A stretch of DNA of 64,000 nt, taken from positions 1-64,000 of the forward strand of contig NZ_JARXYX010000024.1 in the NCBI RefSeq assembly GCF_029893585.1, written 5' to 3'. The position numbers and the translations under genes are program-made. Under the pieces are notes generated by a model. That model made no database searches and was not told the DNA's origin. It saw only the letters and a list, made by a program, of their open reading frames with translations. This DNA comes from Streptomyces sp. LBL. Lineage in GTDB: Bacteria > Actinomycetota > Actinomycetes > Streptomycetales > Streptomycetaceae. Below are positions 1 through 64,000 of the stretch, in pieces. How positions within the stretch are numbered: the first letter of the stretch is position 1; each line of letters opens with the position of its first letter.

Positions 1-135
1 TCTGCCACCGACACACCCTGACAGCCACACGCTGCCCGGTACAGCACCCGGACGGCGCGTCACGACAGGGCGAACGTTGCCTGATGCGGCACTAGCTGTG
101 GTCCAGGAAGATCGGCGGCCTAAGGGCTACACAGA

Positions 136-387
136 TCACTGCGCTGGTGGCGCCACCCCAAGCACGCGCCAAAGCGCAGCGGTAGGGACTCTCACCGTGC
201 TGCCCAGAGGGAGCGTCTGCACGGGGAAAGACCCCATCTTGATCAAGTTGTAAGCCTTGTGCGTGCCGATCCCAAGCGCCCGCGCAGCCGTCGTGACGTT
301 CACTGTCGGCGGCAGCGCAAGTAGTTCTTCCAGGGTCATCTGGCCCACCCCGGAGTCCGTAGCTACAGAAGCGTCCTTCGTTGTCAT
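136..387 (-). CDS. Small helix-turn-helix protein, excisionase-like
   Basis: This 83-residue protein has one predicted MerR/excisionase-type winged helix. An 'NVTTAARALGIGTHKAYNLIK' style helix-turn-helix lies at about residues 30-50, followed by a short beta hairpin with 'PLGSTVRVPTAAL', typical of the excise DNA-binding fold. It is divergent from the integrase, with the two starts (387 and 524) 136 bp apart. Small proteins of this kind beside integrases usually act as recombination directionality factors or element regulators. The divergent orientation is less common than the xis-int operon, so a regulator of int is also possible. The role is inferred. Confidence 0.75.
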   Translation of the reverse strand: MTTKDASVATDSGVGQMTLEELLALPPTVNVTTAARALGIGTHKAYNLIKMGSFPVQTLPLGSTVRVPTAALWRVLGVAPPAQ

Positions 388-523
388 TTCCGTTGTCGCG
401 TTCTCCCCCGCGCCAACGTCTCATAAGGATACGCCAACACTGGAGTGTTGGGGCAGGATGGACATCGATTCGACAAGGACCGGCACAGAAGATGCACAAA
501 CGAAGGCCACGAAGGGGATAAAC

Positions 524-2086
524 ATGTTCGACCCCAAGTACTACCGGCGCTGCGCCTGCAAGGCACCGGCCGTCGACGCCGACGGGGCGCCGATACTCGA
601 CAACAACGGCTCGCCGAAGCTCCGCATGCTTGAGTCGAGTTGTCCGAAACTGTCACAGAAGGGGCACGGCTCCTGGTACTTCTACTTTGAGCTCGAAGCA
701 GGCGAGGGCGGCAAGCGTCGGCGCCTACGGCGAGGCGGGTTCGCGACGAAGGACGAAGCGAAGGCCAAAGCAGGCGAGGCCTACCGCGACGCCATCGGCG
801 GCACCGACGTACTCAGCAACGCCACGGTCGGTGAGGACCTGCGGTACTGGCTCAAGCGGAAGAAGAGCTTGGCACGCACCACCCGCCACGGCTACGAAGA
901 GCACATCGACCTCTACCTCGAACCGCACCTCGGCCACATCAAGCGGCGCGACCTCAAGCTGCGCCACGTCGAGGCCATGTACGACGCCATCGAGCGTGAG
1001 AACGCCGAGCGGCTGCTCCACCACGTCAAGGTCGTCGAGTTACAGGAGGCCCGCGACGCCGCCTACACGGCCTGGGTGCGAGCGGCAGGCAAGAAGGAAG
1101 AGCGCCGCGCCACACGCCGGGCCTACCTTGACGCCAACGCCGCGCTGCGCGAGGGCCGCAAAGGCAAGCGCCAGATCACCAGCGCCGCGACGATGCACCG
1201 CATCAACGCCACCCTCAGCTCGTTCCTGGGAAGCGGCATCAAGCGGGGTGAGTACTCAACCAACTGGTCTCAACTCGTTGAGCTTCCGGCTGTCAAGCGG
1301 CCCAAGCCGCTCGTGTGGACTCCGGAACGGGTCGAGGAGTGGAAGCGGACGAGTGAGAAGCCTGGGCCCGTCATGGTCTGGACCCCAGAGCAAACGGGCC
1401 AGTTCCTCGACTTCGTGAGCGACGACCGGCTGTACGCCCTCTGGCACACCTTCATCTTCCTCGGCCAGCGGCGCGGTGAGCTGTGCGCACTGCCCTGGCC
1501 AGAAGTCAGCCTCACGGCCCTGTGGATGCGGATCTCCGCACAGATAGTCGAGGTCGCCTACCGGCTGTACGGCGAGCCCCCGAAGTCCGACAGCATCCGC
1601 ACGATCTCCATGAGCTCCGAGTCAGCCACCGTTCTGCGGGCTTGGAAGATCAAGCAGGACCAGGAGCGCGGCAAGTGGTCCGGCGAGGAGGCCTGGGTGG
1701 AGACGAACCGCGTCTTCACGAAGGAGAACGGGGAGCCGTACCACCCGGACTGGATCAGCCGGAGGTTCAAACGCCTGGTGGAGCTGTCCGGACTCCCACC
1801 CGTCCGCCTCCATGATCTCCGCCACATCTCCGCCACGCTGTCGCTGCTCGCGAAGAACGACATCAAGGTGGTGCAGGAGCGGCTTGGGCACAGCTCACGC
1901 CAAATCACCTCGGACACGTACACCAGCGTGCTGCCTCAGATGATGACGGCCGAGGCGGAGTCGACGATCTCGATGGTGCCTCGCTCGGGCCAGGAGCGCC
2001 CTGCGAAGCCCGGGAAGAAGGCCTCGGGAGCGGAGCCGGAGGGCGATGAGGATGGTCCGGATGAGGGATTGTCTCCCGCTGCCTGA
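524..2086 (+). CDS. Tyrosine recombinase / site-specific integrase
   Basis: This 520-residue integrase would catalyse insertion and excision of the element at the adjacent tRNA. The full catalytic set is visible: R316 in GQRRGE, H430-x-x-R433 in HDLRH, H456 in LGHSS and nucleophile Y466 in DTYTSV. The N-terminal 90 residues include a Cys-containing segment and a glycine-rich strand region resembling an arm-binding AP2/zinc-ribbon-like domain. A SAM-like core-binding domain follows at about 95-250, with a Lys/Arg/Ala-rich insertion near 180-210. Start 524 is chosen because GAAGGGG lies seven bases upstream; the frame is open further upstream but overlaps the divergent gene. The tail after Y466 is charged and probably disordered. 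It appears intact. Confidence 0.93.
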   Translation: MFDPKYYRRCACKAPAVDADGAPILDNNGSPKLRMLESSCPKLSQKGHGSWYFYFELEAGEGGKRRRLRRGGFATKDEAKAKAGEAYRDAIGGTDVLSNATVGEDLRYWLKRKKSLARTTRHGYEEHIDLYLEPHLGHIKRRDLKLRHVEAMYDAIERENAERLLHHVKVVELQEARDAAYTAWVRAAGKKEERRATRRAYLDANAALREGRKGKRQITSAATMHRINATLSSFLGSGIKRGEYSTNWSQLVELPAVKRPKPLVWTPERVEEWKRTSEKPGPVMVWTPEQTGQFLDFVSDDRLYALWHTFIFLGQRRGELCALPWPEVSLTALWMRISAQIVEVAYRLYGEPPKSDSIRTISMSSESATVLRAWKIKQDQERGKWSGEEAWVETNRVFTKENGEPYHPDWISRRFKRLVELSGLPPVRLHDLRHISATLSLLAKNDIKVVQERLGHSSRQITSDTYTSVLPQMMTAEAESTISMVPRSGQERPAKPGKKASGAEPEGDEDGPDEGLSPAA

Positions 2087-2091
2087 CCTGC

Positions 2092-2150
2092 GTCCCCAAT
2101 GTGTCCCCATGATCATGAAAACATGATCGGGACGGACCGCCAAGGTCCCC
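2092..2150. repeat. Three GTCCCCA heptamers and paired CATGATC after int
   Basis: Immediately after the integrase stop, GTCCCCA occurs at 2092-2098, 2102-2108 and 2144-2150, and CATGATC occurs at 2107-2113 and 2121-2127. Short direct repeats between int and the tRNA end are the expected position of arm-type integrase binding sites. That role is inferred from position; only the repeats themselves are seen. Confidence 0.55.
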
Positions 2151-2210
2151 AAGTCACCCGGCCCTCCAGCAAAGTTGCTGGTCAAACGGTTCTGCCCGCG
2201 CAGCGAGTGG

Positions 2211-2235
2211 TGGGGCGGGTGGGACTCGAACCCAC
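2211..2235. other. Candidate attachment site: tRNA 3' half facing int
   Basis: The 3' acceptor and T-arm of the tRNA-CAU gene lie directly downstream of the integrase and are the likely crossover core (attL/attR) for this element. The tRNA remains full length, as expected when the element's att copy restores the 3' end. The matching repeat at the element's other end would be outside the window, so core length is unknown. Confidence 0.5.
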
Positions 2236-2284
2236 GGCCGGCGGATTATGAGTCCGCTGCTCTAACCGGCTGAGCTACCGCCCC
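2211..2284 (-). tRNA. tRNA with CAU anticodon (tRNA-Ile2 likelier than elongator tRNA-Met)
   Basis: A complete cloverleaf is read on the minus strand: a 7-bp acceptor stem (GGGGCGG/CCGCCCC), D-arm GCUC/GAGC, an anticodon stem GCGGA/UCCGC closing the loop CUCAUAA, T-arm GUGGG-UUCGAGU-CCCAC and discriminator A. Anticodon CAU can be elongator Met or lysidine-modified Ile2. The GC-rich anticodon stem resembles bacterial Ile2 more than Met, but this is not decisive. It is the probable integration target of the flanking element. Confidence 0.95.
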
Positions 2285-2424
2285 ATAGCGGCGTGTCGCG
2301 TACATGTGTGCGCGCCGTCTGCCGCAGCATAGCCGGTCATACGATCTCCCGCCTCGGATGGTCGACTTCGCACGACGTGCACGACGGTGAGGACTGCGTC
2401 CCGTCCCGCCCGGTTCCCCCGGAC

Positions 2425-2452
2425 ATGAAAAAGGACCCCGACGGGGGTCCTC
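2425..2452 (-). terminator. Intrinsic terminator of the tRNA-Asn genes
   Basis: Read on the minus strand, a GGACCCC/GGGGTCC hairpin (arms 2433-2439 and 2444-2450) is followed directly by five T residues (2428-2432 as A on plus). It lies just downstream of the two minus-strand tRNA-Asn genes. This is one of the few classical stem-plus-U-tract terminators in the window. Confidence 0.8.
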
Positions 2453-2462
2453 GTTCAGCATG

Positions 2463-2535
2463 CTCTCCCGACTGGACTCGAACCAGTAACCTGCCGGTTA
2501 ACAGCCGGCTGCTCTGCCAATTGAGCTACGGAAGA
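2463..2535 (-). tRNA. tRNA-Asn (GUU), copy 1
   Basis: A full cloverleaf is present on the minus strand with acceptor UCUUCCG/CGGGAGA (one G-U pair), D-loop AAUUGGCAGA, anticodon loop CUGUUAA (GUU, Asn), T-loop UUCGAGU and discriminator G. It is almost identical to the neighbouring copy from D-arm to T-arm; differences are confined to the acceptor stem. Confidence 0.97.
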
Positions 2536-2541
2536 CCGAAG

Positions 2542-2614
2542 CTCCCCCGACTGGACTCGAACCAGTAACCTGCCGGTTAACAGCCGGCTGCTCTGCCAAT
2601 TGAGCTACAGGGGA
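2542..2614 (-). tRNA. tRNA-Asn (GUU), copy 2
   Basis: This is a second minus-strand tRNA-Asn with acceptor UCCCCUG/CGGGGGA and the same D-arm, anticodon arm CCGGCUGUUAACCGG and T-arm as copy 1, which lies 6 bp further downstream. The pair is probably co-transcribed and ends at the hairpin near 2425-2452. Confidence 0.97.
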
Positions 2615-2771
2615 ATGCCTCGTTTGCATCGATCGTACCTACCTGGGTATTCGCCAGGGGGCGGACGCTCGCTGCGACACATACATTAGCGCAAGCAGGG
2701 GGGTGCTCCGCCAATCGGTTCCCTCCCGGCACCGATGCAGCGCAAGGACCTACGCAGGAAGGGTGGCCGCC

Positions 2772-3077
2772 ATGCGTTACCGGCTCACGTTCGTTGTCGG
2801 GCTCGCTCTGGGTTACGTGCTGGGCACGAAGGCCGGCCGCGAGCGCTACGAGCAGTTGAAGAACTCCGCACGCCAGGTCGCACACAACCCCGCAGTCCGC
2901 AACACCGCCGAGACGGCCGCCCAGCAGGGCCGCCAGTTCGCGGGCAAGGCGTACCACGCGGTCAGTGACAAGGTCGGTGACCGCGTCCCCGACTCGGTCG
3001 CCCAACGAGTCCGCTCCCTCCGCGACCACAACGTGAACGGCGCGGGCGGCGACGACTGGGGCACGAGCAACACGTAG
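2772..3077 (+). CDS. YtxH-like small membrane-associated protein
   Basis: This 101-residue protein has one N-terminal membrane segment (about residues 2-18, LTFVVGLALGYVLG). It then has the Gly-rich boundary GTKAGRERYEQLK that is characteristic of YtxH-type stress proteins, and a long amphipathic helix to about residue 85. GGAAGG lies nine bases before the ATG at 2772. YtxH-family proteins are small, membrane-tethered and often stress-induced, with no known catalytic activity. It is monocistronic, divergent from the tRNA genes and upstream of the sugar kinase. Exact function is unknown. Confidence 0.85.
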   Translation: MRYRLTFVVGLALGYVLGTKAGRERYEQLKNSARQVAHNPAVRNTAETAAQQGRQFAGKAYHAVSDKVGDRVPDSVAQRVRSLRDHNVNGAGGDDWGTSNT

Positions 3078-3250
3078 GAGTACCTGTCGACGCCGGGGAC
3101 GGCGTGCTGCTCAGGCGGGCGGGGCCGTGACGGATGCGGCTCCGCCTCGTCGGCGCGACCAGCCACAACGCACCTGCGCCCCAAGGTCCACACACACCCC
3201 CACGTCGCCCACGGCCCGAGCAAGGGTGGCGATACGGCAGAATTTCGGCC

Positions 3251-4705
3251 ATGGGGATAGTCGCCGGGCTGGACAGTTCGCCCGATTTCACTCGTATCGT
3301 CGTTTGCGACACGGACACGGGGGCCGTGCTCAGGCAGGGATACGCACCGCATCCGGTGGAGAACACCGACGGCGGTGCGCGGCCTGCCGATGTCGATCCG
3401 CAGGCCTGGCTGCTGTCCCTCGGTGAGGCCGCCGGCGGCGGGCTCCTCGAGGGCGTGCAGGCCATCGGGGTGTCCGCGCAGCAGAACGCGGTGGTGCCGC
3501 TCGACTCACAGGGCAACACCGTGCGTCCGGCGATGGTCGGCGGGGACAAGCGGGCGCAGGTCGCGGCGGCCGATCTGGTCGACGCGCTCGGCGGACGTGA
3601 GGCCTGGGCGCAGGCGGTGGGCTGTGTGCCGCAGGCCGCGCAGCCGGTGACGAAGCTGCGCTGGCTCGCGAAGACCGAACCCGAGGCCGCCCAGCGCACC
3701 GCCGTGCTGCTGCAGGCCCATGACTGGCTGGTCTGGCAGCTGCTGGGCCGGCCGGTGCGCAGGACCACCGACCGGGGCGGTGCCTCCGGGACCGGGTACT
3801 GGTCGGCGGCCACCGGCGGCTACCGGCCCGACCTGCTGGAGCTGGCGCTCGGTCACCAGGCGATGCTGCCCGAGGTGATCGGTCCCGCAGAAGCGGCGGG
3901 AACGACACCGGAGGGGCTGCTGATCTCCGCGGGGACCGGCGAGACGATGGCCGCGGCCTTCGGGCTGGGGCTCGGGCTCGGGGACGCCGTGGTGTCGCTC
4001 GGCGCGTCCGGGTCGGTGATGGCGGTGCATCCCGAGGCGCTGGTCGACAACACCGGGATGATCACGTCTTTGGCCGACGCGACCGGTATGCATCTGCCCG
4101 TCGTCACCACGCTGAACGCCGTACGAACACTGCGCGGCGCCGCCGAGATGCTCGGACTGCCCGACCTGGAGAGCCTGTCCGACCTGGCGATGAAGTCGAC
4201 GCCGGGGGCCCACGGGCTCGTACTCCTGCCCTATCTGGAGGGTGAGCGGACGCCGAGTCTCCCGCATGCCGCCGGGACGCTGTCCGGCCTGCGGCGGGAG
4301 TCGATGAAGGGGGAGCATCTGGCGCGGGCCGCCTTCGAGGGAATGCTGTGCGGGCTCGCGGACGCGCTCGACGTGCTGCGCGGCCGGGGTGTGGACGTGC
4401 GGCGGATCTTCCTGCTCGGGCAGGCCGCCGAGCTGCCCGCTGTCCAGGCCGCGGCGCCCGCGTTGTTCGGGGTACAGGTCGTCGTACCGCAGCCCTCGGA
4501 CTACGCGGCGATCGGTGCCGCCCGGCAGGCTGCCTGGGCGCTCGGAGTGTCGCAGGGCACGCTCGACCCACGCACCCCGCCGGCCTGGCAGGGCGCGGCC
4601 GCGCAGGTGCTGGATCCCGGCGAGGAGCTGGCGGTGGGACAGGCGGTACGGCAGCAGTTCGTGGCGGTGCGGGAGCAGACGCATCCGGGGACGTTCCGGG
4701 CGTAG
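3251..4705 (+). CDS. FGGY-family carbohydrate kinase, xylulokinase-like
   Basis: This 484-residue ATP-dependent sugar kinase has the two-domain hexokinase/actin fold. The N-terminal phosphate loop is GIVAGLDSSPDFT (residues 2-14), the substrate-side motif is VSAQQNAVVPLD (about 75-86), and the FGGY C-terminal signature is LLPYLEGERTPSLP (about 322-335). A VSLGASGSV adenosine-site loop is also present. Its length matches xylulokinases (about 480-500). No isomerase or sugar transporter lies next to it, so the true substrate (xylulose or another ketose) cannot be read. ATG 3251 follows weak ribosome-site sequence. It is separated from the downstream exporter genes by a repeat-rich gap and is probably transcribed alone. 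Confidence 0.88.
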   Translation: MGIVAGLDSSPDFTRIVVCDTDTGAVLRQGYAPHPVENTDGGARPADVDPQAWLLSLGEAAGGGLLEGVQAIGVSAQQNAVVPLDSQGNTVRPAMVGGDKRAQVAAADLVDALGGREAWAQAVGCVPQAAQPVTKLRWLAKTEPEAAQRTAVLLQAHDWLVWQLLGRPVRRTTDRGGASGTGYWSAATGGYRPDLLELALGHQAMLPEVIGPAEAAGTTPEGLLISAGTGETMAAAFGLGLGLGDAVVSLGASGSVMAVHPEALVDNTGMITSLADATGMHLPVVTTLNAVRTLRGAAEMLGLPDLESLSDLAMKSTPGAHGLVLLPYLEGERTPSLPHAAGTLSGLRRESMKGEHLARAAFEGMLCGLADALDVLRGRGVDVRRIFLLGQAAELPAVQAAAPALFGVQVVVPQPSDYAAIGAARQAAWALGVSQGTLDPRTPPAWQGAAAQVLDPGEELAVGQAVRQQFVAVREQTHPGTFRA

Positions 4706-5063
4706 GGGTGGGGTTGTGGGGTTGTGGGGTAGTGCCAGTGGCGCCACTGGCCTACCCCACTGGCCCAAGGACGGGCGGGGCATTGGGGACTTGCGGGCAT
4801 CGCGGGCATCGCGGGGTCGCAGGCCGCACGGGAGCCGCGGCATCGCGGGCACCCCGAGGTCGCGGGCGCCCCGGGAGCCGCGGGCATCGCGGGCACCCCG
4901 GCGTCGCGGAAGGTAAGGGTCCGGTAGGAGCCGTGCCCGTAAGGTCGTACGAGGCACCGCTGTCGGCTTAATCGGTTGAGGTAACACCGGTGGAGTGTTC
5001 GACGATAGGGGCCAGGGGCAACCGACCAACCCCGCCCCCACCGCCGACTCCGAGAGACCAAGC
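4706..5063. repeat. Gene-free GC-rich repeat spacer
   Basis: Between the kinase stop and the ABC exporter start lie degenerate tandem units built on GCATCGCGGGCA and GGGAGCCGCGG (about 4780-4915). A TGGGGTTGTGGGG run lies at 4708-4730 and a near-palindromic GTGGCGCCAC at about 4737-4747. No convincing gene is seen on either strand. The spacer presumably holds the promoter for the exporter operon in its last 80 bases. Confidence 0.6.
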
Positions 5064-6797
5064 GTGCTCATACGACTTCTGCGGACCTATCTCAGGCCCT
5101 ACAGGAAACCCATCGCCCTGCTGGTGCTGCTGCAGCTTCTGCAGACCTGCGCCACCCTCTACCTGCCCACTCTCAACGCGGACATCATCGACAACGGTGT
5201 CGTGAAGGGGGACACCGGCTACATCCTCAGCTTCGGCGCCCTGATGATCGGCATCTCGCTGGTGCAGGTCGTGTGCAACATCGGTGCCGTGTACTACGGC
5301 GCCCGGACCGCCTCGGCGCTCGGCCGGGACGTACGGGGCGCCGTGTTCGACCGGGTGCAGTCCTTCTCGGCCCGCGAGGTCGGCCAGTTCGGAGCGCCCT
5401 CGCTGATCACCCGTACGACCAATGACGTGCAGCAGGTCCAGATGCTGGCCCTGATGACGTTCACCCTGATGGTGTCGGCGCCCATCATGTGTGTGGGCGG
5501 TATCGTGCTGGCGCTCGGGCTGGACGTGCCGCTGTCCGGGGTGCTGGTCGCCGTCGTACCGGTGATGGGCATCTGTGTGACATTGATCATTCGCCGGCTG
5601 CGTCCGCTGTTCCGTTCCATGCAGGTGCGGCTGGACACGGTGAACCGGGTGCTGCGCGAGCAGATCACCGGCAACCGGGTCATCCGGGCGTTCGTGCGCG
5701 ACGAGTACGAGCAGCAGCGCTTCCGGAAGGCCAACGCCGACCTGACCGCCATGTCCGTCGGCACCGGCAACCTGCTGGCGCTGATGTTCCCCATGGTGAT
5801 GACGGTGGTGAACCTGTCGTCGATCGCCGTGGTGTGGTTCGGCGCGCACCGGATCGACAGCGGGCAGATGCAGATCGGCGACCTGACCGCGTTCCTCGCC
5901 TATCTGATGCAGATCGTGATGTCCGTGATGATGGCCACCTTCATGTTCATGATGGTGCCGCGCGCGGAGGTCTGCGCCGAGCGCATCGAGGAGGTGCTGG
6001 ACACCTCGTCGAGCGTGGTACCGCCGAAGGACCCGGTTCGGGAACTGCGCCGGCACGGTCATCTGGAGATCCGCGGTGCCGGGTTCCGGTACCCGGGCGC
6101 CGAGGAGCCGGTGCTGAAGTCGATCGACCTGGTCGCCCTGCCCGGTGAGACGACCGCCGTGATCGGTTCGACCGGCAGCGGCAAGTCCACGCTGCTGGGG
6201 CTGGTGCCCAGACTGGTCGACGCGACCGACGGGGAGGTGCTCGTCGACGGGGTGTCAGTGGCGACCATCGAGCCCCGACTGCTGGCGAGGACGGTCGGGA
6301 TGGTGCCGCAGAAGCCGTATCTGTTCGCGGGCACGGTCGCCACCAACCTGCGCTACGGCAACCCGGACGCGACGGACGAGGAGCTCTGGGACGCGCTGGA
6401 GGTGGCGCAGGCCAAGGGCTTCGTGGAGGGGCTGGAGGGCGGGCTCGACGCGCCGATCGCGCAGGGCGGGACCAATGTCTCCGGCGGACAGCGGCAGCGG
6501 CTCGCCATCGCCCGCACCCTGGTGCAGCGGCCGGAGATCTACCTCTTCGACGACTCCTTCTCCGCGCTCGACTACGCCACCGACGCGGCCCTGCGGGCGG
6601 CGCTCGCCCTGGAGACCGCCGAGGCGACGGTGGTGATCGTCGCCCAGCGGGTGTCGACCATCCGGGACGCCGACCGGATCGTCGTCCTCGACGAGGGCCG
6701 GGTCGTCGGCACCGGCACCCACCACGACCTGATGGCGGACAACGAGACCTACCGGGAGATCGTGCTCTCCCAACTCACGGAAGCGGAGGCTGCCTGA
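5064..6797 (+). CDS. ABC exporter half-transporter with degenerate nucleotide site
   Basis: This 577-residue fused TMD-NBD protein has six membrane helices in residues 1-310, then an ATPase domain. Walker A is GSTGSGKST (near 370) and the signature is NVSGGQRQRL. The Walker B is LFDDS, where Asp replaces the catalytic Glu, and the H-loop His is replaced by Gln in VAQRVST. These substitutions mark the degenerate-site subunit of heterodimeric multidrug-type exporters (TM287/288, BmrCD class). Start GTG 5064 has GAGAG seven bases upstream and begins the hydrophobic domain directly; an alternative GTG at 4995 adds 23 residues. The stop overlaps the next gene's ATG, so the two are translationally coupled. 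Substrate is unknown. Confidence 0.92.
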   Translation: MLIRLLRTYLRPYRKPIALLVLLQLLQTCATLYLPTLNADIIDNGVVKGDTGYILSFGALMIGISLVQVVCNIGAVYYGARTASALGRDVRGAVFDRVQSFSAREVGQFGAPSLITRTTNDVQQVQMLALMTFTLMVSAPIMCVGGIVLALGLDVPLSGVLVAVVPVMGICVTLIIRRLRPLFRSMQVRLDTVNRVLREQITGNRVIRAFVRDEYEQQRFRKANADLTAMSVGTGNLLALMFPMVMTVVNLSSIAVVWFGAHRIDSGQMQIGDLTAFLAYLMQIVMSVMMATFMFMMVPRAEVCAERIEEVLDTSSSVVPPKDPVRELRRHGHLEIRGAGFRYPGAEEPVLKSIDLVALPGETTAVIGSTGSGKSTLLGLVPRLVDATDGEVLVDGVSVATIEPRLLARTVGMVPQKPYLFAGTVATNLRYGNPDATDEELWDALEVAQAKGFVEGLEGGLDAPIAQGGTNVSGGQRQRLAIARTLVQRPEIYLFDDSFSALDYATDAALRAALALETAEATVVIVAQRVSTIRDADRIVVLDEGRVVGTGTHHDLMADNETYREIVLSQLTEAEAA

Positions 6798-8725
6798 TGG
6801 CAGGGCCGGCGGGGCGGATGATGGCCGGGACGGGTCCCGACCAGCGTTCGATGGACTTCAAGGGGTCGGGGAAACGACTCATCGGTCAGTTCAGGCCTGA
6901 GCGGCTGACCATCTACGCGCTGCTGTTCTGCGTGGTCGTCAGCGTCGGGCTGTCGGTGGTGGGGCCGAAGATCCTCGGCAGGGCCACCGACCTGGTCTTC
7001 TCGGGGATCATCGGACGGCAGATGCCGGCCGGGGCCACCAAGGAGGAGGTCCTGCGGTCCATGCGGGAGCGGGGCGAGGGCTCCGTCGCCGACATGCTCC
7101 GCAGTACGGACTTCACCCCCGGCAAGGGCATCGACTTCGGTGCCGTCGGCAAGGTGCTGCTGGTGGCGGTGGTCGTGTTCATGATCGCCGGTCTGCTGAT
7201 GGCGGTGGCCACCCGGCTGGTGAACCGGGCGGTCAACCGGACCATGTTCCGGATGCGCGAGGACGTGCAGACGAAGCTGTCCCGGCTGCCGCTGTCGTAC
7301 TTCGACAAGCGGCAGCGCGGCGAGGTGCTCAGCCGGGCCACCAACGACATCGACAACATCGGGCAGACGCTCCAGCAGTCGATGGGCCAGCTGATCAACT
7401 CGGTGCTGACCATCATCGGCGTGCTGGTGATGATGTTCTGGGTGTCGTGGATTCTGGCGCTGGTCGCCCTCGTCACCGTGCCACTGTCGTTCGTCGTCGC
7501 CACCCGGGTCGGCAAGCGCTCGCAGCCGCATTTCGTGCAGCAGTGGCGCACCACCGGCAAACTCAACGCGCACGTCGAGGAGATGTACACCGGGCACGCC
7601 CTGGTGAAGGTGTTCGGGCGGCAGGACGAGTCGGCCGAGCGGTTCGCCGAGCAGAACGACGCGCTGTACGAGGCCGGGTTCAAGGCGCAGTTCAACAGCG
7701 GGGTCATGCAGCCGCTGATGATGTTCGTGTCCAACCTGAACTACGTGCTGGTCGCAGTCGTCGGCGGACTGCGGGTGGCTTCGGGCTCCCTGTCCATCGG
7801 CGATGTGCAGGCCTTCATCCAGTACTCGCGGCAGTTCTCGATGCCGCTGACCCAGGTCGCGTCGATGGCGAACCTGGTGCAGTCGGGCGTCGCCTCGGCC
7901 GAGCGGATCTTCGAACTCCTGGACGCGGAGGAGCAGGAGGCGGATCCGGTGCCGGGCGTACGGCCGGAGGAACTGCGTGGGCGGGTGGCGCTGGAGCACG
8001 TGCAGTTCCGCTACGAGCCCGACAAGCCGCTCATCGAGGATCTGTCGCTGAAGGTGGAGCCCGGGCACACGGTCGCGATCGTCGGCCCGACGGGAGCGGG
8101 CAAGACCACCCTGGTCAACCTGCTCATGCGGTTCTACGACGTCTCCGGCGGGCGCATCACCCTCGACGGCGTCGACATCGCGCGGATGTCCCGGGACGAA
8201 CTGCGGGCCGGGATCGGCATGGTCCTCCAGGACACCTGGCTGTTCGGCGGCACGATCGCGGAGAACATCGCGTACGGCGCCGCACGGGACGTCACCCGCG
8301 GGGAGATCGAGGAGGCGGCGCGGGCGGCCCACGCGGACCGGTTCGTCCGGACGCTGCCCGACGGCTACGACACCGTGATCGACGACGAGGGCAGCGGGGT
8401 CAGCGCCGGTGAGAAGCAGCTCATCACCATCGCGCGGGCCTTCCTGTCCGACCCGGTGATCCTGGTGCTCGACGAGGCGACGAGTTCCGTCGACACCCGC
8501 ACCGAGGTGCTGATCCAGAAGGCGATGGCGAAACTCGCGCACGGGCGGACGTCGTTCGTGATCGCGCACCGGCTGTCGACGATCCGGGACGCGGACACGA
8601 TCCTGGTGATGGAGAACGGGGCGATCGTCGAGCAGGGCACGCACACCGATCTGCTGGCGGCCGACGGGGCATACGCACGGTTGTACAAGGCGCAGTTCGC
8701 TCAGGCGGTGGCGGAGGTGGACTGA
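6797..8725 (+). CDS. ABC exporter half-transporter with canonical catalytic site
   Basis: This 642-residue partner of the preceding gene starts on the A of its stop codon. It has a cytoplasmic N-terminus, six TM helices with a large polar insertion between the first two (about residues 75-115), and an NBD with Walker A GPTGAGKTT (near 430). The NBD also has the divergent signature VSAGEKQLI, Walker B VLDEAT with the catalytic Glu, and H-loop VIAHRLST. Together the two subunits give one hydrolytic and one non-hydrolytic ATP site. Residue patterns resemble lipid/multidrug exporters; no dedicated regulator or substrate gene is adjacent, so cargo cannot be inferred. Confidence 0.93.
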   Translation: MAGPAGRMMAGTGPDQRSMDFKGSGKRLIGQFRPERLTIYALLFCVVVSVGLSVVGPKILGRATDLVFSGIIGRQMPAGATKEEVLRSMRERGEGSVADMLRSTDFTPGKGIDFGAVGKVLLVAVVVFMIAGLLMAVATRLVNRAVNRTMFRMREDVQTKLSRLPLSYFDKRQRGEVLSRATNDIDNIGQTLQQSMGQLINSVLTIIGVLVMMFWVSWILALVALVTVPLSFVVATRVGKRSQPHFVQQWRTTGKLNAHVEEMYTGHALVKVFGRQDESAERFAEQNDALYEAGFKAQFNSGVMQPLMMFVSNLNYVLVAVVGGLRVASGSLSIGDVQAFIQYSRQFSMPLTQVASMANLVQSGVASAERIFELLDAEEQEADPVPGVRPEELRGRVALEHVQFRYEPDKPLIEDLSLKVEPGHTVAIVGPTGAGKTTLVNLLMRFYDVSGGRITLDGVDIARMSRDELRAGIGMVLQDTWLFGGTIAENIAYGAARDVTRGEIEEAARAAHADRFVRTLPDGYDTVIDDEGSGVSAGEKQLITIARAFLSDPVILVLDEATSSVDTRTEVLIQKAMAKLAHGRTSFVIAHRLSTIRDADTILVMENGAIVEQGTHTDLLAADGAYARLYKAQFAQAVAEVD

Positions 8726-8836
8726 GCCGTCGCGCGGGCCGTCACGCGGGCCGTCGCGCGGGCGCCTGGGCAGGGACTGGGGCTGTGCCCGAGGCTGGGG
8801 CTGGGGCTGGGGCTGGGGCTGGGCCCCAGACCCGGT

Positions 8837-8853
8837 GAGTGCGTTGTGGCAAA
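8837..8853 (+). repeat. Left terminal inverted repeat of the IS
   Basis: GAGTGCGTTGTGGCAAA pairs with 10536-10552 with two mismatches over 17 bases. A tandem GGGGCT tract lies just outside it (about 8790-8825). Confidence 0.6.
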
Positions 8854-8933
8854 CCGGATCTTGTTCGAGCGGCAGCGGGTGATCATCTGGACAGAGGTAC
8901 GGGGGAGGCCACGGGCATGAAAGAACGGGCCCC

Positions 8934-9935
8934 TTGGTAGTGACGCGGTTACGACACCCAGCACGACCAAGGAAGCCCGTTGCCCGATCAGTTGAGCATT
9001 ACCACCGTGCCTGCGTCCACGCGGTCACCCCTGGGTGTGACTGCTACGTGCACCGGTTCGGTTCGCTCGCTCCGGGACGGCGGGCAGGCTGCTATCCGAG
9101 TGACATGACGGATGCGGAGTGGGCCGAGGTCCGCGCCGCGATGCCGGTGCCGGCCTGGCTCCTCAAGCGGGGTGGGCGTCCGGAGGCGTTTTGCCACCGC
9201 GAGATGCTTGACGCGGTGCGCTACCTGGTCGACAACGGCGTGAAGTGGACGGCTCTGCCGGTCGATTTCCCGTACTGGCGGGCGGTCTACGACTTCTTCC
9301 GCCGCTGGCGGGCCTACGACTATGCGCGTGAACTGTACGAACGCCTGCGACGTTCGGCGAGGGAGCGCGCAGGCCGCAACGCCGAGCCCAGTGGCGGGAT
9401 CATCGACAGTCAGTCGGTGGACGCCTCCGAGACCGTCGGCGAGGACAGTCGCGGATACGACGGCGGCAAGTCACGTGACGGGCGCAAGCGTCACATCCTG
9501 ACCGACACCGAGGGCCTGCTCCTGGAGGTGACCGTGACCACGGCCGATGTGCACGACTCCAAGGCCGCCCCCGCGCTGCTGGAGACGTTCATGCAGCAGC
9601 CGGGCCGGCTGCTGCAACTGGTGTGGGTCGACAACGCCTACCAGGGTCCGGCGCTGGCGAAGGCGTTCGCCCGTCACGGAGTCCGGATCGAGGTAGTGCG
9701 TCGATCCGATGGGCAACGCGGATTTGTCGTACTGGCCCGCAGGTGGGTCGTGGAGCGAACGCTGAGCTGGCTCTCCCGCTCACGCCGCCTCAACCGCGAC
9801 CACGAACGCCGCCCCGATCACCACGCCCAGATGGTGTGGTGGGCAGCCACGATCAGGCTGTCGCGCCAGTTGGCCGGCGATGCCCCGCGCTGGCCGGAGA
9901 AGCGTCCCGGCCGACGGCCCCGGGCTCAGGCATGA
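8934..9935 (+). CDS. IS5-family transposase
   Basis: This DDE transposase has an N-terminal DUF4096-type HTH segment (PSDMTDAEWAEV, then GGRPEAFCHREMLDAVRYLVDNGVKW). The catalytic triad is visible as D in GGIIDSQSVDAS, D in VWVDNAYQG and E in RRWVVERTLSWLSRS, and the HDSKAAPALL segment sits between the first two. The reading frame is uninterrupted, so the enzyme may be active. Start is uncertain: the conserved family sequence begins near the GTG at 9048 (295 residues), while the frame is open from 8934. The C-terminus overlaps antisense to the broken minus-strand gene. Confidence 0.9.
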   Translation: MVVTRLRHPARPRKPVARSVEHYHRACVHAVTPGCDCYVHRFGSLAPGRRAGCYPSDMTDAEWAEVRAAMPVPAWLLKRGGRPEAFCHREMLDAVRYLVDNGVKWTALPVDFPYWRAVYDFFRRWRAYDYARELYERLRRSARERAGRNAEPSGGIIDSQSVDASETVGEDSRGYDGGKSRDGRKRHILTDTEGLLLEVTVTTADVHDSKAAPALLETFMQQPGRLLQLVWVDNAYQGPALAKAFARHGVRIEVVRRSDGQRGFVVLARRWVVERTLSWLSRSRRLNRDHERRPDHHAQMVWWAATIRLSRQLAGDAPRWPEKRPGRRPRAQA

Positions 9936-9939
9936 ACCG

Positions 9940-10431
9940 TCCGTTCTTCTCCCGCAGCAGCCAGCCCCCTTCTCCAGCGCGTAGGCACGGTGCCGGATCT
10001 TCTCCACCTCGTTCTTGATCTCCGCTTCCCGGCCCACCGCCCGCGTCAGCTCCACTCCGTTCACCGGCCCCGAAGCGGCCACCACCGCGGCGAACACCTC
10101 CCGATAGAGGCCGCTGAGCACCTCCTCGCCCATGCCCGACCACCACACCAGCGGCCGCTCACCATGCCCCGCGCCCGGGCCGCCCGATCCCACGGCGGCA
10201 GCCATCTCACCACCGGACGGCACGGAAACCGGCGTATTCACCGGGCTCTCCTCGGCCAGCACCGACACGAGCTCCTCACACCCCACCCGGGCCCGCTCGA
10301 CCCGCTCCCGCGCGGCATCCACCTCCGCCTGAGCCTGCTCCAGGACCTCCGTCCAGGACCTCCGTCCAGAACTCCAGATCCTGCCTCGCCCGCGCCTCAC
10401 GCCGTTCCATCAACCCCAGCACCGACGGCAT
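9940..10431 (-). pseudogene. Frameshifted winged-helix gene of an older IS
   Basis: A strong GAGGAGG site precedes ATG 10431, and the protein begins MPSVLGLMERREARARQDL. A 13-bp tandem duplication (CAGGACCTCCGTC at 10341-10353 and 10354-10366) then shifts the frame. The continued frame encodes an Ala/Glu-rich coiled-coil and a winged-helix segment with GVELTRAVGRE and EKIRHRAYALEK. A second, single-base loss near 9975 breaks it again before GWLLREKNGRF. The C-terminus is lost at the transposase junction. It is probably an accessory gene of a formerly autonomous IS and is now dead. Function of the intact family is unknown to me. Confidence 0.65.
10341..10366. repeat. 13-bp perfect tandem duplication causing a frameshift
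   Basis: Two adjacent copies of CAGGACCTCCGTC. Removing one restores the reading frame of the winged-helix gene (…FWTEVLEQAQAEV…), so the duplication is a recent slippage event. Confidence 0.9.
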
Positions 10432-10535
10432 CGCACCCTCCTCGATCCACAACAAGCCGTCCGCTGCCTGCCCCTACCTCAGGGCGATCATGCCCCGCAC
10501 ACGAAGAAGCCCCTGCTCATCGAACAGGGACTCCC

Positions 10536-10552
10536 TTTGCCGCAACGCACTT
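10536..10552 (-). repeat. Right terminal inverted repeat of the IS
   Basis: TTTGCCGCAACGCACTT is the inverted partner of 8837-8853. On the minus strand it is followed by the leader and ribosome site of the broken winged-helix gene, as expected for an element end. Confidence 0.6.
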
Positions 10553-10724
10553 CAGATCTTGACCAACACATAGGGCCCCCGCCGTCACGACGAGATCCCG
10601 CGCCACCTGCCGCTCAGGGACGCCTTCCCCCGTGACCGGTAGCGGCAAGGTCCGCATGCGAGGAACTGAGGGAGGCGGCGCGGAAACTCACGGCCATGTG
10701 ACCAATCGGGTCAGATGAGCCTGG

Positions 10725-11174
10725 TCAGCGGATTTCCGTGACCCGGTGCTCCTTCAGGGTGGCGCAGTTGGAGTTTTCGACCGACACGTACACGTTGTCG
10801 ATGCTGCCGCCCCAGCTCACACAGTGGCCCTTGCCGTAGATGTAGATCGGCCCCGCGTACGAGGTGTAGTTCCCGGAGTCTTCGGCCGAGTCGCCGGTGT
10901 CGGGGACATAGACGTACGCGGCCATGAGCTTGGCCGTGCCGGGGTTGGCGCGGATGGTCGCGACGCAGTTCTTGCCGTTGGAGGAGTTGTACGTCAGGTA
11001 GACGGTGCCCAGCGAGCCGACAGGTGCCGAGTTCACGGTCTTGTAGGCGCTGCCGCAGACGCCCTGCGGTGTGACGTTGGGTGCGGCGGAGGCGGTCGTG
11101 GCCAACGCGGTCGTGGCACCCACCGCCAGAGCAGCTAACGCTCCAACGGTCGCGGCATTACGTGTAAATCTCAT
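10725..11174 (-). CDS. SapA-like secreted spore-associated protein
   Basis: This 149-residue secreted protein has a Sec signal peptide (residues 1-31: basic start, Ala/Leu/Thr core, cleavage near ASAA). The mature part is all-beta-like with four cysteines (VCGSAY, KNCVAT, GHCVSW, SNCATL), suggesting two disulfides. It also has the Gly/Tyr-rich YTSYAGPIYIYGKGHC segment characteristic of Streptomyces spore-associated protein A. Family members copurify with spores and have no enzymatic assignment. It lies between the IS and small unknown genes and is transcribed alone. Assignment rests on sequence pattern. Confidence 0.75.
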   Translation of the reverse strand: MRFTRNAATVGALAALAVGATTALATTASAAPNVTPQGVCGSAYKTVNSAPVGSLGTVYLTYNSSNGKNCVATIRANPGTAKLMAAYVYVPDTGDSAEDSGNYTSYAGPIYIYGKGHCVSWGGSIDNVYVSVENSNCATLKEHRVTEIR

Positions 11175-11329
11175 ATTTCCCCCTTGTGCCTTTGAGAGTG
11201 GTTACTCCCAGTTGATGAGACCTTCGATCGTCACGGATGGTTGCACCGGGTGCACGCTGAGATCTCGAACGGCCGAATCCGGACCATTGCGTCCATCGCG
11301 GGAGCCCGTGTCGATCAGGCGCGCGGCGA

Positions 11330-11557
11330 TCAGGATGGGGCCGTCAGGCGGAGGGTGAGCGAAGGCAGTAGGACGTCCCCGGGCCAGAGATCCTGCTCGG
11401 CCACACGGCTGATGACCATGCCGACCTCGGCCAGGGCGGCGGCATGCTCCGCCGGTCCGTAGACGATGAACTCATCAGCTGCGGTATCGAAGGCGGGCAC
11501 GCGGGTCCGTCTGAGGCTGAGGTCATCGCACTGGTCACTCACGCACACCGCCTCCAC
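11330..11557 (-). CDS. Short hypothetical protein
   Basis: A possible 75-residue protein starts at GTG 11557, with AAGG about eleven bases upstream. Composition is protein-like (VPAFDTAADEFIVYGPAEHAAALAEVG, followed by an acidic/hydrophobic tail), but I recognise no family. The frame is open further upstream with shadow-like composition, so the start is uncertain. It could be a fragment of a larger gene disrupted in this accessory patch. Confidence 0.4.
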   Translation of the reverse strand: MEAVCVSDQCDDLSLRRTRVPAFDTAADEFIVYGPAEHAAALAEVGMVISRVAEQDLWPGDVLLPSLTLRLTAPS

Positions 11558-12001
11558 CGACAGGGGTGCCTTGAGGCGGCCGTCAGCGTTCCGACGGATA
11601 CGTGCGCCCGCCGGGCAGGTGGGGGTGTGGCCGACCGTGCGGGGGAAGCGGGGTACCGGAAGAGTGACCGGCCACCCGCTGCAGGGGGTGAAGTGCAGTG
11701 AGGAAGGGTGCGACAAGCCGCCTGTTCCGCGCAAGGACCGCCTCACCGAACCTCTCCCGGCCGCCACATAGCCCGGTGGCGAGAGCGGCTCAGGGATCCT
11801 GCCATGCCGGACCCCCTGGAATGGAAGGCTCGAACGGCAGCCCGCAGGGGGAGCGCCAACCCGAAGGAAGGCGTGTCGCCGTGTGCGGGATCAAGGCCGT
11901 TCTGCGCGAATCTGTCCCACGCCCGGCTGAGATGCGGCAACGTCATCCCTGTACACCCGCACCGGGCGTACAAGTAGGAAACGGACGGCTGGAGGGGCGT
12001 C
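11558..12001. other. No confident gene
   Basis: Several overlapping open frames exist on both strands, for example ending at the TAG at 11977, but none has both a ribosome site and coherent composition. The last 20 bases provide the GGAGGGG site for the small gene starting at 12002. It may hold remnants of broken genes. Confidence 0.5.
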
Positions 12002-12112
12002 ATGAGCGAGCGGGAGACATGGACGACGGAAGAGTTCGGCTCATCTCACACCGGGTCGGTCGGTGTGCTCCTGGCCGACGGCAGCGTTCGCCTGAGATCT
12101 TCATCCCCATGA
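12002..12112 (+). CDS. 36-residue micro-ORF translationally coupled to the next gene
   Basis: An excellent ribosome site (GGAGGGG, four bases before ATG 12002) precedes a 36-codon frame beginning MSERETWTTEEFG and containing SVGVLLADGSVRL. Its TGA (12110-12112) overlaps the ATG of the following gene (12109). The phase and spacing are those of a genuine coupled pair. No family is recognised; the TWTTEEF start followed by a beta-hairpin-like VLLADGSVRL could be a tiny antitoxin-like or leader peptide, which is speculation. Confidence 0.5.
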   Translation: MSERETWTTEEFGSSHTGSVGVLLADGSVRLRSSSP

Positions 12113-12567
12113 TGAGCTCAAGCGGCGGGCACAAGGTGTCGCAGTGGAGCATCTACGACGGCGGCCTGGGACACGGGCCGCGCGCGGCCGCACTGCGCGC
12201 GGTGTGCTCCTGCGGCTGGACCGGGCCGGAGCAGCAACTCGACTGGGATGAGATCGGAGACGGGCAATTGGCTGAGGCGGCCCGGGCGACGGCGGACACG
12301 TGCCCCCTGGATTGGGACGCACACACGGAGGACGTGGAGCGTTCCGCGATCCCTCTGCCGGAGACGGTGGGTGCCCTGCTGGAACAGTTGCGTGCAGAGC
12401 TCGAGAAGCTGGAGAGGACCTCACCGCTGGCGGCTCTGCGTGCCGCCCGCCGGCTGGAGGTGACGGCGGTTGAGGTCGGGTACTGGGCGGCCCACAATGG
12501 CCGACGGGACGCGACGGTCGAACAGGTCGCTGCCGCCCTGGGTACCTACGGTGGCGAGTCGGCATGA
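12109..12567 (+). CDS. Hypothetical protein, 152 residues
   Basis: This cytoplasmic, acidic, Ala/Leu/Glu-rich protein has a small N-terminal motif AVCSCGWTGPEQQ, with two cysteines in a CxC arrangement and a Trp. Helical segments follow (LLEQLRAELEKLERTSPLAALRAARRLE) and a final helix EQVAAALGTYG. The CxCGWxG pattern recurs in small Streptomyces proteins often found near mobile or plasmid-derived regions. Start ATG 12109 overlaps the micro-ORF stop, implying coupled translation. Function is unknown. Confidence 0.65.
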   Translation: MMSSSGGHKVSQWSIYDGGLGHGPRAAALRAVCSCGWTGPEQQLDWDEIGDGQLAEAARATADTCPLDWDAHTEDVERSAIPLPETVGALLEQLRAELEKLERTSPLAALRAARRLEVTAVEVGYWAAHNGRRDATVEQVAAALGTYGGESA

Positions 12568-12710
12568 CACGAACGCCGCCTCGCCGCTGTCGCAGCGCCC
12601 ACGCCGCCCGCGACCCAGTCCGGCCAAGGCTCAAGCTGGTGGCTTGAGCTTCGGGGCCCCTCTCGCCGGGCATTGAACCGTCCAGGGCTTCAAGAACCGG
12701 GGGAAGTGTT

Positions 12711-13265
12711 GTGCGTGAACGGGACAAGGCGTTGGCCATGGGGAAAGACGCCGACTACGGCAGCTACGTGAGGTTCGCGTGCCCTGCCTATTCGCACGCC
12801 TGGGGCTTCTTCGGGCTCCTTGGCGTATTCCAGGGGTGGGGCACCACGGTCGATCTCGTGCACATCTTCAAGGGGGAGGGTGGCTGGTTGCACGGCTGGT
12901 TCGCCCCGCTCAGCGGACTCTGGACCGTGTTCCTGATCGGCTGCTGTTTCGTGTCCCGGTACGAGCGGCGCACGGGCGGCCCCACCCCCCGGCTGTACTG
13001 CTTCCAGCTCGGAGTCGTGGTGGCCACCGGCGACGTCCTGCGGGCCTATCGCTGGACCGAGCTCACCATTCACCGCAAGAAATGGCGGAGCGGGAGCGGG
13101 GAGAGTGCCGACTGGGGAACTCGCATAACCGTGATGGCGCGGGACGGCAGTGTGGTTGTCGTGTTCCCAGGGAACGAGCCTGACGGCGCCGGTTGCTTGG
13201 AGATGGAGAAGCTCCACGAGGCGGCGGTGCGCGGACCCGGGGAACCCAGGCCCGCGACGTCGTGA
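12711..13265 (+). CDS. Hypothetical membrane protein, 184 residues
   Basis: GTG 12711 is preceded by GGGGGAAG. Two hydrophobic segments, about residues 28-48 (AWGFFGLLGVFQGWGTTVDLV) and 60-82 (APLSGLWTVFLIGCCFVS), flank a short Gly-rich loop. A soluble domain follows with YERRTGGPTPRLYCFQLGVVVATGDVLRAYRW, TRITVMARDG and VVVFPGNEPDG. This architecture, with two TM helices and a PH-like beta domain, is common in Streptomyces proteins of unknown function. There is no operon partner within 250 bp downstream. Confidence 0.7.
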   Translation: MRERDKALAMGKDADYGSYVRFACPAYSHAWGFFGLLGVFQGWGTTVDLVHIFKGEGGWLHGWFAPLSGLWTVFLIGCCFVSRYERRTGGPTPRLYCFQLGVVVATGDVLRAYRWTELTIHRKKWRSGSGESADWGTRITVMARDGSVVVVFPGNEPDGAGCLEMEKLHEAAVRGPGEPRPATS

Positions 13266-13512
13266 TGGGGGAGCCGCGCCGGTCATGTCATCAACTGTCC
13301 GTCGCCTTCACTCCGCCCACGAACGCCGACCATTAATGTCGCGCGCGACAACGAGCGGCACTTTTGCCGAGGCCGTCTGCATCCCGGGTTCGGCTGGCAG
13401 GACGGCCCGCCTGACGGGCGCCACGGTAAAGACTTGGTGATGTCCTCCCGCCCGACGGGAAGGACCCCAGATCGCGCTTTTTCGCAGGTCACCGTCGGGC
13501 TTCCATGGGGCG

Positions 13513-13790
13513 ATGATCAGCATGTCGGAGGTTCGCCCGGGTAACGGGTGGCGCTATCTCTTCCGCGGCGTGATGGTCGGCGACGGCCACCGCCCTGCGG
13601 GCAAGCCGCTGCGCGCTGCCCAGGACGAAGCGGGTGTCCCGCCCGGCGTCTGGAAGGGCCGGGGCTTGGCCGCGGTCGGCCTCACCGCCGGGGATGTGGT
13701 GACCGAGCGGCAGGCCGAACTGCTCCTGGGGGAAGGCCGGCACCCGGACGCAGACCGGATCGAGCGTGAGCGCCTGGCGGAGGGTAAGTG
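13513..13790 (+). pseudogene. Truncated MobF/TrwC-type relaxase N-terminus
   Basis: The frame from ATG 13513 encodes about 90 residues resembling the start of actinobacterial TraA/TrwC relaxases (VRPGNGWRYLF, VMVGDG, AGVPPGVWKGRGLAAVGL, GDVVTERQAELLLGEGRHPDAD). It then degenerates into unrelated Cys/Gly-rich sequence and stops at 13881, against the hrdA 3' end. The catalytic tyrosine region, the His triad and all helicase motifs are missing. An intact relaxase would exceed 1000 residues, so this is a remnant of a conjugative element. Confidence 0.65.
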
Positions 13791-13868
13791 CTGCGGCTGT
13801 GCCCCGGACCGGGTGGGTGGGTGCGCGTACCCCGTGCTTGCCCGGTGCTGCAGCGGCACCCTGTCTGT

Positions 13869-15230
13869 TCAGTCCAGGTAACCCCTGAGCTGGTCCGCGC
13901 AGGTGTGGTCACGGAGTTTGTTCAGGGTCTTCGACTCGATCTGGCGGATCCGTTCCCTCGTCACGCCGAAGATGCGGCCTATCTCCTCCAGGGTGCGCGG
14001 GCGGCCGTCCGCCAGTCCGTAGCGGAGTTGGACGACCTTGCGCTCGCGCTCGCCGAGGGTGGAGAGGACCGCCTCCAGGTGTTCCCTGAGCAGCATGAAC
14101 GCGGCCGACTCGACGGGGCTGGCCGCGTCGCCGTCCTCGATGAGGTCGCCGAAGGCGACGTCGTCCTCCTCCCCCACGGGCGCGTGCAGGGAGACGGGTT
14201 CCTGGGCCAGGCGCAGGACCTCGCTGACGCGCTCCGGCGTCAGGTCCAGGTACGCGGCGACGTCTTCCGGCGTCGGTTCGTAGCCCCGCTCCTGCAACAT
14301 CCGGCGCTGGACGCGGACCACCCGGTTGATCAGCTCGACCACATGGACCGGGACGCGGATGGTGCGGGCCTGGTCGGCGAGGGCGCGGGACATGGCCTGA
14401 CGGATCCACCAGGTGGCGTACGTCGAGAACTTGTAGCCGCGGGCGTAGTCGAACTTCTCCACCGCCCGGATCAGGCCCAGGTTGCCCTCCTGGACCAGGT
14501 CGAGCATGGTCAGGCCGCGGCCGACGTACCGTTTGGCCACGGACACGACCAGCCGCAGGTTCGCCTCGATGAGGCGGCGCTTGGCCATCCGGCCCCTGAC
14601 GACCAGCTTGTCCAGGTCGAGGGCGATCTGGCTGTCCAGGTCGGGGGCGGTGCTGAGCTTCTCCTCGGCGAACAGGCCGGCCTCGACCCGGCGGGCGAGG
14701 TCGACCTCCTCGGCCGCGGTGAGCAGCGGGATGCGGCCGATCTCTCGCAGGTACTGGCGGAACAGGTCCGAGGAAGGTCCGCTGGTGTCGGCCTTGGCAC
14801 GGGCCGGTTCGGGGGGCTCGGGGGGCTCGGGGGACTCGACGGGCTCCGACTCCGGGGCGTCGGCGGTCTCGACCGCGTCCGTGGGCGGTTCCTCGAACTC
14901 GGACCGGGCCTCCGGCTCCGCCTCGGGGTGGTGCACGGCACGATTCTGCGGCGGGACCGCCGCGAGTACGTCGGTCTCCGTATCCGGTTCCGTGTCGTCC
15001 GTACCGATGTCGGTCAGGGTCTGGGTCTGCACGGGGGCGACCTCCAGGATGATCGCTGCTGAGGTGTGCGGCAGCGGTACTTCGGGGGCGGAGTCGGCGG
15101 CCTCGCCGCTGTCCGTCCCGTACGCGATGAGCGGAACCGCGGGGGTGTGGAATCCGTTGAGGACGGATCGGCCGCGCTCCGAGGACTCAGGCACCGCAAC
15201 CCAGTGTGGAGTACGACGCATCGCCGCCAC
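13869..15230 (-). CDS. hrdA: RNA polymerase principal-type sigma factor HrdA
   Basis: This sigma-70 group 1/2 factor has 453 residues. The N-terminal 145 are a Pro/Glu/Ala-rich, low-complexity extension ([10 protein letters not shown]). Region 1.2 then begins at [18 protein letters not shown]. The core motifs are regions 2.1-2.4 ([57 protein letters not shown]), region 3 ([13 protein letters not shown]) and region 4.2 ([19 protein letters not shown]). Adjacency to dnaG on the same strand matches the hrdA-dnaG neighbourhood known in Streptomyces, which supports HrdA over HrdC/HrdD. It would bind core polymerase and recognise vegetative-type promoters. Start is GTG 15230 or ATG 15221. Its 3' end abuts the relaxase remnant. 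Confidence 0.9.
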
Positions 15231-15296
15231 GAGGGGCGTGCGGTGACTTTTTGAGGCCGACCCGTGACCGCGCGGTTACCCGTCGCGACGATCGGC

Positions 15297-17201
15297 TCAG
15301 AGCGCGGCGGCTCCGTGCTCGCGTAGTGCCTGGTCGTACTGCTGGAGTACCCACAATTCGTTCTGTACCGCAGCCGACTGGGCCGGGTCTCGGTGCGTGT
15401 CGAGGCGGGTCAGGCTGGACTGGATGTCCCGGATGCGGCGCTCGACCGCGCGGCGGCGGACCGTGACGAGCTGGTCGCCCGCATAGTTCTCGTCGACCGT
15501 CTTGCGCATGATCGCCTCGACCGCGAGCTCCGTGACCATCGCGCGGACGGTGTTGTCGGGGGCCACGTCGCGGACCCGGATCAGGTATTCCTGGGAGTCC
15601 CCGACGCCGAACTCCGCGCCGCCCGCGTCCATGATCGCCTGGCGTACGGCCGCGTAGGGCGCGGCGGTGAACTCGTCGAGGCCGTACGCGTCGAACGCCG
15701 GGGAGACCAGCTCGGGCCGCTGGAGGGCGAGCTTGAGGAGTTCACGCTCGGTGGCGTAGACCGGGTTGCGGAGGTTGAGCGCCGGGCCGGACGGGAGGGC
15801 GCGCGGGACGGCGTCGTACTGCCGCTGCCCGTTGGTCGCCGTCGGCGCCGGGCCCTTGCCGCCGCGGTCGCGGGCCCAGCGGGCCAGTTGGGCCACCCGC
15901 TTGACCACGAACTGGGTGTCGAGGATGCCGAGCATGCCGGCGAGCTGCACGGCGACCTCGTGCTGGGCGCCGGTGTTCTTGATGCGGGCGACGATCGGGG
16001 CGGCCTCGTCCAGGGCGGCGGCGCGGCCGGCGGGGGTGTCCAGGTCGTAGCGGAGGACGATCTGGCGCAGGGCGAACTCGAAGAGCGGGGTGCGGGGTTC
16101 GACCAGGTCGGCGACCGCGTCGTCGCCCTTGGCGAGGCGGAGGTCGCAGGGGTCCATGTTGTCGGGGGCGATGGCGATGTACGTCTCGGCGGCGAACTTC
16201 TGGTCGTCCTCGAAGGCGCGCAGGGCCGCCTTCTGGCCGGCCGCGTCACCGTCGAAGGTGAAGATCACGCGGGCCGAGCCGTTGTCCATGAGGAGACGGC
16301 GGAGGATCTTGATGTGGTCGCTGCCGAAGGCCGTACCGCAGGTCGCGATGGCCGTCGTCACGCCGGCCAGGTGGCAGGCCATGACGTCGGTGTAGCCCTC
16401 GACCACGACCGCGCGGCTGGACTTGGCGATGTCCTTCTTCGCCAGGTCGATGCCGTAGAGGACCTGGGACTTCCGGTAGATCGCGGTGTCGGGCGTGTTG
16501 AGGTATTTGGGGCCGTTGTCCGACTCGTAGAGCTTGCGGGCGCCGAAGCCGACGACCTCGCCGCCGATGTCGCGGATCGGCCACATCAAACGGCCGCGGA
16601 AGCGGTCGATGGGGCCGCGGCGGCCCTCCTGGGAGAGGCCGGAGAGGAGGATCTCCTTGTCGCTGAAGCCCTTGCCGCGGAGATGGCGGGTGAGGTGGTC
16701 CCAGCCCTGGGGGCTGTAACCGACGGAGAAGTGTTCGGCGGCGGCCTGGTCGAAGCCGCGCTCGGCGAGGAACGTGCGGCCGGCGTCGGCCTCCGGGCTG
16801 GTGGCCAGCTGCTCCATGTACCACTGCGCGGCGGTCTTGTGGGCCTCGACCAGACGGATCCGCTCACCGCGCTGGTGGGAGGGGTTGTACCCGCCCTCCT
16901 CGTACCGCAGGGTGATGCCGGCCTGGGCGGCGAGGCGCTCGACCGACTCGGAGAAGGAGAGGTGGTCGACCTTCATCACGAACGTGATGGTGTCGCCGCC
17001 CTCCTGGCAGCCGAAGCAGTGGAAGAGCCCCTTGCTCGGGCTGACCTGGAAGGACGGCGACTTCTCGTCGTGGAACGGGCACAGCCCCTTGAGGTTGCCG
17101 CCGCCCGCGTTGCGCAGCTGGAGGTACTCGGACACCACGGCGTCGATCGGGACCGCGTCCCGTACCGCCTTCACGTCCTCGTCGTTGATCCGTCCTGCCA
17201 C
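15297..17201 (-). CDS. dnaG: DNA primase
   Basis: This 634-residue primase synthesises RNA primers for the replication fork. Its zinc finger is intact (C41-H44-C62-C65 in CPFHDE and HCFGCQ). The RNA-polymerase domain includes GFGARKLYESDNGPKYLNTPDT. The TOPRIM motifs are VVVEGYTDVMA with the catalytic Glu and FDGDAAG with DxD-like acidic residues. A helicase-interacting helical C-terminus ends EHGAAAL. Length is normal. It lies 66 bp upstream of hrdA on the same strand, so read-through transcription into the sigma gene is possible. Confidence 0.97.
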   Translation of the reverse strand: MAGRINDEDVKAVRDAVPIDAVVSEYLQLRNAGGGNLKGLCPFHDEKSPSFQVSPSKGLFHCFGCQEGGDTITFVMKVDHLSFSESVERLAAQAGITLRYEEGGYNPSHQRGERIRLVEAHKTAAQWYMEQLATSPEADAGRTFLAERGFDQAAAEHFSVGYSPQGWDHLTRHLRGKGFSDKEILLSGLSQEGRRGPIDRFRGRLMWPIRDIGGEVVGFGARKLYESDNGPKYLNTPDTAIYRKSQVLYGIDLAKKDIAKSSRAVVVEGYTDVMACHLAGVTTAIATCGTAFGSDHIKILRRLLMDNGSARVIFTFDGDAAGQKAALRAFEDDQKFAAETYIAIAPDNMDPCDLRLAKGDDAVADLVEPRTPLFEFALRQIVLRYDLDTPAGRAAALDEAAPIVARIKNTGAQHEVAVQLAGMLGILDTQFVVKRVAQLARWARDRGGKGPAPTATNGQRQYDAVPRALPSGPALNLRNPVYATERELLKLALQRPELVSPAFDAYGLDEFTAAPYAAVRQAIMDAGGAEFGVGDSQEYLIRVRDVAPDNTVRAMVTELAVEAIMRKTVDENYAGDQLVTVRRRAVERRIRDIQSSLTRLDTHRDPAQSAAVQNELWVLQQYDQALREHGAAAL

Positions 17202-17349
17202 GCGGTGATTCTACGGGGCGGAACTGACACTCACGGGCGAGGTGACCGGCCCGGGCCGAGGGTCCGGCCCGCCGCGCAGCGGCCTGGGGTACAGCGCCCC
17301 CGGGAATTGCGGCACGGGTGCGGTGTGACAGTCGATCACCGTCGTCGGG

Positions 17350-18615
17350 TCACGGGGCGAGGCCGCCGAGCGGGACACGCGGATTCGCGAGTGCCTCGGT
17401 GTCCACTTGCGCCTTGGTGCGAATCAGCTGCTGGATGGGCTCTGTGACGTCCCACACGTTCACGTTCATCCCGGCCAGCACCCGGTTCTCCTTCACCCAG
17501 AACGCGATGAACTCACGCTTTCCCGCGTCTCCGCGGATCACCACTTCGTCGTACGTCCCCGGGGGCGCCCAGCCGGAGTACTCCATGCCCATGTCGTACT
17601 GGTCGGAGAAGAAATAGGGCACGCGGTCGTAGGCGAGGTCCCGGCCGAGCATCGCGCGGGCCGCCGCGGGGCCGCCGTTGAGGGCGTTCGCCCAGTGTTC
17701 GACGCGCAGCCGGCTGTCGAAGATGGAGTGGTGGAAGGAGGCCACGTCACCGGCCGCGAAGATGTCGGGGTCGGAGGTGCGCAGCCGGGCGTCGACCGCG
17801 ATGCCGCCGCCGTGGGCGCGGTCGGCCAGCTCCAGACCCGCCGCCTCCGCGAGAGCCGTCCGCGGGGCCGCGCCGACCGCCGCGAGGACGTCGTGCGCGG
17901 GGTGCTCCTCGCCGTCGTCGGTGCGGGCCGCGAGGACCATGCCGTCCTGGCCGACGATCTCGGTCAGCCGCGCGCCGAAGTGGAAACGGACACCGTGCTC
18001 GCGGTGCAGCTCGGCGAAGAGCTGGCCGAGCTCCGGGCCGAGGATCGCGTGCAGCGGGGTCGGCTCGGGCTCGACGACGGTGACCTCGGCGCCGTACTCA
18101 CGGGCCGCCGCCGCGACCTCCAGGCCGATCCAGCCGGCGCCCGCGATCACGAGGTGGCCGTTGTCCCTGCCCAGGGCGGCGAGGACGCCTTTGAGGCGTT
18201 CGGCGTGGGCGAGGCGGCGCAGATGGTGGACGCCCGCGAGGTCCGTGCCCGGGATGTCGAGGCGGCGGGGCTCGGCGCCCGTCGCGAGGAGCAGCTTGTC
18301 GTAGCGGACCAGGGTGCCGTCCTCGCCGAAGCGGACCGTCTTCGCCGTACGGTCGACGGCGTCGACGGTCTGGCCGAGGTGCAGCTCGATGTCGTTGCGG
18401 GCGTACCAGGCGGGTTCGTGCACGAAGACGCTGTCGCGTTCGTCCTTGCCGAGCAGGTAGCCCTTGGACAGCGGCGGGCGCTCGTACGGGTGGTCGCGTT
18501 CGTCGCAGATCAGTATCACGCGGCCGGTGAAGCCCTCCGCTCGGAGCGTCTCGGCCGCCTTCGCGCCGGCGAGACCGCCTCCGACGATGACGAATGTCTG
18601 ATCCGCGTCGACCAC
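17350..18615 (-). CDS. FAD/NAD(P)-dependent ferredoxin-reductase-like oxidoreductase
   Basis: This 421-residue flavoprotein has two Rossmann folds. FAD is bound by VIVGGGLAGAKAAETLR (residues 9-25) and NAD(P) by VIAGAGWIGLEVAAAAREYG (near 155-175). LLLATGAEPR and IFAAGDVASF are the flavin-binding ATG and GD motifs, and a reductase C-terminal domain follows. This is the rubredoxin/ferredoxin reductase (AIF-like) family that passes NAD(P)H electrons to a small iron-sulfur protein. No ferredoxin gene lies adjacent, so the partner is unknown. GTG 18615 has GAGGAGG nearby. Confidence 0.92.
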   Translation of the reverse strand: MVDADQTFVIVGGGLAGAKAAETLRAEGFTGRVILICDERDHPYERPPLSKGYLLGKDERDSVFVHEPAWYARNDIELHLGQTVDAVDRTAKTVRFGEDGTLVRYDKLLLATGAEPRRLDIPGTDLAGVHHLRRLAHAERLKGVLAALGRDNGHLVIAGAGWIGLEVAAAAREYGAEVTVVEPEPTPLHAILGPELGQLFAELHREHGVRFHFGARLTEIVGQDGMVLAARTDDGEEHPAHDVLAAVGAAPRTALAEAAGLELADRAHGGGIAVDARLRTSDPDIFAAGDVASFHHSIFDSRLRVEHWANALNGGPAAARAMLGRDLAYDRVPYFFSDQYDMGMEYSGWAPPGTYDEVVIRGDAGKREFIAFWVKENRVLAGMNVNVWDVTEPIQQLIRTKAQVDTEALANPRVPLGGLAP

Positions 18616-18751
18616 GTGATGCCTCCTCGTATACGTACCGCCACATGCGAGCGTCCCGCACCGGAGCGTGATGCGGGAAGAGGGAGGGATCCGGCCAGGC
18701 TGCGGAATGTCACATTTAGGCCCGTTTCAGATCACTCCCGCCGCATCAGCA

Positions 18752-20131
18752 TCACAGATGCCCGCCCAGACGGGCGTGAAGCGAACGGGCCGACGCGTCG
18801 GTGAGTGAGGCGATCTGATCGACGATCACCCGCTTGCGGGCGCGGTCATCGGGCGCCGCCTCGAACAGCGCGCGGAACTGCGGGTCGAGGCCGTCGGGGG
18901 CGCGGGCGGTGAGCGCCTGGGCCAGTTCGGCCACCACGATCCGCTGGTCGGCCCGCAGCCGCTCCTGCTCGGCGCGCTGCATGACGTACCGGTCGGCGAC
19001 CGCCTTGAGGACCGCGCACTCCAGCCGGGTCTCGTGCGGTACGACGAGTTCGGCGCCGTACCTCGTCAGCCTCCCGTTCTCTCCCTCCGTACCTGAACGG
19101 CCAGTACCTGAGCGGCCAGGGCGGTAGCCCCACTCCGCGCGGGTGGCGGCCTCGGCGGCGAGGCAGAAGCGGCCGATGAGCTGGCTGGTGGTGTCCTTGA
19201 GGCGGGCCTGCGCGACGGCCGAGCCGTCGTAGCCGCGTGGCCACCAAGGGTGGTCCTGCAGCCGGTCGAGGGCGGCGGAGAGCTCCGCCGGGTCGGTGTC
19301 CTCGGGGACATAGCGGCCCCGGGCGACCGCGAAGACCGCCTGGCGTTCCGGTTCGGCGCGCAGGCTGCGGGGGTCGATGTGGCCGGCGTGCAGGCCGTCC
19401 TCGACGTCGTGCACGGAGTACGCCACGTCGTCGGACCAGTCCATGACCTGGGCCTCGAAGGTGGTCCGGGTGCCGGGGGCGTCCTTGCGGACCCAGTCGA
19501 AGACGGGGCGGTCGTCCTCGTAGACGCCGAACTTCGGGGACCCCGGGTCGGTGGGGTGCGCTCCTCGGGGCCAGGGGTACTTGGTGGCCGCGTCGAGGGT
19601 CGCCCGGGTGAGGTTGAGGCCGACGGAGCCTTCGTCGGTGAAGCGTTTGGGTTCGATGCGGGTGAGGAGTCTGAGGGACTGGGCGTTTCCCTCGAAGCCT
19701 CCGCAGTCCTCGGCGAACTCGTTGAGGGCCTGTTCACCGTTGTGGCCGAAAGGGGGGTGGCCGAGGTCGTGGGCGAGGCAGGCGGCCTCCACCAGGTCGG
19801 GGTCGCAGCCGAGGGCCGCGCCGAGTTCCCGGCCGACCTGGGCACACTCCAGGGAGTGGGTGAGGCGGGTGCGGGGGCTGGCGTCCCAGGCCTGGCCCAT
19901 CGTGCCGGGCGTCACCACCTGGGTCTTGCCGGCGAGTCTTCTGAGCGCGGAGGAGTGCAGGATGCGGGCTCGGTCGCGTTGGAAGGCGGTGCGGCCGGGG
20001 CGCTTGTCCGGCTCCAGAACCCAGCGGTCGACCGACGCCTGTTCGTAGCCGGGGGGTGGGGTGTGGGGTGGAGCGGGCGGTGGGGTGGGAGGTGGGGTGT
20101 GGTTCTTGTGTGCGGGGTCGGTGCCTTCCAT
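18752..20131 (-). CDS. dgt: dGTPase (deoxyguanosinetriphosphate triphosphohydrolase)
   Basis: This 459-residue HD-domain enzyme would hydrolyse dGTP to deoxyguanosine and triphosphate, affecting dNTP pools. Metal-binding residues are visible in [15 protein letters not shown] and [13 protein letters not shown], with the family motif [18 protein letters not shown] upstream. A Pro-rich stretch ([15 protein letters not shown], residues 12-27) precedes the fold and is probably disordered. The true start may be downstream of it. It has a normal actinobacterial length and is not obviously in an operon, although it is on the same strand as dnaG and hrdA. Confidence 0.93.
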
Positions 20132-20232
20132 GCCTCGACAGTATGCGGAGGCGGTGACAATCGAGGGTGCGTACGGGTCCGTTACAGGCCCGCGTGCCTG
20201 GGCGGGTGTGCTGCGTGGGCGGGTGGCCTCCT

Positions 20233-20298
20233 GGGGCGGGTCTGAATCGGTTGGCCCCGTGGGGCGGTTGGCCCCGTGGGGCGGGTCTGAATCGGTTG
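20233..20298. repeat. 45-bp-period direct repeat
   Basis: GGGGCGGGTCTGAATCGGTT occurs at 20233-20252 and again at 20278-20297, separated by a duplicated TGGCCCCGTGGGGCGG block. It lies in the short gap between the chelatase 3' end and the dGTPase start, the latter's upstream region. Confidence 0.8.
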
Positions 20299-20326
20299 AC
20301 CCTCTGGGTCGGGTCGCCCCCTGGTT

Positions 20327-21343
20327 TCAGGCCGAGGCCAGCAGCGGTTCTGTCGTGGCCGGGGTTGCCAGGGACTGGTCGTAGCGGTGCAGGATCAGGC
20401 GGGCCATCGCGGGGTGGGTGCCGAGGGGGGCCGAGGCGGTCCAGGGTGCCTTTTCCGCGCACTGGGTGGCGAACAGGCCCGGGGCCGTGAAGTAGGAGGC
20501 CACGGCCACCCGGTGGCGGCCTCGGGCGGCCAGGGCGCGGACGGCCGTCTCGATGGTGGGCGTGGCCGCCGAGGCGTAGGCCGGGAGCACCGGGACGCCC
20601 AGGCGTTCCGACAGGAGGCGGGCCGTACGGCCGGTGTCCGCCGCCGCCTCCGGGTCGCGGGAGCCGGCCGCCGCGAGGACGACCGCGCTGACGCGACGGG
20701 TGGCCTCGTCCATGCGGTTGCGCCAGCCGGCCTCCACGAGGCGGCCGTGGAGGGCCTCCACGAGGAGCGGGTGCGGACCGAGGGGGGCGGCCACGCGGGT
20801 GCGCGCCCGGGCGGCGGCCGCCATCTCGGGGATGTCCCGCTTGACGTGGTAGCCACGGCTGAGGAGCAGCGGTACGAGGACGGCGTCACCGGTGCCGAGG
20901 GAGGCGAGCGTGTCGGGGAGCAGGGGCGCGTTCAGCTCGATGTGGCCGAGGTGCACCGGTAGACCGGGGCGCAGCTCACGGACCCGCTCGACGAGCGTGT
21001 GAACCGTGCTCAGCGTGCGCGGGTCGCGGCTGCCGTGCGCCACGAGGACGAGCGCGGGCGGCTCGGAGCGCCGCCTGCCGTCGAGCGAGACGAGGCTGAG
21101 CTGGGTGGCGAGTTGGCTGGTGATCCGGTTCATGAGGTGCGCCGAACTCTCTAGGTGGGCCGCCCCCGGGAGGGGCAGGAGGCCGGTGGGTCCGATGGGG
21201 GCGACCGGGCCTACGGGGGCGGTGGATCCTACGGGGTCGGTGGGGTCGACGGCGCCGGTGGGGTCGCTGGATCCGACGGGTCCGACGGGTCCGAGAGTGG
21301 TGGACTCGTCCCGAAGAGCTTCCGACTTGCGCGTCGCCGTCAT
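20327..21343 (-). CDS. CbiX-type sirohydrochlorin chelatase with a GP-repeat N-terminus
   Basis: This 338-residue protein has a C-terminal 250-residue chelatase domain. It begins ALVLVAHGSRDPRTLSTVHTLVERV (the His of AHGSR is the usual metal-site residue), followed by VLVPLLLSRGYHVKRDIP and a second half with VVLAAAGSRDPEAAADT and VASYFTAPGLF. Such enzymes insert Fe or Co into sirohydrochlorin. Siroheme is the cofactor of NirB encoded 10 kb away, which makes a ferrochelatase role plausible. The first 60 residues are a Gly-Pro-Val/Thr repeat tract (GPVGPVGSSDPTGAVDPTD), unlike typical family members. The tract may be disordered or the real start may be internal. Confidence 0.85.
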   Translation of the reverse strand: MTATRKSEALRDESTTLGPVGPVGSSDPTGAVDPTDPVGSTAPVGPVAPIGPTGLLPLPGAAHLESSAHLMNRITSQLATQLSLVSLDGRRRSEPPALVLVAHGSRDPRTLSTVHTLVERVRELRPGLPVHLGHIELNAPLLPDTLASLGTGDAVLVPLLLSRGYHVKRDIPEMAAAARARTRVAAPLGPHPLLVEALHGRLVEAGWRNRMDEATRRVSAVVLAAAGSRDPEAAADTGRTARLLSERLGVPVLPAYASAATPTIETAVRALAARGRHRVAVASYFTAPGLFATQCAEKAPWTASAPLGTHPAMARLILHRYDQSLATPATTEPLLASA

Positions 21344-21552
21344 GAACCCATGGTGACGCCGGGAGGTTGCCTCCCCGTTGCACGGGAATGACGGGTGTTT
21401 TCCGAGGGTTCACGGTGTGGTGCAGGGGGTGTGTGAGCTGCTGAGCTGCTGTGGCCTCGGGATCAGTGAGGCTGGTCACGTGGGGGCGGCGAACCGAGGG
21501 GGCGTACCGGACGTCTCTGACTGTCGGAGAGCCGACCGGGAAGGACCGTCCG

Positions 21553-22239
21553 ATGCGACTGCCGAAGCTGCGCAGACCCCGTCTGCCGCGCACCCGGACC
21601 GGGCAGCGGCGACTGGTGCAGACGGTGATGGCGGGGTGTGTGCTGGCGCTGCTGCCGGCGACCTGGCTGTACGTGTCGACGGACGACCGGCTGCGCACCA
21701 CGGCGGACGCGCCCCGCACCGAGGTGGCCGTCGTCTTCGGGGCCGGTCTGTGGGACGGCGAGCCCTCTCCTTATCTCGCCCACCGGCTGGACGCGGCGGC
21801 GGCGCTGTACCGGGAAGGCCGCGTCGAGGTCGTCCTGGTCACCGGCGACAACAGCCGCGAGGACTATGACGAGCCCGACGCGATGCGTACCTATCTGAAG
21901 CGGCACGGTGTGCCGGACGGGCGGATCGTCAGCGACTACGCGGGCTTCGACACCTGGGACTCCTGCGTCCGCGCGAAGAAGATCTTCGGCGTCGACGAGG
22001 CCGTGCTGATCAGCCAGGACTTCCACATCCGGCGGGCGGTCGCCCTGTGCCGGGCGGCGGGCGTGACGTCGTACGGCGTCGGGGTCGCCGCCGCGCACGA
22101 CGTGACCTGGTACTACGGGGGCACCCGGGAGCTCCTCGCGGCGGGGAAGGCGGCCCTGGACGCGGTGTTCGAGCCGGATCCGCGGTTCCTGGGGCCGAAG
22201 GAGACCGGGGTGAGCGAGGCGTTGGCCGGTGCCCGGTGA
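21553..22239 (+). CDS. SanA/YdcF-like membrane-anchored protein
   Basis: This 228-residue protein has an N-terminal membrane anchor (residues 16-35, LVQTVMAGCVLALLPATWLY) and a DUF218 domain. Motifs are VAVVFGAGLWDGEPSPYLAHRLDAAAALY, VLVTGDNS, PDAMRTYLKRHGVP, YAGFDTWDSC and VLISQDFHIRRAVALCR. SanA is linked to vancomycin exclusion in enterics; the biochemical activity of the fold is unsettled. ATG 21553 is preceded by GGGAAGGA. It is divergent from the chelatase and 107 bp upstream of the nitrate reductase, but separated from it by a GlnR-like box. Confidence 0.88.
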   Translation: MRLPKLRRPRLPRTRTGQRRLVQTVMAGCVLALLPATWLYVSTDDRLRTTADAPRTEVAVVFGAGLWDGEPSPYLAHRLDAAAALYREGRVEVVLVTGDNSREDYDEPDAMRTYLKRHGVPDGRIVSDYAGFDTWDSCVRAKKIFGVDEAVLISQDFHIRRAVALCRAAGVTSYGVGVAAAHDVTWYYGGTRELLAAGKAALDAVFEPDPRFLGPKETGVSEALAGAR

Positions 22240-22296
22240 GATGCCGGGCGCCTCACGGCGGCGGGCCGGCCCTGGGGAGGTGGCCGTCCCGGCCGC

Positions 22297-22334
22297 GTAA
22301 CAAGGAACCGTCCTGGGCGTAACACGCCAGAAGC
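22297..22334 (+). promoter_or_regulatory. GlnR-like box upstream of nitrate reductase
   Basis: Four pentamers occur at exact 11-bp spacing: GTAAC (22297), CCGTC (22308), GTAAC (22319) and GAAGC (22330). This matches the Streptomyces GlnR layout gTnAc-n6-GaAAc repeated twice, with strong a-sites and weaker b-sites. The second GTAAC lies 28 bases before the start codon, the same distance as at the nirB locus. Confidence 0.75.
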
Positions 22335-22346
22335 ACGCTGAGTGGC

Positions 22347-24488
22347 ATGCAGAACTCCGTGACGCCCACGCCCACGCACTGCCCGTACTGCGCCCTGCAG
22401 TGCGGAATGAACCTGACGCCCGCCGCGGACGGGACCGTCGAGGTGAGCGAGCGTACGGACTTCCCGGTGAACCGGGGGGCTCTGTGCGGCAAGGGCCGCA
22501 GCGCGCCGGCGGTGCTTCGGTCGAGCGTTCGCCTGACCTCCCCGTTGGTGCGCTCCGGGGGCACGCTCGTGCCCGCGTCCTGGGACGAGGCACTGGACCG
22601 GATCACCGAGGGGCTGTCCCGCACGCGCACGGAACATGGCCCGGACGCGTGCGGGGTGTTCGGCGGGGGCGGGCTGACGAACGAGAAGGCGTACACGCTC
22701 GGCAAGTTCGCCCGGGTCGTGCTCGGCACCTCGCAGATCGACTACAACGGGCGTTTCTGCATGTCGTCGGCGGCAGCCGCGGGGATGAAGGCGTTCGGTC
22801 TCGACCGTGGGCTGCCGTTCCCGCTGGCGGACATCCCGAAGTCGGGCTGTGTGATCCTCGTCGGCTCCAACCTGGCGGAGACCATGCCGCCGTCGCTGCG
22901 CTTCTTCAACGAACTGCGCGAGAACGGCGGCACGTTGATCGTCGTCGACCCGCGCCGTACGAAGACCGCCGAGCACGCCGACCTGCACCTGGCGCCTCGC
23001 CCCGGGACGGATCTTGCCCTGGCGCTCGGGTTGTTGCACCTGATCGTCGCCGAGGGGCGGGTCGACGAGGCGTACGTCGCCGAGCGCACCGTCGGCTGGG
23101 CGGACGCGCGGGCGGTGGCGATGGCGCACTGGCCGGAGTACGTGGAACGGATCACGGGGGTGTCCGTTCCCGACCTCCGGGAGGCCGTACGGCTGTTCTG
23201 CGAGCCGGAGCACGCGATGGTGCTCACCGCGCGCGGGCCCGAGCAGCAGTCCAAGGGCACCGACACCGTGGGCGCGTGGATCAACCTGTGCCTGGCGACC
23301 GGCCGCGCGGGACGCCCGCTGTCCGGGTACGGCTGTCTGACCGGGCAGGGAAACGGACAGGGCGGGCGCGAACACGGCCAGAAGGCCGACCAGTTGCCCG
23401 GTTACCGCAAGCTGGACGATCCGGCGGCGCGGCGGCATGTGGCCGAGGTGTGGGGCATCGACCCCGACACGCTGCCCGGACCGGGGCGCAGTGCGTACGA
23501 GCTGCTGGACGCGCTGGGTACGGACATCAGGTCGCTGCTGCTGATGGGGTCCAACCCGGTGGTGTCGGCGCCGCGCGCGGCCCACATCGAGGAACGGATC
23601 AAGTCGCTGGACTTCCTTGCCGTTTGTGACGTCGTCCTGTCGGAGACGGCGGCGCTCGCGGATGTGGTGCTCCCGGTGACGCAGTGGGCGGAGGAGTCGG
23701 GCACCACGACCAACCTGGAGGGGCGGGTGCTACTGCGCCGGCAGGCGATCACCGCGCCCGAGGGCGTCCGCGGCGACCTGGAGGTCCTGCACGATCTGGC
23801 CGACCGCCTCGGCGTGGAGAAGGGCTTCCCCACCGACCCGGAGGAGGTCTTCGAGGAACTGCGCCGGGCCAGCGCGGGCGGCCTCGCGGACTACTCCGGC
23901 ATCACGTACCGCCGCCTGGCGGAGGAGAACGGGGTGTTCTGGCCCTGCCCGGCGGCGGAGGCGTCGGAAGACGCGGCAGGCACGGAAACCGCCGAGGCCA
24001 CGCCCCTCGACCTCCCTGGTGTCCACCCCGGTACCCCCCGTCTCTTCCTCGACCGTTTCGCCACCGACGACGGGCGGGCGCGGTTCGTGGCCGCGGCGCA
24101 TCGGCCGATCGCCGAGGAACCCGACGAGGAGTACCCGGTGTTGCTGACGACCGGGCGGGTCGTGGCGCAGTACCAGTCCGGTGCGCAGACCCGCCGGGTC
24201 GACGAGCTGAACGCCGCCGCGCCCGGGCCGTTCGTCGAGCTGCACCCGCGGCTCGCCGAGCGGCTCGGGGCGGCCGAGGGCGACCCGGTGGCCGTGGTGT
24301 CCCGGCGCGGCCGAGCCGTGGCGCCGGCCCGGATCACGACCGCGATCCGCCCGGACACCGTCTTCATGCCCTTCCACTGGCCCGGCGAGGGCCGCGCCAA
24401 CACCCTCACCAACCCTGCACTCGACCCCACCTCACGGATGCCGGAGTTCAAGGCGTGCGCGGTGCGGCTGGAGACGGTGAAGCCGTAG
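22347..24488 (+). CDS. nasA: Assimilatory nitrate reductase, molybdopterin catalytic subunit
   Basis: This 713-residue Mo-bisMGD enzyme reduces nitrate to nitrite in the cytoplasm. Its N-terminal [4Fe-4S] ligands are C12, C15, C19 and C47 (CPYCALQCG and ALCGKG). Molybdopterin motifs include YNGRFCMSSAAAAG (likely Cys ligand region), VDPRRTKTAEHADL, GYGCLTGQGNGQGG and the C-terminal molybdopterin-dinucleotide domain (FMPFHWPGEGRANTLTNPALDP). Length fits NarB/NasA without the extra C-terminal iron-sulfur domain of enteric NasA. Electrons probably come from ferredoxin or a separate reductase. It carries its own GlnR-like box and is separated from the nitrite reductase operon by about 5.7 kb. Confidence 0.93.
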   Translation: MQNSVTPTPTHCPYCALQCGMNLTPAADGTVEVSERTDFPVNRGALCGKGRSAPAVLRSSVRLTSPLVRSGGTLVPASWDEALDRITEGLSRTRTEHGPDACGVFGGGGLTNEKAYTLGKFARVVLGTSQIDYNGRFCMSSAAAAGMKAFGLDRGLPFPLADIPKSGCVILVGSNLAETMPPSLRFFNELRENGGTLIVVDPRRTKTAEHADLHLAPRPGTDLALALGLLHLIVAEGRVDEAYVAERTVGWADARAVAMAHWPEYVERITGVSVPDLREAVRLFCEPEHAMVLTARGPEQQSKGTDTVGAWINLCLATGRAGRPLSGYGCLTGQGNGQGGREHGQKADQLPGYRKLDDPAARRHVAEVWGIDPDTLPGPGRSAYELLDALGTDIRSLLLMGSNPVVSAPRAAHIEERIKSLDFLAVCDVVLSETAALADVVLPVTQWAEESGTTTNLEGRVLLRRQAITAPEGVRGDLEVLHDLADRLGVEKGFPTDPEEVFEELRRASAGGLADYSGITYRRLAEENGVFWPCPAAEASEDAAGTETAEATPLDLPGVHPGTPRLFLDRFATDDGRARFVAAAHRPIAEEPDEEYPVLLTTGRVVAQYQSGAQTRRVDELNAAAPGPFVELHPRLAERLGAAEGDPVAVVSRRGRAVAPARITTAIRPDTVFMPFHWPGEGRANTLTNPALDPTSRMPEFKACAVRLETVKP

Positions 24489-24581
24489 CGGACGAGGACG
24501 GGCTCGGGCTCACCGCGGACGAGGGCAGGCGCGGGCTCACCCCGGACGGGGACGGGGATGAGGACAGGGACCGGCACCAGC

Positions 24582-25019
24582 TCACCTGAGGAGCCAGTCG
24601 CCGCCCTCGATCGGCTTGCCCCGCGTCCGCAGCCAGGCGGTGACCGCGGGGGCGGCGACGTAGACCCAGGCGCGTACGGCGCTGCCGTCGGCGACGCGGA
24701 CGACCCGGCGTTCGACGCGCTCGTACAGGTTGCGCGGGGAGCCGGGCACGTACTCCTCCAGCCGGTCGAGGTCGGCCAGTAACTCCCCGTACCTCTCCGG
24801 CAGGGCGGTGACGATTTCGCCGCTCACCACTGCCCCGGGTTCCTCCACCGCGTAGGGATAGCCGGGCCCGTCGTACAGCGCCGCGCCCGTCAGCCGCGCC
24901 GGTTCCTCGGACCGGGTGCGGCCGCGCAGGAAGAGATCGTGGTTGATCTCGCCGGGGCGGAGCGTGCCGTAGACGAAGAAGGGGAGTTCTGCTGGTCGCG
25001 CGGGGTGTGCAGCGGTCAC
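24582..25019 (-). CDS. Gamma-glutamylcyclotransferase-like protein (AIG2/GGACT family)
   Basis: This 145-residue protein has the diagnostic FFVYGTLRPGEINHDLFL loop (residues 14-31, YGTLRxG substrate loop) and a conserved acidic region with YPYAVEEPGAVVSGEIV. LDRLEEYVPGSPRNLYERVERRV carries the usual catalytic Glu area. Family enzymes cyclise gamma-glutamyl amines to 5-oxoproline. Convergent with the nitrate reductase gene, with 93 bp between stops. The exact substrate is not readable. Confidence 0.9.
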   Translation of the reverse strand: MTAAHPARPAELPFFVYGTLRPGEINHDLFLRGRTRSEEPARLTGAALYDGPGYPYAVEEPGAVVSGEIVTALPERYGELLADLDRLEEYVPGSPRNLYERVERRVVRVADGSAVRAWVYVAAPAVTAWLRTRGKPIEGGDWLLR

Positions 25020-25148
25020 AGAACCAATTCTCTCCCCTCACATACCTTCGCGAATCCGCTATGGACATGACATGTCATGGACCTCTAAGACTTGATCAAC
25101 GCAGCGTGCCACCCCCACGCGCCCATCGGCGCATTCACGAGGAGACCG

Positions 25149-26801
25149 ATGAGTCGAATACGGCAGCACGTACGAGGTCCCCGTCGTCTCGCCACCGCCG
25201 GCGTGGCCGTCACCACCGCCACCCTGCTGGCCGCCGCGCTCTCCCCCGCCGCCGCCGACGCGGCCGGCCGGCCGACCCGGGCCACCGCGATCGAGAACGC
25301 GGCCTCGGTGCTCGTGGAGCGGGCCGCGGCCCTGGGGCTGACCGCCCCTCAGAGGACGAAGGTCCGTGACGTCGTCATCGACCAGGACGGCGCCCAGCAC
25401 GTCCGCTACGACCGTACGTATCGCCAACTGCCCGTTCTCGGCGGCGACTTCGTGGTCCACCTGGCCCCCGACGGCAGCTACCGCAGCGCCGACCTCGCCA
25501 CGAAGGGCGCGATCTCGCTCGCGAGCGTCACCCCGAAACTGTCCGCGCCGAAGGCCTCCGACCTCGCGGTGAACGCGCTGCGCGCCGCCCACCTCGGCGA
25601 GACCCTGCGCAGGATCACCGCCTCGTCGCAACTGGTCGTCGACACCCTGCACGGCACCCCGAAGCTGGCCTGGCAGACGAACGCCGTCGCGCAGGACTCC
25701 CTCGGCAACCCCACCGCGCGGACGATCCTCACGGATGCCCGCACCGGCACCCGGATCGACACCTGGAACACCATCGAGACGGCGTCGGGCGACGGCAAGT
25801 CCCTGTACGGCGGCACGGTTCCGCTGGAGACCACGCTGTCAGGATCGACGTACCAGCTGAAGGACGCCACGCGCGGGAACACGTACACCGGTGACGCGGC
25901 GAACCAGACCGACCTGTGCGTCCTGACGGTCTGCCTGAGCCGGGCCCCCTCGACGGCGCTCACCGACGCGGACAACCACTGGGGCACGGGCACGAGCGCC
26001 GACCGCGCCTCGGCCGCGGTGGACGCGCAGTACGGCACGGACGAGACCTGGGACTACTACAAGGACGTCCACGGCCGCAACGGCATCGCGGGCAACGGCA
26101 AGGGCTCGTACAACCGGGTGCACTACGGCAGCAGATACAACAACGCCTTCTGGGACGACAGTTGCTTCTGCATGACGTACGGCGACGGCGACGGGACGAC
26201 CTTCGGGCCGCTGGTGTCGCTGGACGTGGCGGGCCACGAGATGACGCACGGCGTGACCTCGAAAACGGCGGCGCTGACGTACTCCGGTGAGTCCGGCGGC
26301 CTGAACGAGGCGACCTCCGACATCTTCGGCACGCTGGTGGAGTTCCACGCGGGCAACGCTCAGGACCCCGGCGACTATCTGATCGGCGAGAACGTCGTCC
26401 GCTCCGGTTTCGGCCGGGGCGCCCTGCGGTACCTGGACAAGCCGTCCAAGGACGGCAACTCGGCGGACTGCTGGAGCGGTTCGCTGGCCGACCTCGATGT
26501 CCACTACTCGTCGGGCGTCGCGAACCACTTCGCCTTCCTGCTGGCCGAGGGCAGCGGCGCGCGGACCGTCAACGGCGTGCATTACAACTCGCCCACCTGC
26601 GACGGCTCCACGGTCTCGGGCATCGGCCGGGACAAGCTGGGCGCCATCTGGTACCAGGCGCTCACGGTCTACATGACCTCGTCGACGAACTACGCGGGCG
26701 CCCGCACGGCGACCCTGAACGCGGCGAAGGACCTGTACGGGGCCGGGAGCACGGAGTACAACGCGGTGGCCGCGGCCTGGAGCGCGGTCAGCGTGGGCTG
26801 A
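25149..26801 (+). CDS. Secreted M4 (thermolysin-like) zinc metalloprotease
   Basis: This 550-residue preproenzyme has a signal peptide in residues 1-39 (basic start, hydrophobic core, cleavage near ADAA). An FTP/PepSY-type propeptide runs to about 215 (VRYDRTYRQLPVLGGDFVVHL is its typical strand). The mature M4 domain has the zinc site H363-E364-M-T-H367 in VAGHEMTHGV and the third ligand Glu in GGLNEATSDIFG (near 388). The catalytic His region is DLDVHYSSGVANHFAFLL. AGGAGA lies just upstream of ATG 25149. An extracellular protease, probably activated by autoprocessing. No accessory C-terminal domain. Confidence 0.95.
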   Translation: MSRIRQHVRGPRRLATAGVAVTTATLLAAALSPAAADAAGRPTRATAIENAASVLVERAAALGLTAPQRTKVRDVVIDQDGAQHVRYDRTYRQLPVLGGDFVVHLAPDGSYRSADLATKGAISLASVTPKLSAPKASDLAVNALRAAHLGETLRRITASSQLVVDTLHGTPKLAWQTNAVAQDSLGNPTARTILTDARTGTRIDTWNTIETASGDGKSLYGGTVPLETTLSGSTYQLKDATRGNTYTGDAANQTDLCVLTVCLSRAPSTALTDADNHWGTGTSADRASAAVDAQYGTDETWDYYKDVHGRNGIAGNGKGSYNRVHYGSRYNNAFWDDSCFCMTYGDGDGTTFGPLVSLDVAGHEMTHGVTSKTAALTYSGESGGLNEATSDIFGTLVEFHAGNAQDPGDYLIGENVVRSGFGRGALRYLDKPSKDGNSADCWSGSLADLDVHYSSGVANHFAFLLAEGSGARTVNGVHYNSPTCDGSTVSGIGRDKLGAIWYQALTVYMTSSTNYAGARTATLNAAKDLYGAGSTEYNAVAAAWSAVSVG

Positions 26802-27175
26802 CGGGTCCGAGCGAGTGTCGGTGCCGCCCGCCGCCATCCCGGTGCTACGCCCCGGGGTGGCGGCGGCCCGTTCGGGCGACCCCCCACGCGTGGCCGTCCG
26901 GGCCGCGGAAGGTCGGTCCGCCGCCGGCCGCCGCGCGGCCGGCCCGTCACCCGTTCACCCCCGCGCCCTACGCCCTTCGGGGCCTCTTTCCGTACTCCGC
27001 CTCCAGACCCCGGTGACCTGGTGAAACACCGACGGATCAACCCTTGGCGACTTCTGCCTGACACCCATTCACCCCAATTCTGACGCTCCCTCAGGAAGCG
27101 CTCCGGGCGCGCTGCCACTTACCTCGGAAGGGCAGTCCCCACCGAAGACGCTCGAAGACGCCCGAGGGAGCACCG
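26802..27175. other. Intergenic region with GC-rich hairpins
   Basis: No gene is seen. Overlapping GC-rich inverted repeats at about 26870-26950, including GCCGGCCGCCGCGCGGCCGGC, could end transcription of the protease gene. The last 100 bases hold the leader and a GAGGGAG ribosome site of the next gene. Confidence 0.5.
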
Positions 27176-27697
27176 ATGCGATGTACCGCCCGCCTGCTGA
27201 CCGGTACCGCGCTCGCCGTGGCCGCCGCGGGTCTCGGCACCGCGCCCGCGTACGGCGGCGACACCACCGGCCTGAAGGTGTACCCGTCCTCGCTCGTGCC
27301 GGGCGGGGAGGCCACCGTGAACACCGCCGCCTGCGGGGACGACGGGTCGGCGGCGGGCGACGCGGGCGCGGTGGGGGCCGGTTCCTTCCCGCTGGCGCCC
27401 CGTTCGAACGAGAGCGAGGCGACCGGCCGGTTCCGGGTGCCGCCGAGCGCGCAGCCGGGGACGTACGAGATCACCGCGACCTGCGCCAGGAGCGGCCGGC
27501 GGGTGACCGGGGACCTGGTCGTCACGCTGACCTCCCCGCGCGAGCAGGTGTATCCCCGAGGGAGTGTGAAGACGGGGGTCGGTGGCGCTCTGGGCCCCGA
27601 TCCCGTGCAGACCGCGGCCGGTGTGGCGGCTCTCGCCGTCGCCGCCGCGGGCGGTACCTGGCTCCTGCATCGCCGGGCGAGAGGCGACGGGATCTGA
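27176..27697 (+). CDS. Secreted, C-terminally membrane-anchored protein beside a sortase
   Basis: This 173-residue protein has a signal peptide (1-27, cleavage near PAYG). An Ig/beta-sandwich-like region follows (GLKVYPSSLVPGGEATVNTAACG, ATGRFRVPPSAQPGTYEITATC; two cysteines likely bridge). A Pro/Gly linker leads to a C-terminal hydrophobic segment (about 146-164, VQTAAGVAALAVAAAGGTWLL) and a basic tail HRRARGDGI. The layout is that of a cell-wall sorting signal, but no LPxTG or LAxTG is visible. The class F sortase follows within 190 bp, so this may be its partner or substrate. GAGGGAG precedes ATG 27176. Confidence 0.8.
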   Translation: MRCTARLLTGTALAVAAAGLGTAPAYGGDTTGLKVYPSSLVPGGEATVNTAACGDDGSAAGDAGAVGAGSFPLAPRSNESEATGRFRVPPSAQPGTYEITATCARSGRRVTGDLVVTLTSPREQVYPRGSVKTGVGGALGPDPVQTAAGVAALAVAAAGGTWLLHRRARGDGI

Positions 27698-27881
27698 CGG
27701 ACACCCTCCGCTGTCCGTCCGCCGGTACCGCATGTCCCCTCCCCCTCCGGGTCCGACGCCCCTCGCGGCCCGGAGGGGGAAAGGGACCCCGGCTTTCGTG
27801 GAGAAGGGCCTTGCCTCGGAGAGGGGACCGGGTTCAGTGGGATGCAGAAATTCAGTGAACGCAGGGGAAAGGGGGTTCGCC

Positions 27882-28643
27882 GTGCCCGACTTCGGCAACA
27901 CCGCGATAGCGGCCGTCACCGCGTTGGCCCTGTGCAGCGGTGCCTGGCTGCTGCGCAGCGGTGCCGAGACACACGCGCCGCCGCAGCCGTCCGCCGCGCA
28001 GGCGCACAGCGGCCGTGACGCCGGGCAGAGTGCAGGGCCGGAGCCAGGACAGGACACCGGGCTGGACGCTGGGCAGCCCACCGGACTGGACGCTGGGCAG
28101 CCCACCGGGCAGGGCACAGGACAGCCCACCGCCCAGGGCGCAGGACAGGACACCGCCCGTCCCGCCGCGTCGGTCGCGCCCGCGCTGCCGCCCTCCCCGC
28201 CCGACCGGATCCGCATCCCCTCCATCCAGGTGGACGCGCCCCTGACGGGCCTGGGGCTCACTCCCTCCGGCAGCCTCGACGTCCCGCCCGCCGCGAAGAA
28301 GAACCTCGCCGGCTGGTACGAGGCCGGCACCACGCCCGGTGAGACGGGCACCGCGATCGTCGCCGGGCACGTCGACAACGCCGATGGCCCCGCGGTGTTC
28401 TACGACCTGGGCGCGCTGAAGAAGGGCGCCGCTCTCCAGGTGGACCGGCGGGACGGCACGGTCGCCGTCTTCACCGTGGACGCCGTCGAGGTCTACGAGG
28501 CGACGAACTTCCCCGACCGGAAGGTCTACGGCGCGGCCCCGCGGCCCGAACTGCGGGTGATCACCTGCGGCGGCGGCTACTCACGGAGCACCGGATATCA
28601 GGGGAACGTCGTTGTCTTCGCGCACCTCACGGGCAGCCGCTGA
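27882..28643 (+). CDS. Class F sortase
   Basis: This 253-residue membrane-anchored transpeptidase-like protein has an N-terminal TM anchor at residues 5-24. A long linker (about 30-105) is built from imperfect GLDAGQPTG/GQPTGQGTG repeats, and the sortase beta-barrel follows with catalytic H163 (IVAGHVDN), C229 (RVITCGG) and R235 (GYSRSTGY). The TLxC motif of other classes is replaced by VITC, as in actinobacterial class F enzymes. GTG 27882 is preceded by GGGGAAAGGGGG. The last 63 nucleotides overlap the antisense HxlR gene. The linker repeats presumably span the peptidoglycan. Confidence 0.92.
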   Translation: MPDFGNTAIAAVTALALCSGAWLLRSGAETHAPPQPSAAQAHSGRDAGQSAGPEPGQDTGLDAGQPTGLDAGQPTGQGTGQPTAQGAGQDTARPAASVAPALPPSPPDRIRIPSIQVDAPLTGLGLTPSGSLDVPPAAKKNLAGWYEAGTTPGETGTAIVAGHVDNADGPAVFYDLGALKKGAALQVDRRDGTVAVFTVDAVEVYEATNFPDRKVYGAAPRPELRVITCGGGYSRSTGYQGNVVVFAHLTGSR

Positions 28644-28970
28644 GCCGTCCAGGACGTTCACCCGGCCCCACGCCCCCAGCGGCCCCAGCGCCTCGTTCAG
28701 CGAGACTCCCCGAGGCGTGAGCGAGTACTCCACCCGCGGCGGGACCTCGTCGTACGCCTCCCGGTGCACGATGCCGTCCGCCTCCAGCTCCCGCAGGTGG
28801 GCCGCGAGGACCTTCTCGGTCACCCCGGGCAGCTCTCTGCGCAGCTCGCCGAAGCGGCACGGCCTCACGTTCAGCGCCCACAGGATGAGCACCTTCCACT
28901 TACCGCCGATCACATCCATCGCCGCGTCGATCCCGCAGACGTACGCCCCCGGCCGCCGTACGGTCGTCAT
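28581..28970 (-). CDS. HxlR-family transcriptional regulator
   Basis: This 129-residue winged-helix repressor/activator has the family opening AAMDVIGGKWKVLILWAL (residues 16-33, with C12 nearby), recognition helix region FGELRRELPGVTEKVLAAHLREL and wing VEYSLTPRGVSL. HxlR/YodB-type proteins often sense electrophiles or quinones through the N-terminal Cys (YVCGID here). It is divergent from the imine-reductase-like gene, with about 97 bp between starts and a near-palindrome in between, so it probably controls that gene. Its 3' end overlaps the sortase gene tail-to-tail by 63 bp. Confidence 0.92.
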   Translation of the reverse strand: MTTVRRPGAYVCGIDAAMDVIGGKWKVLILWALNVRPCRFGELRRELPGVTEKVLAAHLRELEADGIVHREAYDEVPPRVEYSLTPRGVSLNEALGPLGAWGRVNVLDGSAAAREVREDNDVPLISGAP

Positions 28971-29020
28971 GCCGCCCCTCCCCTGCCTGGACCCTTTCCC
29001 CGCGGTAACCACCCACTCCG

Positions 29021-29032
29021 AAGTGCGTACTT
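29021..29032. promoter_or_regulatory. Candidate HxlR operator
   Basis: AAGTGCGTACTT, a dyad with one mismatched pair, lies in the divergent gap between the HxlR gene (start 28970) and the reductase gene (start 29068). Position and half-site (GTACTT) resemble known HxlR targets. Binding is inferred. Confidence 0.45.
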
Positions 29033-29067
29033 GAGCGGGCCGTTCCCCTGCGACGAGCCTAATCGCC

Positions 29068-29979
29068 ATGACTGACAACGCACGCGCCCCGCGCACACCT
29101 GCCCCTTCGGCTCCCCTCACTCCCCTCACCCTCCTCGGCACCGGCGCCATGGGCACCGCCCTCGCCCACGCCTGGCTCACCGCCGGCCACCCGGTGACCG
29201 TCTGGAACCGCACCCCGGCCCGCGCCGAGGCCCTGGCCGCCGAGGGCGCGACCGTCGCCCGGAGCGCCACCGCCGCGGTGGCCGCGAACCGGCTCGTCGT
29301 CGCCTGTCTCCTCGACGACGCCTCCGTCGGCGAGGCCCTCGACGCGGCCGACCTCACCGGCCGGGACCTGGTGGACCTGACCACCGGGACACCCGCCCAG
29401 GGACGGGACCGGGCCGCGTGGGCCGAGGCGCGCGGGGCCCGTTTCCTGGACGGCGGGATCATGGCCGTACCGCCGATGATCGGGGCCGCGGGCTCCGGGG
29501 CGTACGTCTTCTACAGCGGTTCCGCCGCGCTCTTCGAGGAGCACCGGGACACGCTCGCCGCCCCGGCCGGGGCCACGTACGTCGGCGCGGACCCGGGGTT
29601 CGCCGCGCTGCACGACGTGGCGCTGCTGAGCGCGATGAGCGGAATGTTCGCGGGCATCACGCACGCCTTCGCGCTGATCCGACGGGAGGACATCGCCCCG
29701 AAGGACTTCGCGCCGCTGCTCGTGTCGTGGCTCACCGCGATGGCGCCCATGGCGTACGGGGCCGCCGAGCGGCTGGACAGCGGTGACTACACCAACGGCG
29801 TCGTCTCCCACCTCGCCATGCAGGTCGCCGGCAACGCGACCCTGCTGCGCACGGCCGAGGAGCAGGGCGTCAGCGCCGAGCTGCTGACGCCGTACACGGC
29901 GCTGATGGAGCGGCGCCTGGCGGACGGGCACGGCGACGAGGACACCACAGGGCTGATCGACCTCCTGACCGGCCGTTAG
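29068..29979 (+). CDS. NADP-dependent imine-reductase / beta-hydroxyacid dehydrogenase-like enzyme
   Basis: This 303-residue protein has an N-terminal Rossmann domain (LTLLGTGAMGTALAHAWLTAGHPVTVWNRTPAR; the R-T-P-xR segment favours NADPH). A helical dimerisation domain follows (DVALLSAMSGMFAGITHAFALI, VVSHLAMQVAGNATLL). The segment FLDGGIMAVPPMIG, in place of the Lys-containing motif of hydroxyisobutyrate dehydrogenases, points to the imine reductase clade. Substrate is unknown, possibly a cyclic imine or other electrophile. Likely regulated by the divergent HxlR protein. Confidence 0.88.
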   Translation: MTDNARAPRTPAPSAPLTPLTLLGTGAMGTALAHAWLTAGHPVTVWNRTPARAEALAAEGATVARSATAAVAANRLVVACLLDDASVGEALDAADLTGRDLVDLTTGTPAQGRDRAAWAEARGARFLDGGIMAVPPMIGAAGSGAYVFYSGSAALFEEHRDTLAAPAGATYVGADPGFAALHDVALLSAMSGMFAGITHAFALIRREDIAPKDFAPLLVSWLTAMAPMAYGAAERLDSGDYTNGVVSHLAMQVAGNATLLRTAEEQGVSAELLTPYTALMERRLADGHGDEDTTGLIDLLTGR

Positions 29980-30172
29980 GCCGGCCACTGCTCGCGGTGG
30001 CCACGAGTGCCCGGAAACCTTGAGCCCCCTCAGAGGTCCGGCATCAGAGGTACGGCATCAGAGGTCCGGGGCGGCGGAGACGAGAAATCCGCACCTCACA
30101 GCGCTCCCCCGCCGCCCTCCCCGAACCCTCACACCGACCACCCGCCCCCGCTGAGCGCAGCGTTCCTCGCGG

Positions 30173-30210
30173 GAAACAGACGTGATGCGGCCGGGTAACA
30201 CCGGCAACGC
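30173..30210 (+). promoter_or_regulatory. GlnR-like box upstream of the nitrite reductase operon
   Basis: Pentamers at 11-bp spacing: GAAAC (30173), GATGC (30184), GTAAC (30195) and AACGC (30206). GTAAC begins 28 bases before the start codon, exactly as at the nitrate reductase gene, and the sequence GCACGCT follows in both leaders at the same place. GlnR control of nirBD is established in Streptomyces; binding here is inferred. Confidence 0.7.
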
Positions 30211-30222
30211 ACGCTCCTGGGC

Positions 30223-31464
30223 ATGACCTCGAATACGCGTGTGGTGGTGATCGGCGCCGGCCTCGCGGGCGTCCGTCTCGCCCGGCGGCTCGGCGAGCTC
30301 GGCACGCCCGTGACGCTCGTCGGCGAGGAGGAGCACCACCCGTACAACAGGGTTCTCCTCGCCGAAGTGCTGGCCGGACGCTACAGCCCCGAGGTGATCG
30401 CCCTCCCGGCGCCCGCCGCGCTGACCCGCTCCCGGGTCACCGGCATCGACCGGGACGGCCGGACCGTCGAGTGCGCGGACGGTTCGAAGATCGCATACGA
30501 CACGCTGGTCCTGGCCACCGGATCCAACCCCGTGCTCCCGCCGCTGCGCGGCCTGTTCACCCCCGACCACGTGCTGCCCGAGGGTGTCCACGCCTTCCGC
30601 ACGATGGACGACTGCCTGGGCCTGTCCAAGGCGGTCCGGCCGGGCGTGAAGGCGGTCGTCATCGGCGGCGGGCTCCTCGGGGTCTCGGCGGCCCGGGCGC
30701 TCGCCCTGCGCGGCGCCCAGGTCATGCTGGCCCAGCAGTCCGAGCGGCTGATGGAGCGCCAGCTCGATCCGGCCGCCTCCCAGCTGGTCCGCCGGCATCT
30801 GAAGGACCTCGGCGTGGAGATCCACACCGAGTGCCGGGTGCGGGACGTGCGGTGCGTGGGCGGCGCGGTCCGCTCGGTCGAGATGGCCGACGGCTACGCC
30901 CTCGACGCCGACCTGGTGGTCCTGGCCTGCGGGGTCCACCCGCGCGTGGGTCTCGCCCAGGTCGCGGGGCTGGAGGTCCGTAAGGGGATCGTCGTGGACG
31001 ACGAACTCCGTACGTCCGACCCGCACATCCGGGCCGTCGGCGACTGCGTCCAGCACGACGGCACGGTGTACGGACTGGCGGCCCCGGCACTCGAACAGGC
31101 GGACGTCCTGGCCGAGTTGCTGTCCGGTCGGGCCGACGCCCGGTACACCGGCACCCGTTCTCTGACCCGGCTCACCCTCACCGGGCAGGCCGCCCCCCAC
31201 GGACCCGCCCCCCACGGACCGTTCGACCTCGCCGCGTTCGGCGAGACGGAAGCCCTTCCCGGCGACGACGTGGTCCAGCTCGCTGACGCCACCCGAGGCA
31301 CCTACCGCAAGGTCGTCGTCCGCGACGACCGCCTGGTCGGCGGGGTCCTCGTCGGCGAACTCGGCACTGTCGGAGCGCTCGCGCGCGCCTGGGAGGGAGC
31401 AGAGCCGCTCCCCTCCGCCGGCCGCCCCCTGCTCCACCTGCTCACCAACGATGGAGGCTCCTGA
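30223..31464 (+). CDS. FAD/NAD(P)-dependent oxidoreductase of the nitrite reductase operon
   Basis: This 413-residue flavoprotein resembles the N-terminal reductase module of NirB. FAD is bound by VVVIGAGLAGVRLARRL, NAD(P) by AVVIGGGLLGVSAARALALRG, the flavin tail by LVLATGSNPVLPP, and IRAVGDCVQHDG is present. Its TGA overlaps the ATG of nirB (ATGA-type coupling at 31464), so it is the first gene of a three-gene operon. It may deliver NAD(P)H electrons to the nitrate reductase, to NirB, or via a ferredoxin. An insertion repeat APHGPAPHGP (near residue 325) is a small local duplication. Confidence 0.9.
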   Translation: MTSNTRVVVIGAGLAGVRLARRLGELGTPVTLVGEEEHHPYNRVLLAEVLAGRYSPEVIALPAPAALTRSRVTGIDRDGRTVECADGSKIAYDTLVLATGSNPVLPPLRGLFTPDHVLPEGVHAFRTMDDCLGLSKAVRPGVKAVVIGGGLLGVSAARALALRGAQVMLAQQSERLMERQLDPAASQLVRRHLKDLGVEIHTECRVRDVRCVGGAVRSVEMADGYALDADLVVLACGVHPRVGLAQVAGLEVRKGIVVDDELRTSDPHIRAVGDCVQHDGTVYGLAAPALEQADVLAELLSGRADARYTGTRSLTRLTLTGQAAPHGPAPHGPFDLAAFGETEALPGDDVVQLADATRGTYRKVVVRDDRLVGGVLVGELGTVGALARAWEGAEPLPSAGRPLLHLLTNDGGS

Positions 31465-34091
31465 TGTCCACGACCGCACTTGTGGGGAACGGCCCCCGCC
31501 CCACGATCGTGCTCGTCGGCCACGGCATGGTCGGCCAGCGCTTCCTCGAAGCGCTCGCCGAGCGCGGCCTGACCGCCACGCACCGCGTGGTCGTGCTGTG
31601 CGAGGAGCCGCGTCCCGCGTACGACCGCGTGCACCTGACCTCGTACTTCTCGGGCACGACGCCCGAGGAACTCTCCATGACGGACCTGGAGTTCATCAAG
31701 GACCACGGCATCGAGCTGTACGTCGGTGACCCGGCGGAGACGATCGACCGCGAGGCGCGCCGGGTCACCGCCCGCTCGGGCCTGGTCGTCGACTACGACG
31801 TCCTGGTGCTCGCCACCGGCTCGTACCCCTTCGTCCCGCCCGTCCCGAACAAGGACGCCGAGGGCTGCTTCGTCTACCGCACGATCGAGGACCTCCTCGC
31901 GATCGAGGAGTACGCCAGGACGCGGACGACGGGTGCGGTGGTCGGCGGCGGTCTGCTCGGACTGGAGGCGGCCGGTGCACTGAAGGGCCTCGGACTCACC
32001 TCGCACATCGTGGAGTTCGCGCCCCGTCTGATGCCGGTCCAGGTCGACGAGGGCGGCGGCGCCGCGCTGCTGCGGACCATCGAGGACATGGGCCTGTCCG
32101 TCCACACGGGCGTGGGCACGCAGGAGATCGTGGTCGACGAGTCCGGCGCGGTCACCGGCATGAAGCTGTCCGACGGCTCCGAACTCGCCACCGACCTGGT
32201 GGTGTTCTCCGCCGGTGTCCGCCCCCGCGACCAGCTGGCCCGCGAGAGCGGCCTCACGGTCGGCGAGCGCGGCGGCATCGCGGTCGACGAACAGTGCCGG
32301 ACCGTCTCCGACCCGTATGTCTTCGCGATCGGTGAGTGCGCGCTGGCCTCCGACGGCCGGGTGTACGGCCTGGTGGCCCCCGGTTACGAGCAGGCCGAGA
32401 CGGTCGCCGCGACGATCGCGCAGGACGAGGCGGAGTTCACCGGCGCGGACCTGTCCACCAAGCTGAAGCTGCTCGGCGTGGACGTGGCGTCCTTCGGCGA
32501 CGCGCACGGCACGGCCGAGGACTGCCTGGACGTCGTCTACTCCGACTCCCGCTCGGGCCTGTACAAGAAGCTGGTCATCGGCCGGGACGGCACGCTGCTC
32601 GGCGGCATCCTGGTCGGCGACGCGGAGGCGTACGGCACCCTGCGCGCGTTCACCGGCTCGGTCCCGCCCGTCTCCCCCGAGGCGCTGGTGCTGCCCGCAG
32701 GCGTCGGCGCCCCGACCCAGCTGGGCCCGTCCGCGCTGCCGGACGAGGCGATCATCTGCTCCTGCAACAACGTCACCAAGGGCACGATCCGCGGCGCGGT
32801 CACCGAGCACAGCTGCACCACCGTGCCCGAGGTGAAGAAGTGCACCAAGGCCGGTACGACCTGCGGCAGTTGCGTCAAGGTGCTCGGCCAGCTGGTCAAC
32901 GCCGAACTGGAGGCCGGCGGCGTCGAGGTCGACAAGGGGCTGTGCGGCTGCTTCTCGCAGACCCGCGAGGAGCTGTACGAGATCGTCCTCGCCCTGCGCC
33001 TCAACACCTACCAGGACCTGCTGGACCGCTACGGCCGGGACGACGCCCGGGGCGGCGACGGCTGCGACGTCTGCAAGCCGGCGGTCGGCTCGATCATCGC
33101 CTCCCTCGCCCCGACCATCGGCGCGAGCGGCTACGTCCTCGACGGCGAGCAGGCGGCGCTCCAGGAGACCAACGACCACTTCCTGGCCAACCTCCAGAAG
33201 AACGGCTCGTACTCGGTCGTCCCCCGTATCCCCGGCGGTGAGATCACCCCCGAGGGCCTCATCGTGATCGGCGAGATCGCCCGCGACTTCGGCCTCTACA
33301 CGAAGATCACCGGCGGCCAGCGGATCGACATGTTCGGCGCCCGTGTCGAACAACTCCCGCTGATCTGGACCCGGTTGGTGGACGCCGGCTTCGAGTCCGG
33401 GCACGCCTACGGCAAGTCCCTGCGCACGGTGAAGTCCTGCGTCGGCCAGACCTGGTGCCGCTACGGCGTCCAGGACTCCGTCCGCATGGCGATCGACCTG
33501 GAGCTGCGCTACCGGGGCCTCAGGTCCCCGCACAAGCTCAAGTCGGCGGTCTCGGGCTGCGCCCGGGAGTGTGCCGAGGCCCAGTCGAAGGACTTCGGCG
33601 TCATCGCCACCGCGGGCGGCTGGAACCTGTACGTCGGCGGCAACGGCGGCGCCACCCCGCGCCACGCGGACCTGCTCGCCCAGGACCTGTCGGACGCCGA
33701 ACTGATCCGCCTGATCGACCGGTTCCTGATGTTCTACATCCGCACGGCCGACCGCCTGGAGCGCACCTCGACCTGGCTGGAGCGGATCCCCGGCGGCCTC
33801 GACCACGTGCGGGACGTGGTCGTGGAGGACTCCCTCGGCATCTGCGAGGAGCTGGAGTCCCTGATGACGGACCACGTCTCGCACTACGCGGACGAGTGGG
33901 CGACGACCATCAACGACCCCGAGAAGCTGTCGCGGTTCGTCTCCTTCGTGAACGCCCCCGACACCCCCGACCCGGTCGTCGGCTTCATCCCGGAGCGCGA
34001 CCAGATCAAGCCCGACCTGCCGCTGCTGTCCATCGGCATGCGCCCCACCGGAAACCCGGCTGACGTCCTGGAAGGAAGCGCCCAGCGATGA
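31464..34091 (+). CDS. nirB: Assimilatory nitrite reductase large subunit
   Basis: This 875-residue siroheme/FAD/iron-sulfur enzyme reduces nitrite to ammonium with NAD(P)H. Domains: FAD/NAD binding (1-400: VLVGHGMVGQRFLEAL, VVGGGLLGLEAAGAL); a BFD-like [2Fe-2S] domain beginning at about C432 (CSCNNVTKG, GTTCGSC); a second BFD-like segment (CGCFSQ, GCDVCKP); then the sulfite/nitrite reductase ferredoxin-like and siroheme domains. The [4Fe-4S]-siroheme cysteines lie in CVGQTWC (about 659-665) and SGCAREC (about 698-702). It starts on the stop of the upstream reductase gene and overlaps nirD by four bases, so all three are coupled. Confidence 0.97.
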   Translation: MSTTALVGNGPRPTIVLVGHGMVGQRFLEALAERGLTATHRVVVLCEEPRPAYDRVHLTSYFSGTTPEELSMTDLEFIKDHGIELYVGDPAETIDREARRVTARSGLVVDYDVLVLATGSYPFVPPVPNKDAEGCFVYRTIEDLLAIEEYARTRTTGAVVGGGLLGLEAAGALKGLGLTSHIVEFAPRLMPVQVDEGGGAALLRTIEDMGLSVHTGVGTQEIVVDESGAVTGMKLSDGSELATDLVVFSAGVRPRDQLARESGLTVGERGGIAVDEQCRTVSDPYVFAIGECALASDGRVYGLVAPGYEQAETVAATIAQDEAEFTGADLSTKLKLLGVDVASFGDAHGTAEDCLDVVYSDSRSGLYKKLVIGRDGTLLGGILVGDAEAYGTLRAFTGSVPPVSPEALVLPAGVGAPTQLGPSALPDEAIICSCNNVTKGTIRGAVTEHSCTTVPEVKKCTKAGTTCGSCVKVLGQLVNAELEAGGVEVDKGLCGCFSQTREELYEIVLALRLNTYQDLLDRYGRDDARGGDGCDVCKPAVGSIIASLAPTIGASGYVLDGEQAALQETNDHFLANLQKNGSYSVVPRIPGGEITPEGLIVIGEIARDFGLYTKITGGQRIDMFGARVEQLPLIWTRLVDAGFESGHAYGKSLRTVKSCVGQTWCRYGVQDSVRMAIDLELRYRGLRSPHKLKSAVSGCARECAEAQSKDFGVIATAGGWNLYVGGNGGATPRHADLLAQDLSDAELIRLIDRFLMFYIRTADRLERTSTWLERIPGGLDHVRDVVVEDSLGICEELESLMTDHVSHYADEWATTINDPEKLSRFVSFVNAPDTPDPVVGFIPERDQIKPDLPLLSIGMRPTGNPADVLEGSAQR

Positions 34092-34447
34092 CCCTGGCAC
34101 CCGAGACGACCGACCTGAAGATCCAACTCCAGCTGAACGAGGCCGAGGACGCCTGGTTCACCGTCTGCGACCTGAGCACGCTGCTCCCGGGCCGCGGGGT
34201 GGCGGCACTGCTGCCCGACGGCCACCAGGTCGCCCTCTTCCGCGACCGCGTCGGCACGCTGTACGCCATCGACAACCGCGACCCCTTCAGCGGCGCGGCG
34301 GTCCTCTCCCGCGGCCTGACCGGCACCCACCAGGGCCGGCCGTTCGTCGCCTCGCCCCTGCTGAAGCAGCGCTTCGACCTGCAGACCGGGGTGTGCCTGG
34401 ACGACGACGCGGTGCGGGTGGCGACGTACGAGGTGCGTGTCTCGTAG
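34088..34447 (+). CDS. nirD: Nitrite reductase small subunit
   Basis: This 119-residue Rieske-fold subunit starts on ATGA overlapping the nirB stop. It has the NirD signature YAIDNRDPFSGAAVLSRGL and VASPLLKQRFDLQTGVCLDD. The CxH pairs that bind a Rieske cluster are absent, as is normal for NirD, which acts as a structural partner of NirB. It ends the operon; a short-chain dehydrogenase remnant follows immediately after its stop. Confidence 0.95.
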   Translation: MTLAPETTDLKIQLQLNEAEDAWFTVCDLSTLLPGRGVAALLPDGHQVALFRDRVGTLYAIDNRDPFSGAAVLSRGLTGTHQGRPFVASPLLKQRFDLQTGVCLDDDAVRVATYEVRVS

Positions 34448-34449
34448 CC

Positions 34450-34743
34450 GTAGCGGCAGCCGTACTCACCCGGGGCGCCGCCCTCGACCACCTCCGCGAC
34501 GGCGTCCGGATCAACGCGGTCGGCCCCGGTGCCGTGGCCACCCCGATGTCCCTGCGCCCCGGCGAGACGGACGCCGACCGTGCCGAGCGCGCCCGGGACC
34601 CGCTCCCCCTCGGCCGCGTCCCGGCCACCGAGGAGATCGCCGCCGCGGTCCTCCACTCGGCCTCGGACGCGGCCGCCTCGGTGGTGGGCACGGACCTGGT
34701 GGTGGGCACGGACCTGGTGGTGAACAGCGGGGCGTCGGCCTGA
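34450..34743 (+). pseudogene. C-terminal remnant of a short-chain dehydrogenase gene
   Basis: The frame directly after nirD encodes only the last third of a classical SDR: LTRGAALDHLRDGVRINAVGPGAVATPM, then LGRVPATEEIAAAVLHSAS and a terminal VVNSGAS. The nucleotide-binding TGxxxGIG and the YxxxK active site are missing, and no start codon with a ribosome site exists. An 18-bp tandem duplication (34681-34698, 34699-34716) repeats VVGTDL. It may be debris of a deletion that fused the upstream part away. Confidence 0.7.
34681..34716. repeat. 18-bp tandem duplication in the SDR remnant
   Basis: GTGGTGGGCACGGACCTG is present twice in direct succession, duplicating six codons. Another example of the short in-frame duplications that recur in this window. 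Confidence 0.9.
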
Positions 34744-34783
34744 GAGACAGACTGGGAGACGGACTGGGAGACGGACTGGCGGA

Positions 34784-35710
34784 TCAGATCTTCAGGGCGT
34801 CGTACGTCACTCCCGTGAGCTGCTCGGAAGCACCCCAAAGCCGTTCTCCCGCCGTGTCGTTGAGGGTCCACGGGGCCCGCCAGGACCGTCCCGGTGCCCC
34901 GCGCCACATCGCGAGGGACGGTCCGGTGAACGAGTCGGGGCGTACGTCGGGCGCGGTCGCCGCGTAGAGCGTGGGGAGCGCGCCGGCCTCGGCGGACTGG
35001 GCGAAGTACCGGTTGCCGATCTGCATGAACCGTTCGCTGGCCTTGCGACCGGACATCCGGGGGCCCGCGGCCTGGAGGTTGGTGGCCGCGTACCCGGGGT
35101 GGGCCGCCGCCGCGACCACGTCCGAGCCGTGTGCCGCCAGCCGGCGCGCCAGCTCGTGCGTGAAGAGGAGGTTGGCGGCCTTGGAGCGGGCGTAGGCGGT
35201 CCAACGGCGGTACCGGCGCTCGCTGTTGAGGTCGTTGATGTCGATGTTGGACAGCGCGTGCGCCGTACTGGAGACGGTCACCACACGCGCACCCGGCGTG
35301 TCGAGCAGCGTGGGCAGCAGCCGTCCGGTGAGCGCGAAGTGGCCCAGGTGGTTCACGCCGAACTGCGTTTCGAACCCGTCGGCCGTCGTCCCGTAGGGCA
35401 GCGCCATCACGCCCGCGTTGTTGACGAGCAGGTCGAGCCGGTCGTACGAGAAGGCTTCCGCGAACTGCCGTACGGAGGCCAGATCCGCCAGGTCCAGACG
35501 GATGACCTCCGCCTCCGCGCCCGGGACCTCGGCGGCCAGCCGGCCGACCGCCTCGGCGCCCCGGGCCTCGCTGCGGCACGCGAGCACCACCCGGGCGCCC
35601 CGGCGGGCCAGCTCCCGGGCGGTGACGTAGCCGATGCCGCTGTTGGCACCGGTGACGACGGCGACACGGCCGCTCTGGTCCGGGACGTCCTTCTCGCTCC
35701 AGCCGGACAT
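34784..35710 (-). CDS. Short-chain dehydrogenase/reductase (retinol-dehydrogenase-like)
   Basis: This 308-residue classical/extended SDR has cofactor motif VVTGANSGIGYVTARELARRGARVVLACRS (the R in ACRS suggests NADP). It also has LLVNNAGVM, catalytic Ser in VVTVSSTAHAL and Y-x-x-x-K in YARSKAAN, with FGVNHLGHFALTG typical of the RDH/WWOX-like group. The C-terminal extension (about 240-308) resembles Streptomyces members annotated as oxidoreductases of unknown substrate. Intact, and convergent with the SDR remnant that precedes it in the window. Confidence 0.92.
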   Translation of the reverse strand: MSGWSEKDVPDQSGRVAVVTGANSGIGYVTARELARRGARVVLACRSEARGAEAVGRLAAEVPGAEAEVIRLDLADLASVRQFAEAFSYDRLDLLVNNAGVMALPYGTTADGFETQFGVNHLGHFALTGRLLPTLLDTPGARVVTVSSTAHALSNIDINDLNSERRYRRWTAYARSKAANLLFTHELARRLAAHGSDVVAAAAHPGYAATNLQAAGPRMSGRKASERFMQIGNRYFAQSAEAGALPTLYAATAPDVRPDSFTGPSLAMWRGAPGRSWRAPWTLNDTAGERLWGASEQLTGVTYDALKI

Positions 35711-35740
35711 GGCCGACCTCCCTTGAGTGACGGGTGGCCT

Positions 35741-37870
35741 TCAGCGTACGAGCGGGGGGCGCTCGGCGTAATCGGCGTGATCGTCGTAATCGTTCGGAAG
35801 GGGGCGGGTGTCCAGGTAGAACCATTCGGCGTCAGGGCCGGGGGCCGGGGTGGAGGGCGGGACGGAGGCCGGCGCGGAGGCCCTGGTGGGCGCCGGTGCG
35901 GGTGTCTGCTCCGCCGTGGCGGCCGGTGTGGCCGGGCCCGGCATCAGCAGTTCCACCCTGAGCCCCTTCCCCCGCTGCTGGGTCGTGAACTCCTCGATCT
36001 GGTTGCGGCAGGCGTGGTCCAGGTGGGTGACGCCGGTCAGGTCGAGGCGGATCCTCGGCTTGCCGGCGGCGGCCGCGGCCTCCAGGGCCTCGATGACGTT
36101 CGGCAGCCGCAGGAAGGTCGCGTTGCCGGCCATGACGACCTTGGCGGTGTCGTCCTCGACGTGCTGCCGGATCACGGTCTGCGACATCCTGAGCGCGGCC
36201 AGCACGATCCCGGCGGCGAGCCCGATCAGTACGCCTTCGAGCAGCGCGGTCGCCACGATGACCAGCGTGGTGAGGGTCATCACCGCGAACTCGCCCCGGT
36301 CCTGGCGCCACATCTTCGGGAACTCCGCCGGCCCGAACAGCTTCCAACCGCTGTGCACCAGAACGCCGGCGAGCACCGAGATCGGGATCAGCGCGAGCAC
36401 CTGCGGCAGCAGCATCGCGAAGGCGAGCAGCCACAGCCCGTGCAGCGTCCGGGAGAGCCGGGTCTTCGCGCCGGCCTGGACGTTGGCCGAGCTGCGGGCG
36501 ACGACGGCCGTGATGGGCAGCGCGCCGAGGATGCCGGCGATGGTGTTCCCGGCGCCCTGGGCGATGAGTTCGGTGTTGTAGCGGGTGCGCGGACCGCTGT
36601 GCATCCGGTCCACCGCGGCGGCCGTGAACAGGCTCTCCGCGGAGGCGATGACGGTGAAGGTGAGAATGGAGGTGATGATCGCCGCGTCGGCGAGCCCCGC
36701 GAACTGCTCCCCGCCCGGCACGCTCACCGCGGCGAGCAGGTCACCGACCTGGAGCGTCTTCACGTCCACGCCGGGCAGCGCGGCGACCGCGATGCCGATC
36801 CCCACGGCGACCAGTGCGGCCGGGATCTTCTTGACCGGCCCCGGCACGTTCTTCCAGGCGAAGCTCAGTACGACGGTGACGACACCGAGCACCGTGGCGA
36901 TCATCGCCTGCCGGTCGGTGAGGATGCCGGCGACCAGCCCGGGGATGCCTGCCATGTTCTCGATCGGGACGCCGGGTGCCTTGGAGTCGGCCATCGGATA
37001 GACCTGGCTGAACATCAACGGCAGTCCGATGCCGGCCAGCATGCCCTGCACCACGGCGAGGGAGATCGCCTGGAACATCCGGCCGAGCCTGACCACCCCG
37101 AGGACGATCTGCAGGATCCCGGAGCCCAGCACGATCACCCCGAGCATCGCCAGGCCGTGTTCGGCGACGGTCTCCGCGACCAGCGCGGCGAGTCCGGCCG
37201 CGGGCCCGCTGACCTGCAGCGTGCTCCCCCGTACCGCCCCGACCACCAGCCCGCCGATCACCCCGGAGATGATCCCGAGCTCGGCCGGCACCCCGGACGC
37301 GACGGCCACGCCGATGCACAGCGGCAGCGCGACGAGGAAGACGACGAGGGAGGCGGTGATCTCGGTCCCGAGGTCGGCCCTGGGACCTTTCCCGGGGCGG
37401 GTGGGCGGCGCCGCGTCATTCGCTGCGTCATTCGGCGCGCCCTTCGCCGCGCCCTTCGGCGGAGCCGGTCGCCGGGTGCGCGGGGTGGCGTGCGGGGCCG
37501 TCCCGGTGGCGGGGCCTGGGGCGGTGCGCCTCCCGCCCGGCGCTCCGGCCTGCCAGGCGGCGGACGGCTCGTCCTGCCAGCCGGTGTGCATCCCGGCGGA
37601 CGGCTCGTCCTGCCAGCCGGCACGCGCCGCTGCCTGCGGCTCGTCCTGCCAGCCGGTGTGCATCCCGGCGGACGGCTCGTCCTCCCAGCCGGAGTGCGCC
37701 GCTGCCCGTGGCCCGTCCTCCCAGCCGGTGTGCATCCCGGCGGACGGCTCGTCCTGCCAGGCGGCGTGCGCTGCCGGCTGCGGCCCGGTCGGCGAGCCGC
37801 CGCGGACCGCGCCCCATTCCCCGCCCTCTTCTCCGCCCCGCGTCCGGCCCCGCGCATGCGCGCCGCTCAT
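35741..37870 (-). CDS. SulP-family anion transporter with a STAS domain and a 12-residue-repeat N-terminus
   Basis: This 709-residue protein's N-terminal 165 residues are soluble and contain six tandem 12-residue units (residues 38-109) of the form W-Q/E-D-E-P-S-A-G-M-H-T-G, alternating with a variant rich in Ala/His. The membrane domain (about 170-560) has SulP motifs ADLGTEITASLVVFLVALPLCIGVA, GPAAGLAALVAETV and ARSSANVQAGAKTRLS. A C-terminal STAS domain follows (RIRLDLTGVTHLDHACRNQIEEF). The start ATG overlaps the carbonic anhydrase stop (ATGA). Coupling to carbonic anhydrase suggests bicarbonate rather than sulfate as substrate. The repeat region's role is unknown. Confidence 0.92.
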   Translation of the reverse strand: MSGAHARGRTRGGEEGGEWGAVRGGSPTGPQPAAHAAWQDEPSAGMHTGWEDGPRAAAHSGWEDEPSAGMHTGWQDEPQAAARAGWQDEPSAGMHTGWQDEPSAAWQAGAPGGRRTAPGPATGTAPHATPRTRRPAPPKGAAKGAPNDAANDAAPPTRPGKGPRADLGTEITASLVVFLVALPLCIGVAVASGVPAELGIISGVIGGLVVGAVRGSTLQVSGPAAGLAALVAETVAEHGLAMLGVIVLGSGILQIVLGVVRLGRMFQAISLAVVQGMLAGIGLPLMFSQVYPMADSKAPGVPIENMAGIPGLVAGILTDRQAMIATVLGVVTVVLSFAWKNVPGPVKKIPAALVAVGIGIAVAALPGVDVKTLQVGDLLAAVSVPGGEQFAGLADAAIITSILTFTVIASAESLFTAAAVDRMHSGPRTRYNTELIAQGAGNTIAGILGALPITAVVARSSANVQAGAKTRLSRTLHGLWLLAFAMLLPQVLALIPISVLAGVLVHSGWKLFGPAEFPKMWRQDRGEFAVMTLTTLVIVATALLEGVLIGLAAGIVLAALRMSQTVIRQHVEDDTAKVVMAGNATFLRLPNVIEALEAAAAAGKPRIRLDLTGVTHLDHACRNQIEEFTTQQRGKGLRVELLMPGPATPAATAEQTPAPAPTRASAPASVPPSTPAPGPDAEWFYLDTRPLPNDYDDHADYAERPPLVR
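37544..37759 (-). repeat. Six 36-bp coding tandem repeats in the SulP gene
   Basis: Six consecutive 36-bp units encode WxDEP-type dodecapeptides in an alternating A/B pattern, giving a 72-bp higher-order period. Units are exactly in phase with the reading frame, and the conserved Trp, Asp and Pro suggest selection on the peptide as well as DNA slippage. Confidence 0.9.
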
Positions 37871-38535
37871 CCGGCGTGCACCCGGAAGCGGCCGTCGTCG
37901 TCGAGTTCGTACACCTGGCCGGTGTCGACCTCGTAGTACCAGCCGTGCAGCCGCAGCCGGCCCTCCTCCAGCCCCTGCCGCACACTCGGGTAACTGCGCA
38001 CCGCGGCCAGCTGGTTGACGACGTTGCGCTGCACCACGTCCGCCAGGGACGGTTCGTAGGAGCGGTCGGAGCCGTCGGAGCCGTCGGCACTGTCGGAGTC
38101 GTGGGCGGCGCCGGAACTGTCGGAGGTGCCGGTGAGCACCGCGGCCAGTTCCGGGCGGGCCAGGGCGAGCCACGCGTCGACGCCCGGCAGGCGGGTCAGG
38201 TCGTCGCCGGACCTCAGCGCGCTCATCGCCCCGCAGTGTGAGTGACCGCACACCACCACGTCCTGAACCTCGAGCACCTCCAGTGCGTACTCCAGGGTGG
38301 CTGCTTCACCGGACGCCCCGTGTTGCCCGTAGGCCGGCACGATATTGCCCGCGTTCCGGAGCTCGAATATCTCGCCGGGCCGGGCGTCGGTAATGAGTGC
38401 GGGTATGACCCGCGAGTCCGAGCAGGTAATGAAGAGCGCCTCGGGGGATTGCCCGTCGGCCAGTTTCCGGTATTCCCCGCGCTCACCTTCGACCCGCTGC
38501 GTGAACGTGCGGGCACGATCCAGCAATGCCTTCAA
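37867..38535 (-). CDS. Beta-class carbonic anhydrase
   Basis: This 222-residue zinc enzyme interconverts CO2 and bicarbonate. Zinc ligands and the dyad are visible: C38 and D40-x-R42 in ITCSDSRV, H98 and C101 in GHSHCGA. An acidic low-complexity insertion (SDSADGSDGSD, about 150-162) lies before a C-terminal segment RLHGWYYEVDTGQVY. TTG 38535 is chosen as start because GAGGAGG lies six bases upstream; the frame continues upstream without similarity. Its stop overlaps the SulP start, which strongly suggests functional coupling. Confidence 0.93.
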   Translation of the reverse strand: MKALLDRARTFTQRVEGERGEYRKLADGQSPEALFITCSDSRVIPALITDARPGEIFELRNAGNIVPAYGQHGASGEAATLEYALEVLEVQDVVVCGHSHCGAMSALRSGDDLTRLPGVDAWLALARPELAAVLTGTSDSSGAAHDSDSADGSDGSDRSYEPSLADVVQRNVVNQLAAVRSYPSVRQGLEEGRLRLHGWYYEVDTGQVYELDDDGRFRVHAG

Positions 38536-38801
38536 CTCTGCCTCCTCGACAGGGAGTTCGTCCTGGTCATCGCAGCGTAGAGGGGGCCGCACCAGAGGAA
38601 GGTTAAGCGAACACCAGAGCCCGGCCAGGAATGGAACATTCTTTGTCGAGAGGCGCGCAGGTAGGGTTGTCTTGTACCGTGTCCACTCCAGGAAGCGGAA
38701 CGCGAATTCGGGCTGCTTGGAATCATCCTGGACTCTGCCCGCATTCATAGCGATTCACGATCCAGGGTTCACGGTGCACAGTTCACGGAGAGACGGGACA
38801 C

Positions 38802-39680
38802 ATGGGCCTACGAGTGCTGCTCATCGAGGACGACGAGACGATCGCCGAACCGCTCACCGAGGCTCTCGGCCACTTCGGGCTGACGGTCGATCACGTGGCG
38901 ACCGGCACCGACGGCTTGAGAGGCCCGTACGGCAATGTCGTCCTGCTCGACCTGGGGTTGCCGGACATGGACGGCATCGACGTCTGCCGGGGCATCCGCC
39001 AGGTCTCCGACGTACCCATCCTCATCCTCAGTGCGCGCGGCGAGGAGACCGACCGCGTGCTGGGCCTGGAGCTGGGCGCCGACGACTATCTGGCGAAACC
39101 TTTCAGCGTACGGGAGCTGGTGGCGCGGATACGGGCGGTGACGCGACGGACCCAGCGGGCGCAGGCGATACCGGAGCCCACGGCGACGGCAGCGACCGAG
39201 TCAGGGCCGGCCTACGACAGGGCACCCATGGCGCACGCGGCGATGGCCTCGTCGTACACCGGCTCATCGCACCCTGGCTCGTCACACGCCGGCTCGTCGT
39301 ACGCCGCCGCGTCGTACGCCGCCGCGTCCCCGCCGCCCACGGCCTCCTCGTACGCGACCGCGCCCGAACCGTCGTACGAGCCCGGCCCGTTGGTCGTCGA
39401 CCGCCGGACCCGGCAGGTCTGGGTCGGTGAGACGACCGTCCCTCTCACCCCCAAGGAGTTCGATCTGCTCGCGCTGCTCACCGAGGACCCGGGCGCGGTC
39501 TGCTCACGGCAGCAGATCCTGGACCGGGTGTGGGACCCGCACTACGAGGGTCCGACCAAGACTCTGGACGTCCATGTCGCCTCACTGCGGCGGAAGTTGG
39601 GACACCCAGCCTGGATCCAGACCCTGCGCGGGGTCGGCTTCCGGCTGGCGGTACACACCGGTCCGGTCGGTCGGCCATGA
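38802..39680 (+). CDS. OmpR-family response regulator with an unusual linker
   Basis: This 292-residue regulator has an N-terminal receiver domain with acidic pocket EDD (9-11), phosphoacceptor D50 in VLLDLGLPDMDG, the S/T switch in ILSARG and K in LAKPF. The C-terminal winged helix is at about 195-285 (LTPKEFDLLALLTEDPGAVCSRQQILDRVW, LDVHVASLRRKLG). Between them is a 75-residue linker made of SSYTGSSHPGSSHAGSSYAAAS-like repeats, far longer than in OmpR proteins (about 10-15). The next gene, its kinase, starts on the stop codon (ATGA). The physiological signal is not readable. Confidence 0.93.
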   Translation: MGLRVLLIEDDETIAEPLTEALGHFGLTVDHVATGTDGLRGPYGNVVLLDLGLPDMDGIDVCRGIRQVSDVPILILSARGEETDRVLGLELGADDYLAKPFSVRELVARIRAVTRRTQRAQAIPEPTATAATESGPAYDRAPMAHAAMASSYTGSSHPGSSHAGSSYAAASYAAASPPPTASSYATAPEPSYEPGPLVVDRRTRQVWVGETTVPLTPKEFDLLALLTEDPGAVCSRQQILDRVWDPHYEGPTKTLDVHVASLRRKLGHPAWIQTLRGVGFRLAVHTGPVGRP

Positions 39681-41182
39681 CCCGACGACTGCTGCTCAGC
39701 TATCTCAGCCTGGCCGCGCTGGTCCTGCTCTGTCTGGAGATCCCGCTGGGCTACCTGTACTCGCGGGGCGAGCGGGAGCGGGTGATCACCGTGGCGGAGG
39801 ACGAGGCCGAGTCGGTCTCGGCGTACGCGTCCCTGTCCCTCGCCGCCGGCCGGGCCGAGCGGGACCTGCCCGGCCGGGTGGCCCACTGTGCCGCCCGGAT
39901 CGGCGGACAGGTGGTGGTCGTCGACAGTGTGGGTGCGCCGATCGCCACCTCGCATCAGCTGACCCCGGACGCGTCCCGGGCGCTGGCCTCCCGCCCGGGC
40001 ATCGTGGCGGCGCTGCGCGGCACGTCCACGGTGGACGTCCGCACGTCCACCATCGGCGGCGTCCAGTACCTGTCTGTCGCCGTACCCGTCGGGCACGGCA
40101 CCCGGCCGGAGGGCGCCGTGTGGCTGACCCTGCCGACCCACGTGGTGCATGAACGCGTCCACCACATCTGGCTGTTGCTTGCCCTCGGCGGTCTCGCCGT
40201 CCTCACCGCGGTCACCTTCGCCGCGTTCGCGATCGCCCGCTGGACCGGTCGCCCCATCCGTGAACTGGAGCGCGCCACCAACGAGTTGGCGTCCGACAGC
40301 CGGGCGGCTCCGATCGCCGTCACGGTGACCAAGGGCCCGCCGGAAGTCCGCAGTCTGGCCGCCGCGTTCAACCGTACGGCGGCCCGGCTCGCCCATCTCC
40401 TCGACTCCCAGCACGCGTTCGCGGGCGAGGCCTCGCACCAGCTCAAGACCCCGCTGGCGGCACTGCGGCTGCGCCTGGAGAACCTGGAACCGAACGTCTC
40501 GGCCCGCGGCCGCTCCAGCCTCACCGCCGCCGTCACCGAGACGGACCGGCTCGCCCGCATGGTCGAGGGGCTGCTGGCGATGGCCCGGCTGGAGGAGCAC
40601 GCGGCGATCCCCGGTCCGGTCGACGTGGGCGCGGTCTGCGCGGAACGCCACCACACCTGGACGCCGCTCTTCGCCCAGCAGGGCGTCTCCCTGGTGCTGT
40701 TCGCGGGCGGCGAGGGTTCGGTGCTCGCACTGCCGGGGGCCATCGAGCAGATCCTCGACAACCTGCTCTCCAACGCGTTGCGCGCCTCCCCGCCCGCCAC
40801 CACGGTGACCATCGAACTGCGTCCGCACACCCCGTCCCGCCGCACGCTGCGCGACGCCCGCGCCCGCCCCTCCTGGGTCGACCTGCACGTCACCGACGAG
40901 GGCCCGGGCATGACGGCGGACCAGCGCGCCCGCGCCTTCGACCGCTTCTGGCGTGCCCCCGGCGCCCCCAAGGGCGGCACGGGTCTCGGCCTCGCGCTGG
41001 TCCAACGCCTCGCCCACGCGAGCGGCGGCGAGGCGAGCGTGCGCGCCGCCGGCACGGGCGGCCTGGACGCGGTGATCCGTCTGCCGTCCGCGCTCCCCGC
41101 GCCGGGCTCCCACACCCTGGGCAGACCGGGCCCGCGCCGCCGCGAGGTACCGACGCGCATCGGGGCGGGGATCCGTCCGTGA
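39677..41182 (+). CDS. Sensor histidine kinase partner
   Basis: This 501-residue membrane kinase starts at ATG 39677, overlapping the response regulator stop. The TM1 segment is at residues 5-25, followed by a periplasmic-side sensor region and TM2 at about 165-185. Then come a HAMP domain (FAIARWTGRPIRELERATNELAS), HisKA with phosphoacceptor H in GEASHQLKTPLAALR (near 253), and an HATPase with N-box, DEGPGM and GTGLGLALV. C-terminal residues are Arg/Pro-rich. It forms an OmpR/EnvZ-type pair with the preceding gene. Confidence 0.95.
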   Translation: MTRRLLLSYLSLAALVLLCLEIPLGYLYSRGERERVITVAEDEAESVSAYASLSLAAGRAERDLPGRVAHCAARIGGQVVVVDSVGAPIATSHQLTPDASRALASRPGIVAALRGTSTVDVRTSTIGGVQYLSVAVPVGHGTRPEGAVWLTLPTHVVHERVHHIWLLLALGGLAVLTAVTFAAFAIARWTGRPIRELERATNELASDSRAAPIAVTVTKGPPEVRSLAAAFNRTAARLAHLLDSQHAFAGEASHQLKTPLAALRLRLENLEPNVSARGRSSLTAAVTETDRLARMVEGLLAMARLEEHAAIPGPVDVGAVCAERHHTWTPLFAQQGVSLVLFAGGEGSVLALPGAIEQILDNLLSNALRASPPATTVTIELRPHTPSRRTLRDARARPSWVDLHVTDEGPGMTADQRARAFDRFWRAPGAPKGGTGLGLALVQRLAHASGGEASVRAAGTGGLDAVIRLPSALPAPGSHTLGRPGPRRREVPTRIGAGIRP

Positions 41183-41740
41183 CCGCCGGCCAGGGCCCCG
41201 GCCGGCAGGACCGCCGGCCCCGTGTGGACCGTTGCGACCACTGCATGGCGGCTGACCACGTGGCTCGCACGCCCGTACGACCACCGGATGCGCGCTAGCC
41301 GTATGGACCGCACGCCCATACGACCACCGGCTGACGACCACCGGCTGACGACCACCAGCTGGCGACCACCAGCTGACGGCTGACGGCTGGCCATGTGGAC
41401 CGTACGCCCATTTCATGACGCATCCATGACATATCAACCCCGTGCGCCTAATGTTTGCGCAGTTCAGAGCACTTTTGACACCATCGGGTACGGCATGCAG
41501 GAGAGGGCGGTACCCCCGCAACAGGGTGCCGCCCTCTCCTCGTGCTCCGGAACCGCCGCCCATCGGTGAGGGTCGGTCGGGGACAGTCGGCGGTTCCGGC
41601 GTTCAGTGGGCCGAGGCCCGACGGCTGGTCGGGCCTCGGCCCTACCCGGGGTTCGGTGCCTACCGGGGGCAGGTACCAGAGGTCCGCGCCTACCAGAGGT
41701 CCGCGCCCACCAGGGGTCCGCGCCCACGGGGCACCCGCAC
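41183..41740. other. Intergenic region with tandem repeats and a strong hairpin
   Basis: No convincing gene. It contains CGACCACCGGCTGA-type repeats (about 41320-41390), the long hairpin annotated separately, and CCAGAGGTCCGCGCC-type repeats (about 41675-41740) directly beyond the ppdK stop. The two flanking genes converge here. Confidence 0.6.
41499..41540. terminator. Bidirectional hairpin terminator between the kinase gene and ppdK
   Basis: A 17-bp stem (41499-41515 AGGAGAGGGCGGTACCC paired with 41524-41540, one wobble) closes an 8-base loop. There is no U tract, as is usual for Streptomyces terminators. It sits between convergent genes. Confidence 0.75.
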
Positions 41741-44488
41741 CTACCGGTGATCGCTCCCGTTCGACGACGAAGCCGCTCGCCCCGCCTCCAACCGCGCCAC
41801 CGGGATCCGGAACGGTGAGCAGGAGACGTAGTCCAGTCCCACCTCGTGGAAGAAGTGGACGGACTCCGGGTCGCCGCCGTGTTCGCCGCAGACGCCGAGC
41901 TTCAGGTCGGGGCGGGTCGCGCGGCCGGCCTCGACCGCCAGCTTCACCAGGGCGCCTACCCCGTCCCGGTCGATGGTCTCGAACGGGGAGACGCCGAAGA
42001 TGCCCTTCTCCAGGTACGCCGTGAAGAAGGAGGCCTCCACGTCGTCCCGGCTGAAGCCCCACACCGTCTGGGTCAGGTCGTTCGTGCCGAAGGAGAAGAA
42101 CTCGGCCGCCTCCGCGATCTGACCGGCGGTCAGCGCGGCCCGCGGGAGTTCGATCATCGTGCCGATGGCCAGCTTCAGGTGCGTGCCCGTCGCCGCCTCG
42201 ACCTCCGCGACGACCTGGTCCGCCTCCTCGCGGACGATCTCCAGCTCCTGGACCGTGCCCACCAGCGGGATCATGATCTCGGCGCGCGGGTCGCCCTTCG
42301 CCGCCTTGCGTTCCGCCGCCGCCTCCGCGATGGCGCGGACCTGCATGGTGAACAGGCCGGGGATGACCAGGCCGAGGCGCACGCCCCGCAGGCCCAGCAT
42401 CGGGTTCTGCTCGTGCAGGCGGTGGACGGCCTGGAGCAGGCGCAGTTCGTTCTCGTGCGGCTCCTGGCGGGACTCCGCCAGGGCGACGCGGACCGACAGT
42501 TCCGTGATGTCGGGGAGGAACTCGTGCAGCGGCGGGTCCAGGAGACGCACCGTCACCGGGAGGCCGTCCATCGCGGAGAACAGCTCCACGAAGTCCTGCT
42601 TCTGGAGGGGGAGCAGCGCCTTGAGGGACTCCTCGCGCTCCACCTCCGTGTCGGCCAGGATGAGACGCTCGACCAGTTCGCGCCGGTCGCCCAGGAACAT
42701 GTGCTCCGTACGGCACAGGCCGATGCCCTGGGCGCCGAAGCGCCGTGCCCGCAGTGCGTCCTCGGCGTTGTCCGCGTTGGCGCGCACCCGCAGGCGCCGC
42801 TTGCGGTCGGCGAACGCCATGATCCGGTGCACGGCCTCGACGAGTTCGTCGGCGTCGTTGGCGCCCGCGTGCATCCGGCCCTCGAAGTACTCGACGACCG
42901 GGGACGGGACCACCGGGACCTCGCCCAGGTAGACCTTGCCCGACGACCCGTCGATGGAGATGAGGTCGCCCTCCTCCACCACGTGTCCGCCCGGCACCGT
43001 CATCCGACGGCGTTTGGTGTCGACCTCGAGCTCCTCCGCGCCGCACACGCACGTCTTGCCCATGCCGCGCGCGACCACGGCCGCGTGGGAGGTCTTGCCG
43101 CCGCGCGAGGTCAGGATGCCCTCCGCCGCGATCATGCCGTCCAGGTCGTCGGGGTTGGTCTCGCGGCGGACCAGGATGACCTTCTCGCCGGAACGGGACC
43201 ACTTCACTGCGGTGTACGAGTCGAAGACCGCCTTGCCGACCGCCGCACCCGGCGACGCCGCGATGCCCCGGCCGACCTGCTGGACCTTCGCTTCCTCGTC
43301 GAAGCGGGGGAACATCAGCTGGCCGAGCTGGGCGCCCGTCACGCGCTGGAGTGCCTCCGCCTCGTCGATGAGGCCCTGGTCGACGAGCTGGGTGGCGATA
43401 CGGAAGGCCGCGCCCGCCGTGCGCTTGCCGACGCGGGTCTGGAGCATCCACAGCTGACCGCGCTCGATGGTGAACTCGATGTCGCAGAGGTCCTTGTAGT
43501 GGTTCTCCAGGGTCTCCATGATCTGCATCAGCTGGTCGTACGACTTCTTGTCGATCGTCTCCAGCTCCGCCAGCGGGACCGTGTTGCGGATGCCGGCCAC
43601 CACGTCCTCGCCCTGGGCGTTCTGCAGGTAGTCGCCGTACACGCCCTGGTGTCCGGAGGCCGGGTCGCGGGTGAACGCCACCCCCGTGCCCGAGTCGGGG
43701 CCGAGGTTGCCGAAGACCATCGAGCAGACGTTGACGGCCGTGCCCAGGTCGCCCGGGATGCGCTCCTGGCGGCGGTAGAGCTTGGCGCGGTCGGTGTTCC
43801 AGGAGTCGAAGACCGCCTTGATCGCGAGGTCCATCTGCTCGCGGGGGCCCTGCGGGAAGTCCCGGCCGGCCTGGGTCTTGACGATCTTCTTGAACTTGGC
43901 GACCAGCTTCTTGAGGTCCGCGGCCTCCAGCTCGGTGTCGACCGTGACCTTCTTGGCCGCCTTCGCCGCCTCCAGCGCGTCCTCGAAGAGGTCGCCCTCG
44001 ACGCCGAGGACCGTCTTGCCGAACATCTGGATGAGGCGGCGGTAGGAGTCCCAGGCGAAGCGCTCGTCCCCGGCCTGCCGGGCCAGGCCCTGCACCGACT
44101 TGTCGGAGAGGCCGATGTTGAGGACCGTGTCCATCATTCCGGGCATCGAGAACTTCGCGCCCGAGCGGACCGACACCAGCAGCGGGTCGTCGGCCTGGCC
44201 CAGCTTCTTGCCCATGCGCTGCTCCAGCGCGTCGAGGTGCGCACTCACCTCGTCACGCAGTGCCGCCGGCTCCTCGCCGCTGTCCAGGTAGACCTGGCAG
44301 GCCTCGGTGGTGATGGTGAAACCCGGGGGGACCGGAAGGCCGAGGTTGGTCATCTCGGCGAGGTTGGCACCCTTGCCGCCGAGGAGGTCTTTGAGGTCCT
44401 TGTTGCCCTCGGTGAAGTCGTAAACGAACTTCACGCCCTCAACGCTCTTGCCGTGCTCAGCTGCCTGAGGATCTTTGTTTTCCGACAC
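41741..44488 (-). CDS. ppdK: Pyruvate, phosphate dikinase
   Basis: This 915-residue enzyme interconverts pyruvate + ATP + Pi with PEP + AMP + PPi. It has an N-terminal ATP-grasp domain (FVYDFTEGNKDLKDLLGGKGANLAEM, SGAKFSMPGMMDTVLNIGL, GNLGPDSGTGVAFTRDP). The phosphohistidine domain has the catalytic His in LTSRGGKTSHAAVVARGMG (near 466). The C-terminal PEP-binding barrel has IGLCRTEHMF, EIMIPLVGT, SFGTNDLTQ and active-site Cys in GVCGEHGG. GTG 44488 has AAGGAG nine bases upstream. A long upstream gap contains a perfect palindrome that may be an operator. Complete. Confidence 0.97.
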   Translation of the reverse strand: MSENKDPQAAEHGKSVEGVKFVYDFTEGNKDLKDLLGGKGANLAEMTNLGLPVPPGFTITTEACQVYLDSGEEPAALRDEVSAHLDALEQRMGKKLGQADDPLLVSVRSGAKFSMPGMMDTVLNIGLSDKSVQGLARQAGDERFAWDSYRRLIQMFGKTVLGVEGDLFEDALEAAKAAKKVTVDTELEAADLKKLVAKFKKIVKTQAGRDFPQGPREQMDLAIKAVFDSWNTDRAKLYRRQERIPGDLGTAVNVCSMVFGNLGPDSGTGVAFTRDPASGHQGVYGDYLQNAQGEDVVAGIRNTVPLAELETIDKKSYDQLMQIMETLENHYKDLCDIEFTIERGQLWMLQTRVGKRTAGAAFRIATQLVDQGLIDEAEALQRVTGAQLGQLMFPRFDEEAKVQQVGRGIAASPGAAVGKAVFDSYTAVKWSRSGEKVILVRRETNPDDLDGMIAAEGILTSRGGKTSHAAVVARGMGKTCVCGAEELEVDTKRRRMTVPGGHVVEEGDLISIDGSSGKVYLGEVPVVPSPVVEYFEGRMHAGANDADELVEAVHRIMAFADRKRRLRVRANADNAEDALRARRFGAQGIGLCRTEHMFLGDRRELVERLILADTEVEREESLKALLPLQKQDFVELFSAMDGLPVTVRLLDPPLHEFLPDITELSVRVALAESRQEPHENELRLLQAVHRLHEQNPMLGLRGVRLGLVIPGLFTMQVRAIAEAAAERKAAKGDPRAEIMIPLVGTVQELEIVREEADQVVAEVEAATGTHLKLAIGTMIELPRAALTAGQIAEAAEFFSFGTNDLTQTVWGFSRDDVEASFFTAYLEKGIFGVSPFETIDRDGVGALVKLAVEAGRATRPDLKLGVCGEHGGDPESVHFFHEVGLDYVSCSPFRIPVARLEAGRAASSSNGSDHR

Positions 44489-45004
44489 GGGTCTCGACTC
44501 CTTGAGGCCGCGGTGGCTGCCCTGATGGCGAGGAACATACCCAGATCGAAGGCACATGGGTACATCCACTTGCGCGTCATGTGCCTGTAACCACTCGTCC
44601 GCCAGCGGATCGAAAGTCAAAGCTTGGCAAGCGGAGACAGGCCGATGTTTTCACTTCCTGAACGCACCACCACCCACAGACCCCGGATTTCGCTCTTATG
44701 AGCAGCTCTCGGCACGTCTGATTTCGATCGATGAACGATCAAGTGGTGGCACTCAGTGCCACCCCTTGGAGAAGTGCAGTCGCTCATGATCCGCTCGTCT
44801 GAGCGCGACCCTTATCAAGGGTGGCGAGAATCACGCTGCCACAGGCGCGGGGATTTCACCATGCGGACGGGAATCCGGACCCGTATCCGGCCGGAAACAC
44901 GGCCGACACGGCTGCAACGGTGACACGGCTGACACGCGGGGCGGGGCAAGACCTCGCAGCGGAACGACCGCTGTCCAGGATCAGGGGTTTCAGGTCTCCG
45001 GCGG
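44489..45004. other. ppdK upstream region, no gene
   Basis: This relatively AT-rich stretch includes AAAGCTTGGCAAGC, TTTCGATCGATGAACGATC and a perfect 17-bp palindrome (annotated separately). It should contain the ppdK promoter. The part from 44820 to 45004 is the downstream region of the beta-helix gene and shows no gene. Confidence 0.55.
44746..44762. promoter_or_regulatory. Perfect 17-bp palindrome upstream of ppdK
   Basis: GTGGCACTCAGTGCCAC has two perfect 8-bp arms about a central base, 258 bp before the ppdK start. The arms resemble a compact dimeric repressor site; the regulator is unknown. Confidence 0.5.
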
Positions 45005-46423
45005 TCAGTAGCCTTTGACGAAGTTGATCACGTACCACTTGGTGGTGGTGGCGTTGTAGATCGCGGTGAGGAAGTCGCGCTTGTTCGGCGTCGTGGTGAG
45101 TGTGGTCGAGGAGATGGTGGTGCCCAGGGCGAACGCGGAGCTGAGGATGAGGGCGCGGCTGCCGGTTGCGTCCTGGATGAGTTCCCAAGTGATGCGTTGT
45201 CCGTCGGTGGGGTTGGTGGGGGTGCCCAGGGTTCGGTTGCCTTTGAGGGTGACGCGGAAGAGGTTTCCCAGTGCGGCGTTGGTGGCGATGGTGGCGGCGT
45301 CGGTGAGGGTGACGGGGGCGGGGTTGACCTTCGCGTCGACGTAGTCCTTGCGCGTCAGGTGTTCGGCCGAGGTCGGGGAGGCGGTGGTGGAGACGTTGCC
45401 TTCGTAGTAGGCGGAGTTCGAGCCGTAGACGAAGCCGCTGGCCACCGTGCCGCCGGCGGTGTCGTTGATGACGTTGGTGTAGCCGGCCAGCGACAGGGGT
45501 TTCACGTTGCTGACATCGCCGAGGGTGGCCGAGCACCCGGCGTCGACGGTGACCGAGTTGACCGCTGCGGTGGTGGGGGTGTTCTCGGCGAATCCGAGGA
45601 TGCTGACGGCTCGTGCGGCGCCGGTGACCCAGATGCTGATGCTGGGGCTGTTGTAGGTGAAGGAGTTGTACAGGCCCACACCGATCGCGGCGTTGATCTT
45701 CCAGCTGTAGCCGTTGTATCCGGTGCCGCGGTTGACCGCGGATTCGGCGCCGCATCCAGTGAAGCTGATGCCCTGACTGCCGACGCCGGTCACCTCGTAG
45801 CCGATGCCGCAGTGGTCGGCGGCGCAGCCGACGAAGGAGCAGTAGGCCATGGTGTCGATGTGGAAGCCCGCGTTGGTGATGGTGTCGGCGTAGCAGGACG
45901 TGAACGAGCAGCTGGTCCCTGCGGCGCCTCCGGAGACCCCGTGGATGTTCCAGCCGTGGTTGCCGTTGTTGGCCGAGGTCACGCCTTCGAACGTGGAGAC
46001 GATCGGGTTGGAGAGGTCGATTCCGCTGTCACCGAAGAACTTCACGGTCATCCGCGCGAACGCCAGTGAGACGGTCGCGGGGTTGGCGGATCGCGTGAGC
46101 ACGATGCCCTTGCCGCTGCCGCTGCCCGGGCCTTGGAAGGTGAGATCCTGGATGGTCAGCCGGGTGATGTCCGAGCCGCTCAGCCCGTTGGCGGTGGTGC
46201 TGCTCTGTGAGATCACCGACGAGCCGTCACTGACGCCTTCCAGGATGAGGTTGGAGCGTGCCACCAGGACGGAGGAGATCTTGTAGGTGCCTGCGGGGAA
46301 GACGACCGTTCCGCCGGAGGAGGGCACCGCGTTGATCGCGGTTTGGATCGCGGTGGTGTCGTCGGTGACGCCGTTGCCGGTGGCTCCGTAGTCCAGGACG
46401 TTGAACCAGTAGCTGGTGGCCAT
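45005..46423 (-). CDS. Right-handed beta-helix protein, pectate-lyase-3/phage tail-spike-like
   Basis: This 472-residue protein starts with the pectate lyase 3 / tail-spike signature FNVLDYGATGNGVTDDTTAIQTAI (8-31) and GGTVVFPAGTYKISS. Serial beta-helix coils rich in Gly/Asn/Ser follow to about 330. A C-terminal domain has HLTRKDYVDAK, GNLFRVTLKGNRTLGTPTNPTDGQRITWELIQDATGSR and KWYVINFVKGY, which resembles the C-terminal part of actinophage tail proteins. No signal peptide is seen. The ribosome site ACGGAGA lies six bases before the ATG. No other phage genes flank it, so it is an orphan, and it is divergent from a glycosyltransferase. Confidence 0.85.
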   Translation of the reverse strand: MATSYWFNVLDYGATGNGVTDDTTAIQTAINAVPSSGGTVVFPAGTYKISSVLVARSNLILEGVSDGSSVISQSSTTANGLSGSDITRLTIQDLTFQGPGSGSGKGIVLTRSANPATVSLAFARMTVKFFGDSGIDLSNPIVSTFEGVTSANNGNHGWNIHGVSGGAAGTSCSFTSCYADTITNAGFHIDTMAYCSFVGCAADHCGIGYEVTGVGSQGISFTGCGAESAVNRGTGYNGYSWKINAAIGVGLYNSFTYNSPSISIWVTGAARAVSILGFAENTPTTAAVNSVTVDAGCSATLGDVSNVKPLSLAGYTNVINDTAGGTVASGFVYGSNSAYYEGNVSTTASPTSAEHLTRKDYVDAKVNPAPVTLTDAATIATNAALGNLFRVTLKGNRTLGTPTNPTDGQRITWELIQDATGSRALILSSAFALGTTISSTTLTTTPNKRDFLTAIYNATTTKWYVINFVKGY

Positions 46424-46954
46424 GATGATCTCCGTTCAGGTTCGCATCGAGTCGATAAGTCGACTCAAAACTGAGGTCTTATGAGGAGTTCGGCCGCGGC
46501 GAAGCGGCACCGTCAATGGACATGGAGCCGGTTCGAGCCGGTCAGGATCGGGGGTGGCCGCATTCGGTCAACGCGCCTCGATGAGGAGGCGACTCGCCGT
46601 CATCACTTAACGTAACTGTACGAAAGCACCGCGTAAAGGGTTTTGCTGCGTCAATCTTCACCCGTGGTGATGACGCCACGTCAACCGCGCGCGCCGCGAC
46701 GGCGTCCGCCGAGAAGAGTGGTCGCCGACCGTGACCGCTCTCGGCAGAGCGGGTTCGTCTCTTCGGCGCGCCAGAGCTACGGGGCTGCCGAGTACTCCGA
46801 CAGACCCCCACCGCAGCCTCCGATCGGGGACGGCTGCTGCTCTGTTCGGGCCAGGCACCCCCCGTGCCGGGGCGACCCCGCGCCAGAATCCTGTAGGTGA
46901 GACCTCAAGGCGCCGGCCCGCCGATTGGCGCCATGGGATGTGGAGGAGTCGCTG
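46424..46954. other. Divergent promoter region, no gene
   Basis: This 530-bp gap between the beta-helix gene and the glycosyltransferase has an AT-richer core (about 46600-46650, CTTAACGTAACTGTACG and TAAAGGGTTTT) likely to hold promoters. An inverted repeat lies at 46449-46466. Open frames seen here have shadow-like composition. Confidence 0.55.
46449..46466. promoter_or_regulatory. Inverted repeat in the leader of the beta-helix gene
   Basis: GAGTCGA (46449-46455) and TCGACTC (46460-46466) are perfect 7-bp arms around TAAG, 26 bp upstream of the ATG. It could be an operator or a 5'-leader hairpin controlling translation. Confidence 0.45.
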
Positions 46955-48409
46955 GTGAGCCGGTTCGGACCGACGCGGGGACAGACGCGCAAGCAGGCGC
47001 GCGGGCCTGCCTTCGTGCGCCAGCCCAGGAACCTCACCCGGGAGGGTCGCACCAAGCCCGGGCACATCCCGGACCTGCGCCACGCGGGACCGGGACGCAT
47101 CGTCGTGCTGGTACCGGCCCACAATGAGGAAGCGCTCATCGCCGAGACCCTGGAGTCCCTGGCGGCTCAGACCAGGCCCCCGGACGAGGTCATCGTGGTC
47201 GCCGACCGCTGCACCGACCGGACCGCTCGGATCAGCACCGCTCACGGCGCCAAGGCCGTCGAAACGGTCGGCAACACCCAGGACAAGGCGGGCGCACTCA
47301 ACCAGGTCCTGGCCCGGCTGCTGCCGCAGCTGCGCGACCACGACGCCGTCATGGTCATGGACTCCGACACCTCGCTGTCTCCCCAGTTCATCGCCGAGGC
47401 AGCCCGGCGCCTGCGCCACCAGGAACCCGACCAGTCACCCATCGGCGGCGTCGGCGCCATCTTCTTCGGCCACCCCCTGCACGGCCTGGTCTGCCACCTC
47501 CAGAACAACGAGTACGTGCGCTACGCCCGTGAACTCCACCGCCGCCACGGCCGCGCCGACGTCCTGACCGGCACCGCCTCCCTCTTCCCCGTCCACGCCC
47601 TGCGCCACGTCCACGAAGCCCGCGCCCACGGCTCACTGCCCCGAGGCCGGGACGTCTACGACGTGGAGTCACTGACCGAGGACAACGAACTCACCCTCGC
47701 ACTCAAACACCTCGGCTACCGCTGCGTGTCACCGTGCGCCTGCATCGTGGGCACCGAACTCATGCCCACCTGGTCCCGGCTGTACTACCAGCGGCTGCGC
47801 TGGCAACGCGGCGCCCTGGACAACCTCAAGGCCTACGGCACCACCCGGGCCACCCTGCCCTATGTCTGCCGGCAACTGCTCACCTACCTCAGCGTGGCCT
47901 TCGTCCCCTTCTTCCTCACCGTCCTGGTCTACTACACCGCCGCCAAGGGCTTCCCCGGCTGGCCGTGGTTCTGGCTCGCGATCACCTCCATCGCCGCCTT
48001 CGAACGCGTCTGGGCCGCCAAACGCGGCGGATGGAAGGCCCTGCTCCTGGCCGTCATGATCGTGCCCGAGCTCCTCTTCGACCAGTTCCTCAACGTGATC
48101 TACACCAAAGCACTCATCGACCTCCTGACCGGCGCCGGCGCCACCTGGGAACGCACGCACAGCAGGACCCGCCGCCTGCGCGAAGCGATCACCACAGCGG
48201 CGGGCTTCACCCTCCTGCTCGCCGCTGTCGTAGGCCTGGCCCTCGCCTGCATCGCCCTCGGCATCGCCTGGACCCTCATCGCGCTCTTCGTCCTGTGCGG
48301 CGTCGCCGCAGCCGTCATCCGCCTCAGCCGCCTCCACCCCCTCGGGCTGCTCCTGTCCCTACCCAGCGGCGAACAGCCGCACGGCGACATCCCACCCTGG
48401 CGTCAGTGA
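46955..48409 (+). CDS. Processive family-2 glycosyltransferase (hyaluronan/chitin-synthase-like)
   Basis: This 484-residue membrane enzyme would polymerise a polysaccharide from a nucleotide sugar. GT2 motifs are in order: VLVPAHNEEALIAETLESL, VADRCTDRT (first Asp), VMDSDTSL (DxD), a TGTASLFPV acceptor loop, ESLTEDNELTLAL (ED catalytic base) and QRLRWQRGA (QxxRW). Four or so TM helices cluster at the C-terminus (about 300-355 and 410-460). GTG 46955 has GGAGGAG six bases upstream. No polymer-modifying genes other than the divergent beta-helix protein are near. Sugar and product are unknown. Confidence 0.9.
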   Translation: MSRFGPTRGQTRKQARGPAFVRQPRNLTREGRTKPGHIPDLRHAGPGRIVVLVPAHNEEALIAETLESLAAQTRPPDEVIVVADRCTDRTARISTAHGAKAVETVGNTQDKAGALNQVLARLLPQLRDHDAVMVMDSDTSLSPQFIAEAARRLRHQEPDQSPIGGVGAIFFGHPLHGLVCHLQNNEYVRYARELHRRHGRADVLTGTASLFPVHALRHVHEARAHGSLPRGRDVYDVESLTEDNELTLALKHLGYRCVSPCACIVGTELMPTWSRLYYQRLRWQRGALDNLKAYGTTRATLPYVCRQLLTYLSVAFVPFFLTVLVYYTAAKGFPGWPWFWLAITSIAAFERVWAAKRGGWKALLLAVMIVPELLFDQFLNVIYTKALIDLLTGAGATWERTHSRTRRLREAITTAAGFTLLLAAVVGLALACIALGIAWTLIALFVLCGVAAAVIRLSRLHPLGLLLSLPSGEQPHGDIPPWRQ

Positions 48410-48578
48410 GAAGGCATCAGCTCACGGGCGTAGGCGCGTGCACGGAGTCCCTCAGGCAGACCTTGCAGCCTCTGCCGCCCGGAGGGCAGCCAGATGGACC
48501 ACGCCACTGTGGCCCAAGGAGATCCGGCCGAGCGTCCCCCACCGGGGCGCGGCACGGCATCGCCAACCGCACCGCACC

Positions 48579-49790
48579 TCACACACCCAGCGCCGCCAGT
48601 CGCTCCTCCACCCGCCCGGGCGCGTACAGGTGCTCCACGACCATCGCCCCGCCCCCGACCAGCCCGGCCCGGTCGCCCAGCCGCGAGATGACCACCTCCA
48701 GGTGGGCCGTGGAGCGGGGCAGCGCCCGCTGGTACAGCAGTTCCCGTACGCCGGTGAGGAACGGGGTGCCGGCCAGGTCCCCCGCGATCATCAGAACGCC
48801 GGGGTTGAGCAGCGTCACGACCGTCGCCAGGACGTCCCCGATCTGCCGCCCCGCCTCCCGGGCGAGCGCCGCCGCCTCCGGGTGGCCGGCCGCCAGGAGG
48901 TCCCGTACGTCCGAGCCCGACGCCGCCGGTACCCCCGTCTCCGCCAGTCGCCGGGCCACGGCACCGCCGCTCGCGACGGCGGCCAGACAGCCGTAGGAAC
49001 CGCACCGGCACAGCGCCTCGGCGCCCGCCGGGACCCGGATGTGGCCGAGGTCGCCCGCGCCGCCGTCGATGCCCCGGTAGACCGAGCCGTCGACGACTAC
49101 CCCGGCGCCGATCCCGGTCGAGACCTTGACCAGCACGAACGCCGAGCAGTCGGGGCACGTCGTGCGCTGTTCGCCGTACGCCATGAGGTTGGCGTCGTTG
49201 TCGACCAGCACCGGCACCGGGCCCGCCCCGGTGTGCTCGGTGAAGGCTCTGGCCAGGCGGCTCGTTATGTCGTAGCCGTCCCAGCCGGGCATGATCGGCG
49301 GCTGGACGACCCGGCCGGTCTTGCTGTCGACGGGCCCCGGCACCGCGAGGCCGATGCCGCAGACCTCGTCCGCACGGTGGCCCGCCTTCTCCAGGAGCTC
49401 GGCGAACCAGCGGCCGAGTTCGCCGAGTACGGCGTCGGGGCCGTCCCCGATGACCAGGGTCCCGGCGTGCTCGGCCAGGATCTCGCCGGTCAGGGAGAGC
49501 ACCGCGGCGCGCGCGTGCCGGGTGTCGAGGTCGGCGGCGAGGACGACGGCGTGGGCGTCGTCGAACTCGAGCGTGATGGACGGACGCCCGCCTAGGGGCG
49601 AGTCGACCGGGCCGCCGGCGCCCTCACGCAGCCAGCCCGCGCGGAAGAGACGGTCGAGGCGTTGCCCCACGGTGGCGCGCGAAAGGCCGGTGGCCTGCTG
49701 GAGCGCACCCCGGGTCGTGGCGCGACCGCTGCGCACCAGTTCGAGCAGGTCCCCGGCGCCTACCTGACCTCGCCCGGCCACGTGCACCAT
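48579..49790 (-). CDS. ROK-family transcriptional regulator
   Basis: This 403-residue regulator has an N-terminal winged helix (VRSGRATTRGALQQATGLSRATVGQRLDRLFRAGWL) and a ROK sugar-kinase-like domain. The domain has GIGLAVPGPVD, VLVDNDANLMAYGE, VKVSTGIGAGVV and the zinc motif CRCGSYGCL. The phosphate-1 motif (DLDTRHARAA) lacks the DxGxT glycine/threonine pattern, and the Glu after the last zinc Cys is replaced by Ala. It probably senses rather than phosphorylates a sugar. Divergent from the glycosidase gene with an AT-rich 121-bp gap, so it likely represses that operon and itself. Confidence 0.93.
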   Translation of the reverse strand: MVHVAGRGQVGAGDLLELVRSGRATTRGALQQATGLSRATVGQRLDRLFRAGWLREGAGGPVDSPLGGRPSITLEFDDAHAVVLAADLDTRHARAAVLSLTGEILAEHAGTLVIGDGPDAVLGELGRWFAELLEKAGHRADEVCGIGLAVPGPVDSKTGRVVQPPIMPGWDGYDITSRLARAFTEHTGAGPVPVLVDNDANLMAYGEQRTTCPDCSAFVLVKVSTGIGAGVVVDGSVYRGIDGGAGDLGHIRVPAGAEALCRCGSYGCLAAVASGGAVARRLAETGVPAASGSDVRDLLAAGHPEAAALAREAGRQIGDVLATVVTLLNPGVLMIAGDLAGTPFLTGVRELLYQRALPRSTAHLEVVISRLGDRAGLVGGGAMVVEHLYAPGRVEERLAALGV

Positions 49791-49911
49791 GCGCGCACCC
49801 CCTTGTGTTTCTCAAGCTTGCATTACATATTGAGTTTTGCGTGTTAAATAGACGTAACCTTACGGCAGCCTTTGCCGAACCGGTCGACCGTACGTCTTCG
49901 GGGAGTCCTCA
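49791..49911. promoter_or_regulatory. Divergent regulator/glycosidase promoter region
   Basis: An unusually AT-rich stretch for this genome (about 49805-49860) contains the inverted repeat CTCAA (49811-49815) / TTGAG (49830-49834) around TTGCATTACATA. ROK regulators bind AT-rich inverted repeats at such gaps; the exact operator is not established. Confidence 0.45.
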
Positions 49912-51420
49912 GTGGATCGCGCAGTGCAGCTCATCGCCCGCAACACAGGACACTTGGATCCGGTACGCACCATTTCCTCACCCCCCGTTTCCGGCCATGG
50001 TGAGGCAACGGCATCCGGGACCGCGCCGAGGAGCGTTGTATACGGTCTCACCGCGCCGACACATTCACCGCCCACGGCACCTTCCCTGCACGCCAGGGCC
50101 GCCCGTGTGCTGGACGGCAACTGGACCGGCACCTCCACGGTGCCGTCCCACGGTCTGTATCCGCACCAGTGGTCCTGGGACTCCGCGTTCATCGCGATCG
50201 GCCTACGGCACATCTCGCCGTTACGAGCACAGACGGAGCTGGAGACACTGCTCGACGCCCAGTGGGGCGACGGCCGGATCCCGCACATCGTCTTCAACCC
50301 CTCCGTACCGCTCGACGCGTACTTCCCGAGCCCCGACTTCTGGCGCTCCTCGACCGCGGGGCGCGCTGCGGGCGCCCCGCGCACCGCACAGACCTCCGGC
50401 ATCGTGCAGCCACCGGTGCACGCACTGGCGGCCTGGCTGGTGCACCGCGCCGACCCGGGGCTGTCCCGGGCGCGCGGCTTCCTCGCCCGGGTGTATCCCC
50501 GGCTCGCTGCCTGGCACCGGTATCTGCTGCACCGGCGCGACCTGGGCGGGGGCTCCCTCGCGTCCGTCGTGCACCCCTGGGAACAGGGTATGGACAACAG
50601 CCCCTGCTGGGACGCCCCGCTCGCCCGGATCACGCCCGCCCCGGCCCGTTCCTTCCGACGCGCGGACCTCGACCACGGGGCGGCGGAGGACCGGCCGACG
50701 GACCTGGACTACGGGCGGTATGTGCGACTGGCGACGGACTACCGGGATCAGGACTACGTCGACGGGGTGAGCGAGTTCGCGGTGGAGGATCCCTCCTTCA
50801 ACGCCCTGCTCATCGCCTCCGAGCACGCGCTCGCCCGGATCGCCGAGGAACTGGGCGCGACGGGTACGGCCCGGCGCACGCGTGCGGAACGCCTGACGGC
50901 GGCACTCGTGGACCGGCTGTGGGACCCGGTGGCGGGCCTGTTCCGGTGCCGGGATGTGCGGGGCGGGGAGCTGATCCCCGAGCGGAGCGTGTCCGGGCTG
51001 GTCCCGCTACTGCTGCCGGACCTGCCGCAGGAGGTCACCGCCGGGCTGCTGCGCACCCTGGGCGGCGCGCACTTCGGCCTCGGTGACACCACCCGCCTGG
51101 TCCCGAGCTACGACCTGCTCGGCGAGGCCTTCGACCCGCACCGGTACTGGCGCGGGCCGGCCTGGTTCAACACGAGCTGGCTGGTGGAGCGCGGGTTGCG
51201 CACCCACGGCGAGCGGGACCGCGCCGACGCGCTGCGGACGGCGGCCCTGGACCTCGCCGGCGCCACCGACTTCGCGGAGTACGTCGACCCGTACACCGGT
51301 GAGGCATGTGGGACGACCGGCTTCAGCTGGACCGCCGCGCTCACCCTCGACCTGCTGCACACAGGCCCCGGGGACGACGTGTCCCCGGCGGCCCTCCGCA
51401 CGTTCGGCATGCATGAGTGA
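49912..51420 (+). CDS. GH63-like (alpha/alpha)6-barrel glycosidase
   Basis: This 502-residue cytoplasmic glycosidase of the trehalase/mannosylglycerate-hydrolase (GH63-like) type has barrel motifs LYPHQWSWDSAFIAIGLRH, WGDGRIPHIVFNP, VVHPWEQGMDNSPCWDAPL, VEDPSFNALLIASEH and YWRGPAWFNTSWLVERGL. WEQGMDNSPCWD contains the conserved catalytic-acid Asp region. GTG 49912 has GGGGAG six bases upstream. No signal peptide. It precedes a debranching-enzyme-like gene via a bridging micro-ORF and is divergent from the ROK regulator, suggesting uptake and breakdown of an alpha-linked oligosaccharide. Confidence 0.85.
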   Translation: MDRAVQLIARNTGHLDPVRTISSPPVSGHGEATASGTAPRSVVYGLTAPTHSPPTAPSLHARAARVLDGNWTGTSTVPSHGLYPHQWSWDSAFIAIGLRHISPLRAQTELETLLDAQWGDGRIPHIVFNPSVPLDAYFPSPDFWRSSTAGRAAGAPRTAQTSGIVQPPVHALAAWLVHRADPGLSRARGFLARVYPRLAAWHRYLLHRRDLGGGSLASVVHPWEQGMDNSPCWDAPLARITPAPARSFRRADLDHGAAEDRPTDLDYGRYVRLATDYRDQDYVDGVSEFAVEDPSFNALLIASEHALARIAEELGATGTARRTRAERLTAALVDRLWDPVAGLFRCRDVRGGELIPERSVSGLVPLLLPDLPQEVTAGLLRTLGGAHFGLGDTTRLVPSYDLLGEAFDPHRYWRGPAWFNTSWLVERGLRTHGERDRADALRTAALDLAGATDFAEYVDPYTGEACGTTGFSWTAALTLDLLHTGPGDDVSPAALRTFGMHE

Positions 51421-51613
51421 CATGACTGACGCGAGTGGTGTGAGTGGTGTGAGTGCTGTGGATGGCGTGAGCGACGCGGGCGACCTAGGGGATGTGGGCG
51501 ACGTAGGGGATGTGAGCGACGTAGGCGATTCAGGCGCCGCGGGTGACAACAGAGTCGTGGGTGACAACGAAGTCAAGGGTGACAACGGAGTCAAGGGAGG
51601 CGACCGGGGATGA
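51413..51613 (+). CDS. 66-residue Gly/Asp/Val-repeat micro-ORF bridging two glycosidase genes
   Basis: ATG 51413 lies inside the last codons of the upstream glycosidase gene, and its TGA (51611-51613) overlaps the ATG of the downstream gene (51610), so translation could pass through three coupled frames. The peptide is almost entirely low complexity and acidic (GVSGVS, DLGDVGDVGDVSDVGDSG, then GDNxVxGDN units). No family is recognised. It may be a real linker peptide, a translational bridge or a repeat expansion that happens to stay open. Confidence 0.4.
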   Translation: MSDMTDASGVSGVSAVDGVSDAGDLGDVGDVGDVSDVGDSGAAGDNRVVGDNEVKGDNGVKGGDRG

Positions 51614-53547
51614 CGGACCGGCAACATCTGCTCGTGCACGGCGGGACGTTCGCCGCTGTCGGCGATGGAGGGGACATCAGCGGCGTCCGGGGCGGCAGCT
51701 CCCCGGACGGCTTGTTCGTGAGCGACGCCCGGCACCTCAGCCGGTGGCAGCTGACCGTCGACGGCGCGGTGCCCGAGGCGCTGTCGCCGGTCGCCGACGG
51801 GGACACCGCGCGCTGTGTACTGGTACCGCGCGGCGGACGTCAGGAGCCGCCCGCGTACACGCTCTTCCGCGAACAGGCCGTCTCGGACGGCGCGTTCGTC
51901 GAGTCGTTGCGGGTGGCCGGCAACCGGCCGGTGCCGACGACGGTCCGCCTCGCGGTCACCGCGGACGCCGACTTCACCGACCAGTTCGAACTGCGCTCCG
52001 ACCACCGCACGTACACCAAGATCGGCGCCACTCGCTCCCGTCAAGTCCTCGACAACGGCGTGGAGTTCACCTACCAGCGCGGCGAGTGGCGGTCCTGTAC
52101 GACGGTGACGGCCGAGCCCGTCCCGGACGGCGTCGAGGAAACCGGCACCGGGGCCCGTCGCCTGGTCTGGACGTTCGAGCTGGAGCCGCACGGTTCGGCG
52201 GAGCTGACGCTGCGGGTGACGGCCCGCCCGCACGGCGACCGGCGGGCCCTGCGCGTCCCGCGCTCCCCGGCGGCGCTGAACGAGCAACTCCTCGCTCTGG
52301 AGGGCGAGTTCGTGGAGGACGTCGCCTTCCCGACCGGGTGGCCGGAGCTGGCCGCGGCCTGTGCGCGCGGTCTCGCCGACCTCGCCTCGCTCCAGGTCCC
52401 GGCGACCGGCCCGGACGGCGAGGAACTGCGTGTCCCGGCGGCGGGAGCCCCCTGGTACCTGACCCTGCTGGGCCGGGACGCCCTGCTGACCTCGCTGTTC
52501 GCGTTGCCCTACCGCCCGCAGCTGGCCGCCTCCACCCTGGCCGCGCTCGCCGCCGCCCAGGCGACGGAGAGCGACCCGGAGTCGGTCGCCCAGCCCGGCA
52601 AGATCGTGCACGAGGTGCGCCACGGTGAACTGGCGCACTTCGGTCAGGTGCCGTTCGGCCGGTACTACGGCTCGGTGGACGCGACCCCGCTGTTCCTCGT
52701 CCTGCTCGGCGCGTACGTCGAACACACCGGGGACACCGGTCCGGCCCGCCGCCTGGAACCCCACGCCCGCGCGGCGATCGGCTGGATGCTGGACCACGGG
52801 GGCCTCACCTCCCGCGGCTATCTGGTCTACCGCGCCGACCAGGGCGGCCTCGCCAACCAGAACTGGAAGGACTCCCCCGGCGCCATCTGCTCGGCCGACG
52901 GCACCCGCGCGAGTGGCCCGGTGATGGCGGCGGGAGCCCAGGGATACGCGTACGACGCGCTGCTCCGCACGGCGTGGCTGGCGCGCACGGTGTGGGAGGA
53001 CGCGACGTACGCGGCGCTCCTCGAACAGGCGGCCGGTGATCTGCGCGACCGCTTCCAGCGGGACTTCTGGATGCCGGACCGCTCCTTCCCCGCGCTGGCC
53101 CTGGACGGCGAGGGCCGCCAGGTGAACGCGCTCGCCTCGGACGCCGGCCATCTGCTCTGGTCGGGTCTGCTGGACAAGGAGTACGGCGAGGAGGTGGGCC
53201 GGCGGCTGCTGGCGCCGGACTTCTTCTCGGGCTGGGGCGTGCGCACCCTCGCCTCGGGGCAACCGGCGTACCACCCGCTCTCCTACCACCGCGGTTCCGT
53301 CTGGCCGCACGACAACGCGCTGATCAGCCTGGGGCTCGCCCGCTACGGCCTGCACGACGAGGCCCGCACGGTCGCCCACGCCCTGGTCGACGCGGCGACG
53401 GCGACCGGCCACCGCCTCCCGGAGGTCCTCGCGGGCTACGGCCGCGACACCCACGCGGAGCCGGTCCCCTACCCGCACGCGTGCGTACGGGAGTCCCGCT
53501 CGGCGGCGGCACCGCTGGCGCTGCTCACGGCGGTCGGGGGCGCCTGA
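51610..53547 (+). CDS. Amylo-alpha-1,6-glucosidase / glycogen-debranching-like protein
   Basis: This 645-residue two-domain protein has an N-terminal beta-sandwich (DUF/GDE_N-like: SPDGLFVSDARHLSRWQLTVDG, LFREQAVSDGAFVESLRV, 1-220). A C-terminal (alpha/alpha)6 barrel follows with WYLTLLGRDALLTSLFALPY, GKIVHEVRHGELAHFG, YYGSVDATPLFLVLLGAYVEHTGD, NQNWKDSPGAI and SYHRGSVWPHDNALISLGLARYG. WKDSPGAI and RGSVWPHDN hold the usual catalytic acids. It is probably translated together with the upstream glycosidase and acts on branch points or a related alpha-glucoside in the cytoplasm. Confidence 0.88.
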   Translation: MTDRQHLLVHGGTFAAVGDGGDISGVRGGSSPDGLFVSDARHLSRWQLTVDGAVPEALSPVADGDTARCVLVPRGGRQEPPAYTLFREQAVSDGAFVESLRVAGNRPVPTTVRLAVTADADFTDQFELRSDHRTYTKIGATRSRQVLDNGVEFTYQRGEWRSCTTVTAEPVPDGVEETGTGARRLVWTFELEPHGSAELTLRVTARPHGDRRALRVPRSPAALNEQLLALEGEFVEDVAFPTGWPELAAACARGLADLASLQVPATGPDGEELRVPAAGAPWYLTLLGRDALLTSLFALPYRPQLAASTLAALAAAQATESDPESVAQPGKIVHEVRHGELAHFGQVPFGRYYGSVDATPLFLVLLGAYVEHTGDTGPARRLEPHARAAIGWMLDHGGLTSRGYLVYRADQGGLANQNWKDSPGAICSADGTRASGPVMAAGAQGYAYDALLRTAWLARTVWEDATYAALLEQAAGDLRDRFQRDFWMPDRSFPALALDGEGRQVNALASDAGHLLWSGLLDKEYGEEVGRRLLAPDFFSGWGVRTLASGQPAYHPLSYHRGSVWPHDNALISLGLARYGLHDEARTVAHALVDAATATGHRLPEVLAGYGRDTHAEPVPYPHACVRESRSAAAPLALLTAVGGA

Positions 53548-53704
53548 CTGACCGGTTGGGCAGTGATTTGCCCGGTGTTTGCCGAGCAGTGGGCAAAAGG
53601 GCTGAACAGCGGACGGAGCCGAACCGTACGGGAATGCGGTGGATACCGACCCCAAGGGGGCCGGGTCCGCCGCTCCACCGGGCTTCGTACGGAAGGACCT
53701 TCGG

Positions 53705-55885
53705 GTGCCTGTCTTCACGCGCTTTCGCCAGCCGCCGGACTCGGGCGACAACAATGCCTCCGTCCCTCCGGCGAGCGAAGCGGCACCGGCCGAGGCCGCG
53801 ACGGACACGGCCGTCACCGACACGGCGGTAACCGACACGGCCGTCACCGACACGGCCGTCACCGACCCTGCCGCCACCGACAAGACGGCGCCCGGTGAAG
53901 CAGTAACCGACAAGCGCTCGCCCGACGAGGCGACGTCGGACGAGGCGCCGTCGGACGACACAGCGTCGGACGAGACCGCACCCGACGAGACCGCATCGGA
54001 CGAGACCGCGCCCGACGAGACCGCACCGGACGCGGCCACTCAGGACAAGACCGCACCCGACCAGGCCACGCCCGACGAGGCTTCGCCCGACGCCCCCCCG
54101 CCCCCTCCCGCCGGTGACGCCCCCGCCGCTGACGCCTCCGCCGGCGCCAAGACCCGCCTCAGAGCCTCGTCGCCGTCCGCCGCCGCGTCCGGGGCGCCCG
54201 CGCCGCAGACGTCCCGCCTGGCCCACTGGCGTTCCTGGCGCACCCGTCACTCCACCGCCGCCCGCACCCTCTACTGGACGACCTCCGTGCTCGCCGCCGT
54301 CCTGGTGTACGGGGCGTTGCTGATGCCGAACAGGATCGCCGCGCTGGAACCCAACCGGTTCACGCGGCTGCCGGCGGAGGCGATCCTCGGGGCGGCCCTG
54401 GTGCTCGCGCTGCCGCGGCGGCCGCGGATGGTCCTGGCGGCGCTCTGCGGGGCGCTCCTCGGTGGGCTGACGATCGTGAACTTCCTCGACATGGGGTTCC
54501 AGGAGTACCTCGGCCGGGGCTTCAACCTGATCCTGGACTGGGTCCTGCTGGACGACGCGCAGGCGTACATCCAGGACTCGATGGGCCGGACGACCGCCAT
54601 CGCCGCCGCCGTCGGCGCGGTCGTCCTCGTCGTCCTGCTGCTGGTGCTCATGGCGCTGGCGACGGTCCGGCTGAGCAACCTGCTCGTGCGCGACACCCGG
54701 ACGGCCACCCGGGCCACCCTGGTCGCCGGCACCGTCTGGATCACCTGCGCCACCCTGGGCCTCCAGTTCAACGGCGTGCCGATCGCCTCCGACCGGTCCG
54801 CCGGCACCCTGAAGGTGCAGGCGGGGCGGGTCGTTGACACCGTGCGGGACGAGGCGGCGTTCCAGAAGGAGGCCAAGGCCGACCAGTTCGGCAACACGCC
54901 CGCCGACCAGTTGGTGCCGGACCTGCGCGGCAAGGACATGATCTTCACCTTCATCGAGAGCTACGGCCGCAGCGCGATCGAGGACCCGGGCATCGCACCC
55001 GGCGTCGACAGGACGCTGGAGGCCGGAACCGCGGCGCTGGACAAGGCCGGTTTCCACGCCAAAAGCGGCTGGCTGACCTCGGCGACCTACGGCGGCAGCA
55101 GTTGGCTCGGCCACTCCACCTCCCTGTCCGGCCTGTGGATCGACAACCAGCAGCGCTACCGGACCGTGATGTCCAGCGACCATCTCAGCCTCACCAAGGC
55201 GTTCAAGAAGACCGGTGCCTGGGACACCGTCGGGGTGATGCCCGGTGTGCAGAAGGGGTGGCCGGAGCAGAGTTTCTACGGCCTCGACAAGGTCTACAAC
55301 GCCTTCCAGATGGGCTACAAGGGCCCGAAGTTCAGCTGGTCGACCATGCCGGACCAGTACGCGCTGGAGGCGTTCCAGAAGCTGGAGCACAGCAAGAAAC
55401 GCGACAAGCCGCTGATGTCGGAGATCATCCTGACCTCCAGCCACCAGCCCTGGTCGCCCATCCCGAAGATGGTCGGCTGGGACGAGCTCGGCGACGGCTC
55501 GGTGTTCGGGCCGATCCAGCGGGCCGGCACCAAACCGTCGGACATCCTCACCGACTCCACCCGCTCCAAGCAGGAGTACGGCAAGTCGATCCAGTACTCC
55601 GTGACCAGCCTCACCCAGTGGCTGGAGCGCTACGGCACCGACGACACCGTCCTCGTCTTCCTCGGCGACCACCAGCCGATCGCCCGGGTCAGCGGCAACC
55701 ACGCCAGCCGTGACGTGCCCGTCTCGATCGTCGCGAGGGACCCGAAGGTCCTCGACAAGGTCGCCGGGTGGAACTGGACGGAGGGGCTGAAGCCCGCCAA
55801 GAACGCGCCGGTGTGGAAGATGAGTGCGTTCCGCGACCGCTTCCTGACGGCGTACGGCTCGACACCCCACCCGTCCAAGGACTGA
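53705..55885 (+). CDS. LTA-synthase/sulfatase-like membrane phosphatase-transferase
   Basis: The first 165 residues are cytoplasmic and made of TDTAV (four copies) and S/T-D-E-T-A-P repeats, ending in a Pro run. Four TM helices follow (about 195-335), then an extracellular alkaline-phosphatase-fold domain with IFTFIESYGRSAI (metal-site Glu), TSATYGGSSWLGHSTSLSGL (nucleophile Ser/Thr region), SEIILTSSHQPW and VLVFLGDHQPIA (DH metal ligands). This fold transfers or hydrolyses phosphoglycerol or sulfate groups at the cell envelope. GTG 53705 has GGAAGGA seven bases upstream; a GTG at 53639 would add 22 residues. 726 residues. Confidence 0.85.
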   Translation: MPVFTRFRQPPDSGDNNASVPPASEAAPAEAATDTAVTDTAVTDTAVTDTAVTDPAATDKTAPGEAVTDKRSPDEATSDEAPSDDTASDETAPDETASDETAPDETAPDAATQDKTAPDQATPDEASPDAPPPPPAGDAPAADASAGAKTRLRASSPSAAASGAPAPQTSRLAHWRSWRTRHSTAARTLYWTTSVLAAVLVYGALLMPNRIAALEPNRFTRLPAEAILGAALVLALPRRPRMVLAALCGALLGGLTIVNFLDMGFQEYLGRGFNLILDWVLLDDAQAYIQDSMGRTTAIAAAVGAVVLVVLLLVLMALATVRLSNLLVRDTRTATRATLVAGTVWITCATLGLQFNGVPIASDRSAGTLKVQAGRVVDTVRDEAAFQKEAKADQFGNTPADQLVPDLRGKDMIFTFIESYGRSAIEDPGIAPGVDRTLEAGTAALDKAGFHAKSGWLTSATYGGSSWLGHSTSLSGLWIDNQQRYRTVMSSDHLSLTKAFKKTGAWDTVGVMPGVQKGWPEQSFYGLDKVYNAFQMGYKGPKFSWSTMPDQYALEAFQKLEHSKKRDKPLMSEIILTSSHQPWSPIPKMVGWDELGDGSVFGPIQRAGTKPSDILTDSTRSKQEYGKSIQYSVTSLTQWLERYGTDDTVLVFLGDHQPIARVSGNHASRDVPVSIVARDPKVLDKVAGWNWTEGLKPAKNAPVWKMSAFRDRFLTAYGSTPHPSKD
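53800..54110 (+). repeat. Coding minisatellite in the sulfatase-like gene
   Basis: 15-bp units encode TDTAV four times (about 53810-53870), followed by degenerate 18-24-bp units encoding SDETAPDETA. Units stay in frame and produce an acidic, probably disordered cytoplasmic tail. Confidence 0.85.
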
Positions 55886-55968
55886 CCATCCCCCTCATGG
55901 GCGGTTAAGCCCCCGGGGTGTCCAGTCAGCCCCCCGGAAGGTGCCCCGTCAGCCGTCGGGGGTTCCCG

Positions 55969-57123
55969 TCAGCCCCCGGAAGTGTCCAGCTCCGCGTCCT
56001 CGCTGATCCCCGCGCAGTCGTACGGGTCCTTCAGCCAGCCGTCCGGCAGCACCACCCGGTTGTTGCCGGACGTACGGCCGCGGGGCCCGTCGGCGCCGGA
56101 CGGCCAGGGCTGGTGGAGGTCCAACTCGTCCAGCCCGGACCGCAGTTCCTGCAGCGAGGAGGTGATCGCGAGCCGCTTGCGCATCTCCGAGCCGACCGCG
56201 AAGCCCTTCAGGTACCAGGCCACGTGCTTACGGAAGTCGATGACCCCGCGGGCCTCGTCGCCCATCCACTCGCCGAGCAGGGTGGCGTGCCGGACCATGA
56301 CGTCGGCGACCTCGCGGAGGGAGGGCCGCGCGATGGCCTCCGTACGCCCCTCGAAGGCCGCGACCAGGTCCGCGAACAGCCACGGCCGCCCCAGGCATCC
56401 GCGCCCCACGACCACGCCGTCGCAGCCGGTCTCCCGCACCATGCGCAGCGCGTCCTCGGCCGACCAGATGTCGCCGTTGCCGAGCACGGGGATCTCCGGT
56501 ACGTGCTCCTTCAGCCGGGCGATGGCCTCCCAGTCGGCGGTGCCGCCGTAGTGCTGGGCGGCGGTGCGGCCGTGCAGCGCGATGGCCGTCACGCCCTCCT
56601 CGACGGCGATGCGGCCGGCGTCGAGGTAGGTCATGTGGTCGTCGTCGATGCCCTTGCGCATCTTCATGGTGACGGGCAGGTCACCGGCGCCGCTGACGGC
56701 CTCGCGCAGGATCGCCCGCAGCAGGTTGCGCTTGTACGGCAGCGCGGAGCCGCCGCCCTTCCTGGTCACCTTCGGGACCGGGCAGCCGAAGTTCAGGTCG
56801 ATGTGGTCGGCGAGGTGCTCTTCCGCGATCATCCGGACGGCCTTGCCGACGGTCGCCGGGTCCACGCCGTACAGCTGGATCGAGCGCGGCTTCTCGGTCG
56901 CGTCGAAGCGGATCAGCTGCATGGTCTTCTCGTTGCGTTCGACCAGCGCCCGGGTCGTGATCATCTCGCTGACGAACAGGCCTTTGCCACCGCTGAACTC
57001 ACGACACAAGGTGCGGAAGGGCGCGTTGGTGATCCCGGCCATGGGGGCGAGGACGACCGGCGGCTGCACGGTGTGCGGGCCGATCTGCAGGGGCGTGCTG
57101 GTCGTGGGCGCGATCGTGGGCAT
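55969..57123 (-). CDS. dusB: tRNA-dihydrouridine synthase (DusB type)
   Basis: This 384-residue FMN enzyme reduces uridines in tRNA D-loops. It has a TIM barrel with FMN motifs LAPMAGITNAPFRTLCREF (26-44), IQLYGVDPATVGKAV and catalytic C114 in DLNFGCPVPKVTRKGGGSAL. TMKMRKGIDDDH, ALHGRTAAQHYGG (HGR) and VVVGRGCLGRPWLF are also present. ATG 57123 is chosen because it begins the conserved N-terminus. Convergent with the sulfatase-like gene, divergent from the MFS gene. Confidence 0.96.
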   Translation of the reverse strand: MPTIAPTTSTPLQIGPHTVQPPVVLAPMAGITNAPFRTLCREFSGGKGLFVSEMITTRALVERNEKTMQLIRFDATEKPRSIQLYGVDPATVGKAVRMIAEEHLADHIDLNFGCPVPKVTRKGGGSALPYKRNLLRAILREAVSGAGDLPVTMKMRKGIDDDHMTYLDAGRIAVEEGVTAIALHGRTAAQHYGGTADWEAIARLKEHVPEIPVLGNGDIWSAEDALRMVRETGCDGVVVGRGCLGRPWLFADLVAAFEGRTEAIARPSLREVADVMVRHATLLGEWMGDEARGVIDFRKHVAWYLKGFAVGSEMRKRLAITSSLQELRSGLDELDLHQPWPSGADGPRGRTSGNNRVVLPDGWLKDPYDCAGISEDAELDTSGG

Positions 57124-57183
57124 TGCCCCATTGTCACGCACGCCGAGGGGTGGCCGGGCAATGACCCATACGGCGGTCATTAG

Positions 57184-57221
57184 TTAGACACACTATTGAA
57201 GTCGACGTAGGCTGGTGCGCA
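57184..57221 (+). promoter_or_regulatory. Candidate leaderless promoter of the MFS gene
   Basis: TTAGAC (57184-57189), an 18-bp spacer and TAGGCT (57208-57213) place the +1 at or next to the A of ATG 57221. No Shine-Dalgarno sequence is present, consistent with a leaderless transcript, which is common in Streptomyces. Predicted by eye only. Confidence 0.45.
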
Positions 57222-58666
57222 TGCCCGAGCTCAGCCCCCGTCGCCGCATGCTGGTGCTCGCGATCTGCTGTATGAGCCTGCTGATCGTGAGCCTCGACAA
57301 CACCATCCTGAATGTCGCCCTGCCCTCCATGCAGAAGGAGCTGGGCGCGAGCACGGCCGGACTGCAGTGGACGATCGACGCCTACACCCTGGTCCTCGCC
57401 GCGTTGCTGATGCTCGCCGGTTCCACCGCCGACCGGCTCGGCCGCAAGCGGGTGTTTGTGGCGGGGCTGGTCGTCTTCACCCTCGGTTCGGTGCTGTGCT
57501 CCCTCGCGCCGAACCTGGAGGCGCTGGTCGCCTTCCGGATGGTCCAGGCGGTGGGCGGTTCGATGCTGAACCCGGTCGCCATGTCGATCATCACCAACAC
57601 CTTCACCGTCCCCCGCGAGCGGGCACGGGCGATCGGCGCCTGGGGCGCGGTGGTCGGCATCTCCATGGCCGCCGGGCCGCTGATCGGCGGACTGCTCGTG
57701 GATTCGGTCGGCTGGCGCTCGATCTTCTGGGTCAACCTGCCGGTGGGCCTCGCCGCGCTCCTGCTCACCCTGCGCTACGTCCCCGAGTCCCGCGCGCCCA
57801 AGGCCCGGCGCCCCGACCCGGTGGGCCAGGTCCTGGTGATCGCGCTGTTCGGGGCGCTGACGTACGCGATCATCGAGGCGCCGACCGCGGGCCCGGCCAC
57901 GGTGCTGCCCTTCGCCACGGTCGCGCTGGCCGCGCTGGCGGGGCTGATCTGGTACGAGCCCCGGCGGGACGAGCCGCTCATCGATCTGCGGTTCTTCCGG
58001 TCGGCGCCGTTCAGCGGGGCGACGGTGATCGCGATCTGCGGGTTCGCCGCGCTGGGCGGATTCCTGTTCCTGTCCACGCTGTATCTGCAGAACGTGCGGG
58101 GTCTGGACGCGCTGCACGCGGGGTTGTGGATGCTGCCGATGGCCGTCCCGGTGTTCCTGTGCGCACCGCTGTCCGGGCGGCTGGTCGGCACGATCGGTCC
58201 GCGGGTTCCGCTGCTGATCGCCGGGGTCGGCATGACGGCGAGCGGGGTGCTGTTCGCCGCGTTCGACGCCGTGACGTCCGACGGCACACTGTTCGCCGGA
58301 TACGCGCTGTTCGGGATCGGCTTCGGTTTCGTCAACGCGCCGATCACCAACACGGCGGTCTCGGGGATGCCGCGCGCTCAGGCCGGCGTGGCCGCGGCCG
58401 TCGCCTCCACCAGCCGACAGCTCGGGCAGACCCTGGGCGTCGCGGTGATCGGGGCGGTGCTGGCGGCGGGGATCGGTACGTCCTCGTACCGTGAGGTGTT
58501 CGTCTCCGCCGCCGGGCCGGGGTACTGGATCCTCGCGGGGTGCGGACTCGCGGTCCTGGTACTGGGGGCGCTGACCAGCGGGACCTGGGCTCGGCGGACC
58601 GCGGAGCGGACGGCTGAGCGGCTGGACTCCTCGGAGGTACGTCAGGCCGCGGGCGTGCGTGTCTGA
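57221..58666 (+). CDS. MFS drug exporter, DHA2 (14-TM) type
   Basis: This 481-residue membrane exporter has motif A as LAGSTADRLGRKRVF between TM2 and TM3. Motif B/C-like patterns are RMVQAVGGSMLNPVAMSII and GAVVGISMAAGPLIGGLLVDSVGWRSIFWVNLPVG, the latter strongly DHA2/EmrB-QacA. The protein would extrude small lipophilic molecules using the proton gradient. No TetR/MarR regulator is adjacent. A GTG at 57215 would add two residues. It ends at a strong hairpin shared with the convergent ATPase gene. Confidence 0.93.
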   Translation: MPELSPRRRMLVLAICCMSLLIVSLDNTILNVALPSMQKELGASTAGLQWTIDAYTLVLAALLMLAGSTADRLGRKRVFVAGLVVFTLGSVLCSLAPNLEALVAFRMVQAVGGSMLNPVAMSIITNTFTVPRERARAIGAWGAVVGISMAAGPLIGGLLVDSVGWRSIFWVNLPVGLAALLLTLRYVPESRAPKARRPDPVGQVLVIALFGALTYAIIEAPTAGPATVLPFATVALAALAGLIWYEPRRDEPLIDLRFFRSAPFSGATVIAICGFAALGGFLFLSTLYLQNVRGLDALHAGLWMLPMAVPVFLCAPLSGRLVGTIGPRVPLLIAGVGMTASGVLFAAFDAVTSDGTLFAGYALFGIGFGFVNAPITNTAVSGMPRAQAGVAAAVASTSRQLGQTLGVAVIGAVLAAGIGTSSYREVFVSAAGPGYWILAGCGLAVLVLGALTSGTWARRTAERTAERLDSSEVRQAAGVRV

Positions 58667-58691
58667 TCGCCGTAGGGGCTGGACCTGCGGC

Positions 58692-58728
58692 CGGACCGGC
58701 CGAACGGGCACACCGTTCGGCCGGTCCG
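58692..58728. terminator. Bidirectional terminator: perfect 16-bp hairpin
   Basis: CGGACCGGCCGAACGG (58692-58707) pairs perfectly with 58713-58728 around a GCACA loop. It lies between the convergent MFS and P-type ATPase genes and has no U tract. Confidence 0.8.
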
Positions 58729-58779
58729 CCGAGCGGGCACCCGCTCAGCCCAGGGCCCGCAGTCCTGCGGCCACCCCTC

Positions 58780-61700
58780 TCACCCCAGTTTCGTAGCCAG
58801 CCCAGGCCACCGCCTGACAAGTGCCTCCTCCACCGTCGGCAGTGCACGCTGCCCCGCCAGGGCCGACGTGATGGACGCCGCCACTCCTGCCCAGGCCACC
58901 GGGCCCAGCGGCGTGCAGCCGAAGAGCTGACTCACGCCCGGTGTCTCGACCAGCGCCACCAGCGCGACGGCCGAGCCCAGGGACGTGATCTGGACCAGGG
59001 TGCTGCCGCGGCGGTCGGCCAGGGTCTGGGCCAGCTGGGTGCCCACCACCGCGCAGAGGGCCATCGTCGTCGAACGGCGGGCCGTGCCCGGGGTGAAGCG
59101 GCCCACGAGCCAGGCGACGGTCGCGCCGAGGCAGGTGGTGAGGGCGCGGTGGCGGATCTGGCGGATCAGCGGGGCGCCCAGCACGGAGGTGGCGAGCGGT
59201 GCGCCCGGTCCCGCGTCGTCGGGTTCCTCCTCCTGCCGGGTCGGTGTCACCGCGACCGCCATCGCCGGGAACAGGTCCGTGAACAGGTTGACCAGGAGCA
59301 TCTGGCGGGTGGACAGGGGCGCGGCGCCCGACAGGAGAGTGCCGACGATGCCGAAGGCGACCTCGCCCGCGTTGCCGCCGATCAGGATCGCGATGGCGTC
59401 GGCGACGCTGTGCCACAGAGCGCGGCCTTCACGGACCGCCTCGATGAGGACCGTCATGTCGTCGTCGGTGAGGACGAGGTCGGCGGCGTTCCGGGCGGCG
59501 GCCGAGCCGCGGGCCTGGATGCCCACGCCGACGTCGGCGGCACGGATGGCGGCCGCGTCGTTGGCGCCGTCGCCGACCATGCCGACGACCCGGCCGGCGT
59601 CCCGCAGGGCCTCGACGACCATGAGCTTCTGCTCCGGCGCGACCCGGGCCACCACGTCGGCGTCCCGCAGCATCCGGGCACGGGCCGAGCGGTCGGCGGC
59701 GGCGAGTTCGTCGCCGGTGACCACGCTCGCGTCCTGAGGCCAGCCCAGGTCGGCGGCGATGGCACGGGCGGTCTGCGGGTGGTCGCCGGTCAGCACGACC
59801 GGCCGTACGCCCGCCTCCCGCAGCCCCCGCACCAGCGCCGGGGACGACTCGCGGGCCACGTCGGCAAGGGCGAGGAGCCCGGCGAACTCCAGCCCGCGCA
59901 GGGGCTCTTCGAGGACGTCCGTCGCCGACTCCCCCTCGTCCAGCGGGCGCCGGGCCACCGCGAGGATCCGCAGCCCGTCGCCGGCCAGGGAGTGGGCCCG
60001 GTCGGAGACAGGGGAGGGGAGTCCGGCGCAGGCGGGCAGGACGGTCTCGGGGGCGCCCTTGACGACCAGGACGGGGGATCCGTCCCCGGCCCGGCCGACG
60101 GCGGCGGCGTACCCGCGGCCCGCCTCGAAGGGCAGGCCCTCGGTCTGCTCCCAGTCCTCGTCGGGGCCGGCGGCGTCCAGGACGGCCTCGTCGGTGGCGT
60201 GCGGGGGGCGGGCCGAGTCGCCGTTGGCCGAGTCGCCGTTGAGCTGGGGGCAGGCACGGGCCCCGGTCCGCAGCGGGCCGTCCGCGCCGGGCTCGGCCGG
60301 CGTGTGGACCGTGCCGTCCGCGTCCGCCACGCGCACCAGGCGCAGCCGGTTCTCGGTCAGGGTGCCGGTCTTGTCGAAGCAGATGGTGTCCATCCGCCCC
60401 AGCGCCTCCAGCGTGCGCGGGGCGCGGACGAGGACTCCGCGGCCGCTGAGCCGGCGGGCGGCGGCCAACTGCGCCACCGTGGCCACCAGCGGCAGCCCTT
60501 CCGGTACGGCGGCCACCGCGACGGCCACGCCACCGCTCACCGCCTGCCGGATCGGCGTACCCCGCAGCAGCGACAGGCCGGTCACGGCGGCGCCGCCCGC
60601 CATCGTCAACGGCATGGCCTTGCGGGTGAGTTCCTGCAGCCGGGCCTGCACTCCGCCGGCCGGCGGGACCCGGGCGGCGAGGGCGACGGCCCGGGCGGCC
60701 TCGGTGCGGTCGCCGGTGTCCACGACGACCGCCTGGGCGCGTCCGGCCACCACGGTCGTCCCCTCGAAGACCATGCACTGCCGTTCGGCGACGGGGGCGC
60801 GCGGGGCCGGGTCCATGCCCTTGTCCACCGGCAGGGACTCGCCGGTCAGCGCGGACTCGTCCACCTCCAGGCCGTCCTCCCACAGCAGCCGGGCGTCGGC
60901 CGGGACCACGTCATCGGCCTGGAGGTCGACGACGTCGCGGGTGCTGAGCTTGGCGGCGTCCACGACATGGGTCTCCTCAGGGGAGTCCGCGACCCGCGCC
61001 TTCTGCTTCTGCTGCGCCAGCAGCCCGGACAGCGCCCGCTCGGCCCGCAGCCGCTGGACCCCGCCGACCAGGGCGTTCAGGTCGAGGGCGCCGAGGACCA
61101 GCAGGGCGTCCACGGCCGACCCGAGGATCGCCGACGCGGCCGATCCGACCGCCAGGACCGGGGTGAGGGGATCATCGAGTTCGTTCCGTACGGCCCGGGC
61201 GAGTTGCAGCGTCCCCCGCACGGGGGCCAGCGCGGGCAGGCGTACGACGCTGTCGGCGGCCGTGCGGACACGGGCGACCGTCTGCTCGACGGCGGTCGTC
61301 TCCGGGGGTGCCTCGTGCTCCAGCCGGTCCTGCACCTCGTCCGGGTCCAGGGCGTGCCAGGAGACCCGGGGCCTGGGGTGCGGGGCGCGCGTCAGCGCCA
61401 CGCGGAGGGCGGCGCGGGCCCCGGTGTACAGGGCCGCCGTCGCGGCGATGTCGACGGGCGCGTGCCGCAAGCCGGGCAGCAGCAGCTGCATACCGTTGCC
61501 CCGGCCCCGGCCCCGGCTCCTGCCCCTGCCCCTGCCCCTGCCCCTGCCGGACTCGCCGACGGCCACCAGCAGCCCGGACAGCGCGGCGCCGGACCGGGCG
61601 AGGGTCTGCGACCGGCGGCCGACCGCGCGGGCCACCGGTACGGCGGTCAGCAGCCGCCATACGTCGGTCAGGCCGTGCGGGGCCAGGACGTCCGCGCCCC

Positions 61701-63300
61701 ACACCACCTGGCTGTCCGCGTCGGTGAGGGCGACGGCCACGTCACCGCGCAGGAGTCCTTCGGTGACGTCGGTGTCGTCGTGCGGGCGGGGCCGGGCGAC
61801 CGTGAGGACACCACCGCCCTCGGCGCGCAGTTCGTCCACCACCTCGCCGAGCGGCCGTTCGGCGCCGACCACCTGGTCGGCGAGGCCGGTGAAGTCGGCG
61901 AGCGCGGGGTCGTCCACGACCACGACCCGCAGCCCGGCCCGGCGGGCCGCGTCGAGGACGGCCTCGGTCCAGGGGTCCGCCCCGGCGCCGGGGGTGAGCA
62001 GCGCGCTCGGGTGGAGGACGACGGTGCCGGCCATCTCCAGCTGCCGCAGCCGCTCCGGGTCGCGCACCAGCACACCCGTCCCCGACAGGGCGCCGCTCAG
62101 GACGGCGTGGAAGGCGGCGGGGCCGTACCGGGCGGCCTTGGGCGAGCCGGCCAGCACCGCCTCGGCGGCCTCGGCGATGTCGTGCTTGACGAGCAGCGCG
62201 GCGACGGCGCCCAGGACGCTGCCGGTGGAGGCGTGGGCGGCGTACTCCTGCGCGGGCGAGGTCCGCAGCGCGGGGCGCTGCGCGGGGGTCGCCGGGACGC
62301 TGTGCCGGTCCGGTGCGCACAGCTGGTCGTGCACGGTCTCGAAGGTGGCCGTACGGGCGAGCGCCTCCCCGAACTGGCAGGTGCGCAGGGAGCCGTCGAG
62401 CAGCAGCGAGGTGGGGGTCTGGCCGGCGCCGTGCACGACCGCGTTGGCGGCGGCCAGCACCACGTCCATCCGGGAGTCGCCGAGCCACCCCCGCAGCCAG
62501 GAACGGAAGCGGGGGTTCTCCCGCAGCAGGGTCACCGTCGCCGTCACCAGCCGGGGCGAGGGCGGCAGCCGCAGCGTGGACGCGGTGACGGCGGCCACGG
62601 TACCCAGCGCGTCGGCCCCGATCGCCAGGGCCGCGGTCCGCACGGAGGCCGGATCACCGGGGTGCGTGAGCTCTTCCACGTCGTCGACGTGGCCGGGGAC
62701 CAGCCCGTGCCGCTCGGCGAGCGCCGACGCCCGCTCCATCACGTCATCACTGACGGCGTCCTCGACCGCCACCACGACCAGCCGCTCCAGCCCACTGTCC
62801 CAGTACGCGAGCGCCACGTCGGGGTGCTCGGCGAGGGCCGCGGCGACGCGGCGGGCGAGGTGTTCGGTGCGGGCGGTGAGGGGGGAGCGGGAGGGCGTGC
62901 CGACTGTGGGTACTGCTGTGGACTGGGGCTCTGTCTTGTGCTGGGGCTCTGTCTTGTGCCGGTGCTCCGCCGCGTCGTACGGGGCTTCCGCTGCGTCGTC
63001 GTACGGGGCTTCCGGTGCCTCCTCGTACGGGGCTTCCGCCTCTGTCCGCGGGCGCAGGGCCAGGTGGGCCCGGGTTCCCGAACGCCAGTCGCGGGTGCTG
63101 CCCGGGGCCGCCGCCCGGGCGACCCGGGCCATCCGGAGGGCGAAGTCCGCGCCGCGTACGCCGGCGCGGGCCGTGCCCGCCGCGGCTCCGGCGGCCGCGC
63201 CGACCGCCGGAGCCGCTCCGCGCGCCAGCAGTCGCGGTCCGGCCATGACGAGGCCGGCGGCGACCGCTGTCGGGCGGGCGGGAATTCCTCTGCTCATCAC
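58780..63300 (-). CDS. Large CtpI-like cation-translocating P-type ATPase
   Basis: This 1506-residue pump is about twice the size of ordinary heavy-metal ATPases and resembles mycobacterial CtpH/CtpI. The N-terminal ~650 residues include an Ala-rich start, repeats (EAPYDDAAEAPYDAAE; HKTEPQHKTEPQ) and two degenerate HMA/HAD-like modules. A Gly-Arg run ([16 protein letters not shown], about 590) follows. The catalytic half has LTGESLPVDKG (near 820), phosphorylated Asp in ICFDKTGTLTEN (near 977), a KGAPE nucleotide-binding loop and MVGDGANDAAAI (near 1242). TM helices follow, with NLFTDLFPAMAVAV. Ion is unknown. It starts 6 bp after the stop of the small upstream gene. Confidence 0.92.
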   Translation of the reverse strand: MMSRGIPARPTAVAAGLVMAGPRLLARGAAPAVGAAAGAAAGTARAGVRGADFALRMARVARAAAPGSTRDWRSGTRAHLALRPRTEAEAPYEEAPEAPYDDAAEAPYDAAEHRHKTEPQHKTEPQSTAVPTVGTPSRSPLTARTEHLARRVAAALAEHPDVALAYWDSGLERLVVVAVEDAVSDDVMERASALAERHGLVPGHVDDVEELTHPGDPASVRTAALAIGADALGTVAAVTASTLRLPPSPRLVTATVTLLRENPRFRSWLRGWLGDSRMDVVLAAANAVVHGAGQTPTSLLLDGSLRTCQFGEALARTATFETVHDQLCAPDRHSVPATPAQRPALRTSPAQEYAAHASTGSVLGAVAALLVKHDIAEAAEAVLAGSPKAARYGPAAFHAVLSGALSGTGVLVRDPERLRQLEMAGTVVLHPSALLTPGAGADPWTEAVLDAARRAGLRVVVVDDPALADFTGLADQVVGAERPLGEVVDELRAEGGGVLTVARPRPHDDTDVTEGLLRGDVAVALTDADSQVVWGADVLAPHGLTDVWRLLTAVPVARAVGRRSQTLARSGAALSGLLVAVGESGRGRGRGRGRSRGRGRGNGMQLLLPGLRHAPVDIAATAALYTGARAALRVALTRAPHPRPRVSWHALDPDEVQDRLEHEAPPETTAVEQTVARVRTAADSVVRLPALAPVRGTLQLARAVRNELDDPLTPVLAVGSAASAILGSAVDALLVLGALDLNALVGGVQRLRAERALSGLLAQQKQKARVADSPEETHVVDAAKLSTRDVVDLQADDVVPADARLLWEDGLEVDESALTGESLPVDKGMDPAPRAPVAERQCMVFEGTTVVAGRAQAVVVDTGDRTEAARAVALAARVPPAGGVQARLQELTRKAMPLTMAGGAAVTGLSLLRGTPIRQAVSGGVAVAVAAVPEGLPLVATVAQLAAARRLSGRGVLVRAPRTLEALGRMDTICFDKTGTLTENRLRLVRVADADGTVHTPAEPGADGPLRTGARACPQLNGDSANGDSARPPHATDEAVLDAAGPDEDWEQTEGLPFEAGRGYAAAVGRAGDGSPVLVVKGAPETVLPACAGLPSPVSDRAHSLAGDGLRILAVARRPLDEGESATDVLEEPLRGLEFAGLLALADVARESSPALVRGLREAGVRPVVLTGDHPQTARAIAADLGWPQDASVVTGDELAAADRSARARMLRDADVVARVAPEQKLMVVEALRDAGRVVGMVGDGANDAAAIRAADVGVGIQARGSAAARNAADLVLTDDDMTVLIEAVREGRALWHSVADAIAILIGGNAGEVAFGIVGTLLSGAAPLSTRQMLLVNLFTDLFPAMAVAVTPTRQEEEPDDAGPGAPLATSVLGAPLIRQIRHRALTTCLGATVAWLVGRFTPGTARRSTTMALCAVVGTQLAQTLADRRGSTLVQITSLGSAVALVALVETPGVSQLFGCTPLGPVAWAGVAASITSALAGQRALPTVEEALVRRWPGLATKLG
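61500..61553 (-). repeat. Hexanucleotide tract encoding Gly-Arg repeats
   Basis: (GGCAGG/GGCCGG)n on the minus strand encodes a Gly-Arg dipeptide run inside the P-type ATPase's N-terminal half. Such tracts are slippage-prone and may differ in length between strains. Confidence 0.85.
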
Positions 63301-63306
63301 GCTCCC

Positions 63307-63819
63307 TCAGCCGCTCGTACCGTCATGCCGGCCCGGCGCGGCGTGGTCGGCATGGTGTGTGGGCAGCTTGTCGGAGGGCGTGTCCGGCGTCGCCGTACGC
63401 CCCCGGGACGAGGGGGTACTGGACGCCAGCACCTGCGGTGTCGGTGCCTTGCCGCCCGACGCTCCGGCACCCTCTGATTCACCGGCTGATCCACCGACGG
63501 CCTCGGTCCCCTCGGCCCCTTCGGCCCCCTCGACCTCGGGCTTCCGATCCGTCACCGTCTCCGGCTGCCGCGGCTGCGTCAGCCACGCCACCGCCGCTCC
63601 GGTGACGGCGACGGGCCATTCCACGACTCCCGCGACGCCGAGCACTCCGGCGCCGGTGTACACGGCGAGCCGCCGCCCCCGCGGCGACACCGCTCCGACC
63701 TTGTCCAGCGCACCCTCGGCCGCCCGGCCCACCGTTCCGGCGCCGGGCACCTTGCGCAGTACCGAGGCGGCCGCTCGCAGCGGTTGCGGGAGATTCTGTG
63801 TCGAATTCTGCTCGGCCAT
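63307..63819 (-). CDS. Small membrane protein coupled to the P-type ATPase
   Basis: This 170-residue protein has an N-terminal amphipathic region (LPQPLRAAASVLRKVPGAGTVGRAAEGALDKVG). A hydrophobic hairpin or single TM segment follows (about 52-79, LAVYTGAGVLGVAGVVEWPVAVTGAAVAWL), and then a disordered acidic Gly/Glu/Ala tail with a His-rich end (THHADHAAPGRHDG). Six bases separate its stop from the ATPase start. Small membrane proteins in this position accompany CtpI-like ATPases in actinobacteria and could be an accessory subunit; the His-rich tail might bind metal (inference). Confidence 0.75.
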   Translation of the reverse strand: MAEQNSTQNLPQPLRAAASVLRKVPGAGTVGRAAEGALDKVGAVSPRGRRLAVYTGAGVLGVAGVVEWPVAVTGAAVAWLTQPRQPETVTDRKPEVEGAEGAEGTEAVGGSAGESEGAGASGGKAPTPQVLASSTPSSRGRTATPDTPSDKLPTHHADHAAPGRHDGTSG

Positions 63820-63877
63820 GACTCTCCTCGGGTCGTTGCCTCACCTCTCGGTGGCCGAGTTCCCGCACTTCGGAGAG

Positions 63878-64000
63878 TCATCCGCGGGACAAGGCCACTC
63901 CGTTCTCGCGCTCGTTCTCCCGTCCCCGCCCCCGCCTCTGTTCCCGCTCCCGCTCCCGCTCCCGCTCCCGCTCCCGCTCCAGCGCGAGTGCGTGCAGCCG
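63878..64000 (-). CDS. C-terminal end of an Arg/Glu-repeat protein, partial
   Basis: A minus-strand frame is open from the window edge to a TGA at 63878-63880. It encodes LHALALE, then an (Arg-Glu)n run, then QRRGRGRENERENGVALSRG. The coding phase matches the hexanucleotide (CCCGCT)n tract at about 63943-63978. The gene body lies beyond the window. It would be upstream of, and co-oriented with, the small protein and ATPase. Because GC-rich repeats stay open by chance, coding status is uncertain. Confidence 0.45.
   Translation of the reverse strand, partial: RLHALALEREREREREREREQRRGRGRENERENGVALSRG
63943..63980. repeat. (CCCGCT)n hexanucleotide tract
   Basis: About six perfect tandem copies of CCCGCT lie near the right edge; on the minus strand they encode alternating Glu and Arg. 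Confidence 0.9.

Follow-up and report, generated by a model that had tools for sequence, protein, structure and literature searches.

A phage tail-spike-like protein recurrently paired with a processive membrane glycosyltransferase in Streptomycetaceae

Two divergent genes on a 3.7-kb insertion

The analyzed window, a 64,000-nucleotide stretch of a 9.35-Mb genome of the Streptomyces group, carries a tail-spike-like gene and a glycosyltransferase gene side by side. The first (45005–46423, minus strand) encodes a 472-aa protein, hereafter the spike, recognized by Pfam and PHROG matches, a structure model and dN/dS across loci. Its architecture comprises a right-handed β-helix (residues ~5–320), a linker (321–369) and a C-terminal β-sandwich of the phage tail-fibre type (371–472). 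The initial annotation had called this a pectate-lyase-3/tail-spike protein with an actinophage-like C terminus, and both parts of the call were borne out: PF12708 matched at the N terminus (E = 1e-15), the PHROG matches were to phage tail-spike families (best E = 7e-15) and the minor tail protein of Streptomyces phage Kromp shares 44% identity with the C-terminal module. A signal peptide, reported missing at the outset, is impossible in the window because the upstream frame closes after ~4 codons. The lack of phage neighbors was likewise confirmed; phage genes are absent from the neighborhood, and there is no injection-system cluster either.

The second gene (46955–48409, plus strand) encodes a GT2 membrane glycosyltransferase (GT) of the processive type, assigned from its motifs, family models and membership of its own clade. 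The open reading frame at 46925–48409 (+) matched PF13641 (E = 2e-22) and stood as originally called, except that the TTG start at 46925 was not upheld; translation most likely begins at the GTG at 46955, which is preceded by GGAGGAG, giving a predicted product of 484 aa. In that numbering the protein carries DSD at 136 (DxD), TED at 241 and QRLRW at 279 (QxxRW), and hydropathy places at least three hydrophobic segments beyond residue 308, as membrane helices after the catalytic domain. The earlier label 'hyaluronan-synthase-like' proved too specific, as no substrate-specific NCBIfam model came near its cut-off: the PgaC model scored 48.6 bits, far short of its cut-off of 422, and a hyaluronan synthase model was absent among the NCBIfam models listed for the GT. 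Identity as a hyaluronan synthase was rejected, since the family models give it no support.

Relatives of the GT occur in Microbacterium phages at 43–47% identity, near UDP-glucose dehydrogenase in Merry and Tyrumbra, and in a Streptococcus satellite phage at 36%; the family is thus common to phages and bacteria. The genome that holds the window has a GT paralog elsewhere (43% identity; G000:C10:227604-228821, L028), which is more widespread, being present in many spike-less Streptomyces genomes, and its GT2 matches in a 760-aa frame are only ~30% identical to the cassette GT.

The pair sits on a 3.7-kb insertion (about 44870–48570, no strand assigned) bounded by ppdK and a ROK-family regulator gene. 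Five close relatives (L167–L171) have no insert at this site, the ppdK-side and ROK-side homologies lying only ~20–90 bp apart; the window insertion therefore consists of spike and GT and little else. It contains no transposase. Close to the insertion site, the gene at 49912–51420 resembles a glucosylglycerate hydrolase at a score below the curated cut-off. Elsewhere in the window, 53639–55885 encodes ~100 N-terminal residues of Thr/Asp/Ala-rich near-repeats followed by a membrane enzyme domain, possibly of the sulfatase or phosphoglycerol-transferase type.

The 530-bp gap between the two genes was compared with the intact locus of Kitasatospora genome G405 (L072). The window matched that locus in two blocks, 45001–46795 against 9106–10915 (92% identity) and 46785–48419 against 13824–15457 (94% identity), which overlap by ~11 bp at a junction at window positions 46785–46795 (no strand assigned). 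The split match thus indicates that the window copy lost a 2.9-kb piece carrying a GH13 and a GH26 gene, and the gap, judged from this alignment, is the scar that this deletion left, as opposed to a conserved control region. The proposal that the gap and its inverted repeat coordinate the pair did not survive this comparison, because neither the divergent order nor the gap is conserved and Streptomyces-type loci are co-directional; a regulatory role was rejected. The inverted repeat itself (I15; 16 nt, 81%) is a weak one, and a search between the genes for terminators, promoters and strong inverted repeats turned up nothing of note.

Recurrence, layout and transfer of the pair

The spike is rare in the genus, being present in 5 of 296 sampled genomes (E = 1e-20), and was found in 11 of 395 family genomes (E = 1e-30), with identity of ≥85% in nine of the 11. 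When 84,980 species genomes were scanned, seven spike loci were recovered, some overlapping the genus and family samples. Counting each genome once, 14 loci are near full length (the window, L017–L022, L024, L025, L072, L073 and L075–L077); the spike is an open reading frame in 13 of these and is frameshifted in L022. At every one of the 14, the spike has a GT of the same family no more than 5 kb away, against a chance of ~1.4e-4 per locus for such a gene to lie that close to a given point; GTs of this family (E below 1e-70) occur in 35 of the 296 genus genomes. Among the 395 family genomes, all eight with a cassette GT also have the spike, which is present in nine (hypergeometric P ~7e-16, a value that overstates independence because the genomes are related). 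In the ninth (L021), the spike is adjoined by a GT that belongs to the same family without being orthologous, as it is in L022, and these two GTs are only 44% identical to that of the window. The remaining cassette GTs form their own clade with support of 100/100, and spike divergence correlates with GT divergence (Mantel r = 0.90). Comparison of Kitasatospora and Streptomyces pairs showed no shared flanking sequence beyond matches that were short or paralogous and a single flank that L025 and L078 have in common. Distant β-helix homologs have no GT nearby. The spike–GT pairing is real: co-occurrence in other genomes, which the initial annotation had named among its checks, runs far beyond chance. 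No prophage or injection-system context was found at intact loci, and neither of the outcomes that the initial annotation listed as refuting its idea occurred. A literature search found no paper on such a pair.

Gene order around the pair varies, and only spike and GT are constant across layouts. In the Kitasatospora type, the spike faces away from GH13, GH26 and GT (L017, L072, L073 and L075, with L018 lacking GH13), whereas in the Streptomyces type GH13, spike and GT run in one direction (L019, L020, L025 and L076). Variants of the latter include L024, which lacks GH13, and L077, in which GH13 is reduced to a remnant and the GT is duplicated. The larger cassettes thereby add a GH13 protein (PF00128) and a GH26 protein of secreted type (PF02156) with a hydrophobic leader at its N terminus. 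Remnants were also recovered, namely a broken spike without GT (L023/L027), a spike fragment (L026) and, in L078, a truncated GT connected to what is left of a GH13 gene. In L077 (L077:4038-9187), the GT is duplicated and inverted beside the spike, and one copy is truncated.

The history of the pair differs from that of its neighbor ppdK. At the DNA level, window ppdK is 94% and 91% identical to that of Streptomyces genomes G254 and G124 and 82% identical to that of Kitasatospora genomes G405 and G471. The corresponding values for the spike are 88% and 88% against 96% and 93%, and those for the GT are 80% and 85% against 95% and 90%. With the pair closer to Kitasatospora and ppdK closer to Streptomyces, a Kitasatospora-like donor is the most likely source of the cassette, and the GT tree agrees, placing the window as sister to G405. 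These comparisons indicate a recent movement of the pair between Streptomyces and Kitasatospora. The dN/dS values (0.11–0.29 across loci with a median of 0.21 for the spike; median of 0.28 for the GT) point to purifying selection on both genes. At L021, genes for a serine resolvase and a tyrosine recombinase are found within ~4 kb of the cassette, as is a fragment of a Tn3 transposase; a search there for terminal repeats or transposon ends gave only chance-like inverted-repeat matches. The same region (L021:1706-9469) also has an apparent IS630-type transposase and is a possible cassette carrier.

Phage ancestry and predicted fold of the spike

Both spike domains match phage tail proteins by sequence and by predicted fold, in keeping with the phage-tail ancestry originally suggested. 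The β-helix is 40% identical over residues 6–328 to the tailspike of Streptomyces phage pSt2308, whose gene is located among phage structural genes, and 34–44% identical to the best viral contigs; the C-terminal module reaches up to 79% identity with viral contigs. The two domains occur apart in viral contigs, and searches with patterns built from single proteins returned none that encodes a near relative of the full-length spike or of the GT. An N-terminal virion-binding domain is missing, as the protein starts at the β-helix cap, and the start region MATSYW/MASSYW is common to all full-length loci. A second β-helix homolog (~39% identity) lies in G471, 43 kb from its cassette (L074:8731-10134), with a Tat-like N terminus and a different phage-type C terminus; it suggests that some Kitasatospora tail-spike-like proteins are secreted.

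An AlphaFold2 monomer model of the spike had a mean pLDDT of 78, high for the helix and low for residues 321–369, and the C-terminal module modeled alone reached 87, with weak matches to phage tailspike and baseplate domains (Z = 7–9). The best fold match was to the A-modules of AlgE4 and AlgE6 (Z = 38, r.m.s.d. of 1.7–2.2 over 306–315 residues, 23–24% identity); other matches were to phi29 gp12, Geobacillus virus E2 ORF18, the Sf6 tailspike (Z = 34) and RbmB (Z = 32); PfbA, a β-helix surface adhesin, was also among the close structural matches. In fold the helix is nearest to polysaccharide epimerases, lyases and tail spikes. The catalytic motif of AlgE-type alginate C5-epimerases is DPHE, with a histidine. 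An AlgE-type epimerase was considered and rejected, as the fold matches but the HMM alignment puts (D/E)LSN where DPHE is expected.

Structure prediction had been proposed as a check for a trimeric β-helix with active-site acids. The β-helix was recovered in the monomer model, and three acids, D180, D203 and E227, are invariant in the 13 full-length cassette spikes and are suggestive of a candidate active site. Each lies in a Cys-x-x-acid motif and is spaced 23–24 residues from the next, ~one helix turn, and the aligned phage relatives have either Asp or Glu at position 227. Two invariant acids on neighboring turns of the model would suit a candidate hydrolase cleft.

Proposed function and comparison with known systems

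We read the window pair as the reduced form of a horizontally mobile Streptomycetaceae exopolysaccharide cassette in which the spike binds, and probably cleaves, the polymer of the GT, a reading to which we give roughly even weight for and against. The GT2 enzyme would polymerize sugar from nucleotide-sugar donors and move the chain through the membrane; the spike, having lost its virion anchor, would trimerize, bind the GT-made polymer and probably cut it, which may trim the polymer or release hyphae. In the fuller cassettes, the secreted GH26 hydrolase would act on the polymer outside the cell, with the GH13 enzyme as a further addition. Export of the spike is the weakest step of this mechanism: because it has no signal peptide, it could reach a polymer outside the cell only through lysis or some other route, and it might leave, for example, when hyphae lyse. 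The loss of the alginate-epimerase motif and the lack of a GT beside distant β-helix homologs also weigh against the reading. Overall, the evidence is good for the unit and moderate for its function. That a phage tail spike was domesticated as the dedicated partner of an exopolysaccharide synthase, making a mobile unit of polymer maker and virus-derived cutter, is a plausible idea that we hold tentatively.

The spike could instead be a matrix adhesin that has lost catalysis, its trimer binding or cross-linking the GT-made matrix so that the cassette promotes pellets or adhesion. The structural match to PfbA, the resemblance of the C-terminal module to phage tail and baseplate domains and the dependence of Streptomyces pellet formation on glycosyltransferase-made EPS (PMC5972031) all fit such a role, but the invariance of D180, D203 and E227 in 13 loci and the presence of hydrolases in the cassettes make it unlikely. 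We regard as rather more doubtful a part in phage conflict, with the GT coating or remodeling the surface against adsorption and a lysis-released spike serving as a decoy or stripping the receptors of neighbors. This would accommodate the GT relatives carried by the Streptococcus satellite phage and, close to UDP-glucose dehydrogenase, by Microbacterium phages, a spike without a signal peptide and a mobile cassette of patchy distribution; however, PADLOC models match neither spike nor GT, no defense genes came to notice close to the loci, and the GH26 and GH13 companions indicate polymer metabolism. A known defense system was rejected, as the sole PADLOC match, of GH13 to the GlgB model, most likely reflects a shared α-amylase domain.

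It is improbable that the two genes are passive hitch-hikers, co-traveling on a mobile element without a common function. One copy does lie among Tn3 transposase, resolvase and recombinase genes, and L023, L026 and L078 have decayed, but dN/dS is ~0.2–0.3 in both genes, only spike and GT were retained when GH13 and GH26 were lost, a GT of another clade stands beside the spike in two loci, and the variable gene order is unlike a single frozen transposon. A stranded prophage remnant, with a leftover tail-spike gene beside a GT by accident, would explain why both spike domains are phage tail modules but is hardly credible and already contradicted by a window insertion of spike and GT only, by intact loci at which no phage structural genes were noted, and by recurrent GT linkage under purifying selection.

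Tail spikes normally serve viruses against bacterial polysaccharides. That a spike–synthase pair is recurrent, selected and mobile suggests that bacteria can adopt this viral tool for their own matrix. As synthase and predicted depolymerase are co-inherited, GT expression would supply substrate for testing spike specificity, and the pair bears on tail-spike specificity, pellet control in Streptomyces fermentation and the spread of EPS gene sets.

Among known systems, MatAB (PNAG) and CslA–GlxA of Streptomyces are glycosyltransferase-based EPS systems (PMC5972031) and share with the cassette a glycosyltransferase-made EPS in streptomycetes, but no tail-spike partner is described there. The AlgE4/AlgE6 mannuronan C5-epimerase A-modules are the best fold match of the spike and differ from it at the DPHE motif. 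Phage tail-spike depolymerases (Sf6 TSP, CBA120 TSP2, phi29 gp12 and the pSt2308 tailspike) have the same right-handed β-helix and N-cap motif, and phage tail proteins share the C-terminal module; unlike them, the spike has no virion-binding domain, lies outside a phage gene cluster and is linked to a bacterial synthase. It thus misses two defining features of virion tail spikes, the anchor and the gene cluster, though it is derived from tail spikes. RbmB, a polysaccharide lyase of Vibrio cholerae biofilms, degrades the organism's own EPS (PMC11637428) and, by predicted fold, resembles the spike as a β-helix (Z = 32, r.m.s.d. of 2.2–2.3), but identity is 15%, the gene set is unrelated and RbmB has no phage C-terminal module. 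TspA of RcGTA is a detachable, biofilm-degrading tailspike that works off the particle (PMC13420450, preprint); it too is phage derived and is used by a bacterium against the biofilm matrix, but it is produced together with gene-transfer-agent particles and carries an N-terminal domain of its own, whereas the present spike has a linked synthase and no particles. By analogy, the spike–GT system would resemble either RbmB, as an own-matrix lyase, or the gene-transfer-agent TspA, while belonging to neither.
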